From assembly GCA_022793375.1 (NCBI GenBank), contig JAAWCS010000015.1, forward strand, positions 90,684 to 154,683: 64,000 nucleotides of DNA, written 5' to 3'. This document shows, one piece after another, positions 1-64,000 of this stretch (the first letter of the stretch is position 1; each line of letters starts with the position of its first letter). The notes under the pieces are model-generated. The model saw nothing but the letters and a program-made list of their open reading frames with translations, was not told the DNA's origin and ran no database searches. The position numbers and the translations under genes were made by a program. The DNA comes from Lachnospiraceae bacterium. GTDB taxonomy: Bacteria > Bacillota > Clostridia > Lachnospirales > Lachnospiraceae.

Positions 1-555
1 TGCGCCGGCCATGATCGCCAGCTTGCCGTTTTCACGGATTCCCATCTGATGGGTATAGACGCCCATCTGCGTGTGATAGGCCGCGTTAAAGGCGCCGATG
101 CTGCAGGACATGGGCTCAGCCAGCGACGCTTCGTAATAGGCGCGCCCCTTGTACTCCAGCAGACAGCCAAGCTCCATCACCTCCGCCGGGATGATGCAGT
201 AGGTCGTATCCCCGCCGAAAAACTCATAGGAATAGCCCGGACTCCACATCGTACCCTTGTAATTCAAAGCCGGCTGCAGCGTAAATTTCATGCCGGGCTT
301 GAACGACTCCCGATGGTTTTTTCCCACCTTCACGATATCGCCGGCAAATTCATGGCCCATGATGGCCGGATGCTCTGCCACGTCGTCGTGAACGCGCTTG
401 TGCGCCGCGCCCAAAATCGCGCATTTGTAGGTAGACATGCAGATGCTGTCCGAAACTACTTTTACCAAAATCTCGTCGTCGGTAATCTCCGGAAGTTCGA
501 ACTCCTCCAGTCTCAAATCCTTTGCCCCATGCAGTCTGACGCCTTTTGCTTTCAT
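1..555 (-). CDS. Zinc-binding alcohol dehydrogenase family protein, L-sorbose-1-phosphate reductase (SorE)-like; truncated by window edge
   Basis: Minus-strand frame from ATG at 555 reads MKAKGVRLHGAKDLRLEEFELPEITDDEILVKVVSDSICMSTYKCAILGAAHKRV..HPAIMGHEFAGDIVKVG; GHE motif of zinc MDR dehydrogenases. Runs off position 1. Confidence 0.8.
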   Translation of the reverse strand, partial: MKAKGVRLHGAKDLRLEEFELPEITDDEILVKVVSDSICMSTYKCAILGAAHKRVHDDVAEHPAIMGHEFAGDIVKVGKNHRESFKPGMKFTLQPALNYKGTMWSPGYSYEFFGGDTTYCIIPAEVMELGCLLEYKGRAYYEASLAEPMSCSIGAFNAAYHTQMGVYTHQMGIRENGKLAIMAGA

Positions 556-611
556 AATAAAACTCCTTTCTATCATAACGTTGCCCTGTCGCTTTTGCAA
601 TCAAAATTTAT

Positions 612-1544
612 TTACAGCCGATGGAATACCACCTGCGGAATCAGCCCTTCGATTACTTCATACTCGGCAGCCTGTGTCCCGCTGCACATTACGTTTGCCG
701 CGCCGGTCGCCGTGGACAGACGGACCGTCTCTTCCAGGCTTAGTCCTCTCTCCTTTGCCACTGCCAGCGCCGCTACGACGCTGTCCCCGGCCCCCACCGT
801 GCTCCCGACCGGCACCTTTAAGCCCTCCGCGCGGATCGTCGTCTCTTCTGTCACGTACAAGGCCCCCTCTGCGCCCATCGACACGACCACTTCGGCAATG
901 CCATACCTGGCCATCAGATTTTTGGCCGCCTGTGCCAGTTCTTCTTTTGTCTCAAGGTTTTGGCCCAGCAGAAGGGAAAGCTCATGGTTATTGGGCTTAA
1001 TCAGGTACGGCGATGCTTCCAGCCCGCAGGCCAGCCGGTCGCCGTCGGCATCCAGGATCACCTTTGCCCCCTTTTCCCGGCAGGCCGCCGTCCAGGTGCG
1101 GTACGTATCCTTGGGCGCTCCTTTCGGAAGGCTGCCGGATAAGACCACGAGATCGCCCGGCAATATGTTCGCAAGCAGCCGGGAGAGCAGCTCCTCCAGT
1201 ACCTCTTTTGAAACCGTAATCCCCGGCTCGTTGATGTCGGTGTTCGTGTGGTTCACCGGGTCGATTATCTTCAGATTGGTGCGTGTCTCTCCGTCCACGA
1301 AGCAGAACGACGTTTCCAGCCCCATCTCCTGTACGGCCGAGCAGATCGCCCGGCCGGTCGCGCCGCCTAAAATGCCGGCTGCGACGCTTCGTCCCCCCAG
1401 CTTATGAATCACCTTAGATACATTGATCCCCTTTCCGCCCGGATCGGTGCGCATGGCCGTGATACGATTTACGCTGTCAATCGTCAGCGACGGAATCTCC
1501 ACGGTTTTGTCCAACGCCGGGTTTAAAGTCACCGTATAAATCAT
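612..1544 (-). CDS. PfkB-family 1-phosphofructokinase / tagatose-6-phosphate kinase-like
   Basis: MIYTVTLNPALDKTVEI...DPGGKGINVSKVIHKLGG and C-terminal VGAGDSVVA signature. Confidence 0.88.
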   Translation of the reverse strand: MIYTVTLNPALDKTVEIPSLTIDSVNRITAMRTDPGGKGINVSKVIHKLGGRSVAAGILGGATGRAICSAVQEMGLETSFCFVDGETRTNLKIIDPVNHTNTDINEPGITVSKEVLEELLSRLLANILPGDLVVLSGSLPKGAPKDTYRTWTAACREKGAKVILDADGDRLACGLEASPYLIKPNNHELSLLLGQNLETKEELAQAAKNLMARYGIAEVVVSMGAEGALYVTEETTIRAEGLKVPVGSTVGAGDSVVAALAVAKERGLSLEETVRLSTATGAANVMCSGTQAAEYEVIEGLIPQVVFHRL

Positions 1545-1560
1545 ACTGCTCCTCCTCCAT

Positions 1561-1653
1561 TTTCCTTATTTATGCCTGTGTTTTCAGGGCATACCGGGAC
1601 ACCCTTGTGGTGTTTCCTTATCTATGCCTGTATTCTCAATGCATACTTGCTTT
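1561..1653 (-). repeat. Interspersed ~52-bp leader repeat, locus A (one near-complete plus one degenerate unit)
   Basis: tttccttatttatgcctgtgttttcagggcataccgggacacccttgtggtgtttccttatctatgcctgtattctcaatgcata; matches units at 5151, 5203, 25145 and 32445. Confidence 0.8.
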
Positions 1654-1811
1654 CTTTTTGTTGAAATAACAATATTATCTTTTGTTTCAACATCTATGAT
1701 GTTATCATAACAGGGTTTTTTCTCCTTGTCAACTGTTGTTTTAAAAGTTATTTATTATACAAACTTTCTTTTCAAGCATCATGTAACGATTTGATACAAG
1801 ATGTACATTCC

Positions 1812-1865
1812 AAAACACGGATACAGCCTGTGACTCGCATGAGCCGCAGGCTGTATCCGTGTTTT
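1812..1865 (-). terminator. Strong hairpin terminator downstream of the feo operon
   Basis: Perfect 19-bp inverted repeat aaaacacggatacagcctg...caggctgtatccgtgtttt with 16-nt loop and A/T-rich ends. Confidence 0.85.
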
Positions 1866-1881
1866 CATATCCTGTTTTCAT

Positions 1882-2052
1882 TTATTCTCTGCGATGGCAC
1901 AGGCCCTCGGACGGACAGCCTCCGCAGCCGCAGCCGCAGGAGGAACGACCGTTTTTCTTATCTCTTCGCATCTTGCGCACAATCGCCGCCACCAGGACAA
2001 TCAGCAATATCGATACCACGATGGTCGACAGGTTCGAAACTAAAAAGTCCAT
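1882..2052 (-). CDS. FeoB-associated Cys-rich small membrane protein (56 aa; absent from ORF track)
   Basis: Reads MDFLVSNLSTIVVSILLIVLVAAIVRKMRRDKKNGRSSCGCGCGGCPSEGLCHRRE*; one TM plus CGCGCGGC, directly downstream of feoB. Confidence 0.88.
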   Translation of the reverse strand: MDFLVSNLSTIVVSILLIVLVAAIVRKMRRDKKNGRSSCGCGCGGCPSEGLCHRRE

Positions 2053-2074
2053 TTTCACCCACTCCTTTTTACCG

Positions 2075-4561
2075 TCAGCCCACTTTTACTGCCGCCGCCA
2101 GCTTCTGTTCTTCCCTGCCGGGCCGCAACAGGAAGTACAGGAAGGCCGCCGTCACGATCGCCGCGACTGCCGTACCAATCCCAAAGCCGCCCCCTGTGAG
2201 AAACTGACCAAGCTGGTATACGCACAGACTCACCGCGTAGGCAAACAGCGTCTGATAGCCGATTGCAAACCAGGTCCATCTCGCCGAATTCATCTCCCGC
2301 TTAATCGCGCCGATTGCCGCAAAGCAGGGCGCGCAGAGCAGGTTGAATACCAGGAACGAATAAGCGCTGAGGGTCGTAAATTCCATCCGCATATTCGCCC
2401 ATACCTGCCAGCCGTTTTCCGCCACCTCTTCCAGGCCGCCATAGAGCACGCCAAACGTACCGACGACGTTTTCTTTGGCGATCAGTCCGGTAACCGCCGC
2501 TACCGCCGCTTTCCAATCGCCCCAGCCAAGCGGCGCAAACAGCGGCGCCAAAATGCCGCCGGCCGCAGCCAGCACACTGTTGTTCAGATCCCCTACCATA
2601 CCAAAAGCGCCGTTTTCCCAGCCAAACCCTTGTAAAAACCATAAGACGATCGTAGACAGTAAAATAATCGTACCGGCTTTTTTAATGAAGGAGGAGCCTC
2701 GCTCCCACATGCTGCGCAGTACATTTCCCACCGTCGGCCAGCGATAGGCCGGCAGCTCCATGACAAACGGCGCCGGATCGCCGGCAAACATCCTTGTTTT
2801 CTTTAATATTATACCAGAAACAACGATGGCTGCAATCCCCACAAAATATGCGCTGGGCGATACCCACCAGGCCCCGCCGAATAAAGCCCCGGCAATCAAG
2901 GCAATAATCGGCAGCTTCGCGCCGCAGGGAATAAAGGTTGTCGTTATAATCGTCATTTTGCGGTCGCGGTCATTTTCAATTGTACGACTGGCCATGATAC
3001 CTGGAACGCCGCATCCGCTGCCGATCAGCATCGGAATAAACGATTTTCCGGATAAACCAAACTTACGGAACAGGCGGTCCATAATAAAAGCAATCCGGGC
3101 CATGTAACCGCAGGCTTCCAGAAAGGCTAAAAAGACAAACAGCACCAGCATCTGCGGGACAAAACCCAGCACCGCGCCGACACCGCCGATAATGCCGTCC
3201 AGAATCAGGCTGTTCAGCCAGTCCGCCGTTCCCAGTTTTGTAAGCACGCCCTCTGCCAGAACCGGAATGCCGGGAATCCATACGCCAAAATCAGCCGGAT
3301 CGGGCTCTGTTACCGCAAAGGCTGCCAGAAAATCAGCGGAGGATACCGGAAACGTCTCTTCTACTTCCCCGTTCTCATCCAAAACCTCCGCCATACCGAC
3401 TACGCCCGAAGCATCCGCGGCAGCCGCGATCCCGGCTGCCAACGCCTGGTCCGGTTCTGCCTCCTCCCGATTTTCCACGAGCGCCGATACGTCGATTCCC
3501 GCATCTTGCGCCGCTGCTAAATACGCTTCTGTCTGCAGATTTGCCATTTCAAATTCTTCCGCCGCCTCTTCATAGGCCGGCGTACCGATTCCAAACAGAT
3601 GCCAGCCGTCGCCAAACACGCCGTCATTGGCCCAATCGGTGGCAATCGTTCCCACGGTGGTCACAGATACATAGTACACAACAATCATCACTACTATAAA
3701 AATCGGCAGCGCCAAAAAACGATTCGTTACAATACGGTCGATCCGGTCGGAAGCGCTTATCCTGCCCTGCGCTTTTTTCTGATAGCAGCGACGAATGATG
3801 GAATCAATACAGGTATAGCGTTCACTGGTGATAATGCTTTCCGCATCGTCCTCCAGTTCCTGCTCGCAGGCTGTGATATCCTGTTCGATATGGTTTCTTT
3901 TCTCTGCGTCTAGTCCCAGTTTTTCGGCAATTTTCTCGTCGCGCTCAAACAGCTTAACCGCATACCATCGTTGCTGTGCTTCGGGCAGCTCATGCAGTAT
4001 GTACTCTTCGATATGTGCGATGGCATGCTCAACGCTGCCGCTGAAGCGATGTACCGGCACAGGTGTTTCCCCGTTCCCCGCCGCTCTAACGCAGGCCTCG
4101 GCCGCTTCCATAATCCCGGTCCCCTTCAACGCCGATATCTCGCAGACCGGGCAGCCCAGCTCTTTTTGCAGATTGGCCGTATGGATCTTGTCTTTGTTCT
4201 TCTCTACAATGTCCATCATATTAACAGCCGCCACTACCGGAATCCCGATCTCGCAAAGCTGCGTTGTCAAGTACAGGTTTCGTTCCAGGTTTGTGCCGTC
4301 GATGATATTTAATATTACATCCGGCCGCTCGGTAATCAGATAATTCCTGGCGACTACCTCCTCCAGCGTATATGGGGACAAGGAATAAATCCCCGGCAGA
4401 TCGACAATCGTCACATCCTTATGATTTTTTAGTTTGCCTTCTTTCTTCTCCACCGTAACGCCCGGCCAGTTTCCCACAAACTGATTGGATCCGGTCAAAG
4501 CGTTAAACAGCGTCGTTTTTCCGCAATTTGGATTTCCTGCCAATGCAATTTTAAGCGACAT
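2075..4561 (-). CDS. feoB: Ferrous iron transport protein B
   Basis: N-terminal G domain (GNPNCGKTTLFNALTG, DLPGIYSL), Gate/Nucleoside-recognition TM domains (GSGCGVPGIMASR, FIPCGAKLPI). Confidence 0.97.
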   Translation of the reverse strand: MSLKIALAGNPNCGKTTLFNALTGSNQFVGNWPGVTVEKKEGKLKNHKDVTIVDLPGIYSLSPYTLEEVVARNYLITERPDVILNIIDGTNLERNLYLTTQLCEIGIPVVAAVNMMDIVEKNKDKIHTANLQKELGCPVCEISALKGTGIMEAAEACVRAAGNGETPVPVHRFSGSVEHAIAHIEEYILHELPEAQQRWYAVKLFERDEKIAEKLGLDAEKRNHIEQDITACEQELEDDAESIITSERYTCIDSIIRRCYQKKAQGRISASDRIDRIVTNRFLALPIFIVVMIVVYYVSVTTVGTIATDWANDGVFGDGWHLFGIGTPAYEEAAEEFEMANLQTEAYLAAAQDAGIDVSALVENREEAEPDQALAAGIAAAADASGVVGMAEVLDENGEVEETFPVSSADFLAAFAVTEPDPADFGVWIPGIPVLAEGVLTKLGTADWLNSLILDGIIGGVGAVLGFVPQMLVLFVFLAFLEACGYMARIAFIMDRLFRKFGLSGKSFIPMLIGSGCGVPGIMASRTIENDRDRKMTIITTTFIPCGAKLPIIALIAGALFGGAWWVSPSAYFVGIAAIVVSGIILKKTRMFAGDPAPFVMELPAYRWPTVGNVLRSMWERGSSFIKKAGTIILLSTIVLWFLQGFGWENGAFGMVGDLNNSVLAAAGGILAPLFAPLGWGDWKAAVAAVTGLIAKENVVGTFGVLYGGLEEVAENGWQVWANMRMEFTTLSAYSFLVFNLLCAPCFAAIGAIKREMNSARWTWFAIGYQTLFAYAVSLCVYQLGQFLTGGGFGIGTAVAAIVTAAFLYFLLRPGREEQKLAAAVKVG

Positions 4562-4621
4562 TTTTCATCTCTCCTCTCCTACGCGTTTTGAGCTTTTTCT
4601 GGCTCATTTTGCAAAAATTAA

Positions 4622-4637
4622 GTTAGCACCTGCTAAC
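4622..4637. promoter_or_regulatory. Candidate DtxR/IdeR-family operator
   Basis: GTTAGC-ACCT-GCTAAC palindrome between feoA and feoB; same arms as 5293-5308. Confidence 0.6.
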
Positions 4638-4671
4638 TGCCTGATACACTTTTTCGGTCCCTACTTTTCCT

Positions 4672-4893
4672 TTATTCGACCGCAATCATCTGTGCATCCG
4701 CCTTTCGCAGGGACAATTCATAGCCACGCACCGTTACTTCTACCGGGTCTCCCAGAGGCGCTACTTTGCGGACATAAATTTCTACGCCCTTCACGATTCC
4801 CATATCCATGATTCGCCGCTTTATGGCCCCTTCGCCGGTTATTTTTATGACGCGGACCGTTTCCCCGCATTTTATCTCTTTTAATGTTTTCAT
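4672..4893 (-). CDS. feoA: FeoA domain protein
   Basis: 73 aa, LKEIKCGETVRVIKITGEGAIKRRIMDMGIVKGVEIYVRKVAPLGDPVEVTVRGYELSLRK. Confidence 0.93.
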   Translation of the reverse strand: MKTLKEIKCGETVRVIKITGEGAIKRRIMDMGIVKGVEIYVRKVAPLGDPVEVTVRGYELSLRKADAQMIAVE

Positions 4894-4906
4894 ACCGTAC
4901 TTCCTC

Positions 4907-5116
4907 CTACACCATAATTTTCATCGCCATCTCCCGGCTGATCGCAACGCGGGATTCCTTGACTTTCACAATCACATTCCCCGCGTTCGCGGAAATCACC
5001 GCGACCGGTGTGCCGGTCACAAATCCCAGATTTTCCAAAAACTGCCGTACCTCCGGTTTGCCGCCGATCTTTTTTATTAAATTGTCCTCACCGGCCTTTG
5101 CCATCGTAAGTGGCAT
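4907..5116 (-). CDS. feoA: FeoA domain protein (second copy)
   Basis: 69 aa, MPLTMAKAGEDNLIKKIGGKPEVRQFLENLGFVTGTPVAVISANAGNVIVKVKESRVAISREMAMKI. Confidence 0.9.
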   Translation of the reverse strand: MPLTMAKAGEDNLIKKIGGKPEVRQFLENLGFVTGTPVAVISANAGNVIVKVKESRVAISREMAMKIMV

Positions 5117-5150
5117 TTTATGTCACCTCTCTTTCTTTTCCAACGCACTT

Positions 5151-5254
5151 CCTCCTTTTTGCCCGTACTTTCAGGGCATAATGGGGCACCCTTGCGGTGC
5201 TTCCTCCTTTTTGCCCGTACTTTCAGGGCATAATGGGGCACCCTTGCGGTGCTT
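5151..5254 (-). repeat. Interspersed leader repeat, locus B: two exact-period 52-bp units
   Basis: cctcctttttgcccgtactttcagggcataatggggcacccttgcggtgctt twice in tandem (5151-5202, 5203-5254). Confidence 0.95.
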
Positions 5255-5266
5255 CTTTCTTTAGAA

Positions 5267-5308
5267 GTTAGTACGCTCTAACCAATATATAAGTTAGCAT
5301 TAGCTAAC
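5267..5308. promoter_or_regulatory. Two tandem candidate DtxR/IdeR-family operators upstream of feoA
   Basis: GTTAG-tacgct-CTAAC (5267-5282) and GTTAGC-atta-GCTAAC (5293-5308). Confidence 0.62.
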
Positions 5309-5431
5309 CATTTTGTCAAGTACTTTTTTCCTGTTTTTTCACACGCCGCAAACGCCCCGGACAAAAAACAGCTTCCATACCTTGACGGTATGAAAGCCGG
5401 CGGCGTATACGCTCAAACAGACGCGAAACCG

Positions 5432-5475
5432 CCGCCGAAAACGAATTGCTTTTCGTCCTCGGCGGCAGTCTGGTC
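5432..5475 (-). terminator. Hairpin terminator downstream of the SDR gene
   Basis: gccgccgaaaacgaattgcttttcgtcctcggcggc palindrome just 3' of 5508..6308. Confidence 0.6.
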
Positions 5476-5507
5476 TTTTTCTCTTTGAAAATCGATCAAG
5501 TAAGCGA

Positions 5508-6308
5508 TTACGGGCGCTGTCCCATTCCGCCCTCCAGCGTAAGGGTCTCGCCGTTCATATACTTGAAGTCCGGGGAAGCCAGCTGTACGCAGACGCGGCC
5601 AATCTCCTTCTCCGCATCGCCGTAATGGCCGGCCGGCGGCATCTTCACGTTCTGCTTAAAGGCTTCGGGATATGCTTTCTCGAAGTTCTCCAGCTGTGCC
5701 GTCCAGGCTAACGGGCAGACGATATTGACATTGATATTGTCCTTGCCCCATTCCGTCGCCGCCACCCTTGTCAGGCCGCGCACACCTTCCTTGGCCGCCG
5801 CGTAGGCGCACTGTCCGAAGTTTCCGAACAAGCCGGCGCCGGAAGCGAAGTTAATAACCGACCCCTGTGTCTCCTTCAGATACGGATAGCAGGCCTTCAT
5901 ATAGTAGAAGGTCGCATACAAGCCGGAATATACCGCCAGATTGAACTGATCGGTCGTATGATCCGCCAGGGTCACGCCGGAAGCGGAGGCCTGCGCATTG
6001 TTAATCAGCACGTCAATGCGGCCGAATTTCTCCATTGCCCGCTTAACCACATTGCCTACTACCGCTTCGTTGTCCGCGCCGGCGGATACGTCCGCCTGTA
6101 CGGCCAGCACCTGGATGCCATACAGTCTCTCCAACTCCTCCTTGGCATCCTCCAGCTTTTGGACATTGCGGCCGGTGATCACAAGATTCGCGCCTTCTTT
6201 GGCATAGGCGGTCGCAATCCCATATCCGATCGAACCGCACCGGCCGTCGCTCAGGACCGAACGGCCGCCCCCTGTGATAATCGCTGTTTTTCCTGTTAAA
6301 AAGCCCAT
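5508..6308 (-). CDS. SDR-family oxidoreductase
   Basis: Rossmann start and NAG-like motif (VLINNAQA), YAAAKEG active site, C-terminal LEGGMGQRP. Confidence 0.9.
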   Translation of the reverse strand: MGFLTGKTAIITGGGRSVLSDGRCGSIGYGIATAYAKEGANLVITGRNVQKLEDAKEELERLYGIQVLAVQADVSAGADNEAVVGNVVKRAMEKFGRIDVLINNAQASASGVTLADHTTDQFNLAVYSGLYATFYYMKACYPYLKETQGSVINFASGAGLFGNFGQCAYAAAKEGVRGLTRVAATEWGKDNINVNIVCPLAWTAQLENFEKAYPEAFKQNVKMPPAGHYGDAEKEIGRVCVQLASPDFKYMNGETLTLEGGMGQRP

Positions 6309-6428
6309 AATTTTTTCTTCTCCTCTCTTTGATTTGTCCCGATTCCCGGGTTCGTGTGATGGCTCAATTTCGAGTCGGCACGCGGATGTATTTTAATCAT
6401 AGCACATTTTTAGCAAAAGGAAAAGCGT

Positions 6429-7517
6429 TTATTCTTTCTTTGCGATATACCCCTTCGCCGTCAAAAGCTCTGCGCACAGAACGGCGCCGCCGGCCGCGCC
6501 GCGAATCGTATTGTGCGATAAGCCCACGAATTTGTAGTCGTACACGGTATCCTCCCTGAGCCGTCCCAGACATACGCCCATGCCGTTCTCATAATCCCGG
6601 TCCAGCGCCGCCTGCGGACGGTTGTCCTCCTCAAAATACCGGATAAACTGCCTGGGAGCGCTCGGCAGGTTCAGCTCCTGCGCAAGCCCCCGGAAGGAAG
6701 CCCAGCGCGCGAGAATCTCTTCTTTGGCAGGTTTCTTTTCAAATGAAACAAATACGGCGGCCGTGTGCCCGTTGCTGACCGGCACGCGGATGCACTGCGT
6801 CGTGATTACAGGTGCCGCCGCCTTCACGATCTCGCCGTTTTCGATATGCCCCCAGATCCGCAGCGGTTCCTGCTCGCTCTTTTCTTCTTCGCCGCCGATA
6901 TACGGAATGATATTGTCCACCATTTCCGGCCAGTCCGCAAAGGTCTTGCCGGCGCCCGAAATGGCCTGGTAGGTAGTCGCCACTACCACCTTTGGCCCAA
7001 ATTCCCGCAGGGCATGAAGCGCCGGCGTATAGCTTTGGATCGAGCAGTTCGGCTTGACGGCAATGAATCCTCGTTTGGTCCCCAGGCGTTTCTTCTGAAA
7101 CGGGATTACCTCGGCATGTTCCGGGTTTAGTTCCGGGATCATCATCGGCACGTCCGGTGTCCAGCGATGGGCGCTGTTGTTGGAAACCACCGGCGTCTCT
7201 GCCTTCGCATAGGCTTCTTCGATCGCGCGGATCTCCTCTTTTGTCATGTCCACGGCGCTGAACACAAAATCTACCTCGCCGCTTACGCCCGCCACGTCGT
7301 TTACGTCCTTTACCGTCAGCGCCTTCACGCCTTTGGGCATCGGCGTATCCAGTTTCCAGCGGCCGCCTGCCGCTTCCTCATACGATTTGCCGGCGCTGCG
7401 GGGGCTGGCCGCCACCGTCGTCACCTCATACCACGGATGATTTTCCAAAAGAGCAATAAAGCGCTGGCCGACCATACCGGTCGCTCCCAGGATGCCCACC
7501 TTCAGTTTTTCGCTCAT
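6429..7517 (-). CDS. asd: Aspartate-semialdehyde dehydrogenase
   Basis: VGILGATGMVGQRFIALLENHPWYEV; VKPNCSIQSYTPAL catalytic Cys; archaeal/fungal-type ASD spacing. Confidence 0.92.
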   Translation of the reverse strand: MSEKLKVGILGATGMVGQRFIALLENHPWYEVTTVAASPRSAGKSYEEAAGGRWKLDTPMPKGVKALTVKDVNDVAGVSGEVDFVFSAVDMTKEEIRAIEEAYAKAETPVVSNNSAHRWTPDVPMMIPELNPEHAEVIPFQKKRLGTKRGFIAVKPNCSIQSYTPALHALREFGPKVVVATTYQAISGAGKTFADWPEMVDNIIPYIGGEEEKSEQEPLRIWGHIENGEIVKAAAPVITTQCIRVPVSNGHTAAVFVSFEKKPAKEEILARWASFRGLAQELNLPSAPRQFIRYFEEDNRPQAALDRDYENGMGVCLGRLREDTVYDYKFVGLSHNTIRGAAGGAVLCAELLTAKGYIAKKE

Positions 7518-7703
7518 AGTTCTGTCCTCCTCGCTTTCCGAAGAAAGTATTTTTACGGCCGCCGGACGCTCCCATCCAAGCCGCTATGTATCTACTAATG
7601 TATATATCAAAAAACGTGAAAAATCAAGCCCTTTTTCATCTCGGGATGGAACCATGCAAAAACAGCGCGAAATCGGGATCATTGTAGTTCGACTTCACGC
7701 CGT

Positions 7704-8235
7704 TTACTGTGGAAGATGGGACTTGGATGAGGAACCATTCGTATTTTTTAAATATTCTTCTATTTCTGATGACAAAGATACGGAACGGCTAATGATATTT
7801 TGGGTCATGGTTTCCTTATTGTTAAAATCTATTTGATTCTCTAATATAATTTCTAAACTGAATACTTTGGCATCCCTTTTCTATTATCGTTCCATTTAGA
7901 ATTTCTCAAAATTTCCCAATATTTTATTTGCACATCTTTATTCTGTCCCATCAGCCATAATTCAAATTGCATTTTTTATGGTTTAATACCACTCCAAAGC
8001 GTAACTTCTGCTCTCTTAGATATTGATTAAAAAACGAAAAATAGGTATAGTCTAAATATCCAAATGAAATATTTCCCGTTTTATATTGCGTTGAAAAGTT
8101 TGATTTTAATTCTGCAACATATTTTGTCAAAGTTATATATGCAGTTCGTATATAGCCGTAGCTTAACTGCTCTTTATATAAATCCAAACTCTTTTGAATA
8201 TCATATTCCATCTCCATAATCTCCTTAAATTCCAA
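7704..8235 (-). pseudogene. Frameshifted DUF7000-like gene in an AT-rich patch
   Basis: ORF 7951-8235 (..GNISFGYLDYTYFSFFNQYLREQKLRFGVVLNHKK) continues in a second frame as MQFELWLMGQNKDVQIKYWEILRNSKWNDNRKGMPKYSV and a third as SLEIILENQIDFNNKETMTQNIISRSVSLSSEIEEYLK; breaks at an A6 run (7972-7977) and near 7858. Confidence 0.7.
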
Positions 8236-8374
8236 ATTGGTCGACTGGATTATATTATGTTAATGCAAATTTTGAAAGGACACTTGGATAGATGCATTTT
8301 GAAGTATAATCCATTGCTTTAATAAAAAAAAGGGAAACCCCGATAAAATCAAGGTCTCCCATACTTTAACTCAC

Positions 8375-8458
8375 TGCGGGAGATGGGACTTGAACCCACA
8401 CGTCTATACGGACACAAGATCCTTAGTCTTGCCTGTCTGCCAATTCCAGCACTCCCGC
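8375..8458 (-). tRNA. tRNA-Leu (anticodon AAG)
   Basis: Reverse complement gcgggag...caaga-CTAAGGA-tcttg...gtgggttcaagtcccat-ctcccgc-a; acceptor, anticodon, variable and T arms pair. Confidence 0.93.
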
Positions 8459-8581
8459 GCAACGGAATTATTATAGCATCCCCTTTTAAAAAAAGCAACC
8501 CTTTTTTTAGCAAATCTTTAAAAGCTTTTAAATCCAAATCTCTCAACTTCGTTTGCATCCAAACAGCCGCCGCACCGCTTA

Positions 8582-8616
8582 AAAAGCGGCCGCCCTGTCG
8601 TCTGGCGGCCGCTTTT
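8582..8616 (-). terminator. Terminator downstream of psuG
   Basis: Perfect 13-bp IR aaaagcggccgcc...ggcggccgctttt. Confidence 0.85.
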
Positions 8617-8621
8617 GTTTT

Positions 8622-9536
8622 TTACATTTGGCCGGCAATCTGCGCCGCCAGCTTCGCGTTGTTGAATACCAGCTTGATATTCGCATCCAGGCTGCTGCCG
8701 CCGGTAATGCTCTTTACCTTTGCCAGCAGATACGGCGTCGTCTCCTTGCCCTTGATGCCTTCGGCCTTCATCTCCACAATCGCGTCGTCAATGCACTTGT
8801 TGATATAGTCGTGATCCATCGAATACTCTTCCGGAATCGGATTCGTTACCAGCATGCCGCCCTTTAAGCCCAGCTCCAGCTTGGCGTTCCAGGCTGCCGC
8901 GATCTCGGCCGGCGTATCCAGACGGTAATCCACCTCAAAACCGCTCTTTCTCGTATAGAAAGCCGGCAGTTCCTTCGTCTGGTAGCCGATGACCGGCACG
9001 CCCTTCGTCTCCAGGTACTCCAGCGTAAGACCCAGGTCAAGAATCGCCTTGGCTCCGGCACACACGACCATTACGGGCGTCATAGCCAGTTCCTCCAGGT
9101 CGGCAGAGATATCCATCGTCACTTCGGCCCCTCTGTGCACGCCGCCGATGCCGCCGGTGGCAAACACCTTTACGCCGGCCAGCGCCGCAATCAGCATCGT
9201 CGTCGCCACGGTCGTCGCGCCGTCCTCTTTTTTAGCGACCAGCACGGGAACGTCCCGGCGGCTGGCTTTAATTACATTCAGGCCCTTTTTGCCAAGATAA
9301 TCGATCTCGTCTTTCGAAATGCCTACTTTCAGGCGGCCGCCCAGGATCGCGATCGTCGCCGGCACGGCTCCGTTGTCCCGCACAATCTTCTCTACGTCCA
9401 ACGCGGTTTCCACATTCTGCGGATAGGGCATACCATGAGAAATAATTGTCGATTCCAGGGCTACAACCGGCTTTCCGGCCGCTAAAGCCTCGGCTACCTC
9501 CGGCGCTACATCCAGATATTTGTTCCACTGCTCCAT
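8622..9536 (-). CDS. psuG: Pseudouridine-5'-phosphate glycosidase
   Basis: VALESTIISHGMPYPQNVETA..; GGIGGVHRGAE; full length 304 aa. Confidence 0.96.
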   Translation of the reverse strand: MEQWNKYLDVAPEVAEALAAGKPVVALESTIISHGMPYPQNVETALDVEKIVRDNGAVPATIAILGGRLKVGISKDEIDYLGKKGLNVIKASRRDVPVLVAKKEDGATTVATTMLIAALAGVKVFATGGIGGVHRGAEVTMDISADLEELAMTPVMVVCAGAKAILDLGLTLEYLETKGVPVIGYQTKELPAFYTRKSGFEVDYRLDTPAEIAAAWNAKLELGLKGGMLVTNPIPEEYSMDHDYINKCIDDAIVEMKAEGIKGKETTPYLLAKVKSITGGSSLDANIKLVFNNAKLAAQIAGQM

Positions 9537-9621
9537 TTGTTTGTCCTCCTGCTTTCTCTGCCTTTTTCTTTTTTATAATCAACCCCCCAAAGGGGATGGT
9601 TAGACTCCTGTGTTTCCTTTT

Positions 9622-10788
9622 TTATTCCATACTCCAGTCCTCGTCCGCCTCATCCTCCGGAAAAGGCATCCCCGCGCGGTCGTACAGTTCCCGCTGTGAC
9701 AGCTCGTCGTGGATGGTCTGCTCGCCTTCGATGCAGATTGCCCCGGCCGCCAGCGCAATCTGCGCCGATTCTTCCAAAGACATCCCCATCCGATAAGCAA
9801 ACGCCAGTCCTGCCATAAACGCGTCCCCGCCGCCGGTCGTGTTGCGCACCTCGGCCGGAATGCACGGAAGCAGTCGGTTATGTCCGCGTTCGGCACAGAA
9901 AACACCGTCTCCGCCCAGCGAGATAAACACCCGCTCAATCCCTATATTCAAAAGCAGTCCCGCCGCCAGTTTCAGAGAACTTTCGTCCGTAATCTGAATG
10001 CCGGTCAGCGCCTCCGCCTCCAGGCGGTTTGGCTTAAAGGTGTGAATCCGTCCGAGAATTTTTTGCAGCTTATACATCTTAGTCGTGGAGACCGGGTCTA
10101 CAAACAGCGGGACCGTCACCCTTTCGGCCAGGAATTCCAGGGTTTCTTTCGGAATATTGGTATCTGCCACGCACAGGCGCGCCCGATTTATAATATCCAA
10201 TTTACTGGCGATAAAATCCGGCGTCATATGATTATACACTTCCATATCCGCCACTGCCAGCTGCATCTCGCCCTTCTCATCCGTGATAAATACGTAGCTG
10301 GAGGTAGACGCGCCCGCCACTACCAGCGAATCGCTGATATCAATCCCCAAATCCAGGCAGCTGTTCTGGATTTTGGCGGCATTAAGATCGTCGCCGAACG
10401 CCGTAATCAGCCGCACCGGCTGTTCCAGGAGACGCAGATTGTGCGCAATATTGCGTCCGACGCCGCCTAAAGACATGGACACAGTGCCGGGATTGGAATC
10501 TTTGGCAATCAGCTCTTTTTTCGGCGTCCCGCATATATCCATATTTACGCCGCCGATGACGACAATATCATCCTCTTCGCGGATAATATATCCTTTTCCG
10601 AGAATTTCACCCTTCTTCATTAAATTTGAGATATGCACGGCCGCCGACGAACGGGCAATCCCCGCCTTGTCTGCCAGTTCCTGTTGTGAAATCATCGGAT
10701 TTTCCCGAATCCAGTCAAGAATTTGCTTTTCCCTCTCTGTCATACCGTCCTCCCCGCCATGTATTAAACATTTATTTATATAATACAA
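9622..10788 (-). CDS. psuK: PfkB carbohydrate kinase with N-terminal winged helix, pseudouridine kinase-like
   Basis: N-terminal ILDWIRENPMISQQELADKAGIARSSAAVHISNLMKKG HTH, then PfkB domain with NTTGGGDAFMAGLAFA; adjacent to psuG. Confidence 0.88.
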   Translation of the reverse strand: MYYINKCLIHGGEDGMTEREKQILDWIRENPMISQQELADKAGIARSSAAVHISNLMKKGEILGKGYIIREEDDIVVIGGVNMDICGTPKKELIAKDSNPGTVSMSLGGVGRNIAHNLRLLEQPVRLITAFGDDLNAAKIQNSCLDLGIDISDSLVVAGASTSSYVFITDEKGEMQLAVADMEVYNHMTPDFIASKLDIINRARLCVADTNIPKETLEFLAERVTVPLFVDPVSTTKMYKLQKILGRIHTFKPNRLEAEALTGIQITDESSLKLAAGLLLNIGIERVFISLGGDGVFCAERGHNRLLPCIPAEVRNTTGGGDAFMAGLAFAYRMGMSLEESAQIALAAGAICIEGEQTIHDELSQRELYDRAGMPFPEDEADEDWSME

Positions 10789-10999
10789 GCATTTGTTTAC
10801 TTTGTCAAGCTGTTTTTTTATTATTTCCGTGCTTAATAGCAGGCGGCGACGGGGGATATACCACCAGAGCCCCTATGCAAAAATGCGCGGGGACAACGGT
10901 TGCTTTGGGACATTTTGTCTCGAAGTACAAAAACCAGGGAGCGATACAACATCACTCTCCAGCAAGTCGCCGCTCCGCCAGTGTGAAAAGGAGTTAATG

Positions 11000-11341
11000 C
11001 TATTTAACGTCATGCAGCAATTCTTCTGGGGAAATCCCAAATAGTTTTGCTAACGCAATTAAGTTGCTGGTGCTGGGGTCGGATGCGCCACTTTCCCACT
11101 TGGAAACAGCCTGTCGGCTAACTCCTATTGTTTCCGCGACAAATTCTTGGGTCATTTGACAGCGTAGGCGGTTAGCCTTGATGGCCTCTCCTAATGAAAC
11201 CTTTGTTGCCTGCTTTTCCTCTCGCACATCATTGGAGCGTATATACTTCAAAAGAGCGCGTACCAGAAGAACAACAGGGTAGATAAAGGCGGCGAAAAGG
11301 GGGATACCGATTACCAATAAAAGAATTAAATTTGTTTTCAT
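11000..11341 (-). CDS. XRE-family HTH regulator with N-terminal transmembrane helix
   Basis: MKTNLILLLVIGIPLFAAFIYPVVLLVRALLKY TM then IKANRLRCQMTQEFVAETIGVSRQAVSKWESGASDPSTSNLIALAKLFGIS. Confidence 0.85.
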   Translation of the reverse strand: MKTNLILLLVIGIPLFAAFIYPVVLLVRALLKYIRSNDVREEKQATKVSLGEAIKANRLRCQMTQEFVAETIGVSRQAVSKWESGASDPSTSNLIALAKLFGISPEELLHDVK

Positions 11342-11497
11342 AAATCAATGTGCTCCTTTCTTTTGATGGCATCAGTATAGCATGGACCGTAGATAACATC
11401 CACCAAGTATCGCGCAACTTTGGGTTGCAAGCAGGTTGCTAAAGCAAAATCAGAAGAAAATTATCACTTTTTCACGTTGAAAATATCAAAAAAAGTA

Positions 11498-11526
11498 TTG
11501 ACAGATTCCTTTAAAAATAGTATTAT
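11498..11526 (+). promoter_or_regulatory. Sigma-70 type promoter for tRNA-Leu(CAG)
   Basis: TTGACA (11498-11503), 17-nt spacer, TATTAT (11521-11526). Confidence 0.7.
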
Positions 11527-11550
11527 TAAAAAGCGCTCGAGAGAGCATAG

Positions 11551-11635
11551 GCAGTTGTGGCGGAATTGGCATACGCGCATGATTCAGGTTCATGTGAGCA
11601 TTACGCTCGTGAGGGTTCAAGTCCCTCCAACTGCA
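11551..11635 (+). tRNA. tRNA-Leu (anticodon CAG)
   Basis: gcagttg...catga-TTCAGGT-tcatg...gagggttcaagtccctc-caactgc-a. Confidence 0.94.
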
Positions 11636-11701
11636 GTTTACGGCGCGGAATCGAACCAGATCGGTTCAGGTTTCGCGCCATTTTGTGTATGTTAGAAACA
11701 G

Positions 11702-11736
11702 TCGAAATCCTTTACACAAGCGATTTCGGCTTTTTA
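11702..11736 (+). terminator. Rho-independent terminator of tRNA-Leu(CAG)
   Basis: cgaaatc ... gatttcg gcttttt. Confidence 0.65.
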
Positions 11737-11802
11737 TTTCCGAATTTCCAATTTCCGTATTCCAAAAAATCCCCCCAAAAAAGAAAACGGCTGTCGCTTT
11801 CG

Positions 11803-12588
11803 CTACCGGCCGTTTCCTTGTCCGCCGCCGCGGCAGCTGCCGTCGCAATTGCCAGAGCCGCGATGACCAGATCCCCTTCCGTCACATGGCAATGTCTCAC
11901 TCTCGCTCCCGGTAGATAAACGATCCATTAACTCGCGGATTTCCCGCATCGTCATCCCCTGCACGGTTTCCGGAGTAATTGCAGGGTCCAGCGTCTGTAT
12001 TTCCAGGAAAGCCCTGTATTTTCCGTAAGACAACCCCATTTCGTGAGCCGCCGCCACTTCTTCGGAGGAAGCCAGATAACAGTAGGCATTTCTCTGCTCC
12101 GCCATACATGTTTCAATCCCCGAAAGGATCGCAGCCGAATGCGTTCCGTTAGCCCCTGTGACCGTGACCGTCATAATCTCATCTTTCGACAAGAGAGCCG
12201 CAATGTCATCGCTGTCCAATATTTCTTCCATGGCATCGGTATATGATTTGAACTTAATGTCGAGCGCATCTGTAAGCTTCCGGCCGTCATCGTTGACCCC
12301 TTTTACAGAGATCACCTGATCGAACCGATTAATCCCCAATTCGATGGACGGATTTATGTCAATGCGGATTTGTGCAGTCGGCGTAAAATAGAACCAGCGC
12401 CCGCCAAGCAGCATGAATAGTATGCATGCGCATGCGGCCGCGCAGATACGAAAAAGATTCTTTCGCGCCTGCACTCCGGTATATCCCTGCGTTTTTTTTG
12501 CAAGAAACGCCTTCGTGCCGTTCTTTAACGTTTCCTCTGCTTGTATCTGAGCAAAACTTTCTTTTAGCTTATTCTTCATACTCGTCAC
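11803..12588 (-). CDS. Anti-sigma factor, RsgI N-terminal-like, with Gly/Arg-rich C-terminus
   Basis: TM then TAQIRIDINPSIELGINRFDQVISVKGVNDDGRKL typical of RsgI-type anti-sigma factors; overlaps the sigma gene. Confidence 0.82.
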   Translation of the reverse strand: MTSMKNKLKESFAQIQAEETLKNGTKAFLAKKTQGYTGVQARKNLFRICAAACACILFMLLGGRWFYFTPTAQIRIDINPSIELGINRFDQVISVKGVNDDGRKLTDALDIKFKSYTDAMEEILDSDDIAALLSKDEIMTVTVTGANGTHSAAILSGIETCMAEQRNAYCYLASSEEVAAAHEMGLSYGKYRAFLEIQTLDPAITPETVQGMTMREIRELMDRLSTGSESETLPCDGRGSGHRGSGNCDGSCRGGGQGNGR

Positions 12589-13054
12589 CTCCCAGCTTTT
12601 CCCGCAGCATATGCTTGGAACGGGTCAGGAGCGTATAAACCGTATTTACATTCTTGCCTAAAATCCGACCGATCTGAGGCGCCGTATATTCTTCAAAATA
12701 ATGCAGATAAACGACTTCTCTGTATTTTTGCGGAAGCGACAGCACTGCTTCCAAAACCTCTCTGTGATCCGCAGGCAAATGTACAGGCTGTTCCATTATT
12801 TCGTCTAATGAGATCGTATGGCTGCGAAAAAAGCTTTTGATCAAATCCTTACAGGCGTTGATTGTAACCCGGATAAACCATGCCTTTTCATGCTCTTCGC
12901 TTTCAAAGGAAACAGAACGGAGGACATATTTCAAAAACACCGTTTGAAATATGTCCTCCGTGTCCGCATAGTTTTTCAAATGGATTAAGCAAAGCCGGCG
13001 AACCATATCGGAATACCGCTCGATCGCTTTGTTTACCTCTTGCTCGCTTCGCAT
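12569..13054 (-). CDS. ECF-type RNA polymerase sigma factor
   Basis: 161 aa; region 2 (DTEDIFQTVFLKYVLRSVSFESEEHEKAWFIRVTINACKDLIKS) and region 4 (VLSLPQKYREVVYLHYFEEYTAPQIGRILGKNVNTVYTLLTRSKHMLREKL). Confidence 0.94.
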   Translation of the reverse strand: MRSEQEVNKAIERYSDMVRRLCLIHLKNYADTEDIFQTVFLKYVLRSVSFESEEHEKAWFIRVTINACKDLIKSFFRSHTISLDEIMEQPVHLPADHREVLEAVLSLPQKYREVVYLHYFEEYTAPQIGRILGKNVNTVYTLLTRSKHMLREKLGGDEYEE

Positions 13055-13066
13055 AACGACGTCCCT

Positions 13067-13426
13067 TTATCTGTTGCGCCAGCCTCCGCAGCCATTTCCC
13101 CGGCCGCGGCAGCCGGTCCCCTGCCCTCTTCTTCCGACCCGTCCGGTCGCATAGAAATCACAGACACCGTCCCCGTCCTCGTCCACAAAGACTCTGCCGT
13201 ATCCGGTTCTGTACGCACTGCGCCTGGGATACCGGCCGCAGTTGTCGCAGACACCGTCGCCGTCCTCGTCCACATAACCGCATGCGCCGTTATAATTGTC
13301 GCAGACGCCGTCTCCATCCTCGTCCACATACCCCCGCCCGTTTCCGCGACCGGCCGCAAGCGCGCTTGTCGTTCCAAGCGACAGCAGCATGACTGCCGCC
13401 AAAATGCCGATACACACTTTTTTCAT
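13067..13426 (-). CDS. Secreted small protein with three (Y/F)VDEDGDGVCD repeats
   Basis: MKKVCIGILAAVMLLSLGTTSALAA signal peptide with upstream SD (ggaggaattctcatg), then YVDEDGDGVCDN x2 and FVDEDGDGVCDF. Confidence 0.8.
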   Translation of the reverse strand: MKKVCIGILAAVMLLSLGTTSALAAGRGNGRGYVDEDGDGVCDNYNGACGYVDEDGDGVCDNCGRYPRRSAYRTGYGRVFVDEDGDGVCDFYATGRVGRRGQGTGCRGRGNGCGGWRNR

Positions 13427-13535
13427 GAGAATTCCTCCGTCGATAACTGTATTGCCGTTTTCGGCTTCACCTTTAATACGATTGCCGAACAAGAATCCAT
13501 TCAAATTTTTTCAAAAATTTTCTATCCGCTCTCTC

Positions 13536-13964
13536 CTACCGCTTCGCAATCCGAAACAACCGGTGCGGCAGCTCAAACACCACGACAATTCCCAGCACAA
13601 TCGCGACCGCCGCTTTGACTGCCTCAAAGCCGTGCGACAATGCCAGGCTCAGCCGGTTCGTCACCAGGTAATAGGCGGTCCAGTAAATCCCTGCGCCAGG
13701 CACCAGCGGGATGATTCCTGAAATCAAAAACACCGTCACCGGGCACCGCTCCCACACAGCGAAAAAGCGCGACAATACAATCACCAATACCGTGGCAAAA
13801 AAGGTGGACTCCGCCGCCGTCGCGCCGTACCCGCCCAGAAGCACATACAGCCACCAGCCGGCCCCGCCGCAGGCTGCGCAGTACAAATAATATTTTTTGG
13901 GTACGCCAAACAAGAGCGCAAAGGCCACCGTGCCGACGGCCGCTGCCGCGATCTGCCCAATCAT
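13536..13964 (-). CDS. Threonine/serine exporter family, C-terminal half (DUF3815/ThrE_2-like)
   Basis: MIGQIAAAAVGTVAFALLFGVPKKYY...LISGIIPLVPGAGIYWTAYYLVTN; ATGA overlap with upstream partner. Confidence 0.85.
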   Translation of the reverse strand: MIGQIAAAAVGTVAFALLFGVPKKYYLYCAACGGAGWWLYVLLGGYGATAAESTFFATVLVIVLSRFFAVWERCPVTVFLISGIIPLVPGAGIYWTAYYLVTNRLSLALSHGFEAVKAAVAIVLGIVVVFELPHRLFRIAKR

Positions 13965-14773
13965 AACAATACGCCTCCCATCAAGCGGTGATATACGGTA
14001 AACATCACGCCCACCCCGATCGCAATGCACATGAAAACCAGGATCGCATCCAATAGCCGCACCGCTCCTGAAATGTAATCGCCGTCCGCAATGTCGCGAA
14101 TCCCGTTTGTAAACGCTATTCCCGGCACAAGCGGAATAATCGAGCCGATAATCATTCGGTTCAAATGCTCTCCCAATCCTAAGCGAAAGCAGATCAGACA
14201 GACGCACGTCACCAGCGCGCCGCCGCCGATGTTGCCGACGATCCGCGACAGATGCGGCCCGCTGATCCCCAGGATATACAGATACAAACACACGCCGGCC
14301 GCAAACGCCACCGCCGCATCCGCCAGGCTCCCGCCGAGCATATAGCAAAAGCAAGCGCTCCCTGCGCCCGAAGCAAGCACCTGCATACGGGCCGTTTTGC
14401 CCGGCATGCGCCGGATTTCTTCCAGCCGGCCGGCCACCTCCTCCACGCTGTAGGAGCCCTCCTCGATCTCCCGGGAGAGCTGGTTGACCGCCACCACTTT
14501 GTCAAGCCTTGCTCCGCGCACCGGAATATGGCTGACCCGGGCATACGGCTTGCTGCCCCCGCTGCCGCCTGTCACAAAGATTCCATTGCTCAGCACAAAA
14601 AAATCCCTGGATTCGACGCCGAAATAGCGGCAGATGCGCTCCATTGTTTCTTCCACGCGAAAAATCTCCGCCCCATTCTCCAGCAGAATGTGCCCCGCCT
14701 CCATGGCCGTCTTAAGCACCTTTCGCGGATCCGGCCGTCCGGCGCTGCACGTCTCCATTTGCTCACCACACAT
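13961..14773 (-). CDS. Threonine/serine exporter family, N-terminal half (DUF1212/ThrE-like)
   Basis: MEAGHILLENGAEIFRVEETMERICRYFGVE...IGSIIPLVPGIAFTNGIRDIADGDYISG. Confidence 0.9.
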   Translation of the reverse strand: MCGEQMETCSAGRPDPRKVLKTAMEAGHILLENGAEIFRVEETMERICRYFGVESRDFFVLSNGIFVTGGSGGSKPYARVSHIPVRGARLDKVVAVNQLSREIEEGSYSVEEVAGRLEEIRRMPGKTARMQVLASGAGSACFCYMLGGSLADAAVAFAAGVCLYLYILGISGPHLSRIVGNIGGGALVTCVCLICFRLGLGEHLNRMIIGSIIPLVPGIAFTNGIRDIADGDYISGAVRLLDAILVFMCIAIGVGVMFTVYHRLMGGVLL

Positions 14774-15668
14774 ACGGCGTCACCTGATACACATAATAAT
14801 TGAGCCAATTCGCATACAGCGTATTCGCATGTACCCGCCAGCTTAAACAGACCGGCTTGTGCGGGTCATCGTCCTCAAAATAGTGGCAGGGAATCTCCGG
14901 GTTCAGCCCGCGCCCCACGTCCCGCACATACTCCTGGCGCAGCGTCTCCCGGTCATATTCCGGATGCCCCATGACAAAAATCCGGCTCCCGTCCCGGCTC
15001 GCCGCCAAAAAAGGCCCCGCTTCCTCCGATTCCGCCAACAGCATCAGCTGTGGATTTGCAAGGATATCCTCTCTTCGTGTCCCCGTATAACGGGAATGCG
15101 GCGCAGAAAACACATCGTCAAAGCCCCGCACCAGGGGAACCAGGCGGTCACAAACCCTCTGCGTATAGATGCCGGACAGCTTTTTCGGCAGCTCGTACTT
15201 CTCAATCCCATAATGGTGATACAGCCCGGCCTGGGCGCCCCAGCAGATATGAAGCGTAGACGTTGCATGCGTCGTACTCCAGTCCATAATCGCGCACAGT
15301 TCCGACCAATAATCGACGTCCTCAAAGGGCATTTTTTCAACCGGCGCCCCGGTGATAATAAACCCGTCAAAATACTGCAGCGCCACCTGGCCAAACGTGG
15401 TATAAAACGTATTCAAGTGCGAACTGGACGTATGGGTAGACTGATGGCTGGAAATGCGCATCAGCGTCAGCTCCAGCTGCAGCGGCGTATTGGACAGCGC
15501 CCGCAGAAGCTGCGTTTCCGTCTCTTCTTTCAAAGGCATCAGATTCAATATAAGGATCCGCAGAGGGCGGATATCCTGGGTCACGGCCCGGCTTTCGTCC
15601 ATCAAAAAAATATTTTCTTTTTCCAGAACTGCCCTGGCCGGCAGCCCGTTTTGTACTTTTACAGGCAT
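14763..15668 (-). CDS. metA: Homoserine O-acyltransferase (MetA family)
   Basis: MPVKVQNGLPARAVLEKENIFLMDESRA..ICWGAQAGLYHHYGIEKYELPKKLSG; GHPEYDR. Confidence 0.95.
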   Translation of the reverse strand: MPVKVQNGLPARAVLEKENIFLMDESRAVTQDIRPLRILILNLMPLKEETETQLLRALSNTPLQLELTLMRISSHQSTHTSSSHLNTFYTTFGQVALQYFDGFIITGAPVEKMPFEDVDYWSELCAIMDWSTTHATSTLHICWGAQAGLYHHYGIEKYELPKKLSGIYTQRVCDRLVPLVRGFDDVFSAPHSRYTGTRREDILANPQLMLLAESEEAGPFLAASRDGSRIFVMGHPEYDRETLRQEYVRDVGRGLNPEIPCHYFEDDDPHKPVCLSWRVHANTLYANWLNYYVYQVTPYVW

Positions 15669-15669
15669 G

Positions 15670-17661
15670 TTATCCGTTCTCCTTCTCTGCATGAGCGCCC
15701 AGCGTCCCGGCTTCCATACGCGCCAAAAATTCCTCCTCTGTCAAGATCGGAATCCCGAGTTCCTTCGCCTTTTTGTTCTTGGAGGAATTGGACATACTGT
15801 CGTTGTTGATTAAAAACGTCGTTTTGCCGGTGACGGACCCCGTGGCCTTGCCGCCGCGCTGTTCGATATAGGCTTTCAGCTGGTCACGGTTCGTAAAACG
15901 GTTCAGCGATCCGGTAATCACAAAAACCTGGCCCGCCAGCGACTGGTCGCCGCTTCTCTCCTCTTTGTGAAGCGTTAGATGCAAAAGCACGTTTGCCAGC
16001 GCCTTACGGTTTTTTTCCGCCGCAAAATAAGCGGCAAACGCTTCTGCCAGCACCGGGCCGATCCCGTCCACGGCCGCCAGTTCTTCGCGGTCCGCCGCCA
16101 TGATTTTGTCCAGGTCGTCGTCAAACGCGCGGCAGATCATCCGCGCGTTGGCCGGGCCGATTCCGGCAATCCCCAGACCGTATAAAAGCCGCGGCAGCGT
16201 GGTATGGGCCGCCTTTTCGGCCGCCTGGCACAGATTCTGAAACGACTTTTCGCCAAAGCCCTCCAAATCCACAATCGCTTCCCGGTGATCCTTCAGACAG
16301 AACAAATCCGCCGGCTCGTGCACGGCCCCGATGCCGATCAGCTTTTCCAGCGTGGCCTCCGAAAGCCCGTCGATATTCAGCGCGTCCCGGCTGGCAAACA
16401 GCGCAAAACTCTTGACTTTCTTGGCCTGGCAGTCCGGGTTTGTGCAGTGCAGCGTCTCCGCGTCTCCCTCGGCCCTGATCTTCGTCGGCCCGCCGCAGAC
16501 CGGACAGTGTTCGGGGATCGCCGCCGGGCCGCTGCGGGTTTTATTTTCGGCAATCTGCGGAATAATCATGTTCGCCTTATAGACCGTAATCGCGTCGCCC
16601 TCGCCCAGCGCCAGCTCCTTGAGGATACTTATATTATGCACGCTGGCGCGGCTCACGGTCGTACCTTCCAGCTCCACCGGTTCAAACACCGCCACCGGAT
16701 TGATGAGCCCGGTCCGCGACGGGCTCCACTCGATATAGCGCAGATATGTCTCTCCCATCTCGTCGGCCCACTTAAAAGCAATCGAATGCCGCGGGAATTT
16801 GGCCGTACTTCCCAGCGACTCCCCGTAGGCAATGTCCTCCAGGCACAGCACGAGTCCGTCCGAAGGCACGTCGTTTTTCCCGACCGAGGAGGAAAACCAC
16901 TGCACGGCCTCCCCGACGGTTTTTGCCGTGACCCTCCTGTACTCCACAATGTCAAATCCCTGTGTTTGCAGCCACTGAAACTGGCGCTCTCTCGAATTGT
17001 CAAAGTCCGCCCCCTCGGCCGATACCAGCGAAAAGGCGTAGAAACGCACATGGCGGCCGGCCGTAACCTGGCTGTTTAGCTGGCGCACCGAACCGCTGCA
17101 GAGGTTGCGGGGATTTTTGTAGCGGCTCTCCGCCTCCCCGATTTCTGCATTGATCTTCTCAAAATCCGAATAGCGGATAACGGCTTCGCCCCGCAGCACT
17201 GTCTCCCCGGTATGAGGGATCGTCAGCGGCACATTTTCAAACGTGCGGGCATTGGTCGTCACCACTTCGCCGATCTCGCCGTTGCCGCGTGTCACCGCCT
17301 TAAAAAGCTTTCCCTCCCGATAGGTCAAAACGATTGTCAAACCGTCCAGCTTCCAGGACAAAAGCCCCTCTTTTTCCCCCAGCCACGTTTTCAGCGCTTC
17401 CACTTCCTTTGTCTTATCCAGTGAAAGCATCGTCGCCGCATGGCGTTCTTTCGGCAGTTCGCTGAGCACCTCATAGCCTACCATCGCCGTCGGGCTGCCC
17501 GAAAGCGTCACGCCGGTTTCGCTCTCCAGCTGTTTTAATTCGTCGTACAGACGGTCGTATTCCACATTCGGCATAATCTCCCGGCTCTCCTGATAATAAG
17601 CCCGGGCCGCCCGGTTCAAACGCTCTGTCAACTCCCGCATACGGGCCAGTTTCTGCTCCAT
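15670..17661 (-). CDS. ligA: NAD-dependent DNA ligase
   Basis: Adenylation domain SWKLDGLTIVLTYREGKLFKAVTRGNGEIGE, zinc finger CPVCGGPTKI..CTNPDCQAKK, HhH, BRCT domain. Confidence 0.95.
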   Translation of the reverse strand: MEQKLARMRELTERLNRAARAYYQESREIMPNVEYDRLYDELKQLESETGVTLSGSPTAMVGYEVLSELPKERHAATMLSLDKTKEVEALKTWLGEKEGLLSWKLDGLTIVLTYREGKLFKAVTRGNGEIGEVVTTNARTFENVPLTIPHTGETVLRGEAVIRYSDFEKINAEIGEAESRYKNPRNLCSGSVRQLNSQVTAGRHVRFYAFSLVSAEGADFDNSRERQFQWLQTQGFDIVEYRRVTAKTVGEAVQWFSSSVGKNDVPSDGLVLCLEDIAYGESLGSTAKFPRHSIAFKWADEMGETYLRYIEWSPSRTGLINPVAVFEPVELEGTTVSRASVHNISILKELALGEGDAITVYKANMIIPQIAENKTRSGPAAIPEHCPVCGGPTKIRAEGDAETLHCTNPDCQAKKVKSFALFASRDALNIDGLSEATLEKLIGIGAVHEPADLFCLKDHREAIVDLEGFGEKSFQNLCQAAEKAAHTTLPRLLYGLGIAGIGPANARMICRAFDDDLDKIMAADREELAAVDGIGPVLAEAFAAYFAAEKNRKALANVLLHLTLHKEERSGDQSLAGQVFVITGSLNRFTNRDQLKAYIEQRGGKATGSVTGKTTFLINNDSMSNSSKNKKAKELGIPILTEEEFLARMEAGTLGAHAEKENG

Positions 17662-17664
17662 GCC

Positions 17665-18429
17665 TTACCTTCTTTCTGCTTTAATCGAAGCGCGCTTTTT
17701 GTCCTGTAAAACAAGCCGGCGCAGCTTTTGCTCCTCGTCCGCCGTAAGTTCCCTGTACGCCCCCGGCGCAAGATTTCCCAGACGGATATTTACAATACGC
17801 ACCCGTTTCAGCTTTACCGTCCGATAGCCAAAATATTCGCACATCCGGCGAATCTGGCGGTTCAGCCCCTGCGTCAATATAATTCGAAAGGTGTTTCGTC
17901 CGACGCGCTTTACCTGGCAGGGTTTCGTTACCGTTTCCAAAATCGGCACGCCGGCCGCCATCCCGCGCAAAAATTCTTCGGTCACCGGTTTGTCCGTCTC
18001 CACCAAATATTCTTTTTCATGGCCGTTGCGCGCCCGCAGCAGCGCGTCCATCAAAAGGCCGTCGTTGGTCAGAAGCAGCAGCCCTTCGGAATCCTTATCC
18101 AGCCGCCCGGCCGGGTATACGCGCAGCGGGTATCTTACAAGTTCCACAACATTGGGCGCTCTGTCCTTTTCGCTGGTCGTACAAACGACGCCAGGCGGCT
18201 TATGGACAGCCAGGATTACCTTTTTTTTCTGCACACGGACCGGCCGGCCATCCACCGCGACCCGTTCATGCCCCCGTATCTTCTGGCCGGGAAGCGCCGG
18301 CCGGCCGTCTACCGTTACGCGCCCCGACTCAGCCAGATGGTCGGCCTCCCTGCGGGAGCAGACGCCGGCCTCGCTCAAAAAGCGGTTGAGCCGTATTTCC
18401 TCAGCATTCTTTTCTTTCTTCTCAGGCAT
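17665..18429 (-). CDS. RsuA/RluF-family rRNA pseudouridine synthase
   Basis: S4 domain IRLNRFLSEAGVCSRREADHLAESGRVTVDG and YPAGRLDKDSEGLLLLTNDG. Confidence 0.93.
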   Translation of the reverse strand: MPEKKEKNAEEIRLNRFLSEAGVCSRREADHLAESGRVTVDGRPALPGQKIRGHERVAVDGRPVRVQKKKVILAVHKPPGVVCTTSEKDRAPNVVELVRYPLRVYPAGRLDKDSEGLLLLTNDGLLMDALLRARNGHEKEYLVETDKPVTEEFLRGMAAGVPILETVTKPCQVKRVGRNTFRIILTQGLNRQIRRMCEYFGYRTVKLKRVRIVNIRLGNLAPGAYRELTADEEQKLRRLVLQDKKRASIKAERR

Positions 18430-19252
18430 AGCTGTGAATCCCCGGAATCAAAGTATTTACGCCAATGTACGTAAAAACGACGCAGAGAAACCCGATCACG
18501 GCAAACCAGGCCGCCTTTTTGCCCCTCCAGCCCCGGTTTAACCGCACATGCAGATACATCGCATAGATAATCCACGTAACAAGCGACCAGGTTTCCTTAG
18601 GATCCCACGACCAGTAGCGCCCCCAGGCCCGCTCAGCCCAGATCGCCCCGGTGACGATTACCAGCGTCAAAAACAGAAATCCCAGAGAAACGGCCCGGTA
18701 ACTGATCTGATCCAATCGTTCCCGGTCAGGCAGTTCACGCTGATGGAACGCATCCTCCCCCATACGCCCGCGAAACAGATAGACCATCGACACGCCGAAG
18801 GCCACGCCAAAGGCTCCATAGGAGATAATGGCGGTGGAAACATGGATCGCCAGCCAGTTGCTGCGCAGCGCCGGCATCAGTTCCCGCACCTCCCGGCTCT
18901 GCATCGCCGCATAACCGATGATTACAAACACCACCGGCGCCACAAAAGCGCCCAGCGCCCGGAAGCGGTACTTTCTCATAAAAATCAGATAGCACAGGGA
19001 AATTCCCCAGGCAAAACTGGTCGCAAACTCATACTGGTTGGTAAAGGGCAGCCGCCCGGCTCCCACGCCGCGTGTTACAAGCGCCAGCGTATGCACCGCA
19101 AACGCCGCCGTAAAAATCCCGCCAGCCAGGCGGCCGGCGCTTTCCTTTTTTACTGCCAAAAACACAAAATACAGCACGGCCGCCGCCAGATACGCGGCTA
19201 CGGCAATCGTAAACATCCAGTTTTCCGTCTGCAAAAACATCTCCGCCGTCAT
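18422..19252 (-). CDS. ccsA: Cytochrome c biogenesis protein CcsA/ResC
   Basis: Multi-TM with tryptophan-rich WAERAWGRYWSWDPKETWSLVTWIIYAMYLHVR. Confidence 0.95.
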   Translation of the reverse strand: MTAEMFLQTENWMFTIAVAAYLAAAVLYFVFLAVKKESAGRLAGGIFTAAFAVHTLALVTRGVGAGRLPFTNQYEFATSFAWGISLCYLIFMRKYRFRALGAFVAPVVFVIIGYAAMQSREVRELMPALRSNWLAIHVSTAIISYGAFGVAFGVSMVYLFRGRMGEDAFHQRELPDRERLDQISYRAVSLGFLFLTLVIVTGAIWAERAWGRYWSWDPKETWSLVTWIIYAMYLHVRLNRGWRGKKAAWFAVIGFLCVVFTYIGVNTLIPGIHSYA

Positions 19253-20313
19253 GGTTTTTCATCTCCTTTTTGATTTTGCCCGCCTTCCTTTTTCGGCCGC
19301 AGATAAAAACACAGCGGCAGCGACACAAGAATCGTCAGACCGCCCAGCGCCGCCAGCCAGCGAAACGGATCGCGGATCACCTGAATCAGCGTATACGGCT
19401 GCGGATCGTGAAATACAAAGCGGTATGGCTCTGCCACAATCTCGTGGCCGATCCCGACTACGTCGCTGGCTATCAGTTCCCCGTCGTAATACAGCAAAAA
19501 CGAAGCGCAGGGATTGTCAAGCCGGGCGCTCTGGGTTACGGGGCCTTCCTCCGTATAGGCAAAATCCGGATAAAACTTTGCAAAGACCAGCGACAGTTCC
19601 GGCATCGAAGCCGGCGAGAGCATCTCTCCCACGCACAGAAGCAGGCTTTCCTCCGGCACGCCGTCTTTCTCTACTTCTACCTGGCAGGCCCAATCCGTGG
19701 AATTCTGGTACAATTTAAGGCCAAAAGCGCTAAAAGGCGCGTTTACCTGCGCTGTCCCCGACTGCTGCTGTCCGCTTTCCCGGTTCCATACCGTAAGCTC
19801 TGCCGTATATTGTTCTACCGTCTCATCCTCCCGCAGATCGATCCGAAAATCATCGATGCGTACCGTGTAATCCGTTCCCTCGATCTCCTGCGTTTCACCC
19901 GGTACGCCGTAAAAATACGTTTCCAGGCCAAAACGCTGCCCCAGGGCAAAGCCGGCGATCAAAAGAAGCATCCCCACATGGCACAGCCAGGGACCCCACG
20001 CCCTCGCGCTGCCGCGCCGCAGATTTGTTTTAAAACGCACAACGCTGCACAGCGCCAGATTCAGGCACAAAAGACCGGTCAGCAACAAAAACCACCAGCA
20101 GCCAAACACCCGGTCCAGCCCGATCGCCTGTATGACGCGGGCCGCCCCGGCCCCATAAGCCGCCGTATAGTACGCGGGAATCTGGTTCTGCAAAATCAGG
20201 CTTCCCGCCACGCAGGCCGCCGCGATCAGGATTAACAGCGCAATGCCCAGCTTCATCGAATGGAAAAGTCCCCATATTTTTTGGAACGGACTGTGTTTAT
20301 TCATCCTACGCAT
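19249..20313 (-). CDS. resB: Cytochrome c biogenesis protein ResB
   Basis: FHSMKLGIALLILIAAACVAGSL...VIQAIGLDRVFGCWWFLLLTGLLCLNLALCSVVRFK; overlaps ccsA. Confidence 0.92.
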   Translation of the reverse strand: MRRMNKHSPFQKIWGLFHSMKLGIALLILIAAACVAGSLILQNQIPAYYTAAYGAGAARVIQAIGLDRVFGCWWFLLLTGLLCLNLALCSVVRFKTNLRRGSARAWGPWLCHVGMLLLIAGFALGQRFGLETYFYGVPGETQEIEGTDYTVRIDDFRIDLREDETVEQYTAELTVWNRESGQQQSGTAQVNAPFSAFGLKLYQNSTDWACQVEVEKDGVPEESLLLCVGEMLSPASMPELSLVFAKFYPDFAYTEEGPVTQSARLDNPCASFLLYYDGELIASDVVGIGHEIVAEPYRFVFHDPQPYTLIQVIRDPFRWLAALGGLTILVSLPLCFYLRPKKEGGQNQKGDEKP

Positions 20314-20386
20314 TTACTCCTTTTTTGTCGACAATACGCCGCAGAGAAACTCTGCGGCGCATCTTCTGCTCAAAAGAAAGCCCTCT

Positions 20387-21730
20387 TTACTTAAACATGC
20401 CCATTGCTTCGGCGCAGAGCGTCTCCGCCTGATCCAGGCAGTAATTCGACAGCTTGGAATTGTGAGCGCCCTCGCTGTTTTCTACAAAGACGAAATCCCA
20501 GTAGAACTGCGCGTCGCGGTTGACCGCGCGGATCGCATCCAGTTCCTCCTCGGTATAGTCGCCGGACTCCACTGCCGCAGCCAGCGCCTCCGTCAGCGCT
20601 ACCAGATCGTCGGCAATCTTAATCGTGCGGCCCTCCACCTGCTCCTGGATCTCGCGGACAAACTCCACCGTCTCTTTCAGCTGCACGCCGTCGTGGCAGG
20701 TCTTGCAGCTGTTCTCGATCAGGGCTTCGTTCTGCAGCGGGCTGGTCCACTCATGACTGCTGTATGTAACGCCGGTCTCCGATTCCACCTTGCCCATATG
20801 GCAGTCCGCGCAGGTCTCGCCGGTCGTCTTTAAGAAGCTGTCCTGACCCATGTAGGTCTCAAACTCCGGATGCTGTACCTTGATCATCTTTGTGCCGGTA
20901 CGGGGGTTTGTGTAGTCCGCAAAGCCCATCTCGTTGTAATACGCGAGGATCGCGTCGGGATGCATGGCGTCGATTCCATTGTAAGGAAGCGTCGTCGCCT
21001 TGGTCTCCGGGTCAAAGTAATACTCGTTGTGGCACTGTGCGCAGGACAGCACGTCCGGATCCACATTGCCGATCTCCGAACCCATCGCGTCCGTAAGGTA
21101 CTGATGCGTCACAACCAGTTTGCCCGTATTCGCTTCGTTGCCATGGCAGTTGTAGCAGCTGACCGGCTCGTCGATCTGCGCCATCACCTCGTCAAACTCC
21201 AGCTTGTAGGCTTCCACGCCGGTCGCGTTTACCAGCGCGGTATAGTCCGGCGTCTTGCAGGTCAAGCAATTGGCCAGCGGATGGGGACGTCCCGTCGCCT
21301 GTATATCCTCCAAGGTATATACATGGCCCCTGGCACTGTTGTAATACTGGTTAAAAGCCATGCCTTCATACAGGATGGCAATCTGCGGATACTCCTTTAC
21401 ATGGTCGATGCTCTCGGAATTGTCCGCGTTCGCCATATAAGACGCATAAATCTCAGGGAACATCTCCGACCACTCTTCGGCCGTAATCACGCCGTTTTCC
21501 CGCGAAGCAACCGGCAAAGTAACCGTAACGCTGCCGGGCGTTTCCGCCGGCACCGTGGTCTCAGGGGCCGTGGTCTCAGGGGCCGTGGTCTCAGGAGCCG
21601 CTGTCTCGGCTGTTGTCGCGGCAGGTGTGCCGGCTGCCCCATCCGTCGTACCGGTGTCCGCCGCATTTGAGCAAGCGCCAAGACACAATGCGGATACGGC
21701 CATCCAGCAAAGAACTCTCTTAATCCTCAT
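20387..21730 (-). CDS. nrfA: Ammonia-forming cytochrome c nitrite reductase (pentaheme), lipoprotein-type signal
   Basis: Lipobox LCLGAC; haem motifs CLTCK, CYNCH, CAQCH, CADCH, CKTCH. Confidence 0.94.
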   Translation of the reverse strand: MRIKRVLCWMAVSALCLGACSNAADTGTTDGAAGTPAATTAETAAPETTAPETTAPETTVPAETPGSVTVTLPVASRENGVITAEEWSEMFPEIYASYMANADNSESIDHVKEYPQIAILYEGMAFNQYYNSARGHVYTLEDIQATGRPHPLANCLTCKTPDYTALVNATGVEAYKLEFDEVMAQIDEPVSCYNCHGNEANTGKLVVTHQYLTDAMGSEIGNVDPDVLSCAQCHNEYYFDPETKATTLPYNGIDAMHPDAILAYYNEMGFADYTNPRTGTKMIKVQHPEFETYMGQDSFLKTTGETCADCHMGKVESETGVTYSSHEWTSPLQNEALIENSCKTCHDGVQLKETVEFVREIQEQVEGRTIKIADDLVALTEALAAAVESGDYTEEELDAIRAVNRDAQFYWDFVFVENSEGAHNSKLSNYCLDQAETLCAEAMGMFK

Positions 21731-21783
21731 TTCCTCTCCTCCTCTCTTTTTGGCAGACATTAAGCCTCCCTGCCTAAAGAATA

Positions 21784-23874
21784 TCATACCGATGCCGTAT
21801 ATGCAACACTTTTTTTCTCCGGCCGTCCCTCCTTTCCTTCGCGCGCCATCCGGCAAAGATATGCCTGCGCATCCAGCGGCCGTTCCCCTTCTTTTATTTC
21901 CCGCCGCCGGTACGTACCGTCGCTTTGCTGTTCCCAGCTGTTTTGATTATCGGAAAGCAGGAGGGCAAACAAATTTTTCAGCCGCTGCCGGCAGGCCGTA
22001 TCCAGGACCGGCATCAGCACCTCCACCCGGCGCAGCGTATTGCGGGTCATTAAATCCGCCGACCCCATATAAACCGTCTGTTCCTCGCCGCAGCCAAAGA
22101 AATACAGCCTTGAATGTTCCAGAAACCGTCCCACGATGCTGATTACGCGGATTCTCTGCGTATATCCCGCAATCCCGCCCACCAGACAGCAGCTGCCCCG
22201 CACCAGAAGATCTACCTGCACGCCGTCCTTTGCCGCCTGCATCAGCGCGCAGATGAGCCTTTTATCGGTGAGGGCGTTCATCTTCATGCCAATGTACGCA
22301 GGCCGTCCGGCGGCGGCGGCGGCCCGCTGCTCTTCGATCCGGACTAGCAGCTGTTCCTGCAAGCCGCGTGGCGCTGTCAAAAGCAGACGGCAGCCGGCGG
22401 GCGGTTCTCCCAGACACAGGTGGTTAAAAATCCGGCTGACTTCCCCGCCGACCGCTTCCCTGGCCGTGATATACGACAGATCGGTATACTGCCCCGCCGT
22501 GCGCTCGTTGTAATTGCCCGTGCCGATCTGCGTCAGATAACAGATCCGTCCCCCGCGTCTGGCGGTAATCAGGCACAGCTTGCAGTGTACCTTGCGTCCC
22601 TCCAGACCGTAAAGGACCCGGCAGCCCGCCTCCTGCAGGCGTCTGGACCATTCGATGTTGTTTTCTTCGTCAAAACGGGCCCCCAATTCTAAGAGCGCCA
22701 GCACCTCCTTGCCGTTTTCGGCCGCCTGTGTCAAAATATCCACAATCTTACTGTCCTTTGCCAGCCGATACAGCGTTATTTTAATCGAAACCACCTCCGG
22801 GTCCGAAGCCGCCTCCTCCAAAAGCTGCAAAAAAGGCCGGATGCTCTCATAGGGATACGACAAAAGAACATCCCTCTCTTTCAACCGTTGGCATAGTTCA
22901 CGGCCCGTTGTGCCGTCCAGCGCCCTCTGTGGCAGAAAACGAGGAAAAAAAAGCGCCGGATTTTTTTGCAGGAGGTGACGTATATCCTCAAAAAAGGACA
23001 GTTCCCGCGGCGTCTGACAGCGGTAGACCTCCTCCTTGCCAATCCCCAGGTAACGGCAGAGCACGGACATGGTACCCGACGGCAGGCTGCCCCTCAGTTC
23101 CATCCGCACCGGCTGCCGGCGGCCCCGGCGGCGCAGCAGCTTTTCCATTGTCTCGCGGTAATCCCCCTCCTCCGCGCATTCCTCCGCATCCAGGTCCGCG
23201 TTGCGGGTAATCCGGATCAAAGCCAGCCCTTTGACACGATAATTTTCAAACACGGACGACGCGTAGTGCAAAATCAACTCCTCCGCCAGCACATAGCATC
23301 CCGGCAGCCCGTCCACCGCCAGCAGCCGTTTGAAAAACCGGCTGAAGCAGGCAATCAGGCCCAGCTTGCCGCTGCCGCCGCGCGTCTCCAGACTCACGGC
23401 CGCGTACAGGCCGCCGCCGCTTAAAAAAGGGAACGGCTGCCGCTTTCCCACGACCTGCGGTGAAAGCAGCGGCCGAATCTCTCTTTGAAAATATTCTTGT
23501 AAAATCGGTTCCTGCCCGGGCGCAAGCCGCGAAAAATCCACAAGCCGCACGCCCTGCCCGATCAGCCGATCCGTCAGTTCCAGGTAGCAGCGGTCCCGCC
23601 GCTTTTCCAGCCGGCGCACACGCGCGGCAATCGCTTCCAGCTGTTCCCGCGGCGTCCTGTGCGTTTTATTCTCCCGCATCTCGGGATCTTCTCTCTCCAA
23701 GTCGGTCAGAGCGCCCACGCGCACCATAAAAAATTCATCCTGGTTGCTTTCAAATACCGACAGAAAAAACAGCCGCTCGCAAAGCGGGACTTGTTCCTCC
23801 TCCGCTTTCTCCAGGACTCGTTCATTAAACGCAAGCCAGGATAACTCCCGATTTTCAAAACCCTTCTGTCCCAT
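21784..23874 (-). CDS. ppk1: Polyphosphate kinase 1
   Basis: FENRELSWLAFNERVLEKA, SYPYESIRPFLQLLEEAASDPEVVSIKITLYRLAKDSKIVD, IGTGNYNERTA. Confidence 0.95.
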   Translation of the reverse strand: MGQKGFENRELSWLAFNERVLEKAEEEQVPLCERLFFLSVFESNQDEFFMVRVGALTDLEREDPEMRENKTHRTPREQLEAIAARVRRLEKRRDRCYLELTDRLIGQGVRLVDFSRLAPGQEPILQEYFQREIRPLLSPQVVGKRQPFPFLSGGGLYAAVSLETRGGSGKLGLIACFSRFFKRLLAVDGLPGCYVLAEELILHYASSVFENYRVKGLALIRITRNADLDAEECAEEGDYRETMEKLLRRRGRRQPVRMELRGSLPSGTMSVLCRYLGIGKEEVYRCQTPRELSFFEDIRHLLQKNPALFFPRFLPQRALDGTTGRELCQRLKERDVLLSYPYESIRPFLQLLEEAASDPEVVSIKITLYRLAKDSKIVDILTQAAENGKEVLALLELGARFDEENNIEWSRRLQEAGCRVLYGLEGRKVHCKLCLITARRGGRICYLTQIGTGNYNERTAGQYTDLSYITAREAVGGEVSRIFNHLCLGEPPAGCRLLLTAPRGLQEQLLVRIEEQRAAAAAGRPAYIGMKMNALTDKRLICALMQAAKDGVQVDLLVRGSCCLVGGIAGYTQRIRVISIVGRFLEHSRLYFFGCGEEQTVYMGSADLMTRNTLRRVEVLMPVLDTACRQRLKNLFALLLSDNQNSWEQQSDGTYRRREIKEGERPLDAQAYLCRMAREGKEGRPEKKSVAYTASV

Positions 23875-23944
23875 GTTCCCTCTTCCCTGCCGCATTTTTG
23901 CCGGCAAAGGCTTCGTATGCTTAGTTTGCGCAAAAAGAGGGCGA

Positions 23945-23995
23945 TTATGTTTCAGGGTTCAAAAAAAGCCGCGCCGAAACCGGCGCAGCCTTTTC
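23945..23995 (-). terminator. Terminator downstream of the glycosyltransferase gene
   Basis: Minus strand ggctgcgccggtttcggcgcggcttttttt hairpin plus U-run. Confidence 0.65.
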
Positions 23996-24030
23996 TTCTA
24001 TATATATAAGCCCATGAAAGACCCGGGCAT

Positions 24031-25140
24031 TCAGCCGTTTAAAAAGCTGGTCACCGCCTGGCGCAGCAAGGCAACTTCACGGCGGCCAAATCTTCTCTTG
24101 GCCTGCCCAAGCGGCATCGCCACCGGCACCGGCTCCATCAGATGGCGGTATTCTCTCGCCAGCTGCCAGCCTACGCTCTCAATGCTGCGCTCCCGCGCCA
24201 CCTCATAACCGGCCGCCAGTACTTTGGGCAGCTCCTGTCTAAGCGCCCCCTCCAGTATCCCGGTCAGCTTTGCGGCAAATCCCTCCAGATCCTGAGCTTT
24301 ATGCACCTGACGGCCATCCGCCAGCCAGTCCTCGTAAATCGGGATATCGCGTACCAGCACCGGGCACTTCATGGCCAGGGCTTCCAGAAGCACGATGCCT
24401 TCCGTCTCCTCTTTTGTCAAAAACAGGAACACATCGCTGCCGCTGTAGGCGTCCCGCAGCTCTTCCTTGCAGATATAACCCGGAAAATGCAGGTTCGGCA
24501 GCTCTGTTTTCAGCGCTTCTTTGATGTGCGGCGGAATCATCGGTACGTCCAGGTCGCCGAACCAGATAAACTGATACCGGGGAAGCCGTTTAGCCAATTC
24601 GATAAAATCCATAATCCCCTTGCGGTCGATCGGCAGGCCCACGGACAGCACCACCTTATCCTCTGCCGTAAAACCGTATTTTTCGCGGAACGCGCGCCCG
24701 GCTTCCTCGTCTCTTTGGTAGAAAGACAGGTCAATGCCGTTGGAAACGCTGACCACCGGACGGCCCGTGTTATAATTGTCGATCAGTTTCTTCGCATAGG
24801 GCGTGGGGGCCACGATCACATCCCCCTGGCGGTAGCACAGTGTCAGCCATTTTTTGAACAGCGGAGCTACCAGATTAGATCCGACAAAAGAATTACGAAA
24901 ATCTTCTTCGGTCGAATGCCCGTGATAGACGACCTTTTTGCCCATCCGATGCGCTTTGCGGCTCAGAAGAAAGGAGCCGGGAAAAATCGTATTGATATGA
25001 GCAATATCCCAATCGTCATCGATATCTGTCGTGTATTCAACCTGGTTCTGGGACAGGGCCTCTTTCTGATGATAAATAGCCCGCCCGACGCCGCTGCGCT
25101 CGATCAAGTGCTGAGAGCCGGAGTACAACAAAACTTTCAT
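24031..25140 (-). CDS. GT4-family glycosyltransferase
   Basis: MKVLLYSGSQHLIERSGVGRAIYHQKEAL...VVLSVGLPIDRKGIMDFIELAKRLP...EGIVLLEALAMKCPVLVRDIPIY. Confidence 0.92.
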   Translation of the reverse strand: MKVLLYSGSQHLIERSGVGRAIYHQKEALSQNQVEYTTDIDDDWDIAHINTIFPGSFLLSRKAHRMGKKVVYHGHSTEEDFRNSFVGSNLVAPLFKKWLTLCYRQGDVIVAPTPYAKKLIDNYNTGRPVVSVSNGIDLSFYQRDEEAGRAFREKYGFTAEDKVVLSVGLPIDRKGIMDFIELAKRLPRYQFIWFGDLDVPMIPPHIKEALKTELPNLHFPGYICKEELRDAYSGSDVFLFLTKEETEGIVLLEALAMKCPVLVRDIPIYEDWLADGRQVHKAQDLEGFAAKLTGILEGALRQELPKVLAAGYEVARERSIESVGWQLAREYRHLMEPVPVAMPLGQAKRRFGRREVALLRQAVTSFLNG

Positions 25141-25144
25141 CTTT

Positions 25145-25230
25145 CCTCCTTTTTGCCCGTGTTCTCAGGGCATAATGGGACACCCTTGCGGTGTTTCCTC
25201 CTTTTTGCCCGTGTTCTCAGGGCATAATGG
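25145..25230 (-). repeat. Interspersed leader repeat, locus C (one 52-bp unit plus one truncated unit)
   Basis: cctcctttttgcccgtgttctcagggcataatgggacacccttgcggtgttt then cctcctttttgcccgtgttctcagggcataatgg; occupies nearly the whole gap between two genes. Confidence 0.95.
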
Positions 25231-25235
25231 TGCGA

Positions 25236-26078
25236 CTACTGGAACAGGGACAAAGCCTTTAGTCCGATCGTATACAGCCCCAGGCTGTACAAAGCGATCG
25301 AAGCCGGTTTTCCCAAAAGGATAATGAGCGTCATTTTCTTTAAACTCATGCGTGTTAAGCCTGCCAGGTAGCACAGGAAATCATCGGGCGCCACCGGGAA
25401 GAAAATCGCCAGCGCAAAAAATTTGTCGAAGCGGTTGCCTTTTTCCAGCCATCCAACGTACTTTTCATAGGTACGGGGATTGGAAATGCTGCGCACAAAC
25501 GGCGCTCCGTAACGTCTGGCCAGCAAAAACGCGCAGATCGAACCGGCGCAGATGCCAATGTAATTATAGACAAATCCCCATACCGGCCCGAATACCAGCA
25601 CGCCGGCCAGGCAGCCGATCGCTCCCGGCAGGACAGGCACCACGACCTGTATCCCCTGCACCAGGGTAAAAATAAACGGGGCCCAAAATCCGAAGCTGTT
25701 CAGAAAATTTTCCAGCGCTTCCTGCGACTGAAAAATCCCCTGCTTATAGCAGTACCAGACAAACAGTCCCATCAATATCAGTCCGACGGCCGTGCTGCCG
25801 TTCATCACCCATTTCATGGTTCCTGCCAGCGCTTTCTCACGCTCGCTCATCGCCGCCGCTTCCGGCGCCGCCTGCAGCGCTCTTAGCTGCCGTTTTTCTC
25901 TGTGTCTGTCGATTCTTTCTTCTATTTTTTCCACTTTGCTCTCAATTTTATCTTCCACATTCTGACAGGCGTTTTTGACGGCTTCCCGGCCGACGGCCAA
26001 TCCGCCCGCAGCGACGGCCGCAACCGCCGCGCTCTGCCCTGCCCCTATTTTCTGTCCCATTCCCAGCTGTTCTTTCAT
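25236..26078 (-). CDS. TVP38/TMEM64 (VTT domain) family membrane protein
   Basis: FWAPFIFTLVQGIQVVVPVLPGAIGCLAGVLVFGPVWGFVYNYIGICAGSICAFLLARRYGAPFVRS...FPVAPDDFLCYLAGLTRMSLK. Confidence 0.9.
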   Translation of the reverse strand: MKEQLGMGQKIGAGQSAAVAAVAAGGLAVGREAVKNACQNVEDKIESKVEKIEERIDRHREKRQLRALQAAPEAAAMSEREKALAGTMKWVMNGSTAVGLILMGLFVWYCYKQGIFQSQEALENFLNSFGFWAPFIFTLVQGIQVVVPVLPGAIGCLAGVLVFGPVWGFVYNYIGICAGSICAFLLARRYGAPFVRSISNPRTYEKYVGWLEKGNRFDKFFALAIFFPVAPDDFLCYLAGLTRMSLKKMTLIILLGKPASIALYSLGLYTIGLKALSLFQ

Positions 26079-26224
26079 ATCTTTGCATCTCCCTTGTTTG
26101 TTCCCGTTTACAGCTTGCTTTCTCTTTCTGAAACTTATTGTAAACAGCGAACTTTAATATCCGGGAAACGAAATATGAAGAAAGTATTAAGATAATAGGG
26201 CAAAATGGAAAAGCTGCCCCTTTT

Positions 26225-28780
26225 TTATTCCGTATATGGAAGCCGATTGGATTCACACCAGGCTTTTAGCTGCTGCAAAAGGCCGGAAAGCGCCGGTTTT
26301 TCGTCATAATTTCTTTCGCTCTCCCCCAAAAGAAAGCTGTACGTTTCCCACAGACGAACTGGATTCTCGGCCGTACTGGTGATAAAAAACTCGGATATCG
26401 CCCCCTGCGGCCAGCGGCCGATCGCATTCTCGTCGGTGCTGACAAGCAAATACGCGTTTTCCATATATGTATTGACCGTTTCCGCAAAATCTACCAAGGC
26501 CGAAGCTTCCATCACCGGCACGTCCTGCCCCGGTTCGCCTTCGCTGCCATAAAAGGACACCATCCCACTGTCCGTTATGACTTCCTTCCCGGCCGCGTCC
26601 AGATAAAACAGCTCATACGAATAGTCGCACCAGCCCTGATAGCAGGTCGGCGTGTATCGAAACAGATATGTTTCTCCCCGCAGGCGGCACAGATACAGGC
26701 TCACCCAGCCCGGGTGCGCGCTGGCCGGCTCCTCCTTATAGATCACCCGTCCATCCGCATCCAAAACGGCAAAGATTCCCCAGGACCCCCGGTCAAAATA
26801 GCCCCAGTCAAATACGATCTGCTCGGTCTGTCCGTCGTGGTTTAAATCCGCTTCCCAGCTCTGGGAATTCTCGCTAACCGCCGGCGAAGCGCTGCCGATC
26901 TCATAGGACGCCCACCACGCCTCCTGCGCCGCCTGATAGGCTTTTTCTTCGTCGGCCTGCCCGTCGTCGAAGGGCGACGTCTGTTCCCAGGTCACGTCAT
27001 TGGTCAGAAAACGCCAGCGGCCGTCGTTTTTTGCAAGAATCGCTTCTCCGTCCATACGGGTGATCTCGTTAAAAACAGACGATTCGAAGGCATAGAAAAG
27101 ATGAAGAAAACCGTTTGGATCGACATAGGCCCGCGTACAGGATACGGGCGCGGCCGCCTCCTGCGGCCATTCGCTTTCCTCCAGATAAAAGTTTCCGTCA
27201 TAATCGTACCAGCCGCCAAAATACTCCGACAGCCATTCCTCCCGAAACAAGGGAGCTTCTGTTTTTTCATACACGCGGCGCATCGTCTGCGCACTCACTC
27301 TCAGAACCGGGCCGCTTAACTCCATCCCGGCCTGGGTCAGCGCCGCCTGCTCTTTTCCGGATAATTCCTCCGGCGCGGCCGCTTCTGCCAGTCCGTGCGC
27401 CAATTCGAGGAAATAGCGCCGCTCTTTTAAATCCTCAAAATGCATGGTCCGGCGATTGCCGTCGATCCGCCCCATTTCCAGAAGGACCCGGTTTTCCGGC
27501 TCTGCCAGATATGCGTTTAAAACCTCCAGCAGCCGGCCAATCTCCGGCTCCTGCGCCGCCCGCTGCTCATCGGCCAGTTCCTGCGGTTTTTGTGTGATTT
27601 CATCGATCCCGGTCAACAGTCCGGCCGGCGCTTCTTCTCCCTGCGCTTCTTCCTCCGGCTGCTTTAGCGCGCTTTCGGTCAGCAGCTTAGCCGTACCGGA
27701 TTCCCCGGCGCCGGCCGTTTCCTTTGAATCCGTCGGATCGGTCAGCAGACAGCCCGAGACGAGCAGGCATAAAACGGTCAGCATCACGCTCAGCCGATAC
27801 GCCGGACGCCGATAATTCAGCACATTGCGGATCCGTTTTTGCGCATACGGCTCGCCAAACCCCGGACAGCCGACTGCCGTGTTCCCGTCCGCAAACGATA
27901 AAAGCGACTGTGCATACGCCCTTTTTTGATTGCCCGGCAGTTGCCTTAAAACCGCTTCGTCACAGGACAATTCCATATCCATGCACATCAGATGCCAGGA
28001 CAGCCAGGCAAGAGGATTAAACCAATGCACACAAACCACCGCCGCGCAAAACGGCTTTATCAGATAATCCCGGCGGCGGATGTGGATCGATTCATGCAAA
28101 AGAACAAAGTCCCGTTCTTCTCCTGAAAGCCCCTGCGGCAAGTAAATCCGCGGCTTAACAATCCCCATGACAAAAGGCGTCCGCAGGCCGTTCACCTCAC
28201 AGATTCGCGTTTCGTCCGGGCACACCGCGCCAAGGCGGCGCTGAAAGCGGACACTCCGTATCAGCTGCCGCAGCAGCAAAATCATTGTCCCGCCAAGCCA
28301 CGCCACCGCAAGGAAAATCCCCGTGGGCGTCGGTTCTTTTGCTCCCTTTGCCGAATCCGGCCAGAGGCCCTCCTGCCCATCGGCATTATAAAAACCGCCG
28401 GCTATGCCCGCTCCCGCCGCGGCCGCCGGCGAAACGCCCCCCAAAGGCAGCTTATTTTCCTCTCCCGTTTTCTCCGGCTGCCGGAAATATTCCGTAGAAT
28501 ACTCCGGGCGGGCGGAGGAATCTGTCTGTCCCCGGCGCTCCTTACTTGTCTGCGTTGCCAATTCCCACCGCGCATCCCAGCGCGGGATCACGCTGGACGG
28601 ACTGCTCAGAGCAGCGGGACAGACAAACCGTAAAAACACCAGCGCCCACAGGCCGTAAGCAAATATCTTGGGCGCACGCTTCAAAATCAGGCGCAATACG
28701 CACACGGCCAGACATACGAAGCTCCCGGTCAAGCTCATCCGCAGCACTGCCGCAAACCATGTAAAAAGGATTTCTCTCAT
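26225..28780 (-). CDS. M56-family BlaR1-like membrane metallopeptidase with a long non-penicillin-binding extracellular region
   Basis: LHESIHIRRRDYLIKPFCAAVVCVHWFNPLAWL, MDMELSCDEAVL; C-terminal ~450 aa includes SWEADLNHDGQTEQIVFDWGYF. Confidence 0.88.
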   Translation of the reverse strand: MREILFTWFAAVLRMSLTGSFVCLAVCVLRLILKRAPKIFAYGLWALVFLRFVCPAALSSPSSVIPRWDARWELATQTSKERRGQTDSSARPEYSTEYFRQPEKTGEENKLPLGGVSPAAAAGAGIAGGFYNADGQEGLWPDSAKGAKEPTPTGIFLAVAWLGGTMILLLRQLIRSVRFQRRLGAVCPDETRICEVNGLRTPFVMGIVKPRIYLPQGLSGEERDFVLLHESIHIRRRDYLIKPFCAAVVCVHWFNPLAWLSWHLMCMDMELSCDEAVLRQLPGNQKRAYAQSLLSFADGNTAVGCPGFGEPYAQKRIRNVLNYRRPAYRLSVMLTVLCLLVSGCLLTDPTDSKETAGAGESGTAKLLTESALKQPEEEAQGEEAPAGLLTGIDEITQKPQELADEQRAAQEPEIGRLLEVLNAYLAEPENRVLLEMGRIDGNRRTMHFEDLKERRYFLELAHGLAEAAAPEELSGKEQAALTQAGMELSGPVLRVSAQTMRRVYEKTEAPLFREEWLSEYFGGWYDYDGNFYLEESEWPQEAAAPVSCTRAYVDPNGFLHLFYAFESSVFNEITRMDGEAILAKNDGRWRFLTNDVTWEQTSPFDDGQADEEKAYQAAQEAWWASYEIGSASPAVSENSQSWEADLNHDGQTEQIVFDWGYFDRGSWGIFAVLDADGRVIYKEEPASAHPGWVSLYLCRLRGETYLFRYTPTCYQGWCDYSYELFYLDAAGKEVITDSGMVSFYGSEGEPGQDVPVMEASALVDFAETVNTYMENAYLLVSTDENAIGRWPQGAISEFFITSTAENPVRLWETYSFLLGESERNYDEKPALSGLLQQLKAWCESNRLPYTE

Positions 28781-29151
28781 AACGAATCCTCCTCATAGTT
28801 CGCGATCATTTCCTTGATCTGCTCCACCTGCCGGCGGCTCAGGCGATGACGATCCATAAAGGCCGCCACAAAGCCCGGAAGCGACCCGCCGTAGTGTTCC
28901 TGCAAAAAAGCTTCCCCCTGCTGCCGGCCGTATTCCTCCCGGCTCACAAGCGAGGTTACGCAGGCATTCTCGTTTTTACAGATCCCCTGGCTGCAAATAC
29001 GTTTAAGCATTGTGTAGGTCGTCGATTTTTTCCACTGAAACCGTGCTTCACACAGTTTTACCAATTCTCCCGAACCGATCGGCTCATGCTCCCAGATCAA
29101 CTCAGCCAGTTTCTTTTCAAATTCCGTCATGTGCTCCCTCCTCTTTTGCAA
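28777..29151 (-). CDS. BlaI/MecI/CopY-family transcriptional repressor
   Basis: MTEFEKKLAELIWEHEPIGSGELVKLCEARFQWKKSTTYTMLKRICSQGI. Confidence 0.93.
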   Translation of the reverse strand: MQKRREHMTEFEKKLAELIWEHEPIGSGELVKLCEARFQWKKSTTYTMLKRICSQGICKNENACVTSLVSREEYGRQQGEAFLQEHYGGSLPGFVAAFMDRHRLSRRQVEQIKEMIANYEEDSL

Positions 29152-29154
29152 AAA

Positions 29155-29200
29155 GTCTACAGGTCATAAACCTCACATTTTAAGTTTATGACTTGTAGAC
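29155..29200. promoter_or_regulatory. Probable BlaI-type operator dyad
   Basis: gtctacaggtcataaac (29155-29171) / gtttatgacttgtagac (29184-29200): 16 of 17 positions paired, with TACA/TGTA ends. Confidence 0.75.
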
Positions 29201-29301
29201 CAAATTGTCAAGTCTGTCAGAAAATCGTAAGAGATTGCCGGCAGGCATGCGCAGGCTCATAACGCAGAAAGGCGCTCCTGACTCCGTCCGTGCCTGTCTG
29301 G

Positions 29302-30885
29302 CTACAATCGAAACTCCTCCCACACCTTCTTCCAGTAATCCAAATAGCCGGCTTCTTCGACGCTCTCGGCCGCCTGAATCTCCACCCGCCCGATTTCTCT
29401 GCCGTTTAAAGAATAGACCAGACTGCCTACGACGTCCCCCTCCGTCACCGGGGCCTGTATGGGTTCATTATAAATCCACTCTTTTGTAATCGCCGAAAAA
29501 TCCTCCCCGCTGACGCTCAAATAGGAAAAGGGATCGCCGTAGCGCAGGGCAAAATTCTCCTGAACCCCATTTTCCAGCGGCAGAAGCGGCAGAGATTCCG
29601 GATTTTCGTCGGTGTAAAGCCGGCAGGAGGCAAAGCCGTAATTGAGGAGCGTCGCCGCTTCCGAAAAACGGATCTTGTAATCCTGCGCCGCCATGATTAC
29701 GGCAATCAGCGTTACGCCGTCCCTGGTCGCTGTCGCCGATACGCAGTACTTTGCCAGACTGGTAGAACCGGTCTTGAGCCCATTACAGCCTTCATACTGC
29801 TTTAACAGCTTATTGGTATTAGCCAGGCCAAATTCCGAACTGCCCTGCGCCGTATTATGCGTGATATTCTCCATCCAAATGCTGCTGTAGTCATGAATCT
29901 GCGGATAGCGGGTAATCAATTCACGGCTCATAATCGCCACGTCCCGCGCAGACGTCACATGGGTCGTGGAATCGGTTAAGCCGCAGCAGTCCTCAAACTT
30001 GGTCTGCGTCATCCCCAGTTCCCGGGCGCGCTCGTTCATCTGGCGCACAAATTCTGTCTCACTGCCGGCCAGGTGTTCGGCCATAGCCACCGACGCGTCG
30101 TTGCCGGAAGCTACTACGATACATTTAATCATCGTTTCCACGGTCTGCTTTTCCCCCTCCTCCAGGTATACCTGGGAGCCGCCCATGGATTTGGCATACG
30201 CGCTGACCGTCACCTCATCCTCCAGATGGATATTCCCCGATTCCAGGGCATCGAAGATCAGGATCAAAGTCATAATCTTGGTGATGCTGGCCGGGCTCAG
30301 CGCCTGATCCGCATTCTTTTCGTATACGATGGTCCCGGTAGAAGCCTCCATCAAAAGGGCCGATACGGCCGTTAAGCCAAAATCGGCTGTCTGCTCGGGC
30401 GCCGGCGGCGCTTCGGCCGGCGTCCCTGCATCGCCGGTCTGCGTATTTTCGGCCGCCCCGCTTTCCGCCGGAGCCGTCGGTGCGCCGGCCTGGGCGTTTT
30501 CGGCCGCTGTTGTCTCGGCCGGCGTTTGCGCCGTCTGGGCATTTTCGTTCTCCGACGGTGCTTGCGCGGCCTGACCATTCTCACCCGCGGCCGGCGTTTG
30601 TGCTGTCTGGGCATTTTCATTTGTGGCCGGCGTTTGACTATTCTCACCTGCGGCCGGCGTACTTCCGGCCGTGAGAGCCGCCGTGCTTTCCGTCCCCGTC
30701 AGCACTTCTTCCCCCTGGCCGTTATCGGCCGCCCAGGCGCTTTTGCCCCCCATACATCCGATCATCACAGCGGCCGCACACAGCCCCGCCAGCCATTTTT
30801 TTCCTGTCTGCTTTTTCTTGTTTTTTTTCACACAGCCCACCTCGTGGCATCTGCTTGTCATTATCATTGTAGTACGGTTTAACAC
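29302..30885 (-). CDS. D-alanyl-D-alanine carboxypeptidase (DacA/DacF type) with long Ala/Pro/Glu linker
   Basis: ASITKIMTLILIFDALESG (SxxK), SGNDASVAMAEHLAGS (SxN), LKTGSTSLAKYC (KTG). Confidence 0.93.
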   Translation of the reverse strand: MLNRTTMIMTSRCHEVGCVKKNKKKQTGKKWLAGLCAAAVMIGCMGGKSAWAADNGQGEEVLTGTESTAALTAGSTPAAGENSQTPATNENAQTAQTPAAGENGQAAQAPSENENAQTAQTPAETTAAENAQAGAPTAPAESGAAENTQTGDAGTPAEAPPAPEQTADFGLTAVSALLMEASTGTIVYEKNADQALSPASITKIMTLILIFDALESGNIHLEDEVTVSAYAKSMGGSQVYLEEGEKQTVETMIKCIVVASGNDASVAMAEHLAGSETEFVRQMNERARELGMTQTKFEDCCGLTDSTTHVTSARDVAIMSRELITRYPQIHDYSSIWMENITHNTAQGSSEFGLANTNKLLKQYEGCNGLKTGSTSLAKYCVSATATRDGVTLIAVIMAAQDYKIRFSEAATLLNYGFASCRLYTDENPESLPLLPLENGVQENFALRYGDPFSYLSVSGEDFSAITKEWIYNEPIQAPVTEGDVVGSLVYSLNGREIGRVEIQAAESVEEAGYLDYWKKVWEEFRL

Positions 30886-31053
30886 ATTTTATGACTGCTT
30901 TCAGACCCGCGCCGCCAAACCGATAAACCGCGTTGAAATTGCTTGCCCTTCCGCCCAAAATACGCTACACTAGAGACAGCACAAAGGCCCGCGCAGACAA
31001 AGGTTGTCTGCCGCAGGCCGTCCGCAAATATCAGGAAGCGAGGTTTTTGATTT

Positions 31054-31542
31054 ATGAAAGAAATGCAGAAAATTACCAGCTTTACCATCGACCATCTGAA
31101 GCTTTTAACCGGTCTCTATGTCTCCCGCAAGGACCGCGTGGGCGACGAAGTCGTCACCACGTTCGATTTGCGGATCACCCGGCCCAATACCGAACCTGTC
31201 ATTGACAACCCGGCAATCCATGCGCTTGAACACCTGGGCGCCACCTTCCTGCGCAATCATGACGAATGGAAAGACCGCGTCATCTACTTTGGGCCGATGG
31301 GCTGCCGCACCGGTTTTTACCTGCTGCTGGCCGGGGACCTGTCCTCCGGGGATATTTTCGATCTGGTAAAAGAAATGTTTCTCTTCATTGCCGGCTTTGA
31401 CGCCCCGATTCCCGGCGCCAGCCCCAAAGACTGCGGCAATTACCTGGACATGAACCTGCCCATGGCAAGATATTACGCCAAAAAGTACCTCTCGGAGGTC
31501 CTCAACGAGAAAAAAGCGGAGCGCCTAACCTATCCCGAATAA
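31054..31542 (+). CDS. luxS: S-ribosylhomocysteine lyase (AI-2 synthase)
   Basis: ITSFTIDHLKLLTGLYVSRKDRVGDEVVTTFDLRITRPNTEPVIDNPAIHALEHLGATFLRNH; PMGCRTGFYL. Confidence 0.97.
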   Translation: MKEMQKITSFTIDHLKLLTGLYVSRKDRVGDEVVTTFDLRITRPNTEPVIDNPAIHALEHLGATFLRNHDEWKDRVIYFGPMGCRTGFYLLLAGDLSSGDIFDLVKEMFLFIAGFDAPIPGASPKDCGNYLDMNLPMARYYAKKYLSEVLNEKKAERLTYPE

Positions 31543-31572
31543 ACGTCCTGCTTTGCAATCCTTCGTACATGC

Positions 31573-31624
31573 AAATGCCGGCCTGCACCCGTGATTTTTC
31601 ACGGTCGGATGCAAGCCGGCATTT
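31573..31624. terminator. Bidirectional terminator between luxS and the convergent phosphatase gene
   Basis: aaatgccggcctgcaccc...ggatgcaagccggcattt inverted repeat. Confidence 0.8.
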
Positions 31625-31636
31625 ATATGTACCACA

Positions 31637-32437
31637 TTAGCAAGTGTATCGCTCTCTCAGCAGGAGTCTCTCCTTGTCCCCGATCCCCAGTTGTTCCTCT
31701 AAAAACCGGTCGATCCCGCCGTATTCCTGCTCCAGAACAGTCAGCGCTGCCTGCAAAAAGCTTTCGTCCACCGAATCCACGATCGCCGCCTGCTCCGCCA
31801 GAAGCGCATCGCCGGTATGTTTTTCAATCACACGGCGCTGTTCTTCATGCATCTTGCTGAGCGCCTCGTTCGTCGCCAGGTAATCCGCCAGAATCGTTTC
31901 CCGCGAAGCCCCCAGCGCGTGAAGAAGCAGGGCCGCCGTCACGCCCGTGCGGTCCTTTCCCATTGTGCAATGCCACAAGAACGCTCCCTCTCCATGGCCG
32001 CACACCAATTCAAAAAAGGCTTTCAGCTGCTTGATGCAATAGGGATTCTGCACCATCATCGGATAGTATTTTTGCAGATTTTCCTTTGCCCGTCCTTTCA
32101 GGCTTCGCAAAAAAATCAGTTTCCGCTCCAGCGGATCCTGCTCGGCTGCCTCTTCGCGGGTAATCCCCATCGCCTCCTCCGGAAAAATCGGGTTCCAGCG
32201 ATATACCGCGCCCGCCAGCTCCTGATCCGGATGCTGCCCGCATTCCACACGCGTGCGCAGGTCCACAATCTCCGTCACATGGTAACGGCCGCACAGTTCT
32301 TCCCGGTCTTTCTCTGTCATATCCGACAGCTTGCCGGTGCGCAGCAAGAGCCCTGCTTTCACCTGCCGGCCTCCCGCCAAGGGAAGCCCGCCTAAATCCC
32401 TTACATTCTGTATTCCCTCAAATACGATCTGCGGCAT
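31637..32437 (-). CDS. Tyrosine-protein phosphatase (Y_phosphatase3 type)
   Basis: GIQNVRDLGGLPLAGGRQVKAGLLLRTGKLSDMT; active site HCTMGKDRTG. Confidence 0.92.
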   Translation of the reverse strand: MPQIVFEGIQNVRDLGGLPLAGGRQVKAGLLLRTGKLSDMTEKDREELCGRYHVTEIVDLRTRVECGQHPDQELAGAVYRWNPIFPEEAMGITREEAAEQDPLERKLIFLRSLKGRAKENLQKYYPMMVQNPYCIKQLKAFFELVCGHGEGAFLWHCTMGKDRTGVTAALLLHALGASRETILADYLATNEALSKMHEEQRRVIEKHTGDALLAEQAAIVDSVDESFLQAALTVLEQEYGGIDRFLEEQLGIGDKERLLLRERYTC

Positions 32438-32444
32438 GGTGTTT

Positions 32445-32496
32445 CCTCCTTCTTGCCCGTGTTCTCAGGGCATAGTGGGACACCCTTGCGGTGTTT
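32445..32496 (-). repeat. Interspersed leader repeat, locus D (52-bp unit)
   Basis: cctccttcttgcccgtgttctcagggcatagtgggacacccttgcggtgttt; its GGAGG lies 7 nt from the phosphatase ATG. Confidence 0.93.
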
Positions 32497-32561
32497 CCCT
32501 TACAAAAAGTACCGCCGCAGCGTCGCCGCAAAAAAAGCGGTGACACCACGGAACGATTCAA

Positions 32562-32890
32562 CTAAGCCTGTTGTAAAACCTGAGATTCAATTTCCTTGCG
32601 CTCTTCCTCTGACAGTTCCGGGAAATACTCGGCAACCTCATCTATAGCAATTTTCCCCTTTTGTATCATGAAAATCGCCTTATTTTTAGCTGTTTCCTGT
32701 TTAATATCATTCTCAAAGGCCTTGTAAATCTGTTCATCGTCAAATAACGTCATCATTATGTCTACAACCTCCTTTTCCCTGCTTTCCAGGTATTCCTTCA
32801 ATACATTCCTGTCCTTGCAGATACGGAGGGCCCAGCACAGCTCGAAAAGCCCGCGGCTTTCCTCGCTTTGCAGCTGTCGCCGCATAGGTC
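32562..32890 (-). pseudogene. C-terminal remnant of an Rpn-family (PD-(D/E)XK nuclease/putative transposase) protein
   Basis: ESRGLFELCWALRICKDRNVLKEYLESREKEVVDIMMTLFDDEQIYKAFENDIKQETAKN...; nuclease N-terminus absent and the ORF's upstream part runs into a tRNA. Confidence 0.6.
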
Positions 32891-32900
32891 CGATGACGAA

Positions 32901-32936
32901 AACGGCCGTTGGTGAGCAAACTCCCCAACGGCCGTT
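32901..32936. terminator. Hairpin between tRNA-Pro and the Rpn remnant
   Basis: Perfect 12-bp IR aacggccgttgg-tgagcaaactcc-ccaacggccgtt. Confidence 0.5.
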
Positions 32937-32974
32937 CCCATCACCGAACCTGTCCGGCTCGTAACAATAAAAAA

Positions 32975-33048
32975 TCGGCGTGACAGGATTCGAACCTGCG
33001 ACCTCTCGGTCCCTAACCGAACGCTCTACCAAACTGAGCCACACGCCG
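32975..33048 (-). tRNA. tRNA-Pro (anticodon AGG)
   Basis: Reverse complement cggcgtg-tggctcagtttggtagagc-g-ttcgg-TTAGGGA-ccgag-...-caggttcgaatcctgt-cacgccg-a. Confidence 0.94.
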
Positions 33049-33276
33049 TACCTGCAAGCCGCCGGCGGGCTGTCCCCGTCCTAGCAGCGAAAGCGCCCAA
33101 GCAAAATTCTCTCACCCGAGCGCATTTATCATACAACATCCCTCATCGGTTGTCAACCAGTATTTTCCGCGAAGGTGTCGCTTACAAAGTGTAGCTGTCG
33201 TTTTCCATGACTTTAAGCTCAAGGGACAGTTGCCGGCCCGCGGCCGGGCAGGGGCCGTTTTACCGCCTGCCGCCGC

Positions 33277-36200
33277 TCAATGCCCGCCGTTCCCGCTTCT
33301 CTGCCCTTTCTTCTTTAGCAGCGCCGACGTATCCAAAGCCGGTTCCGTGCTCTTTTGCCTTTCGGCCCTCGCCCGCTTGCGCGCCGTGTCATGCGCCCCT
33401 TTGCTCACAGTCTCATTCCAACCGGCTTGCGCATTTGCATTTTCCTGCCCGCCGGCGTCCGCTCCTGCACCTTCCATCCGGCCGCTTTTGGCATTTGCAT
33501 TTTCCTGCCCGCCGGCTTCGGCTCCTGCACCTTCTCTCCGGCCGCTTTTGGCATTTACATCTTCCCGCCGGCCGGCTTCCGCTTTCGCATCTTCTCTCCG
33601 GCTTACATCCGCACTTGTCTCTTCGTCCCGGCCGGCCCTGTTCCTCGTATCCGCGTACTGCGGCCCTCCTGCCTTTTTCTCCTTCCGCATCCGCCGCCCT
33701 TCCGCGATCCGGCGGTATGCCCCGCTCTCCTGCGGACGGAACTGAAAACGGCGCACCGCAATGTCCACGACGAACCACAAAAGTGCCAGCAGAAGCAGCC
33801 ATTTTGTCAAATCGTACCGCTCTTGCCCCGTCCTTACCCGGTTTTGCCAGATATCCTCTTCCCGGTCAAGCATTACGCCGTACCGTTCTATAAAACGCTC
33901 AAAGCCTGCGGAATCGATGCCGAATTTATATTCGTCCGCGTACTGCACCGCCGCCGCGGTCGTCAGCACGCCGGTGACCTCGCCGTCGTCCGTCCGGCGG
34001 ATGTTCAGATGGTATACTCCCGTAAGTTCCGTTGACAGCTTTGTCTCGTAACGCCCCGGCGCCGTGGCCGGAAGCGGCTGCGTCCATGTGTTTCCCTCCG
34101 GATCCGTGTAGACCGCTTCCACGCGGGTCTGTTCTCCATACTCCGCCGCTTCGTATACCAGGCTGGTTACGCCGCCGGCCGTCCTTATATCCGCCGAATC
34201 CTCGCCGATTGCCGCGTTCCCGACACTGTAATCGAGAATCCGCTTCCACAGCTGCACATAATCGTCCTCTCCCGCGTAGCCGGCTGTCCAGCGGTTGGTC
34301 ACATCGCTGTTCCAGGCCACGGTATGGCCCAGGCCGTACTGCATCACCGTGAGCACCGGATCGTCTTTTTCCGAGGCAATAAGCACCTGCGAAACGCTTT
34401 TCGGCGTAGCGCTGACATAGCCGTAGAGGGCCGGCCAGCCGTCCGCAAACAGTCCGCGGGTGATATCGCTGCCGCCGTTTACCGCCAGGCGAAACGTGCC
34501 GTTCTGCAGATAGGTATCCCCGCTTAGAAATACCTCCTGCGCAAAAATTTTCGGAATATCCGAGGCAAAATCCGAATAATAATAACGCCCGCCGCAGCGA
34601 TCCGCCAGCTGTTTCAAAAGCCGCTTGTCCGAATCGCTGCCCACCGCCACCGTGGAAAGCGTGACCTCCGCGTCGTTATAAGCGCTCATAATCTCCCGGT
34701 AATTGTTGCTTTCGCCCTGGCCGTCGGTTAAAAGGACGACATGGCGTATATCGGCAGCGCACCCGGCGGCCCCCGCAAGCGCTTCTTTTAAGGCCGGCCG
34801 GATGGTCGTTCCGCCGCCCTCGGCAACCGCCGCGATCTGATCCTTAATGGTTTCCTTATCCGACGCCTGCACCGGTTTCACGAGCCAGCTGTAGGTATCG
34901 TCAAAGGTCAGCACTCCCACGTAATCCGTACTGCGCATCTGGTCGACCGCTGTCTGCGCGGCCGTAATCGCCAAATCCAGATTGGTGGCGCCGCCGCCCG
35001 CGTCCATACTCATACTGCCGGAATGGTCGATTACCATAATCATCGCCGTCACCGGTACTTCGTCGACGCCCCGCAGCTCCATCTCCACCGGCAGCACCGT
35101 CTCCAGTACGCTGTCCCGATAACCGCCCAGCGCATAGCTGTTTTCTCCGCCCAGGCAGACCAGGCCGCCGCCGTAATCCTTCACATACGTTTCGATCTGC
35201 TCCAAAAATCCCTGCGGCAAATCGGTCAGAAACACGTTTTCCAGGACAATGCTCTTAAATTCCAGCAAATCCGCGAGCGTATCCGGGGCATTGTACGCGG
35301 ATACCGTCTCAAAATGACAGTTCGCGCTGCGCAGTACGTTTTCATACTGGCTGCTGTCCTCGTTCACGCCATGGACAAGCAGGACCCGCGGCAGCGAATC
35401 CACTGCCGCATACGCATGATAGCTGTCGTTTTCCGGGCATGTATCGCCAAAAGCCGCGACCCGCACTTCAAAGTTCTCCGCCTGTTCGCCCGTCACGGTC
35501 TGCCGAAACTGAAAACGATTCGTGCCGCGGCGCAGATGGACATCATAGGACGCGGTCTCGATCGTCCCCGTCAAAATCTGCAGCTGAGCGTCGGTTTCAT
35601 AGCTGCTTACGACCGTCACGGTCATCGTATAGGCGTCCCCCTGGTACAGATACGCGGGCAGCTCTACATTCTCCACGTAGGCATCGTCCCCCTGCACTGT
35701 CTCAAATAAAACAGCCAGAAGTTCCGTTTGCCCGGACAGAAGCGCCGGCGCGGTCCGCTCCAGCTCCCCCCTTGTCTCCTTTCCGTCGGTTAAAAACACC
35801 ACCCGCCCGGCGCCGCCGGCCGGCAGCATGGACAAGGCTTTTGACAGCGCCGACTCAAAGTTGGTCGCCGTCTGGTCCGGCAAGGACAGGATATGGGAAA
35901 ACGAATCTTCCTGTGTCAAAAACTGCTCCACCATGGAATCCTTGCCAAACGTTACAATCCCGTACTGATTCCCCTCCGGCATGGCATTTAGCGCCTGATC
36001 CAGATATTCTTCCATCGCCTGGCGATTGGTCCCGTTGCTGTTTGACAAATCCACCAGGAAAACCGTCGTGTTCAGATGGCTGCGCCGGCTTATGCTCACG
36101 CCAAAAAGCGCCAGCAAAAGCAGCATCGTGCCGACGGCGCGCACTCCCAGATAAAAGCGCCTGCCCCCGCTCATCTGGCGGCGGTACAAAACCCACTCAA

Positions 36201-38133
36201 AGACCAGCAAAAGCAAAATCAGCACGATCAGCGCGCTGCGCAGCGGCTTCTGAACCCAATAGCCGCCGTCCGTATCCGCCGCTTCGCCAAGCACAACGCT
36301 TTCTGCCGTAATCCGCCCGTCGGACTGGCTGTCTGCAGCAAAACGCACCACATAGAGCTCGCCGCGTCCCTCCTCGCCTCCGTTTACTTCGTACAGCCCC
36401 GCCTTCTCGGTCGGCGCCTCCAGCAGGCCCACATCCAGATCGGCCTGCGGATGGAACAAAACCGTATCCCCTGCCGTATACATATGTTCCGCCAGCAGAG
36501 ACGTATCGCTCAGGAATTGAAGCGCCTGCGAGAGAAACACCGGAAACTCCGCTTTCAGGGGAAAATCCGATTCCCGGATGTCAAAACCGACTACCACCTC
36601 CTTGACGCCGTCATGCGTGCCGTAATAACCGGCGCACTGATCCCCGGCCCAAAGAAAGCCCGTCCCCCAGGCCGGAACGTCATACAGATTTGTTTCGTTT
36701 ACACCAATCGCAAACGAAGAAAGTCCGGCCGTCAAGTCGCAATCGCTCACCGTAAGCAGCACGTTTTGGGCTGTCTCCGACCGGTTTCTGCCATCTTCAA
36801 AAAACAGGCCGCTCACTCCGTCCGGCAAAACCGTCTCCAGGCCGGCATCGCAAATCCAAACCTCAGGCGCGTCCTCAAGCTGCTTTGTTCCTTCCTGCGT
36901 ATCCTCTGCCGGCATATCCTCTGCCGGTGCAATCCCCTCGCCGGAGGTCTCTTCGTCCTGCTTTTGCGCGTCCTCTTTTTCCCCGTCCTGCGGCGTCGGC
37001 AGACTCTCTATGCTCTGCACCCGCGGCAGGCTTTCCCCGGTCGCCGCCTGGTACGCCTTTTCAATATAGAGGTTGCCCTTTCCGATGAGAACGGCGTCTA
37101 TTTCGCCCGAGCGGGCTTCGATCGCATAGGCCGTGTTATCGCCCGCCAGCGAATCCGGCTCGCCGCTTCCCGCAAAGCGGATGGAACTTAATTCGCTCCT
37201 AAGCGCTGGCCCCCGCCACGCAAACGCGTCAAAAAAGCAGAGCGCCGTTTCTCCGGCTGCAAGCGTCACCGGGCGGACCTCTACCAGCCGCTCCCCTTCA
37301 TAGAGACTCAATTCCAGCGCGGCCTCAAAATCGCTGTAATTCGTAAGGCTGGACGCACAGCGGATACGCCGGCCGCCGGCCTCGGACTCGGATTCCTCCT
37401 CTTCCACATAGGAAAGGAAGCGATTTGCCACATTTGAAACGCTCTCCCCCAGCACCTGCACCTGCGCGCCCGCAAAGCGGGCAAATCCACCTGCCCCCTC
37501 CGCGCCGATCCCGTCCGTAAAGACGATTACCTGGGCCGCGTTTTTCCCGCTGTCGCCGTCTCCTTTTGCGGCCGTTTCCTCTTTGCCGCCGCCGACCAGC
37601 GCCTCTACCAGGTTTTCTGCTTCCGACAAATCTCCCGGCCCGTCACAGCACGTAAGCTGATCCAGCGCTACATACAAAAGCGCCGGATCCGTGACCCCTA
37701 CGGCCAGCAGATCCGTCCCCGTGCAATCGCCGGCAACCACAGAAAAAGCGGCGCCTGGTGAGGACGCGATCCGATCGCGCGCCTGCGCTGCTGCCTCCTC
37801 CAGGCGCGTGCGCCCGTTTCCCGCATCGTGCTGCATGCTGGCGCTTGTGTCAAATACGAGCACCACCTGTTCCCGGCTGCCTCCCGGCTTTCGCAGATAG
37901 GGCGACATCAGAGCCAGCACCATCAAAAGCAGGATCAAAATCTGCACATACATCAGGATATTCTGCACAAATTTTTCCAGAAACGTCTTTGACTGCTGGT
38001 TCCTGAGCCATTTTTCCCACAAAAGCGTCGAAGAAACCCGCGTATCTTTCCCCCGGGGCTTGAGCAAATACAGGACAATTACCACCGGCACCGCCAGCAG
38101 GCAGGCCAGCGGCCACATACTTTCAAATATCAT
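33277..38133 (-). CDS. 1618-aa BatA-like/triple vWA/GATase1-like membrane protein
   Basis: BatA-type N-terminus; vWA MIDAS motifs DTSAS, DLSNS, DHSGS; class I GATase-like VLLVHGVNEDSSQYENVLRSANCHFE...GGGLVCLGGENSYALGGY; repetitive C-terminal tail. Confidence 0.88.
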   Translation of the reverse strand: MIFESMWPLACLLAVPVVIVLYLLKPRGKDTRVSSTLLWEKWLRNQQSKTFLEKFVQNILMYVQILILLLMVLALMSPYLRKPGGSREQVVLVFDTSASMQHDAGNGRTRLEEAAAQARDRIASSPGAAFSVVAGDCTGTDLLAVGVTDPALLYVALDQLTCCDGPGDLSEAENLVEALVGGGKEETAAKGDGDSGKNAAQVIVFTDGIGAEGAGGFARFAGAQVQVLGESVSNVANRFLSYVEEEESESEAGGRRIRCASSLTNYSDFEAALELSLYEGERLVEVRPVTLAAGETALCFFDAFAWRGPALRSELSSIRFAGSGEPDSLAGDNTAYAIEARSGEIDAVLIGKGNLYIEKAYQAATGESLPRVQSIESLPTPQDGEKEDAQKQDEETSGEGIAPAEDMPAEDTQEGTKQLEDAPEVWICDAGLETVLPDGVSGLFFEDGRNRSETAQNVLLTVSDCDLTAGLSSFAIGVNETNLYDVPAWGTGFLWAGDQCAGYYGTHDGVKEVVVGFDIRESDFPLKAEFPVFLSQALQFLSDTSLLAEHMYTAGDTVLFHPQADLDVGLLEAPTEKAGLYEVNGGEEGRGELYVVRFAADSQSDGRITAESVVLGEAADTDGGYWVQKPLRSALIVLILLLLVFEWVLYRRQMSGGRRFYLGVRAVGTMLLLLALFGVSISRRSHLNTTVFLVDLSNSNGTNRQAMEEYLDQALNAMPEGNQYGIVTFGKDSMVEQFLTQEDSFSHILSLPDQTATNFESALSKALSMLPAGGAGRVVFLTDGKETRGELERTAPALLSGQTELLAVLFETVQGDDAYVENVELPAYLYQGDAYTMTVTVVSSYETDAQLQILTGTIETASYDVHLRRGTNRFQFRQTVTGEQAENFEVRVAAFGDTCPENDSYHAYAAVDSLPRVLLVHGVNEDSSQYENVLRSANCHFETVSAYNAPDTLADLLEFKSIVLENVFLTDLPQGFLEQIETYVKDYGGGLVCLGGENSYALGGYRDSVLETVLPVEMELRGVDEVPVTAMIMVIDHSGSMSMDAGGGATNLDLAITAAQTAVDQMRSTDYVGVLTFDDTYSWLVKPVQASDKETIKDQIAAVAEGGGTTIRPALKEALAGAAGCAADIRHVVLLTDGQGESNNYREIMSAYNDAEVTLSTVAVGSDSDKRLLKQLADRCGGRYYYSDFASDIPKIFAQEVFLSGDTYLQNGTFRLAVNGGSDITRGLFADGWPALYGYVSATPKSVSQVLIASEKDDPVLTVMQYGLGHTVAWNSDVTNRWTAGYAGEDDYVQLWKRILDYSVGNAAIGEDSADIRTAGGVTSLVYEAAEYGEQTRVEAVYTDPEGNTWTQPLPATAPGRYETKLSTELTGVYHLNIRRTDDGEVTGVLTTAAAVQYADEYKFGIDSAGFERFIERYGVMLDREEDIWQNRVRTGQERYDLTKWLLLLALLWFVVDIAVRRFQFRPQESGAYRRIAEGRRMRKEKKAGGPQYADTRNRAGRDEETSADVSRREDAKAEAGRREDVNAKSGRREGAGAEAGGQENANAKSGRMEGAGADAGGQENANAQAGWNETVSKGAHDTARKRARAERQKSTEPALDTSALLKKKGQRSGNGGH
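33400..33640. repeat. Degenerate tandem coding repeat in C-terminal tail of the 1618-aa protein
   Basis: Repeated RREDAKAEAGRREDVNAKSGRREGAGAEAGGQENANAKSGRMEGAGADAGGQENANAQAG; DNA ~60-66-bp imperfect copies. Confidence 0.75.
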
Positions 38134-38993
38134 AGATCACCCTTAAATCCTCAAACACAAGCCGTTTTCGGTCCTTTTTCGCGTCGCAGAGCACATACGC
38201 GCCCTGTGCGGCCGCACACCCCTTTTTCATCCGCCCGATCAGACGGGCAAGCTGCCCTTCATACTGCGTTACGGCCTTTTTATCCACCGTCAGGCGCAGA
38301 CGATTGCCTGTTTCGGCGTCGATCAGGTTCCTGGCCCCCTCCCACGGGATACGAAGTTCCTCCGATGCCATCGTATGCAGTACCACCGGGCGCTGCCGGC
38401 AGTAGGCCAGATACCGCAGCAGTTTTTCATAACGCTGTTTTTCTTCCTCCAGCATATCCGGGTGCAAAAAATCGCTGATCAGAATCGTAATGCCGGGACC
38501 GCGCCGCGGCATTTTGCGCGCGGCTTCCAATAAATCCACCTCGCCGCCAAAGGACCGGTTCTCCAGCCAGTGAAGGACGCGCGCAAACGCGCTTCGCCCC
38601 CCGCCGGCCGACAGGCCCTTCTCCATTGCTTTCATGTCGTAAAGACAGAGCCGGTCCATATGGTTGAGCGCCAAAAAGCTGACCGCCGCCGCCAGATCCT
38701 GCGAAAGCTCCGCCTTGCTGCATGCGCCGTAATCCATGGAAGCGCTGGTATCTATGAGCACCGAAACCATCGCCTCTTTTTCTTCCATATATTCTCTGAT
38801 ATAGAGCCGGTCGAGACGGGCATAGGCATTCCAGTCCAGCCGGCGCAGATCGTCTCCCGGCCGGTATTCCCGAAAATCCGAAAATTCCGCCGACTGCCCC
38901 TTTTGCAGCGATTTGCGGCTGCCGGAAAGGCTGCGGCTGCTCTTATAGATCATCCGCAGCTGCAGGCGGGAAAGAGTATCATAAAATGTCGCG

Positions 38994-39001
<8 letters not shown>
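38123..39001 (-). CDS. DUF58 domain protein
   Basis: GSRKSLQKGQSAEFSDFREYRPGDDLRRLDWNAYARLDRLYIREYMEEKEAMVSVLIDTSASM. Confidence 0.94.
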
Positions 39002-39950
<949 letters not shown>

Positions 39951-39958
39951 CCGCTTTT

Positions 39959-40012
39959 CCTCCTTATTGCCCGTGTTTTCAGGACGTCTACGTCCGCCTC
40001 AAAGGCGTTTTT
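39959..40012 (-). repeat. Interspersed leader repeat, locus E (divergent unit)
   Basis: cctccttattgcccgtgttttcaggacgtctacgtccgcctcaaaggcgttt; GGAGG 8 nt from the MoxR ATG. Confidence 0.7.
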
Positions 40013-40015
40013 CGC

Positions 40016-41491
40016 CTACTGGTTTAAACTCTCAAAATAATCCCGGATCACCGGTTCCATGCCGCTTGGATAACGGTCGTTTGCAATCCCTTCATAGGCA
40101 TTGTCGGTATATTCGCCGATGACAGTGTTGTAGTCCACATGTTCCCCCTCCCAGGCCAGCCCGTTCTGTGCCCGATAGTAATCCGAATTCTCGCCGCCGT
40201 TTTTTTCTCCCGTCAAAGCCGCGTCGCTGCCGGTCTTTCCCGGAATGCTTACATAATCATGAAGCAGATCGCTGCTCCCGGTCCCGCGCCCCGCGCCGCC
40301 CCCGTTTCCGGCGCCGTTTCCATTTCCGCTGCCGTCCCCGTCTCCGGCGCCGTTTCCGTTCCCGTTACCGTCTCCGGCGCCATTTCCGTTTCCGCTGCCG
40401 TCTCCATCTCCGGAGCCGTTTCCGTTTCCGCTGCCGCCTCCGTCTCCGGCGCCATTTCTGTTCCCGTTGCCGTCACCGTCTCCGGCGCCATTCCCGTTTC
40501 CGGAACCGTCCTCATCTCCGGAGCCGTTTCCATCCGCGCCGCCGGCGCCCTCTCCCGCTCCTTCCCTGCCGTCCGAACCGCCGGCCCCGTCCTGGCTGCC
40601 GTCTTTGTTTCCGGAACCTTCCCCGGAACCGTCTTTGTCGCCGGGGGCAGGCCCGGCCTGTGCCGTCTGCCGCCCGCTCGCCTCCGCGGCCGCCCTAGCC
40701 AACGCCTGGGCGTCCGCCAGGCCCGCTGTCTGAAGGTTCTCAAGCGCCGCCGCCATACTCTCAAGCGTCTGCGCCGTCTGCCCGTATTTATAAGCAAGAC
40801 GGTTCAGCGCCGCCTGCAGGCTTTCCTGCGAATCCGCTTTCGCCAGCTCTTCGCCGGAAAGCGCCAGTGCCTTTGTAAGTTCCCTGAGCCGTTCTTTCTG
40901 TTCCTCGGTAAGCGCATTTTGCTCTATTTCCGTCAGCGCCTCCAAAAGATTCTCCAGGGTTTCCTTTTCTTCGCCGGCCTGCTCTTTTATTTCCTGCCTA
41001 AGCTCTGCTCTCTCCCGCGCGGGAGAGGGAATTAATGCCGCCCCCACGGTCACAAGAACCGCCAAAAGAAGCGCCAAAAGGCGGCGCTTGTGCGGCCGCA
41101 GGGGAATCCGTATTTTGTCATACATCTTTTTGTAATGACGCACCGCATCCTCTCTTTGCAGTCGGGACAGGAGATCCTCGTTTTCCAGCTGCCAGCAGGC
41201 CGTAACCATGCGTTCCTGCAGCCCGAACGAATCCAGCCGCCCGGCGGCCTGCATCCGTCCGACCTTTTTGCAGAGGGCATACAAAACGCCTGTCAGCAGC
41301 CCGGCCGCAAAACACAGCCCGGCCGCCAGGTGCGCTTCATAAAACGGATATACGAGCGCCGCCGCTTCGCAGACAATCGCCGCACAGCCGCCGGCCGTCA
41401 TTCCCAAGGTCCCGTAATCCAAAAGCCGCGCCAGCCGGATGCGCCGCCGCCACCGGTCAAGCTGCCCGGCGAGATACTTTTTTTCGTCCAT
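40016..41491 (-). CDS. Membrane protein with coiled coil and Gly/Asn/Asp-rich region (DUF4175-like layout)
   Basis: N-terminal TM segments, long EL/ALTE helix region, then GDGSGNGNGAGDGDGNGNRNGAG repeats; between ABC permease and MoxR. Confidence 0.6.
   Translation of the reverse strand: MDEKKYLAGQLDRWRRRIRLARLLDYGTLGMTAGGCAAIVCEAAALVYPFYEAHLAAGLCFAAGLLTGVLYALCKKVGRMQAAGRLDSFGLQERMVTACWQLENEDLLSRLQREDAVRHYKKMYDKIRIPLRPHKRRLLALLLAVLVTVGAALIPSPARERAELRQEIKEQAGEEKETLENLLEALTEIEQNALTEEQKERLRELTKALALSGEELAKADSQESLQAALNRLAYKYGQTAQTLESMAAALENLQTAGLADAQALARAAAEASGRQTAQAGPAPGDKDGSGEGSGNKDGSQDGAGGSDGREGAGEGAGGADGNGSGDEDGSGNGNGAGDGDGNGNRNGAGDGGGSGNGNGSGDGDGSGNGNGAGDGNGNGNGAGDGDGSGNGNGAGNGGGAGRGTGSSDLLHDYVSIPGKTGSDAALTGEKNGGENSDYYRAQNGLAWEGEHVDYNTVIGEYTDNAYEGIANDRYPSGMEPVIRDYFESLNQ
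40300..40570. repeat. Low-complexity coding repeats encoding (G-N/D/S)n
   Basis: Imperfect ccgtttccgtttccgctgccgtctcc-type units in frame. Confidence 0.85.
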
Positions 41492-42419
41492 GCGTTTTCA
41501 CCCGTCGTTTGATCATTGGATTGATGCGTCTGGCCGCCAGCAAAAGAAACAGAAACGAAATCGCCAGCAGCAGGACGGTAGAGACAATCAGCCAGCTGTT
41601 GCCGGTCGCCACCAGGCGAATCGGCCCGCCGATCTGCGTCGTCCCGGAAAGCCTCCCTGCTGAAATCGTGTTTACGATCGATTCGCCTGTCATAATCCGC
41701 ATAAAAAACTCGGTTAAATAGACCGCCGGATTCACCAGCAGAAATAAAAGCACATTCTCCCACCAGCTATAAGAAACTCCTCCGCTATACACGGGCGAAT
41801 ATCCGGTGTTTATCGACAAAATGGACACAAAGACAGACGGCAGTGCGGTTCCCACAAAGAAAAGGAAATAAAACCCATAGGAGAATATCACGGCGCTGAC
41901 CGTTTTCCGGCAGAAGGAGGAGCAGAGAATGCCGATGCTGGCCGCAAAAAAGGACAGCAGAAGCGTTATCGCCAAAAACCAGAACAAGGCGCTCCAGGGC
42001 ATGCCGCCGATGACAAACGGAAGCGCCATTACCGGCATGCTGGCCGCCACATACAGCATACTCTGGACCACCGCTGTCATCACTTTTCCCCACACAATCG
42101 AAAAAGGCGTCATACTGGTCGTCATCATTATATCAAACGTCTGCCGCTCCTTTTCGCCGGAGATTGACGACGCTGTGCGGATCGGCACGACCAGGCCGAG
42201 GATAACGATCTGCGTCACCGCCAATACCGGATAGAGCCACACCATCTGGCTGTATATGTTTGTCACGGAATAGCGGTTTCCCTCCTGGATCGAAAGCATC
42301 GTCAAAAAGAAAACAAGCGCCAGAATGGCTTCATACACAAACACGCCCCAGCAAATGCGCATACTGCGGGACTGTACCTTCACATCTTTTTTTACAATGG
42401 GATTCAAACGCATGTTCAT
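41457..42419 (-). CDS. ABC transporter permease (ABC-2 type)
   Basis: NPIVKKDVKVQSRSMRICWGVFVYEAILALVFFL...SSISGEKERQTFDIMMTTSMTPFSIVWGK. Confidence 0.88.
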   Translation of the reverse strand: MNMRLNPIVKKDVKVQSRSMRICWGVFVYEAILALVFFLTMLSIQEGNRYSVTNIYSQMVWLYPVLAVTQIVILGLVVPIRTASSISGEKERQTFDIMMTTSMTPFSIVWGKVMTAVVQSMLYVAASMPVMALPFVIGGMPWSALFWFLAITLLLSFFAASIGILCSSFCRKTVSAVIFSYGFYFLFFVGTALPSVFVSILSINTGYSPVYSGGVSYSWWENVLLFLLVNPAVYLTEFFMRIMTGESIVNTISAGRLSGTTQIGGPIRLVATGNSWLIVSTVLLLAISFLFLLLAARRINPMIKRRVKTHGRKKVSRRAA

Positions 42420-42425
42420 TTTCTC

Positions 42426-42482
42426 CCTCCTTTACTGGCTGCCCGTGTTCTCAGGGCATTTTGGCGCCCTCTGCGGCGTTTG
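42426..42482 (-). repeat. Interspersed leader repeat, locus F (variant; overlaps the 3' end of the ABC ATPase gene)
   Basis: cctcctttactggctgcccgtgttctcagggcattttggcgccctctgcggcgttt; encodes ATPase C-terminus NAAEGAKMP* and carries the permease SD. Confidence 0.75.
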
Positions 42483-43404
42483 CTTCCTCTCTGCCGGTCA
42501 CACGCATAAAGAGCGTTTCCAGATTTCCCTCCTGCCGGTTAAACCCGGTGACCACCACTTCGTTGGCAATCAGGGTCCCGATAAATGCTGCGATCTCCCG
42601 TTTTGTCATGGTGTGCGACAGCCTAAGCTCATGCTCGCCCACCGAATCCACCGAAGCCTTCGCCTGCTCTCTGGCAATCCGCACCGCCGTCTCGCGGCCC
42701 TCGTCAAAAGAAACGACCAGCTGGCTGGCGCCGAATACGCTTTCCGTAATTTGGTCGATGGGGCCGGACGCCACCAGACGCCCCTGATCCATGATACCGA
42801 TGCTGTTGCACATCTCCGAAAGCTCCGAAAGGATGTGCGAGCTGATGACAATCGTCTTGCCCATACTCTGCAGATTTAAAAGGAGTTCTTTCATCTCCAC
42901 CCGGGCCCGCGGGTCAAGACCCGAATTGGGCTCGTCCAAAACTAACAGCGCCGGATTATGGATCAGAGCCCGCGCCACGCAAAGGCGCTGCTTCATCCCG
43001 CGCGACAGCGTATCTACAAAAACTTCTTTTTTATCGGCCAGATTTACCAGTTCTAAAAGATCGTCCGAAATGCGCGCAATCTCTGCCGAACTCATGCGGT
43101 ACATGGAACCGTAAAAATCCATATATTCCCGTACTTTCAGATTATCGTACACGCCGAAAAAGTCCGGCACATAACCGATCTGCCGCTTGAGCTCCTTCTG
43201 GCGGGCCAGCGCGTCGATGCCATTGATCGAAATGCTTCCTCTATCCGGCGGCATCAGCCCGCACACCATGCGGATCGTCGTCGTCTTGCCGGCCCCGTTC
43301 GGCCCCACGAAACCAAAGAGATCGCCCTGCGGGATGTGCAGCGACAGGTCGCTGACGGCCCGGAAGTTCCCGTAATTCTTACACAAATGGTCAATCCGCA
43401 GCAT
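42451..43404 (-). CDS. ABC transporter ATP-binding protein
   Basis: MLRIDHLCKNYGNFRAVSDLSLHIPQGDLFGFVGPNGAGKTTTIRM; LSRGMKQRL; LLVLDEPNSGLDP. Confidence 0.95.
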   Translation of the reverse strand: MLRIDHLCKNYGNFRAVSDLSLHIPQGDLFGFVGPNGAGKTTTIRMVCGLMPPDRGSISINGIDALARQKELKRQIGYVPDFFGVYDNLKVREYMDFYGSMYRMSSAEIARISDDLLELVNLADKKEVFVDTLSRGMKQRLCVARALIHNPALLVLDEPNSGLDPRARVEMKELLLNLQSMGKTIVISSHILSELSEMCNSIGIMDQGRLVASGPIDQITESVFGASQLVVSFDEGRETAVRIAREQAKASVDSVGEHELRLSHTMTKREIAAFIGTLIANEVVVTGFNRQEGNLETLFMRVTGREEANAAEGAKMP

Positions 43405-45547
43405 TCCCGTTTTCCTCCATTTCCACATATGAATACAGGCAGCCATAGGAAATCTCGTTGTACTGGCCTGCGCTCGCCCGCTCATAGTCGGTCACGACGC
43501 CGGCCAGAATGCCGTTTTGTGCGCTGTCCGCCTTTTTTTCCTCCGCCATGCCAATCCCGATCAGAAGCGCCGCCATCGCATCCTGCTCATAATCGTCGGC
43601 GATCCGGCCGTCCCCGTAAATATTCAGCAGGTCATACAGCAGGTTGTCATAATAAGTGGCATAACTCATAAATACGCACCGGCCGTCGGCCATCGCCTGT
43701 TTCAAATCCAGGCTTTCCCCGGATTTCACATCCGCAAATATCAGCAGATCCGAGCCGTTCCACACGGCCAGATACGCCAGGTCATAGTCCGTTTCGTTGG
43801 TAACCGTCCCTTCGACCCCATTTGCGCCGGCCAGGTCGTTTTCATCAAGTTTCAGTCCCTGGCCTGTCAGATTCCCTTTCGCCGATGTCTTTCCCTCCGC
43901 GTAGAGAAAGCCGCTGTCAAAATTGGCGTCGGGCTTTATACCGACAAAAAGTCCGTTTTCATTGGTCGTCACCGTATAATAATACTCCGACGTATTGGTA
44001 TTGCTGTAGTGATAACTCCCGGCCCAGCCCGGCCCGGCCGCGTCGTAGCGCTCATCCAGTTGAATTTCCCAGGGGTTAATGCCGGAACGATACGCCAAGA
44101 AGGACGTAGCCGCCCGGCTGCTGTCCGCCCGCTGCGCCGTAACCGAATACACTCTCATCTCATTGACCCGCGCGCCCTGTCCAAAGAAATACACGCCGCC
44201 AACGAATAAAAGGCTGAGCACCGGTACCGCGGCCCAGTACCACTCGCTCTTTTTCCGTTTGCGCAGAATCAGGTACAGCACCGGCCCGGCCGCCGCCACA
44301 TATACCCCGATGAGGATTTCCAGCCATTTAAAATCCACATTTGCGTGCAGGCTGTCCAAAAAAGCCAGCGACCGCATTCCCACATATTCTATATTGGTTT
44401 GTCCGTTGGCAGACTGGAAATGTTCGGACTGGTACATCGTTTCCTCGTATATCGCTTCGATGGCGCTTTCATGCAGATTTTGCAGTTCTTCCTCGCCAAA
44501 GGATAAAAAGAATACCGCCACGCTTCCGGAACCGACACAAAAAACAGCGGCCGGATGGCGGTTGCTCTCATAAAAGTCGCAGTGCGCCTGGCTGTAGTCC
44601 AGTTCGGCTACCGCCATCCGGGAAAAATCCACCCCCGCATCCGCGTAATCCCAATACGAGCCGTAGCGATCCATCTCCCCGGACAGACGATTGCTCTCGC
44701 CCGGCTCGCTCACCCCGTCAAGCCGGACCCCCAGCAGGTCCTCTCCAAACCCGGACAAAGTTTCCCTGGCATAGGCCCCCGTCCCGATAAGCAGCCAGCC
44801 CCCGTTCAGCACCCAGTCCTCAAGCGCCCGGATATTTTCTTCTCCCAGCGTCGATACGTCAAACTGGTCAATGACCAAAAAGTACAGCCCGCTTAAACTG
44901 CTCTGCAGGTTATCCGCGGTCAGTTTGATAAGCTCCAGCGGACTGGAGAAATCCTGCAGATAAAAGTCCATTCCCCCGGCATCCAGGTAGGTAAGGCCCG
45001 CATAGTCGTCAGACAAAATCCCGACCGAAATTCCGGCCGCCTTGTTGCCGAATACATTCTTTAAAGCATGCGTCTGCAGCAGATTTCCCTGCTCATCCAA
45101 AAAATTCAAAGAACAGAGTCCTCGTACCACATCCGCCGCACTCTCTAATACATGGATCGTAAACTGCTTTTTGCCCTGCGACGGAAGGGTCAGTTTCGTA
45201 TTGTACGCACAGTTGCGAGAGCTTCCGCTTGCGAATATCACCTGCACCGTACCGGAAAAATCCTCGCCGCCGTTTTCCACCGTAACCTGCATTACGTAAT
45301 AACCGTTATCCTGCCGCAAAAAAGCCACGTCGCCGACCAGAGACGGCCCGCCGTCCTCCTGCCCGGCCGCAGGCTCGTCCGCATAAAGCCCACGCGCGGC
45401 GGCCTGTGCCGGTAAGCCTGCTCCCAGCAAGGCAAACAGACAGGCAAATGCCAGACACAGCGCCGTCACTGCGGGTTTTTTCGCGTTTCTCCTCCGACCG
45501 CTTACACGGCCTGTTTTTGAGAACAAACCCGGCTTTATCTGTTTCAT
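43391..45547 (-). CDS. Exported membrane protein with GATase1-like domain, partner of the ABC transporter
   Basis: Signal peptide, LSDDYAGLTYLDAGGMDF, VLNGGWLLIGTGAYARETLSGFGEDLLG, C-terminal TM/soluble region; overlaps ABC ATPase start. Confidence 0.65.
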   Translation of the reverse strand: MKQIKPGLFSKTGRVSGRRRNAKKPAVTALCLAFACLFALLGAGLPAQAAARGLYADEPAAGQEDGGPSLVGDVAFLRQDNGYYVMQVTVENGGEDFSGTVQVIFASGSSRNCAYNTKLTLPSQGKKQFTIHVLESAADVVRGLCSLNFLDEQGNLLQTHALKNVFGNKAAGISVGILSDDYAGLTYLDAGGMDFYLQDFSSPLELIKLTADNLQSSLSGLYFLVIDQFDVSTLGEENIRALEDWVLNGGWLLIGTGAYARETLSGFGEDLLGVRLDGVSEPGESNRLSGEMDRYGSYWDYADAGVDFSRMAVAELDYSQAHCDFYESNRHPAAVFCVGSGSVAVFFLSFGEEELQNLHESAIEAIYEETMYQSEHFQSANGQTNIEYVGMRSLAFLDSLHANVDFKWLEILIGVYVAAAGPVLYLILRKRKKSEWYWAAVPVLSLLFVGGVYFFGQGARVNEMRVYSVTAQRADSSRAATSFLAYRSGINPWEIQLDERYDAAGPGWAGSYHYSNTNTSEYYYTVTTNENGLFVGIKPDANFDSGFLYAEGKTSAKGNLTGQGLKLDENDLAGANGVEGTVTNETDYDLAYLAVWNGSDLLIFADVKSGESLDLKQAMADGRCVFMSYATYYDNLLYDLLNIYGDGRIADDYEQDAMAALLIGIGMAEEKKADSAQNGILAGVVTDYERASAGQYNEISYGCLYSYVEMEENGNAAD

Positions 45548-45555
45548 ATGCATCT

Positions 45556-45607
45556 CCTCCTATTGCTCGCATTCTCAGGGCATAATGGGACACCCCCGCG
45601 GTGCTGC
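45556..45607 (-). repeat. Interspersed leader repeat, locus G
   Basis: cctcctattgctcgcattctcagggcataatgggacacccccgcggtgctgc; GGAGG 8 nt from ATG at 45547. Confidence 0.88.
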
Positions 45608-45894
45608 CTTTTCGCTCTTCACTCCTGTTGGCAGGACATACTATATCATACCATACGTAAATAAAGGTTTCATTCTTTTTTTACCGCACGGCCTCTTTCA
45701 GCACAGCGGCCGGCCTCCGCTTGTTAGTATAGCCGATTTTATTTAACTCCTTATTAGGGAAAATCATAAGATTTGTTTAAGATTTCCAGGCAAAACCGCT
45801 TCTTGCGGATACCGAAACGATAAAATAGTTGCAATCCTATATTCCAGCACTTATAATAAAGAAACGCTACAACATACGGAGGATTGCGATTATT

Positions 45895-47355
45895 ATGAAA
45901 CGAGAAAAATTTGGTTCCCGTCTCGGCTTTATCCTGGTGTCCGCCGGATGCGCCATCGGAATTGGCAACGTATGGAAATTCCCCTACATATGCGGCGTTT
46001 ACGGCGGAGCCGCCTTTATTCTGATCTATCTGGCCTTTCTTTTGATCCTGGGCATCCCGGTGCTGGTCTGTGAATTTGCAGTCGGACGGGGCAGCCGCAA
46101 AAGCGTGGCACAGAGTTTTGAAAAGCTGGCTCCCGCAGGGACTCTCTGGCGGCGGCTGAAATACATCGGCATTTTCGGCTGTTATCTTTTGATGATGTTC
46201 TACACCATGGTCGGCGGCTGGATGATGTATTATTGTTATCGGAGTCTGCGGGGTGAGTTTGTCGGAGCTGCCCCGGAGCAGATTGCGGGCGCTTTTAACG
46301 GGATGCTCCTTGATCTTCCCACCATGGCCTTCTGGACGATTCTGATCTGCATCATCGGTTTTGCCGTCTGTATGCTGGGACTGAAATCCGGCGTGGAACG
46401 GATCACTAAGTGGATGATGGCAGCGCTGCTTTTAATTATGCTGGCGCTGGCAGTTCACTCGGTCTTTTTGGACGGAGCCGTGGAGGGAATCCGCTTCTAT
46501 CTGGTTCCGGATTTCCAGAGGATGCTCGAAAGCGGCATCGGCAACGTAGTGTTTGCGGCCCTCAGTCAGGCATTTTTTACGTTGTCTTTGGGAATCGGCG
46601 CCATGCTGATCTTCGGAAGCTACCTGGACCGGTCCCACAGCCTGACCGGAGAAGCCGTCAGCATCACGGCGCTGGATACCTTCGTGGCACTGACGGCCGG
46701 ATTTATCGTGATTCCGGCCTGTTTCGCCTATGGAATCGAGCCCGGCGCCGGCCCGAGCCTCGTATTTATCACGCTGCCCAATATCTTTGCGCAGATGCCG
46801 GGAGGATTTCTGTGGAGCGCCCTGTTCTTCTTATTCCTGACCTTTGCGGCCCTGTCCACGATCATTGCCGTGTTTGAAAATATCATTGCCTTTGATATGG
46901 ATCTGTTCGGCTGGTCCCGCAAAAAAAGCGTCCTGGTCAGCGCCGTGCTGATTATCCTGCTCAGTATGCCGGCTGTCCTCGGCTACAACGCCCTGTCCAT
47001 GATCCAGCCCCTGGGAGAGGGCAGTACGATCATGGATCTGGAGGATTTTATCGTATCCAACAATCTCCTTCCCCTTGGAAGCCTGGGCTATGTGCTGTTT
47101 TGTACCAGGAAAAACGGCTGGGGCTGGGACAGCTTCATCGAAGAAGCCAACGCAGGGACCGGCTTAGCTTTCCCCAAGGGCCTGAAAAATTACGTGGCCG
47201 TGGGCATTCCCCTGATTATCGTAGTCATCTATCTCAAAGGATACTATGACATGTTCAGCCAAAAAGGTCCGGCGGTACTGGCCGGCTGGATGGCGGTAGC
47301 CGTGGTATTTTTACTGTTTGTTTTTTACTGTGCGCTTGGAAAAAAGAGAAAATAA
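45895..47355 (+). CDS. Sodium-dependent (NSS/SNF family) transporter
   Basis: MKREKFGSRLGFILVSAGCAIGIGNVWKFPYICGVYGGAAFILIYLAFLLILGIPVLVCEFAVGR; SD ggaggattgcg. Confidence 0.96.
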   Translation: MKREKFGSRLGFILVSAGCAIGIGNVWKFPYICGVYGGAAFILIYLAFLLILGIPVLVCEFAVGRGSRKSVAQSFEKLAPAGTLWRRLKYIGIFGCYLLMMFYTMVGGWMMYYCYRSLRGEFVGAAPEQIAGAFNGMLLDLPTMAFWTILICIIGFAVCMLGLKSGVERITKWMMAALLLIMLALAVHSVFLDGAVEGIRFYLVPDFQRMLESGIGNVVFAALSQAFFTLSLGIGAMLIFGSYLDRSHSLTGEAVSITALDTFVALTAGFIVIPACFAYGIEPGAGPSLVFITLPNIFAQMPGGFLWSALFFLFLTFAALSTIIAVFENIIAFDMDLFGWSRKKSVLVSAVLIILLSMPAVLGYNALSMIQPLGEGSTIMDLEDFIVSNNLLPLGSLGYVLFCTRKNGWGWDSFIEEANAGTGLAFPKGLKNYVAVGIPLIIVVIYLKGYYDMFSQKGPAVLAGWMAVAVVFLLFVFYCALGKKRK

Positions 47356-47499
47356 AAAGCCATGTTTTTCTGTTTGTGATTTTTCTTTCAATATAGACGG
47401 ATTTCATATAATACAATACCGTTTTCATTAACTTCTTCCGCGTTTTTTCTGTTATATTGGTAGGGCAACACACAAAACATTCACAAACAGGAGGAAGGA

Positions 47500-49089
47500 A
47501 TGAAAAGAATCACCGCATTTTTATGCACACTGTTTCTCGCGCTCGGCTGTCTGGCCGGCTGCTCCCAGAACACCTCGGCTACGACAGAAGCCCCGCCCGC
47601 CGAAACAACGCAGGCCGTAACAGCAGCGGCGGAAACGGCCGCAGAGACAAGCGCCGAGACAACCGCGCCCGCCGCCGAAACGGCCGAAACGGCCGCGGAC
47701 ATGGCCGCGGATCTTGTCATCATCGGCGCCGGCGGCGCCGGACTGTCCGCCGCCGTAGAAGCCGCGGACAATGGCGTCGAAAACATTATTCTTTTGGAAA
47801 AGATGATGTCCATCGGCGGCACCACTTTCATATCTCAGGGCATGATTGCCGGATATGACACCGTAATGCAGAAGGAGCAGCAAATCGAGCTGACCTACGA
47901 TCAGATGTATGACAATCTGATGACGAACGCTCTTTACCGCCTGGATCCGGAACTGACCAAAATCACCGTAGAGAGCGCCGGCCAAACCATTGACTGGCTC
48001 ATCGAACGCCTGCAGGTGCCCTTCACCGAGAACATCCTCGTAGGTTACGGCCCTCTGCAGATGATGCACGTCATGGGCAGCGAAGAAGCCAAGGGCGGCC
48101 AGGCCTTAAAGGCTCCCTTTGAGGCAGCTCTGGAGGCAGCCGGCGTAAATCTGATGCTGCAGACCCGCGCAACCCGCCTGGTCATGAACGAGGACGGCAG
48201 CGTGGCCGGCGTAGTGGCCGAACAGGACGGCGCGGAGATTCTCATTGAAGCAAAGGCCGTTGTCATCGCTTCCGGCGGCTACTCCTACAACCCTGAGCTG
48301 ACCGGCCTGCTTGACCCTGAGATGGCCGGCACCTACGGCATCGGGCATCCGGCCTCTACCGGCGACGGCATCATCATGGCCAGCAACGTCGGCGCGGCTC
48401 TGACGCATACCGATCATCTGATGGCCGTATTAAAAGACTACGACATTATGGAGAACCACAACGGAAATTCCAATTCCGCCAATGTCTCCCGCTTCATCGG
48501 CGCTCCCAACCTGGTACTGGTGAACACGAACGCCGTCCGCTTTGTCAACGAAAAATCCGGCGGCTACATGACGCAGGAATTGAACCGCCCGATCTTCAAC
48601 GAAATGACCAAGACAGGCAGCGATTATGTCTGGGCCATCTCCGACGAAGCAACGATTGCCGAACTGGGCGTTACCCGCGGTATGGAGATGGAGTTCCTCA
48701 AAGCCGACACCATCGAAGAACTGGCCGGGCTGATGGAGGTCGATGCCGATACCCTGAAAGCCACCATCGATACGTATAACAGCTACGCCGCCGCCGGAAA
48801 CGATCCGGACTTCAACCGCGGCGCAGGCAGCTGGGCCGAATCACAGCCGATGCTGCCCCTGGAGGCTCCCTACCTGGCCGTAGCCGTTGTCCCCTGTGAA
48901 ATCATCACCTACGGCGGCATTGCCCGTAATACAAACGCCGAGGTTCTGCGGGCGGACGGCAGCGTCATTCCCGGCCTGTTTGTAGCCGGCGAAGCCAGCG
49001 CCAACTCGGCCTACATGGGCTTTACGCTGTCCAACTGCTTTACCTGGGGCCGGATCGCGGGCGCGAGCGCGGCGGGGTATGTTAAATAA
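47500..49089 (+). CDS. Exported lipoprotein FAD-dependent reductase (fumarate/urocanate reductase-like flavoprotein)
   Basis: Lipobox LGCLAGC, Thr/Ala linker, LVIIGAGGAGLSAAVEAADNGVENIILLEKMMSIGGTT; C-terminal GLFVAGEASAN. Confidence 0.9.
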   Translation: MKRITAFLCTLFLALGCLAGCSQNTSATTEAPPAETTQAVTAAAETAAETSAETTAPAAETAETAADMAADLVIIGAGGAGLSAAVEAADNGVENIILLEKMMSIGGTTFISQGMIAGYDTVMQKEQQIELTYDQMYDNLMTNALYRLDPELTKITVESAGQTIDWLIERLQVPFTENILVGYGPLQMMHVMGSEEAKGGQALKAPFEAALEAAGVNLMLQTRATRLVMNEDGSVAGVVAEQDGAEILIEAKAVVIASGGYSYNPELTGLLDPEMAGTYGIGHPASTGDGIIMASNVGAALTHTDHLMAVLKDYDIMENHNGNSNSANVSRFIGAPNLVLVNTNAVRFVNEKSGGYMTQELNRPIFNEMTKTGSDYVWAISDEATIAELGVTRGMEMEFLKADTIEELAGLMEVDADTLKATIDTYNSYAAAGNDPDFNRGAGSWAESQPMLPLEAPYLAVAVVPCEIITYGGIARNTNAEVLRADGSVIPGLFVAGEASANSAYMGFTLSNCFTWGRIAGASAAGYVK

Positions 49090-49129
49090 TCCCCGCACCA
49101 GGCAGCAATCCTGAAGCCCAAAAACGGTT

Positions 49130-49234
49130 AAAGGGGCTGTTGCAGAACAAAGATTCTACACAGTATATGGTATTTATGCGCAAACCGGCGCCGCCATATT
49201 TTGTGTTTTATCCGAGTTTTGCAACAGCCCCTTT
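49130..49234. repeat. 105-bp nested palindromic element, copy 1
   Basis: Perfect 15-bp ends aaaggggctgttgca/tgcaacagccccttt; internal atatgg...ccatat; shares interior with 57081-57185. Confidence 0.9.
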
Positions 49235-49238
49235 TTCC

Positions 49239-50135
49239 TCACTTTTCTTCCATCCGTTTTGCCGCCGCCTCTTTTGCAATCTGCCCGGGCGTCATGCCGG
49301 TACGCTGCCGGATATCGCTGCAGAATGCCTGCGGAGAATGAAAGCCCACCATCTGCGCCACCTCGCCCACCGTATAATCACCGGAGCGCAGCGCCTGCAG
49401 GGCAAAGGCCAGCCGCTTTTTCTTAATATACTGCTGGGGCGAAAGCTGCAGCTGGCTCATAAAGCTTTTATACAGATAGCTTTCACTGACATGGAACTGC
49501 CTGGCCAGGTCGCTTGTTTTCAACGGCTGATCCAGATTCAGGGAAATCATCTTCACCACATCGGAGACAAACTGCCGCCTGGCCTGCAGGCCCGGGGCGC
49601 TCTGATCCCAGTCCTGCCTAAAATCCTGCAGACGCAATACATACACGCAGAGGTTGCGCAGACAGCCGTCAATGACGCTCTGATACCCCTTTTTCGTCGA
49701 TCGTATCTCCCCCATAATAGCGTTCAGAACCCGTCCAATCTCCGGGTTTTTCTCTTCTCCAATTGACAGCACATGGGTCTTATGGGTCAAATGCTCCACG
49801 AAAAGCGACTCCAGGTGATACGGCTCCACGTTGAAATGGATATACAAATATTCGTACTGCGCATGATTGCGGTTAATCGAAGTCACCAGGGAAGCTGGCG
49901 GGAGAATCATCAGATCTCCCACCGAACACTCGTATTCCGTGTTATTGATAATACTGCGGCTTCCGCCCATCGTATAGTAGACAAACTCGATATCGTCCGA
50001 GGTATAATTGGCCTGCGTGTCCCGGTCGCTGTGCCAAAAGCCTACGCTGCGGATCCGGAATGTCAAAAGCGACAAAAAGCGGCTCAAGTCATCCGCATGC
50101 AGCTTAGGGGTCCGCTTATCGGTATTAAAGTACAT
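49239..50135 (-). CDS. AraC-family transcriptional regulator with cupin-type sensor
   Basis: SLNLDQPLKTSDLARQFHVSESYLYKSFMSQLQLSPQQYIKKKRLAFALQALRSGDYTVGEVAQMVGFHSPQAFCSDIRQRTGMTP. Confidence 0.94.
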   Translation of the reverse strand: MYFNTDKRTPKLHADDLSRFLSLLTFRIRSVGFWHSDRDTQANYTSDDIEFVYYTMGGSRSIINNTEYECSVGDLMILPPASLVTSINRNHAQYEYLYIHFNVEPYHLESLFVEHLTHKTHVLSIGEEKNPEIGRVLNAIMGEIRSTKKGYQSVIDGCLRNLCVYVLRLQDFRQDWDQSAPGLQARRQFVSDVVKMISLNLDQPLKTSDLARQFHVSESYLYKSFMSQLQLSPQQYIKKKRLAFALQALRSGDYTVGEVAQMVGFHSPQAFCSDIRQRTGMTPGQIAKEAAAKRMEEK

Positions 50136-50296
50136 GCCGGTCTCTCTTTTCTTTTCGGGGTAATGGAACAGAACTTTGTTTCTTATTCTACCATACCTCG
50201 TATGTTTCCTCAAGAGAATGCTTTGGTATCTTAAATGAACCAGCATAAGACCGGCAGCCGGATCGCACCATAGAAAAAAATTTACATTTCCAAAAA

Positions 50297-51166
50297 TCAC
50301 CCCAAGGGCCAGCACATCAGGACGATACTGGCGGCGGCCAATCCGACGGAAACAGCCGTTCGTTTGGTTGCCTTCTCCTTAAAAACCGCGGCCCCTATTA
50401 TCACGGAAAGCGCCATCGTTCCTACGGAAAAGACGGAAAACACCACGGCAGCCGGCAGCGTCTCCAGGCTTTTCAGCTTTAAGAGCGTATTAAACGAATT
50501 GGGCACGCCCAGCGCCAGGCCCAGCAATACCTCCTCGCGGACCGGCTTTTTATTGCCTTTGATCTCTTTTGCCGTCGCCAGCAGGCTGGCGGCCAGGGCG
50601 GCCATAAAGGCCGCCAGCAAAAATATCGGCTTTGCCAGGGGATCAAAATATCGGGAAAAAATTCGGTTCATAAACTCGATCATAGCGGTCGAGCCTATGA
50701 GCCAAAGGATCCGTGAACCGCTTTTCACCCGAATCGCCTGGACACTGCGGACCATCTCCAAAAGAGCGGCCAGCACGAGTACAAGCCCCACGCCCTGGGC
50801 CGGACTTAACGTCTCGCCCCACAAAACCGCCGTCACAAGCACACACGGAAAAAAACCGATCCGGTTAAAAAACGTAGTGCTTCCCACCCCGTTTTCTTTG
50901 GTACTTTGTTCGGTATAGCACAGATTCACGCACATAAACAGCCCGAGAAGCGCTCCCGCGAGCAACAGAAGCCCTCCGTTTCTTCCTTCCTCGCCGTACC
51001 GGCGTATCGCTTCCCCGCTTCCCAGACACTGCAGGGCGGTCGAGACGGCTCCTGCTAAATAGTTCACCGTAATGACCACGCCGGCCCTGACCTTTCTGCG
51101 GCCGATGATTTTAAAAACCGCCGCCAGCCAGGTTCCCGTAACCAGCGATAAAAACAAGTAAATCAT
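50297..51166 (-). CDS. DMT/EamA-like 10-TM transporter
   Basis: Hydrophobic 289 aa; TVLLW/SVGTMALSVIIGAAVFKEKATKRTAVSVGLAAASIVLM; overlaps nucleoside hydrolase start. Confidence 0.75.
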   Translation of the reverse strand: MIYLFLSLVTGTWLAAVFKIIGRRKVRAGVVITVNYLAGAVSTALQCLGSGEAIRRYGEEGRNGGLLLLAGALLGLFMCVNLCYTEQSTKENGVGSTTFFNRIGFFPCVLVTAVLWGETLSPAQGVGLVLVLAALLEMVRSVQAIRVKSGSRILWLIGSTAMIEFMNRIFSRYFDPLAKPIFLLAAFMAALAASLLATAKEIKGNKKPVREEVLLGLALGVPNSFNTLLKLKSLETLPAAVVFSVFSVGTMALSVIIGAAVFKEKATKRTAVSVGLAAASIVLMCWPLG

Positions 51167-52155
51167 GCTTTCTTTTCCAGGGTGTCCATCACCCAGTTTA
51201 CAAACCGCTCCCGATCCGCGCCCATGGCGAAAGAAACATTCGCCGCTTCGCTGTATTCACAGTCACGGGTATCGATGACCGTTCTTCCGTAGGCGTACCC
51301 CTTTCCCAGATCAACATGCATGTTGCAGCGCTTTACGTCTTGCAGTACCTGCGGATGGATCGCGGCGCACACGGCCAGCGCGTCGTGGACCGGAACCCCC
51401 TCTGTCACGGCCTCCGCCCCGTAGCCGTTTCGATATCCCTCTATGCGCTGTCCGATTAAATCGGATACCAGTTTTGCCTCCGGTGTGCCGATCGCCGCAA
51501 TCCGTTTCGCCTCCTCCTCCCCCATCTTTGCGTGGTAGGTGGCATCCAGCGGGACCATGGTAATCGGACAGCCCGACTGCAGGACGATTTCCATTGCCTC
51601 CGGGTCGCACCAAACATTAAATTCCGCGGCCGCCGAGCAGAGCCCGGAACGCTTATGACCCCCGCCCATAATTATAATTTCCTGGATTTTATCGATAATC
51701 CTTGCGTCTGCCCGCATAGCCGCCGCCAAATTGGTGAGCGGCCCCACCGCCACCACCGTGATATCTCCGTCGGATTGCAGAAGCATACGAATCATCCAGC
51801 TGACCGCCGATTCCTCCTGCGCCTGTATGGACGGCGCCGGAAGCGGCACCTGTTTTCGGTGGACTACCGTATCGCTCACCGCACTTTCTCTTTTCGGTAT
51901 CACGCCGTACTGCCCCGTTCCTTTTTGCAGGGTGCAGACCAGAGGATATTCGCACCCTCTGTACACTTTTACCCGCTCTTGTGCCCGGCAGCATTCCACT
52001 ACCCGCAGGGTATTGTCGGTTGTCAAAGATACTTCCAGGTTGCCGTTCACACTGCAGACTCCCTGAAGATCTATTTCCGGGTCCGACATTGCCAAAACCA
52101 AGGCAATCGCATCATCCGAACCTGTATCTACATCCATTATTATTTTTTTTCGCAT
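51163..52155 (-). CDS. Inosine/uridine-preferring nucleoside hydrolase
   Basis: KKIIMDVDTGSDDAIALVLA; ITVVAVGPLTNLAAAM; EFNVWCDPEA; VPVHDALAV. Confidence 0.96.
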   Translation of the reverse strand: MRKKIIMDVDTGSDDAIALVLAMSDPEIDLQGVCSVNGNLEVSLTTDNTLRVVECCRAQERVKVYRGCEYPLVCTLQKGTGQYGVIPKRESAVSDTVVHRKQVPLPAPSIQAQEESAVSWMIRMLLQSDGDITVVAVGPLTNLAAAMRADARIIDKIQEIIIMGGGHKRSGLCSAAAEFNVWCDPEAMEIVLQSGCPITMVPLDATYHAKMGEEEAKRIAAIGTPEAKLVSDLIGQRIEGYRNGYGAEAVTEGVPVHDALAVCAAIHPQVLQDVKRCNMHVDLGKGYAYGRTVIDTRDCEYSEAANVSFAMGADRERFVNWVMDTLEKKA

Positions 52156-52183
52156 TTTCGTTTACCTTTCCGCATCGTTTTGT

Positions 52184-52189
52184 TATAAT
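52184..52189 (+). promoter_or_regulatory. -10 element of the GntR gene, 6 nt before the ATG
   Basis: TATAAT at 52184-52189; ATG at 52196; TTTACC about 17 nt further upstream. Confidence 0.5.
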
Positions 52190-52195
52190 ACGTCT

Positions 52196-52687
52196 ATGTC
52201 TAAAAACTCTAAAATCCTTTATCAAAAAATCGCGAACGATCTTGCCAACGATATCAGCCGCGGCATGTACAAGCCCGGCAGCCCGCTCTTAAAACAGTCG
52301 GAGTATGCCCTTTCCTATGGCGTCAGCTGCGGGACCGTAAAAAAAGCGTTTGCCGTCCTGGAGCAAAACGGCCTGATCCGGCCGGTCAAAGGCCATGGCA
52401 CGTATGTCAATGCTTTCGAGAACAACGCCGAACTTGATTCCGGTTCCCTGCGCGGCGATCTGCTTGCCTCAAACCAGCCTACCGTCACCCGGGTTCTCTC
52501 CCAGGGTGTAGCTTATGCCAGCCAGCCGGTAGCGCTCCAAAACATTTATATCCGCTACGACCGGATGGACAATATCAATTTTTACCAGTATGATTTTTTC
52601 GAGACATCCCTGTTTTCCCTGTACAGCCAGTATCTGGGCACAGAGGATTTTGTTTCGGAAAAATCCCCTTTCCCTTCTTTTTCATAA
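52196..52687 (+). pseudogene. GntR-family regulator, UTRA domain truncated
   Basis: IANDLANDISRGMYKPGSPLLKQSEYALSYGVSCGTVKKAFAVLEQNGLIRPVKGHGTYVN wHTH intact; ends at 163 aa, well short of a complete HTH-UTRA protein. Confidence 0.7.
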
Positions 52688-53072
52688 CGGTCCTCTGTTT
52701 GCCGCCGCTTTTTTTAAAAAGCTCCTCCATGGAGGCAATCACGATAAAAATAGCGCACAACGTATCCGCGAATGCCTTGGAAACCGACGTTGTCTGCTGC
52801 ATATGTAAAGCGCCGCTCGAGAGCATGGAGACAAAAAAGGCCGAAAACGGGATCAGCACCGGGTTGCATTTTACAATCATGGCTGCCAAAAGTCCCTTGG
52901 CTCCCAGTCCCACAAAAAGCTTCAGTTTGCCTACCAAAGAACCTTCTACCAGCGCGGCAAATACCCTCAGCGGATTTTCCGCCGTAAAAAGCAGAATCAA
53001 GGCAGCTCCGATGGCTGTTCCCAAAACCATGATCCAGAACGGCCGGCGCAGTTTTTTCAGTCTTTCGTCCAT
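52575..53072 (-). pseudogene. Internally deleted nucleoside/sugar ABC permease remnant
   Basis: Permease N-terminus (RRPFWIMVLGTAIGAALILLFTAENPLRVFAALVEGSL) joined directly to a permease C-terminus (GLLAAMIVKCNPVLIPFSAFFVSMLSSGALHMQQTTSVSKAFADTLCAIFIVIASMEELFKK). Confidence 0.7.
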
Positions 53073-53074
53073 AA

Positions 53075-54592
53075 TTATTCCCCTCCGCCCAGCATCAGCC
53101 GTCCCAGCTCCAGCTCCGTCGCCTTCGCGCCGTCCAGCTCACCGGCTATTTTCCCTTCGTACATGACTAAGATCCGATCGGACAGCGTCATAACCTCCTC
53201 CAGTTCCGTCGAAATCAGCAATCCCCCGGTCCCTTTCTTCTTCTCCTCCACCAGGTAGTTGCGGATCAGTTCAATCGCGCCTACGTCAATCCCCCGCGTT
53301 GGCTGGGCCGCAATCAAAAACCGTTTGCCCTGGGCCAGTTCCCGGGCTACTACTACCTTTTGGGCGTTTCCGCCGGACAGAGCGCTCGTAAGCGTTTCCG
53401 GGTTGGCCGGCCTTACGTCAAATTCTTTTATTAGTGTCAGCGCGTTTTCGCGGATCGCTTTTTTATTGACCGCGCCTCCCGGCCCGTGAAAAGGCTTTTT
53501 ATCCAGGTCGATCACCGCCATATTGATCTCCGTGGACGCGCTGCGGTTTAATCCCAGAACATTGCGGTCCTCCGGGATATGCGCCAGCCCCTTATCCCGC
53601 CGCTTCTTAGGCGAAAGTTTCGTCACCTCCTGCCCGGCGATTTCTATCTTTCCTTTTTCCGCTGTCCGCAGGCCGGCGATCGCTTCCGCCAGTTCGCTCT
53701 GCCCATTGCCGTCTACCCCCGCAATCCCTACGATCTCGCCGCTGTGCACTTGAAGGGAAACGTCCCGCAGCTTTGACTTTTCCTTGTCTCCCGGCGCCCA
53801 CAGGCCTTCTACCCGCAGCACGACCTGCCCTGTCTGCGGCGGGACTCTTTCCACGTCCAGCATCACATTGCGGCCGATCATCATTTTTGTTAATTCTTCC
53901 ACATTTGTGTCCTGTCCGTTCACTGTCCCCATATAGCGGCTGTCCCGCATCACGCTGATGCGGTCGGATATCTCCAGGACTTCATTCAATTTGTGGGAAA
54001 TAAATACAATCGAATTTCCCGCTTCCCGCAGTCCGTTGAGAATTTCAAACAGTTTCGTCACTTCCTGCGGCGCTAAAACGCCGGTCGGCTCATCCAATAT
54101 AATGGTTGTGGCCCCACGCAAAAGCGTCTTGATGATTTCCACCCTTTGGGCCTGTCCCACACTGATCTGCGTAATCTTCTTATTTGGCTCAATGCTCAGA
54201 CCATAGCGGTCGATATATTCCTGGATCCTCGCACGCGCCTGTTTAAAGTCGATCGAGATCCCCCTGCGCGGCTCAAAGCCAAGGATAATATTTTCCATCA
54301 CCGTCAATTCATTGACCAGCATAAATTCCTGATGCACCATGCCGATCCCGTGCTCAATCGCCGCTTTGGGGCTGAGACACCCGCTCAAATCCTCTTGATT
54401 GATGCGGATTCGCCCGCTGTCAATGGGATACATGCCGTACAAAAGCTTCATCATGGTCGATTTGCCGGCGCCGTTTTCCCCGATCAGGGAGTGAATCTCC
54501 CCCTTGCGCAGATTGAAACTTGCGCCGGATACGGCGTGGACTTTGCCGAAACTTTTGTGAATATCCTCCATTTCAACCACATAATTGTCCAT
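53075..54592 (-). CDS. ABC transporter ATP-binding protein, tandem ATPase (BMP-type nucleoside/sugar uptake)
   Basis: GENGAGKSTMMKLLYGMYPIDSG; second domain ALSGGNAQKVVVARELAQ; 505 aa. Confidence 0.95.
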   Translation of the reverse strand: MDNYVVEMEDIHKSFGKVHAVSGASFNLRKGEIHSLIGENGAGKSTMMKLLYGMYPIDSGRIRINQEDLSGCLSPKAAIEHGIGMVHQEFMLVNELTVMENIILGFEPRRGISIDFKQARARIQEYIDRYGLSIEPNKKITQISVGQAQRVEIIKTLLRGATTIILDEPTGVLAPQEVTKLFEILNGLREAGNSIVFISHKLNEVLEISDRISVMRDSRYMGTVNGQDTNVEELTKMMIGRNVMLDVERVPPQTGQVVLRVEGLWAPGDKEKSKLRDVSLQVHSGEIVGIAGVDGNGQSELAEAIAGLRTAEKGKIEIAGQEVTKLSPKKRRDKGLAHIPEDRNVLGLNRSASTEINMAVIDLDKKPFHGPGGAVNKKAIRENALTLIKEFDVRPANPETLTSALSGGNAQKVVVARELAQGKRFLIAAQPTRGIDVGAIELIRNYLVEEKKKGTGGLLISTELEEVMTLSDRILVMYEGKIAGELDGAKATELELGRLMLGGGE

Positions 54593-54681
54593 TCTGCAAC
54601 CTCCGCTTCCAAATGGGGCGCCGCTTCAGATTTACCGTCCGTCCGGCTTTCGCATCGTTTTGCAGCACCCCTTCTGCCCCA

Positions 54682-55821
54682 TTAGTTCGGCCCGTATCCC
54701 TCATAGTTGGAGACAACGATTTCACCGGAAACAATTTTATCTTCCAGTTCCTGAAGTTTTACAAGGATCTCGTCCAGACGCTTTTGCTGCTCTTCTGTCT
54801 TACAGGCATACTCGCGGAACACGGAAAAATCCGTCAGGCCCACGCCGCCGTAAGCAAGGTCCAGATATAAATGCTGGCCGCCCGGATATGTCCCTTTCAC
54901 CGCATTCTCAATCATGTAGTAGGTGGCTGTCTCATTCGATTTCAGCATGGAGGTCACAACCGATCCCGGCTGGACATCGTCCTGGTTTTTATCTACGCCG
55001 ATCGCATAATACCCGCTCTGCGCCGCGGCTTCCAGCACTCCCAGGCCCGTATTTCCGGCTACGTTGCAGACAATATCCGCGCCCTGCTGGTACATAGCCA
55101 GCGTTAGTTCCTTGCCCTTTACCGCATCCTGCATGTCGCCGGCAAACGACTGCAGAATCGTGATATCCGGATTTATGTACTTTGCGCCCTCTTCAAAGCC
55201 CGTATAAAAATCCCTGAGCGCCGGGATATCTGTTCCGCCGACCCAGCCGATCACCGTTTCTTCATTGACGTTCTCAAACTCCGTCATTTCCGTAAACATC
55301 GCCGACAAAGCGCCTGTCAAAAACGATCCCTGGTTTTGTGCAAAGGTGATCGAAAACACATTGGGGATCCCTTCAAGACGGGTATCGCTGATCCCAAATA
55401 AGGTATCCGGATATTCCGCCGCATGGTTGGCAATGTAATCTTTCCACTGGGAAGCGCCGCAGATAATCAGGTCATACCCTTCTTCGCAGGCCGTCAGCAG
55501 CTGATTCTCATAAAGAGAAGTATCCTCGCACTCCGAGACCGTCAGCTCGATGCCGAAATCTTCGACCGCTTTCTGGCATCCGTCATAGGCAAAATCCGCA
55601 AAGCTTCTGGTTCCTAACAGCGCTACGATCAGACATACGCGGAACGGCTCTTCGCCATTTTCGCCCGCCGTCTCCTGTCCCGCCGGGTTGGCCGCAGCGG
55701 TGCTGTTTTCCGTGCTGCCAACAGCAGCGGCGCCGTCGGTTCCTTTTGTATCGCCCCCGCATCCGGCCAATGCCCCCGTCAGTAATGCCAGCGATAAAAC
55801 AACTGCCAGTATCTTTTTCAT
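54682..55821 (-). CDS. BMP-family ABC substrate-binding lipoprotein
   Basis: MKKILAVVLSLALLTGALAGCGG; FRVCLIVALLGTRSFADFAYDGCQKAVEDFGIELTV. Confidence 0.93.
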   Translation of the reverse strand: MKKILAVVLSLALLTGALAGCGGDTKGTDGAAAVGSTENSTAAANPAGQETAGENGEEPFRVCLIVALLGTRSFADFAYDGCQKAVEDFGIELTVSECEDTSLYENQLLTACEEGYDLIICGASQWKDYIANHAAEYPDTLFGISDTRLEGIPNVFSITFAQNQGSFLTGALSAMFTEMTEFENVNEETVIGWVGGTDIPALRDFYTGFEEGAKYINPDITILQSFAGDMQDAVKGKELTLAMYQQGADIVCNVAGNTGLGVLEAAAQSGYYAIGVDKNQDDVQPGSVVTSMLKSNETATYYMIENAVKGTYPGGQHLYLDLAYGGVGLTDFSVFREYACKTEEQQKRLDEILVKLQELEDKIVSGEIVVSNYEGYGPN

Positions 55822-56322
55822 ATACTTCGTTCTCCTTTCATGTTTCTTTGAAAATGCCCGTGTCCTCCGGGCTTTTCTGGTTCCCCCCAAGTGCCATAGC
55901 GCCATGTTCACTCCCTGGTGTTTTTAGTATGATTCACCAAAATACCTTTGTCAACCCGCGTAAAATTGGTGAATTTTTCTATTTCTTGATTGTAAGTCAC
56001 TTCTAGAAATGACTTACAGGCTCTTTTTTTGTTTTTTACGGATAAGAAAATGTAAGAATTGCACAGAATTAAAGAGATAAATTTGGCAAATATTTTTGAC
56101 ATGCTGCGTTTTCGGAGCATTAAAACAAGGCAGCTTTTATCCGGCTGTGCCGCTGATAAAAACTGCCTTTATGAATGATTTATGAAATACGTTTACCTTA
56201 CTGATAACGTCAATGCCTGCAAGCCTGCTTCCACTGCACGCGGCTTGCTTTCACAAAACGACTGCCAAAGAAAGCTCTCATGCACCGCCAGGACTACGCA
56301 CCGTCAAAATGTGAAAGTCGTT

Positions 56323-56712
56323 TTAAAGGAAATACTCCACCGGCTTCTTCACCGAAAGATTCCCTTCAATAAACTCGCGCTTGACCGAGGTGTCATACGA
56401 ACGGGCATTGAACTGGCAGACAAAGGAACAGCGCTGGCAATGGATGCACATTGCTTCGTTGATTTCCAGTGTCCCCGGATCAATGGCCCCGGTAGAGCAG
56501 TTCTTGGCGCACTCGCCGCACTGAGTACAATTCTCCGCCCGGTACTCTTTCGGCGCGACCGAAAGCTCCTTTGCCCAGTCCACTTCGGGGTTTCCCTCCG
56601 GCGTAAAGGCCTCCGGCGTTTTGGCGTTTAGCTTCTCCTGAATCTTTCCGGCAAACTCGGCCATCTTCTGGTTGTCCTCCACATTGGGGCGGCTGTCAAA
56701 TACCAGTTTTCA
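56323..56712 (-). pseudogene. C-terminal remnant of an EFR1-type 2x[4Fe-4S] ferredoxin protein
   Basis: ..LVFDSRPNVEDNQKMAEF...NCTQCGECAKNCSTGAI..CIHCQRCSFVCQFNARSYD; N-terminal flavodoxin-like half missing. Confidence 0.65.
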
Positions 56713-56965
56713 AAAGAAAAATCAGAACTATCTGAAACCCTGTGTGGACGCCGGTTATCTGCGCGAAGAAGATTTGCCGACCCTGATTGGCAGTGCGGAT
56801 ATTCTCTTTGGCGGGATACTGCTTCAAGTACTGCGCCGTCCCAAGGAAGCCGATCATTCCAGGGAAATGACCCGCCGGTTTTTTGAATACTTAAATCAAA
56901 TGCTGCGGCCGATTTTACAGAAAGAGACTGCGGTAATTGCAGGAGTTCATAGCGAGGAGTCCTAA
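56712..56965 (+). pseudogene. Probable TetR-family C-terminal remnant
   Basis: YLKPCVDAGYLREEDLPTLIGSADILFGGILLQVLRRPKEADHSREMTRRFFEYLNQMLRPIL with no HTH upstream. Confidence 0.5.
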
Positions 56966-57080
56966 AGGACCGGTGTACTGTCCGGATTATATTCAGAAAG
57001 CATATCCGCTTCGCGCCGCAATCGGTTTTCATGCCCCGGTGATGCGCCGTGCCGGCGGCGCATGCAGGTTTACCGCAAAC

Positions 57081-57185
57081 GAAAGAGCTGCCGCAAAACA
57101 AAGATTCCCTACACTATATGGCATTCCTGCCGGAACCGGCGCAGCCATATTTCGTGTTTGATCTGAGTTTTGCAGCAGCTCTTTT
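57081..57185. repeat. 105-bp nested palindromic element, copy 2
   Basis: gaaagagctgccgcaaaac/gttttgcagcagctctttt (17/19 paired), inner atatggc..gccgg-aa-ccggc..gccatat. Confidence 0.9.
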
Positions 57186-57192
57186 CATTAAC

Positions 57193-59889
57193 CTATTTTT
57201 TACCCTTCTTTTGAATCCGGTAGAGTATCGTTCCCACCACTGCCAGGGCAGCCGCTCCGATCAAAAACAGCCACATAAAATTCATGCTGTTTCCTTCCTG
57301 CTGTGATTGCGCATCGTTGGATACTTCGATTGCAGCCTCCGATTCATCGGTTTCGGGGGACTCTGCTTCTGTCGTCTGCGGATGACTGTCCTCCGCAGAC
57401 ACGTCATCGCCGGCGCTTTTTTCCATGACGTGGTTGTCGATAACAAGGACATAATCCGACGCATGTGTAAATATCAGCTCTGCGATCCCTTCTTTGTTTA
57501 CCTGGCTGGCCGTGACAAACGTAAGCTCGCCGGCGCTTTCATTATAATAGAAAAGATTTGCATACAATTCTGCATTTTCTTTTCCCACATCGATCATCAG
57601 TACGGCACTATATCCAAAATCGCCGCTGTGGGCGAGGCTAAGCTGGGTCGCCTGGCGATCTCCAGACACAGCGTTTATGATATCCTCCGGTATGGCCGAC
57701 GTTCCGACCTGCACGGAAAGATCCACATCGTTTGCATGGTCTGCTGTAACATTTTCTCCGTCTACAAGCCAGACAATCCCCTTGCCCATATCAAATAAAA
57801 TCGTAACCTTCTGCCCTTTTATGCTGTCAATCACCTCTCCGGGCACCAGGGACGCGCCATTCATATTTACGTTAATCCGTTTTCCCTCCGAAGCCTTCGC
57901 CGCTTCTTCCTTAATAACCTCCCAGCCCTCTTTACCGGCTCTGCCGTCAATAAACGGAACCGCCGCACTCTGCGTGGGCGCAGGTACCGGGGTAAGCGCC
58001 TGTGTCGTTCCCCTCCCGGACGCTGTTGTTAAGTTGGGTCTTGTTGTTTGTGCCGGCGCCGACGTCGAACCGGACGGCGCCGCAGGGGCCGGCGGTGTCT
58101 CCGAATCGGGCGGTGTTGTCGGATTCGGCGGTGCCGTCGGACCGGGCGGTGTTGTCGGGTTCGACGGTGTTGTCGGACCAGGCGGTGTTGTCGGATTCGA
58201 CGGTATTGTCGGATCGGTGGGAGTCTCAGGCTTTGACGGTGTCGTTTCCTCCGGCGGCACAGTCTCAGACGGCGTTGTTTCCTCCGGCGGCACAGTCTCA
58301 GGCGGCGTTGTTTCCTCCGGCGGCACAGTCTCGGGCGGCGTCGTCTCCTCCGGCGGTGTCGGGGTCTGGCTGTACTCATAATGCATCGTCGCCTCCGACA
58401 ACTTCGATGCCGTATCCCCTAATTTACCGATGCTGTTCCACTGCGCTTCGGTGCCGGTAAAATATATGTCCTTCAAGGGACAGGCCGAAAACGCAGCTGT
58501 CCCGATCGTCGTTACACTGTCCGGGATTATGACAGTGGTCACGCCGGAAGAGGCAAAGGCAGACGCTTCGATGCTCCCCGCTCCTTGCGGGATTTCTACT
58601 CCGGCAAGCATGATACACTTCTGGAACATCCCCTCGCCAATGCGGTCTATGCTTTTGGGCAGCGTTACGCGCGACAGGTAATAACACCCCATAAACATAT
58701 TGTCGCCCATCCGTACCTGGTTGCTGCCGGCGGCAAAGACCGCACTCGTTAAAGCCTGGCATTGAAGAAATGCCGCGGCGCCAACCTCTTCAATACTGGC
58801 AGGCAGAGCGATCGCAGTGAGACTTACACAGCTGCGAAAAGCATTCTGGCCGATTGTCCGCACCCCTTCGGAAATCGTCACGGAGCTGAGATTCTCACAT
58901 GCCTGAAAAGCGCTGTCACCGATGGTTTCCACGCCGGAGGGAATGGTCACGGAAATAAGCGAAGATCCACGAAAAGCACTGTTGCCAATCGTTGTCACGC
59001 TGGCGGAAATCTCCACACTGAGGACCCCGCAGCCCCAAAAAGCGCCGGCGCCGATACCGGTAACGCCATTCTCGATAACGACTTTCCGGATTTGAGCGCT
59101 GCAATCTGTCCACGGCAAATCCGCCGGGCCGCCAAAATCCGGCATTGCCCCGCTGCCGGAGATGGTCATCGTACCCGCTTTTGTCAGACTCCAGGTAAGT
59201 CCGCCCTCCAGCGTTCCGCTCTTTATTATCTCGTTGGCCGTGGGATCATCCGGCGGAATATAGTTTTCCGGATAGCGGGTGATATAGTGGCTGGCGCTGT
59301 TCATCACATCGTCCTTTGATATGGCCCGCCCCCAATGAACTTTGCCATTGTAGTTCCCCTCGGCAACTACCACGCCCGCGTCGCTTACCTCCAGTACGAT
59401 CACCGTATGGGCGTCATTGTCTACCTGCAGGATGTCTCCGACCTTTATATCCTCAAATGAAAACGCGCCCGCTGCATATATCCTTGCCGGCAGGCTGTCA
59501 AATGCCGCGTCGCTGAGTACAAAAGCAAAGGCTACGCAGCCCACAGCAGCGATATTTGTCCCGTTGAGAGGGCCGCCTTTCCAGCGATAATATCCCTTTG
59601 AGTCCGAATAAGGCTCGTCGTTGGTCCAGGTTGTTTCCTCCTTGTAGCCTTCCTGGTCTTTCAGCGCGATTATCGTCTCGTATACCTGCGCCGGGGAAGG
59701 GATGGTACTGTCGTCCGCCGCCAATTCGTCTGCAGCGCCTTTTGTAAGAACCTCCTCCCGCGCCAGGGGGACTCCCTGCCATGCGCTCGCCATTGACTGG
59801 GGAGAAATAAGCAGGCACAGCGCCAAAGCAACGGCAAAAATGTGTTGTTTCAAATCCGATACCTCCTCCGTTTTCGTTTTAAAAACCAT
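57193..59889 (-). CDS. BspA-like LRR_5 surface protein with N-terminal cysteine-peptidase-like domain, Pro/Thr linker and C-terminal TM
   Basis: AAVGCVAFAFVLSD..VGDILQVDNDAHTVIVLEV; multiple IGxxAFxxC LRR_5 units; PPEETTPPETV repeats; TM plus RIQKKGKK. Confidence 0.88.
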   Translation of the reverse strand: MVFKTKTEEVSDLKQHIFAVALALCLLISPQSMASAWQGVPLAREEVLTKGAADELAADDSTIPSPAQVYETIIALKDQEGYKEETTWTNDEPYSDSKGYYRWKGGPLNGTNIAAVGCVAFAFVLSDAAFDSLPARIYAAGAFSFEDIKVGDILQVDNDAHTVIVLEVSDAGVVVAEGNYNGKVHWGRAISKDDVMNSASHYITRYPENYIPPDDPTANEIIKSGTLEGGLTWSLTKAGTMTISGSGAMPDFGGPADLPWTDCSAQIRKVVIENGVTGIGAGAFWGCGVLSVEISASVTTIGNSAFRGSSLISVTIPSGVETIGDSAFQACENLSSVTISEGVRTIGQNAFRSCVSLTAIALPASIEEVGAAAFLQCQALTSAVFAAGSNQVRMGDNMFMGCYYLSRVTLPKSIDRIGEGMFQKCIMLAGVEIPQGAGSIEASAFASSGVTTVIIPDSVTTIGTAAFSACPLKDIYFTGTEAQWNSIGKLGDTASKLSEATMHYEYSQTPTPPEETTPPETVPPEETTPPETVPPEETTPSETVPPEETTPSKPETPTDPTIPSNPTTPPGPTTPSNPTTPPGPTAPPNPTTPPDSETPPAPAAPSGSTSAPAQTTRPNLTTASGRGTTQALTPVPAPTQSAAVPFIDGRAGKEGWEVIKEEAAKASEGKRINVNMNGASLVPGEVIDSIKGQKVTILFDMGKGIVWLVDGENVTADHANDVDLSVQVGTSAIPEDIINAVSGDRQATQLSLAHSGDFGYSAVLMIDVGKENAELYANLFYYNESAGELTFVTASQVNKEGIAELIFTHASDYVLVIDNHVMEKSAGDDVSAEDSHPQTTEAESPETDESEAAIEVSNDAQSQQEGNSMNFMWLFLIGAAALAVVGTILYRIQKKGKK
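58050..58370. repeat. Coding tandem repeats of Pro/Thr/Glu linker
   Basis: Repeated cctccggcggcacagtctc(a/g)g(g/a)cggcgt(t/c)gt(t/c)t and ggcggtgttgtcgg units. Confidence 0.85.
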
Positions 59890-60071
59890 CTACGCAAATT
59901 TTTTTCCTTAATAAATATATCGTTATTGTTCTTTCTTGTCAACCGATAGCGGCGAACGTCTCTCCGCAAAAACTGCGCTGGTAAAACTCCTCAATCTATG
60001 CTATACTGGTAGCAGTTTGCAGAACTTGTTTTTGCCTGGAAGCGGTACTGCAATGACATGACTTACTACTT

Positions 60072-60434
60072 ATGTTTTTGAGGTATCGTTTTATGAATGA
60101 GCGCAGATTTGACAATGATTCTCTTAACGCCATGTTTTATACATGTACCACCTTTTTTGCACATAGATGGCAGCTCTCCATTATTATATATCTCTTTTCC
60201 GGACCCAAGCATTTCGGAGAAATTTTAAAGTATCACGAGGGATTAAGCAAAAAGGTACTGTCCACGATCCTGCGCAAACTGGAAAGCAAAAACATCGTAA
60301 AGAGGACCGTTTACAGCGACGGCTCCGTCGTAAGGGCGGAATATTCCTTGACCCAGCAGGGCCTGGAGCTTCAGCCCATTCTGAACGCGGTAGCCGACTG
60401 GGGCAAAAAATACTCGCCCCATTCCAAAGGATAA
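60072..60434 (+). CDS. HxlR-family transcriptional regulator
   Basis: ALHYYISLFRTQ is antisense-frame noise; correct frame reads HRWQLSIIIYLFSGPKHFGEILKYHEGLSKKVLSTILRKLESKNIVKRTVYSDGSVVRAEYSLTQQGLELQPIL. Confidence 0.9.
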   Translation: MFLRYRFMNERRFDNDSLNAMFYTCTTFFAHRWQLSIIIYLFSGPKHFGEILKYHEGLSKKVLSTILRKLESKNIVKRTVYSDGSVVRAEYSLTQQGLELQPILNAVADWGKKYSPHSKG

Positions 60435-60464
60435 AGCGTACCTTTTTTGACACGGTATCGACAT

Positions 60465-60512
60465 AAAAAGGAAAGCTGCGAAGCCTGTTTTACCCCGCAG
60501 CTTTCCCTTTTT
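60465..60512. terminator. Bidirectional terminator between the HxlR and PTS-IIA genes
   Basis: aaaaaggaaagctgcg ... cgcagctttcccttttt. Confidence 0.85.
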
Positions 60513-60557
60513 CTTTTTGCCGGACGTTTCTGCTTTACCCGGCCGTTTGATCCTTGC

Positions 60558-60974
60558 TCACATATCCAGCGCCTTCTTCACATTGACAATGGTGGCCGGC
60601 GCCAGCTCTTCGATCCGACGGCTCATCTGCGCAAGGGACATCGAATCCGCCCCTGCCAGCGCTTCCAGCAGCACCGGAAGATTCACACCGGTAAAGCATT
60701 CCAGTTTCGGATACGTCCCCTTGAGTTCCTCCAGGGCAAGGGCCGCCATGTTAAAGGGCGAACCGGCAAACACATCCACAAAAAGCACGATGCCCTCCTG
60801 CGAATACCGCTGTCGGATCACCTGCGTGATTCTGTCCTTCAGAGCGTCAACGGAATCCTCCGGATAGAGACCGACGGCGTCTATTTCTTCTGCGGCATCC
60901 CCGAAAAACATCCCGGCACTCTCCCGAAACGCCTCCGCCAGCGGTCCATGTGTCACGATCAGATATCGAATCAT
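60558..60974 (-). CDS. PTS mannose/fructose/sorbose-family EIIA component
   Basis: MIRYLIVTHGPLAEAFRESAGMFFG...VLFVDVFAGSPFNMAALAL. Confidence 0.92.
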   Translation of the reverse strand: MIRYLIVTHGPLAEAFRESAGMFFGDAAEEIDAVGLYPEDSVDALKDRITQVIRQRYSQEGIVLFVDVFAGSPFNMAALALEELKGTYPKLECFTGVNLPVLLEALAGADSMSLAQMSRRIEELAPATIVNVKKALDM

Positions 60975-60997
60975 CTCTGTCTCCTTCCTGCGGTCGG

Positions 60998-61780
60998 TCA
61001 GTTATATTTCGCTCTCACGACCTTCATGAATTCCTTCACCAGTTCCAGGTCTACCCGGTCCCCGGTCTTAAAGCCGCGCCCCACAATAACGGCATCCGCA
61101 TACTCCAGATATTCCAGCACATTGGCGGTCTTGACGCCGGCCCCTACAATAATCGGGAAATCTGCGATCGCTTCCCGCATGGATTTTACGTTTTCTACCG
61201 TTATCTTTTGGCAGGCATCGTTCTCCGTGACGATAATCGCGTGCGCATCGTGGTTGATCGCGTTTTGCGCCGCTTCATTGATGGGAATATCCGGCTGTCC
61301 GTAGGTCTCTGCCGTATGCACATCCGCAAACAGCAACGTCTTGGCCGGATAATCCTTCATAATCTTGGCCAAAGGCGTAGAGCAGGCTTCGATATAGCCA
61401 AAAGAGCCGGCCCGGTTGTCCACAAATGCCTCAAGCCTTACAAAATCCGCATCCACCGCATAGGCCATGGCCCATTCCTGGCGAAACGCGTTCATCTCAA
61501 TATTCACGCCAAAAGGAAGCCGGCAAAAGGTCTTAATCTGTGCCGCAATGCGAAGCATCAGAGAATACGCCTCCAGCGGAATCTTTGTGCTGTACTGAGG
61601 CCAGTCGCTGAAATTCTCCAGGGCAATGGCATCTACGCCCCCCTCGATCAGGGTTTTGGCATCCTCGACAGCGTTTTGTATAATCTCCTCCTTGCTCCCT
61701 CTGTAGGCCGCATTGCCGGGCAGGGGCAGCAGATGTACCATACCGATTACCATCTTTTTGTCAAAAAACGTGCCCTTCAT
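60998..61780 (-). CDS. BtpA/SgcQ-family protein
   Basis: VIGMVHLLPLPGNAAYRGSKEEIIQNAVEDAKTLIEGGVDAIALENFSD; VGAGVKTANVLEYLEYADAVIVGRGFK. Confidence 0.92.
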   Translation of the reverse strand: MKGTFFDKKMVIGMVHLLPLPGNAAYRGSKEEIIQNAVEDAKTLIEGGVDAIALENFSDWPQYSTKIPLEAYSLMLRIAAQIKTFCRLPFGVNIEMNAFRQEWAMAYAVDADFVRLEAFVDNRAGSFGYIEACSTPLAKIMKDYPAKTLLFADVHTAETYGQPDIPINEAAQNAINHDAHAIIVTENDACQKITVENVKSMREAIADFPIIVGAGVKTANVLEYLEYADAVIVGRGFKTGDRVDLELVKEFMKVVRAKYN

Positions 61781-61850
61781 TGTTTGTCTCCTCTCTCAAA
61801 ACCGTATTGTATTGAATCCATACATCTCCTGTTGGGCGCATCTGCGGGCA

Positions 61851-62618
61851 TCATCCCAGCAGCATCCCGCCGTCCACCACCAGATTGGCTCCCGTTATGT
61901 GCTGTGCCTCCGGACTTCCAAGAAAATACACGGCATCGGCAATTTCACCGGGCTGTGCCGGACAGCCCAGCGCTCCCAGGGTAATTCCCTCTTCGCTGCC
62001 CGTAAGCCCCAGCTCCTTATAATTGTCCAAAGTTTTCTGCATCATTTTGGTATTGACCCAGCCCGGTGACACGGAATTGACGCGGATGCCGTAACGGCCG
62101 TATTCATTCGCCGCATTCTGTGTCATTCCGATCACCGCCCACTTGCTGGAACCGTACCCGATCTCATAGGTATAGCCCCTCATTCCCGACACCGAGCCAA
62201 AATTGACAATGGCTCCCGATCGCTGTTTTTTCATAATGGGAAGCACATTCTGCATCATCAGAAAGGTTCCAAACACATTGACCGAGTAGATTTTTTTGAA
62301 ATTGTCAAAGGAATAGTCCTCTGTCCTGGCATAACGCCCCACAATGCCGGCCGCATTGACCAGAACGTCCACTCTTTGCAGTTCTCCCTCGATTCGGGCC
62401 ATGGTCTGTGAGATCTGCGTCTCGTCGGATATGTCCGTCACATAGCAGGAAACGCTTTCCTCAAGAAGTCCAAGGCGCTCCCTGGCCTTTTTTAGCTGCT
62501 GTTCGTTGATATCCAGCATTGCCGCATGATATCCCCGGCGGCAGAATTTCTCTACAATAGCGGTTCCAATGCCGCCGGAAGCTCCCGTCACCACACAGAC
62601 CGGCGTTGATTCCTTCAT
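61851..62618 (-). CDS. SDR-family oxidoreductase
   Basis: CVVTGASGGIGTAIVEKF; VNAAG; YGSSKWA; NLVVDGGMLLG. Confidence 0.94.
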   Translation of the reverse strand: MKESTPVCVVTGASGGIGTAIVEKFCRRGYHAAMLDINEQQLKKARERLGLLEESVSCYVTDISDETQISQTMARIEGELQRVDVLVNAAGIVGRYARTEDYSFDNFKKIYSVNVFGTFLMMQNVLPIMKKQRSGAIVNFGSVSGMRGYTYEIGYGSSKWAVIGMTQNAANEYGRYGIRVNSVSPGWVNTKMMQKTLDNYKELGLTGSEEGITLGALGCPAQPGEIADAVYFLGSPEAQHITGANLVVDGGMLLG

Positions 62619-63424
62619 CGCCGTACCTCCTGCCCCTGTCTAAGCTGCGCCATCAGGCGTTTTACTCTGGTTCTGTCAACCGGGTTTAACACCTTGCCGT
62701 CTTTTTTAAAGCTGCTTCCGATGATTGCCCCGTCCGATACCTCCAGGAAATCCTTTACCGTCCTTTCGTTGACTCCGCTGCCCACAATCACCGGAACGCT
62801 GCCGGCCAGCCGCTTCATTTCCCTAACATCCTCCACGTCGGGGCTTTTTCCTGTGGTGATTCCCGTACAGATCAAAGCATCCGCCCCGCCCTCCACAATG
62901 GATTCGACCGTAAAGCCCAGCGGCTGTTCCGCCAGCGAAAAGGTGTGCTTCACGCGCACATCCGCCAGAATGGCAATATCCTTGGGGTATCTTCCCTTAA
63001 ACCGCATCAGGGACGGCCCCGCCGCTTCGCACACGCCGTTAGGGCCCATCCGGTTTTCCGCAAAAACCTCCGCCCGCAGGAAATCATAGCCGCAGGAATA
63101 AGCGATGGCCCACTCGGCCTCACAGTTATTAAACTGTACGTTGATCCCCATAGGCAGCCGGCATTTCTCCCGAAGCCTGGCCGCTATATTCGCAAAAGCA
63201 GTATATGTAATCAGTTCATTGGCTGTGGAATACGGGATATCTCCGAAATTTTCCACAATCACCGCCCCGGCTCCTCCCTCTGTCAAGGCAGTCAGGTCCG
63301 CAAGAGCCGCCTCATAGACCGCTTCCATATCTCCTGCGTAAAGGGGCGCGCCGGGGAGAGGCTTTAAATGCACCATTCCTATCACCGGCTTTTTGTTTTC
63401 AAATATCCGTTCAAATACCGTCAT
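62615..63424 (-). CDS. BtpA/SgcQ-family protein (second paralogue)
   Basis: MTVFERIFENKKPVIGMVHLKPLPGAPLYAGDMEAVYEAALADLTALTEGGAGAVIVENFGD; VGSGVNERTVKDFLEVSDGAIIGSSFK. Confidence 0.92.
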   Translation of the reverse strand: MTVFERIFENKKPVIGMVHLKPLPGAPLYAGDMEAVYEAALADLTALTEGGAGAVIVENFGDIPYSTANELITYTAFANIAARLREKCRLPMGINVQFNNCEAEWAIAYSCGYDFLRAEVFAENRMGPNGVCEAAGPSLMRFKGRYPKDIAILADVRVKHTFSLAEQPLGFTVESIVEGGADALICTGITTGKSPDVEDVREMKRLAGSVPVIVGSGVNERTVKDFLEVSDGAIIGSSFKKDGKVLNPVDRTRVKRLMAQLRQGQEVRR

Positions 63425-63477
63425 CGTGTTCCTCCTTTTCTTTCTCACCTGGCAGGTACCTTCTTGGTCCGGCCGCG

Positions 63478-63855
63478 CTAACAGCAAACCTCCAGAATAT
63501 TATCTTCAAAGGTAATCGCACGGACCTCTCTGCCGCCCACTGTGGCCGGCTCATACAAGATCTCATAGCCGGCGGACTTAAATTTGCCGATGATTTCCTC
63601 CAGCTTCTCGCGGCCGTCCACCTTGATACAGATGTGGACAAAACCGGCACGGTTCCGGTCTTTCTTTTCGTCCAAAATCTCCGGCTTTGTCATAAGCTCC
63701 AGCTTTGCCCCCTCCTCAAATTTCAGGATATAGGAGTAATAGCGGTTCTCCTCCTCGTTGTAGACCGCATGAACCTCTGCTCCAAAACAGCCGCAGAAAA
63801 AGTCCTTTGCTGCCTCCAGATTTTTTACATACATGCCAACATTGCTGATCCTCAT
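63478..63855 (-). CDS. VOC (glyoxalase)-family protein
   Basis: MRISNVGMYVKNLEAAKDFFCGCFGAEVHAVYNEEENRYYSYILKFEEGAKLELM; AGFVHICIKVDGRE. Confidence 0.9.
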   Translation of the reverse strand: MRISNVGMYVKNLEAAKDFFCGCFGAEVHAVYNEEENRYYSYILKFEEGAKLELMTKPEILDEKKDRNRAGFVHICIKVDGREKLEEIIGKFKSAGYEILYEPATVGGREVRAITFEDNILEVCC

Positions 63856-64000
63856 TTTCTTCCTCCTCGTATAATAAGTTTGTAAGCAGGTAAAACAGCT
63901 TACAGACTTATTCTTTTTTGGTATAAATGGTAAGGACATCTAAGAGGAACTCCCCTCATCCCGATTCCCATCTATACAGTTAATAGTTACATTTTCCATA

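Follow-up and report, generated by a model that had tools for sequence, protein, structure and literature searches.

A tandem-growing repeat with two hairpins beside the ribosome-binding sites of Lachnospiraceae genes: a candidate leader-RNA family

The 64,000-nt stretch of DNA analysed here (the window) carries a 52-nt repeat, single or in tandem, in sense orientation just ahead of the Shine-Dalgarno (SD) site of unrelated genes. The repeat appears to represent a Lachnospiraceae-wide family of structured RNA that is undescribed so far. Whether it is a mobile, tandem-expanding family of leader RNAs that acts in cis at translation initiation is, in our judgement from sequence comparison, about evenly balanced. 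As a rule, a dispersed repeat is litter between genes, and a structured leader RNA keeps to fixed genes. The element combines both at the ribosome-binding site (RBS), and close relatives differ by its recent gains and losses. As a result, the spread of a new regulatory RNA through a genome can be tested directly in common gut bacteria, which also offer leaders with a naturally varying number of units before the same gene.

Units in the window and their link to start codons

The window belongs to a genome (G000) of 3.42 Mb in 88 contigs that is 93% complete, and its genus includes uncultured Lachnospiraceae MAGs. The first-pass annotation had reported about ten units at seven loci. All seven loci are found where it had placed them, on the minus strand and in sense with the next gene; the recount of units comes to 11, of which ten are clear and one, depending on the cut-off, counts as degenerate or truncated. 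A 26-nt core pattern matches the window six times at up to three mismatches, as compared to 0 in 100 shuffles. The units are as follows:

1561-1612, minus strand: unit with a TAAGGA-type tail (covariance model, 65.6 bits at 1564-1615)
1613-1658, minus strand: degenerate upstream partner of the 1561 unit (18.5 bits at 1616-1658)
5151-5202, minus strand: unit 2 of a tandem pair, before a short FeoA-sized ORF (74.6 bits)
5203-5254, minus strand: unit 1 of the same pair, H1 variant AGCACC/GGTGCC (core pattern and covariance model)
25145-25196, minus strand: unit 2 of a tandem pair, before an LTA-anchor type glycosyltransferase, ATG 25140 (83.0 bits)
25197-25236, minus strand: 5'-truncated unit 1, beginning in the linker right after the upstream stop TAG (pattern and junction comparison)
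32445-32496, minus strand: single unit upstream of ORF 31637-32437, first annotated as a phosphatase (81.2 bits)
39959-40010, minus strand: diverged single unit upstream of a MoxR-like ATPase, ORF 38994-39950 (53.1 bits)
42426-42482, minus strand: single unit with a tail insertion, before ORF 41457-42419, first annotated as an ABC permease (covariance model)
45556-45606, minus strand: single unit upstream of an exported protein, ORF 43391-45553 (53.3 bits)

The GGAGG that had been described 4-8 nt 5' of a start at five loci (glycosyltransferase, phosphatase, MoxR, permease, and exported protein) is confirmed. At 25145 it lies directly before ATG 25140, and the exported protein has possible starts at 45553 and 45547. 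The 1561 unit lies upstream of 1-phosphofructokinase (ORF 612-1544, ATG 1544), whose separate GGAGGAG differs from the unit tail TAAGGA, and the short ORF after the 5151 unit (ATG 5116) likewise has an SD of its own. At 42426, the TGA within the unit is the stop codon of the upstream ABC-type ORF 42451-43485. The frame that matches this ORF in a relative, G004, appears to run into the next gene, and the insertion seems to have separated two genes that were overlapping or coupled.

A second, unrelated interspersed repeat of ~104 nt is present in the window at 49131-49234 and 57082-57185 (copies 79% identical). It has inverted ends, GGGGCTGTTGCAGAAC ... GTTTTGCAACAGCCCC with a T run, and 25 matches in the genome, and it looks like a MITE or a terminator-type repeat.

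A search of the same genome with a covariance model of 52 positions and two stems (R2) reported 179 units. Within 870 kb of the genome, this model (E <= 0.01) finds at least 203 units and a simple profile finds 199 in 97 arrays of 1-7 units each with a 50-53 nt period; these 870 kb were picked around matches, and therefore the unit densities are not to be extrapolated. The arrays, which precede about a hundred genes in all, occur inside operons and before first genes. The longest include those of five and seven units (L092 4774-5031, G000:C72; L075 5868-6174, G000:C3), and the unit variation in them is a possible natural copy-number series.

The bias towards start codons and sense orientation that had been proposed from the window holds genome-wide. 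With gene starts taken from ORFs in MAG drafts, 80 of the 94 arrays that have enough flank are followed, 5-32 nt past the core of the second hairpin (H2), by an ATG that opens an ORF of 60 codons or more, as compared to 13.9% of random positions and 7/94 when these arrays are read on their antisense side. The 14 arrays that lack such an ATG mostly precede a GTG or TTG start (TTG in acetate kinase), a slightly more distant start, or a short gene. Given these controls and the explained misses, we consider both the near-exclusive sense orientation and the linkage to start codons real. At the loci of other genomes, an ORF start follows 42 of 47 terminal units and short genes, such as one that is rpmJ-like, follow two more.

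The downstream genes are as unrelated as they had seemed at first. Their products, 89 proteins with 148 Pfam families, include leucyl-tRNA synthetase (leuS), thioredoxin, HisC, Rpe, 1-phosphofructokinase, and beta-galactosidase, and no pathway coherence was found among the 89. This diversity argues against a single-pathway riboswitch, and a metabolite riboswitch was rejected as a candidate on this ground.

RNA structure and the Shine-Dalgarno site

A unit consists, in order, of a hairpin (H1), an ACC linker, a near-invariant AUG, the bulged H2, and an A-rich tail that is often SD-like. H1 is ACACC-loop-GGUGU, a stem of 5 bp with a loop of the GNRA or UNCG type, and is followed by YCC or ACC, 2-4 free bases, and the AUG. 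H2 is UGCCCUG-ARAA-CA-C-GGGCA, a stem of ~7 bp with U25-A43 as its first pair, one bulged base, and an A-rich loop. About nine A/G-rich bases lie 3' of H2. An intrinsic terminator or attenuator was rejected, since this tail has no U-run.

Leader structure had been proposed for the repeat, and compensatory covariation in the stems backs it. A MAFFT alignment not fitted to the structure has seven double-changed cells versus 1.3 when shuffled, a set of 150 units from the window's genome has 68 versus 15, and the cross-genus set has 88 versus 33, with 90% paired as compared to 23-50% when slid; alignments A3 and A5 are fitted to the model and so biased towards it, whereas A2 is not. On the own-genus sense strand, G-U pairs (51) outnumber A-C (13). 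A-C is commoner across genera because one H1 pair there is often C-A. The H1 loops are mostly GCAAG or ACAAG (GCAA type) in the own genus, whereas across genera c(UNCG)g closes 31 of 59 units, in which each of the four bases is found at N. Such an exchange points to selection at the RNA level, and among the features compared the H1 loops are its clearest apparent sign.

The AUG is kept in 188 of 199 units of the window's genome although A24 is unpaired, and its spacing is constant. These features would fit a leader peptide with a split RBS, in which H1 shortens the distance between a unit's tail SD and the AUG of the following unit from 22-23 nt to ~8 nt, and re-initiation on the gene is under the control of a mini-ORF, which reads AUG-YCC-UGA in the own genus. 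There is a precedent in the split RBS of T4 genes 38 and 25, where a hairpin reduces 22 nt to 5 nt (PMC3014915). We find this reading scarcely credible for the element: across genera there is no stop enrichment in the AUG frame within 36 nt (the three frames give 48%, 18%, and 45%), and the AUG is kept in first units, which usually have no upstream SD.

Positions 44-51 are the least conserved stretch of the unit genome-wide. The tail may be GGAGG, TAAGGA, AGAGG, or a non-SD sequence such as GACAGATG, and tails such as GACAGAGGAAA, TATATAATGAAA, and AATAATAAGGAAA are continued by an AAAGGAG of its own that precedes the start codon. Many units have a GGAG-like tail after the bulged H2, a tail sequence that is not conserved, and many lack a canonical SD of their own, so GGAGG is no fixed part of the unit. 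The MoxR junction in G004, which has no unit, reads TAG-AAGGAGG-AGACACCACA-ATG, and the glycosyltransferase junction in a unit-free relative reads TAG-TAAAGGAGG-TACAGGA-ATG. The idea of a cassette that delivers an RBS finds no support in the form proposed, because unit-free relatives have an SD at the same place and many units are non-SD. Since the unit-free relatives that were checked keep the SD, it is reasoned that the unit was inserted beside an existing SD rather than creating it. On the sequences compared, it is growth of the array after insertion beside the SD that duplicates the tail.

The predicted probability that the SD is unpaired is 0.585 with the unit, 0.634 with the unit shuffled (p = 0.002), and 0.690 without it, which suggests a small predicted loss of SD accessibility in the presence of the unit.

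The hairpins could instead act on mRNA stability or processing, by shielding the following cistron at its 5' end against 5'-3' decay once the transcript is cleaved or by marking a cleavage site, and the outcome would be cistron-specific mRNA levels. Firmicutes use hairpins at 5' ends against RNase J, and the hairpins of the element lie directly 5' of the SD, both within operons and before first genes. We regard this role as decidedly unlikely because it leaves the near-invariant AUG, the ACC linker, and the strict spacing to the SD unexplained.

Insertion, tandem growth, and distribution

The repeat had been thought a copied or mobile cassette, and in accordance with this idea the orthologous junctions give clean presence or absence. 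Nineteen junctions could be compared with G004 (~85% identical) and, once, with another relative, G006, the status being read from the paired sequences: ten are empty, eight have units that differ in copy number or sequence, and one has a remnant. At the 25145, 39959, and 42426 loci the array is missing from both G004 and G006, which indicates gains in the lineage of the window. No unit was seen at the G006 counterpart of the 45556 locus. In another genus, an ABC-transporter gene has at least seven units in one genome (G548) versus one in others (G485, G391). Adjacent units of an array share 84% of tail positions as compared to 49% between loci, and this likeness, strongest in the tail, indicates that arrays grow locally.

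The two ends of an array behave differently. The 3' end is constant, whereas only 28 of the 97 first units are intact at the 5' end and the others begin at positions 2-24. In truncated first units, identity is 0.88 in the part that is kept and 0.30, the random level, in the part that is lost. A fixed 3' end with a variable 5' end could reflect 5'-truncated copying; repeated deletion at the left edge is the alternative. A comparison of the left flank with the terminal tail for target-site duplication gave a permutation p of 0.057 in 27 arrays. One elaboration is that the element is copied through RNA and targeted to SD sites, after which array length would set a shared translational control. 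The purine tail of the transcript (AAGGAAA) would pair with the SD strand of the target and the element would be written from its 3' end, so that sense orientation, a 3' junction fixed at the SD, and variable 5' truncation would follow. We offer this elaboration as highly doubtful.

Several known means of mobility were tried and rejected. The units are direct repeats with short internal stems only and have no terminal inverted repeats, as opposed to classical MITEs. A Y1/REP transposase (PF01797) was found in none of seven genus genomes, with positive controls and in assemblies 72-98% complete, and the lack of this IS200-like enzyme argues against a REP/RAYT system. Mobilisation by a reverse transcriptase (RT) was set aside, as no cognate RT was found: the window's genome yielded a single RT, a defence enzyme (DRT) of the UG24 type that is 1101 aa long and has an HD-CE domain (L276 1602-4907, G000:C76). 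The small protein that adjoins it matches the RT-associated family RTas1299. G006 has one RT, matched in two pieces. No carriage of the element by phage or plasmid was found.

The exact core matches only four named species records among 85,462, a collection that possibly does not include the window's own genome. A broader model (R3, built from alignment A4) detects units of this plan in 37 of the 299 Lachnospiraceae genomes sampled and, order-wide, in 10 of 295 genomes, three of them outside Lachnospiraceae, where the matches are weak and appear spurious. These three resemble chance or coding sequence, and a distribution shared with the order's other families was therefore rejected. In the phylum-wide sample, R3 finds the window's genome only and none of the 249 others; the large searches score few candidates per genome, and so such absences are soft. 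Within the genus, copy number ranges from 0 or 1 up to ~200. By eye, the element precedes ribosomal protein genes, rpsM-like and rpmJ-like, in other genera of Lachnospiraceae, and at least seven tandem units precede a sugar ABC ATPase (L261, L253, L234).

This patchiness bears on the possibility of a selfish or neutral dispersed repeat, whose structure would serve its own copying and which would survive where it is harmless, just 5' of the SD, without regulating the host. About half of the comparable loci are empty in a relative, copy number varies as widely as stated, the downstream genes are diverse, and tandem homogenisation goes together with variable 5' truncation at a fixed 3' end. All of these fit such a repeat, and the ten empty junctions fit it equally well as they fit a regulatory element. 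A selfish repeat is, in our view, unlikely yet to be taken seriously: compensatory change and tetraloop exchange retain the structure family-wide, placement is near-exclusively 5-32 nt before starts instead of in any intergenic space, and the genome has no Y1/REP transposase and a single RT of the defence type.

Translational role and known parallels

A cis-acting leader RNA, the reading we put first, would work as follows. The unit is inserted in sense, 3' of the upstream stop codon (or promoter) and 5' of the SD, and then expands in tandem. It would be transcribed as the last part of a 5' leader or intercistronic spacer, and the paired hairpins would act in cis on the region where translation starts, probably by tuning how accessible it is to the 30S subunit via weak pairing of a conserved CC with the SD; recognition of the hairpins by a trans-acting factor is also possible. 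Unrelated genes would then share one translational input that is tuned by copy number. Counting against a cis-acting role are the small size of the predicted SD occlusion, the frequent C-A mismatches at one H1 pair across genera, and the poorly conserved presence at individual genes among close species, with 10 of the 19 junctions empty.

That the repeat belongs to no described family, as was first supposed, agrees with the searches. Rfam covariance models, which include riboswitches and ribosomal leaders, find tRNAs only in the window at the gathering cut-off, and the sub-threshold matches, scored for the window stretch and ten loci, do not exceed the level expected by chance. A literature search of partial coverage found no description of the element.

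REP/BIME, BOX, RUP, ERIC, and CREE are small interspersed palindromic repeats of bacteria. They resemble the element in being short, structured, and dispersed, with copy number that differs between relatives. In contrast to them, the element is tied to the SD, in sense orientation, and in tandem at the start codon, in a genus without a RAYT/Y1 transposase.

Judging from the passages covered, the closest counterpart in the literature is formed by the TAACTGA direct repeats, which occur in marine Beggiatoaceae, Cyanobacteria, and Bacteroidetes (PMC4679880). In those passages, tandem sets are described at considerably more than a hundred loci, most of them a few nt before start codons of genes without a functional theme; a translational role is proposed, and canonical RBSs are reported to be rare in the carriers (PMC4679880). 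The likeness, as far as those passages go, lies in arrays just 5' of start codons and in the absence of a gene theme. The TAACTGA unit as described there is 7 nt long and belongs to different taxa, whereas the unit here is 52 nt long, unrelated in sequence, and adjacent to an SD that is retained. Unlike the element, the TAACTGA repeats have no two-hairpin fold described in the passages covered. The split RBS of T4 genes 38 and 25 (PMC3014915) and ROSE-type thermometers share with the element an SD-adjacent hairpin that could alter ribosome access or spacing; the element is instead a dispersed repeat found before many genes that are unrelated, and its two hairpins lie 5' of the SD of the gene.
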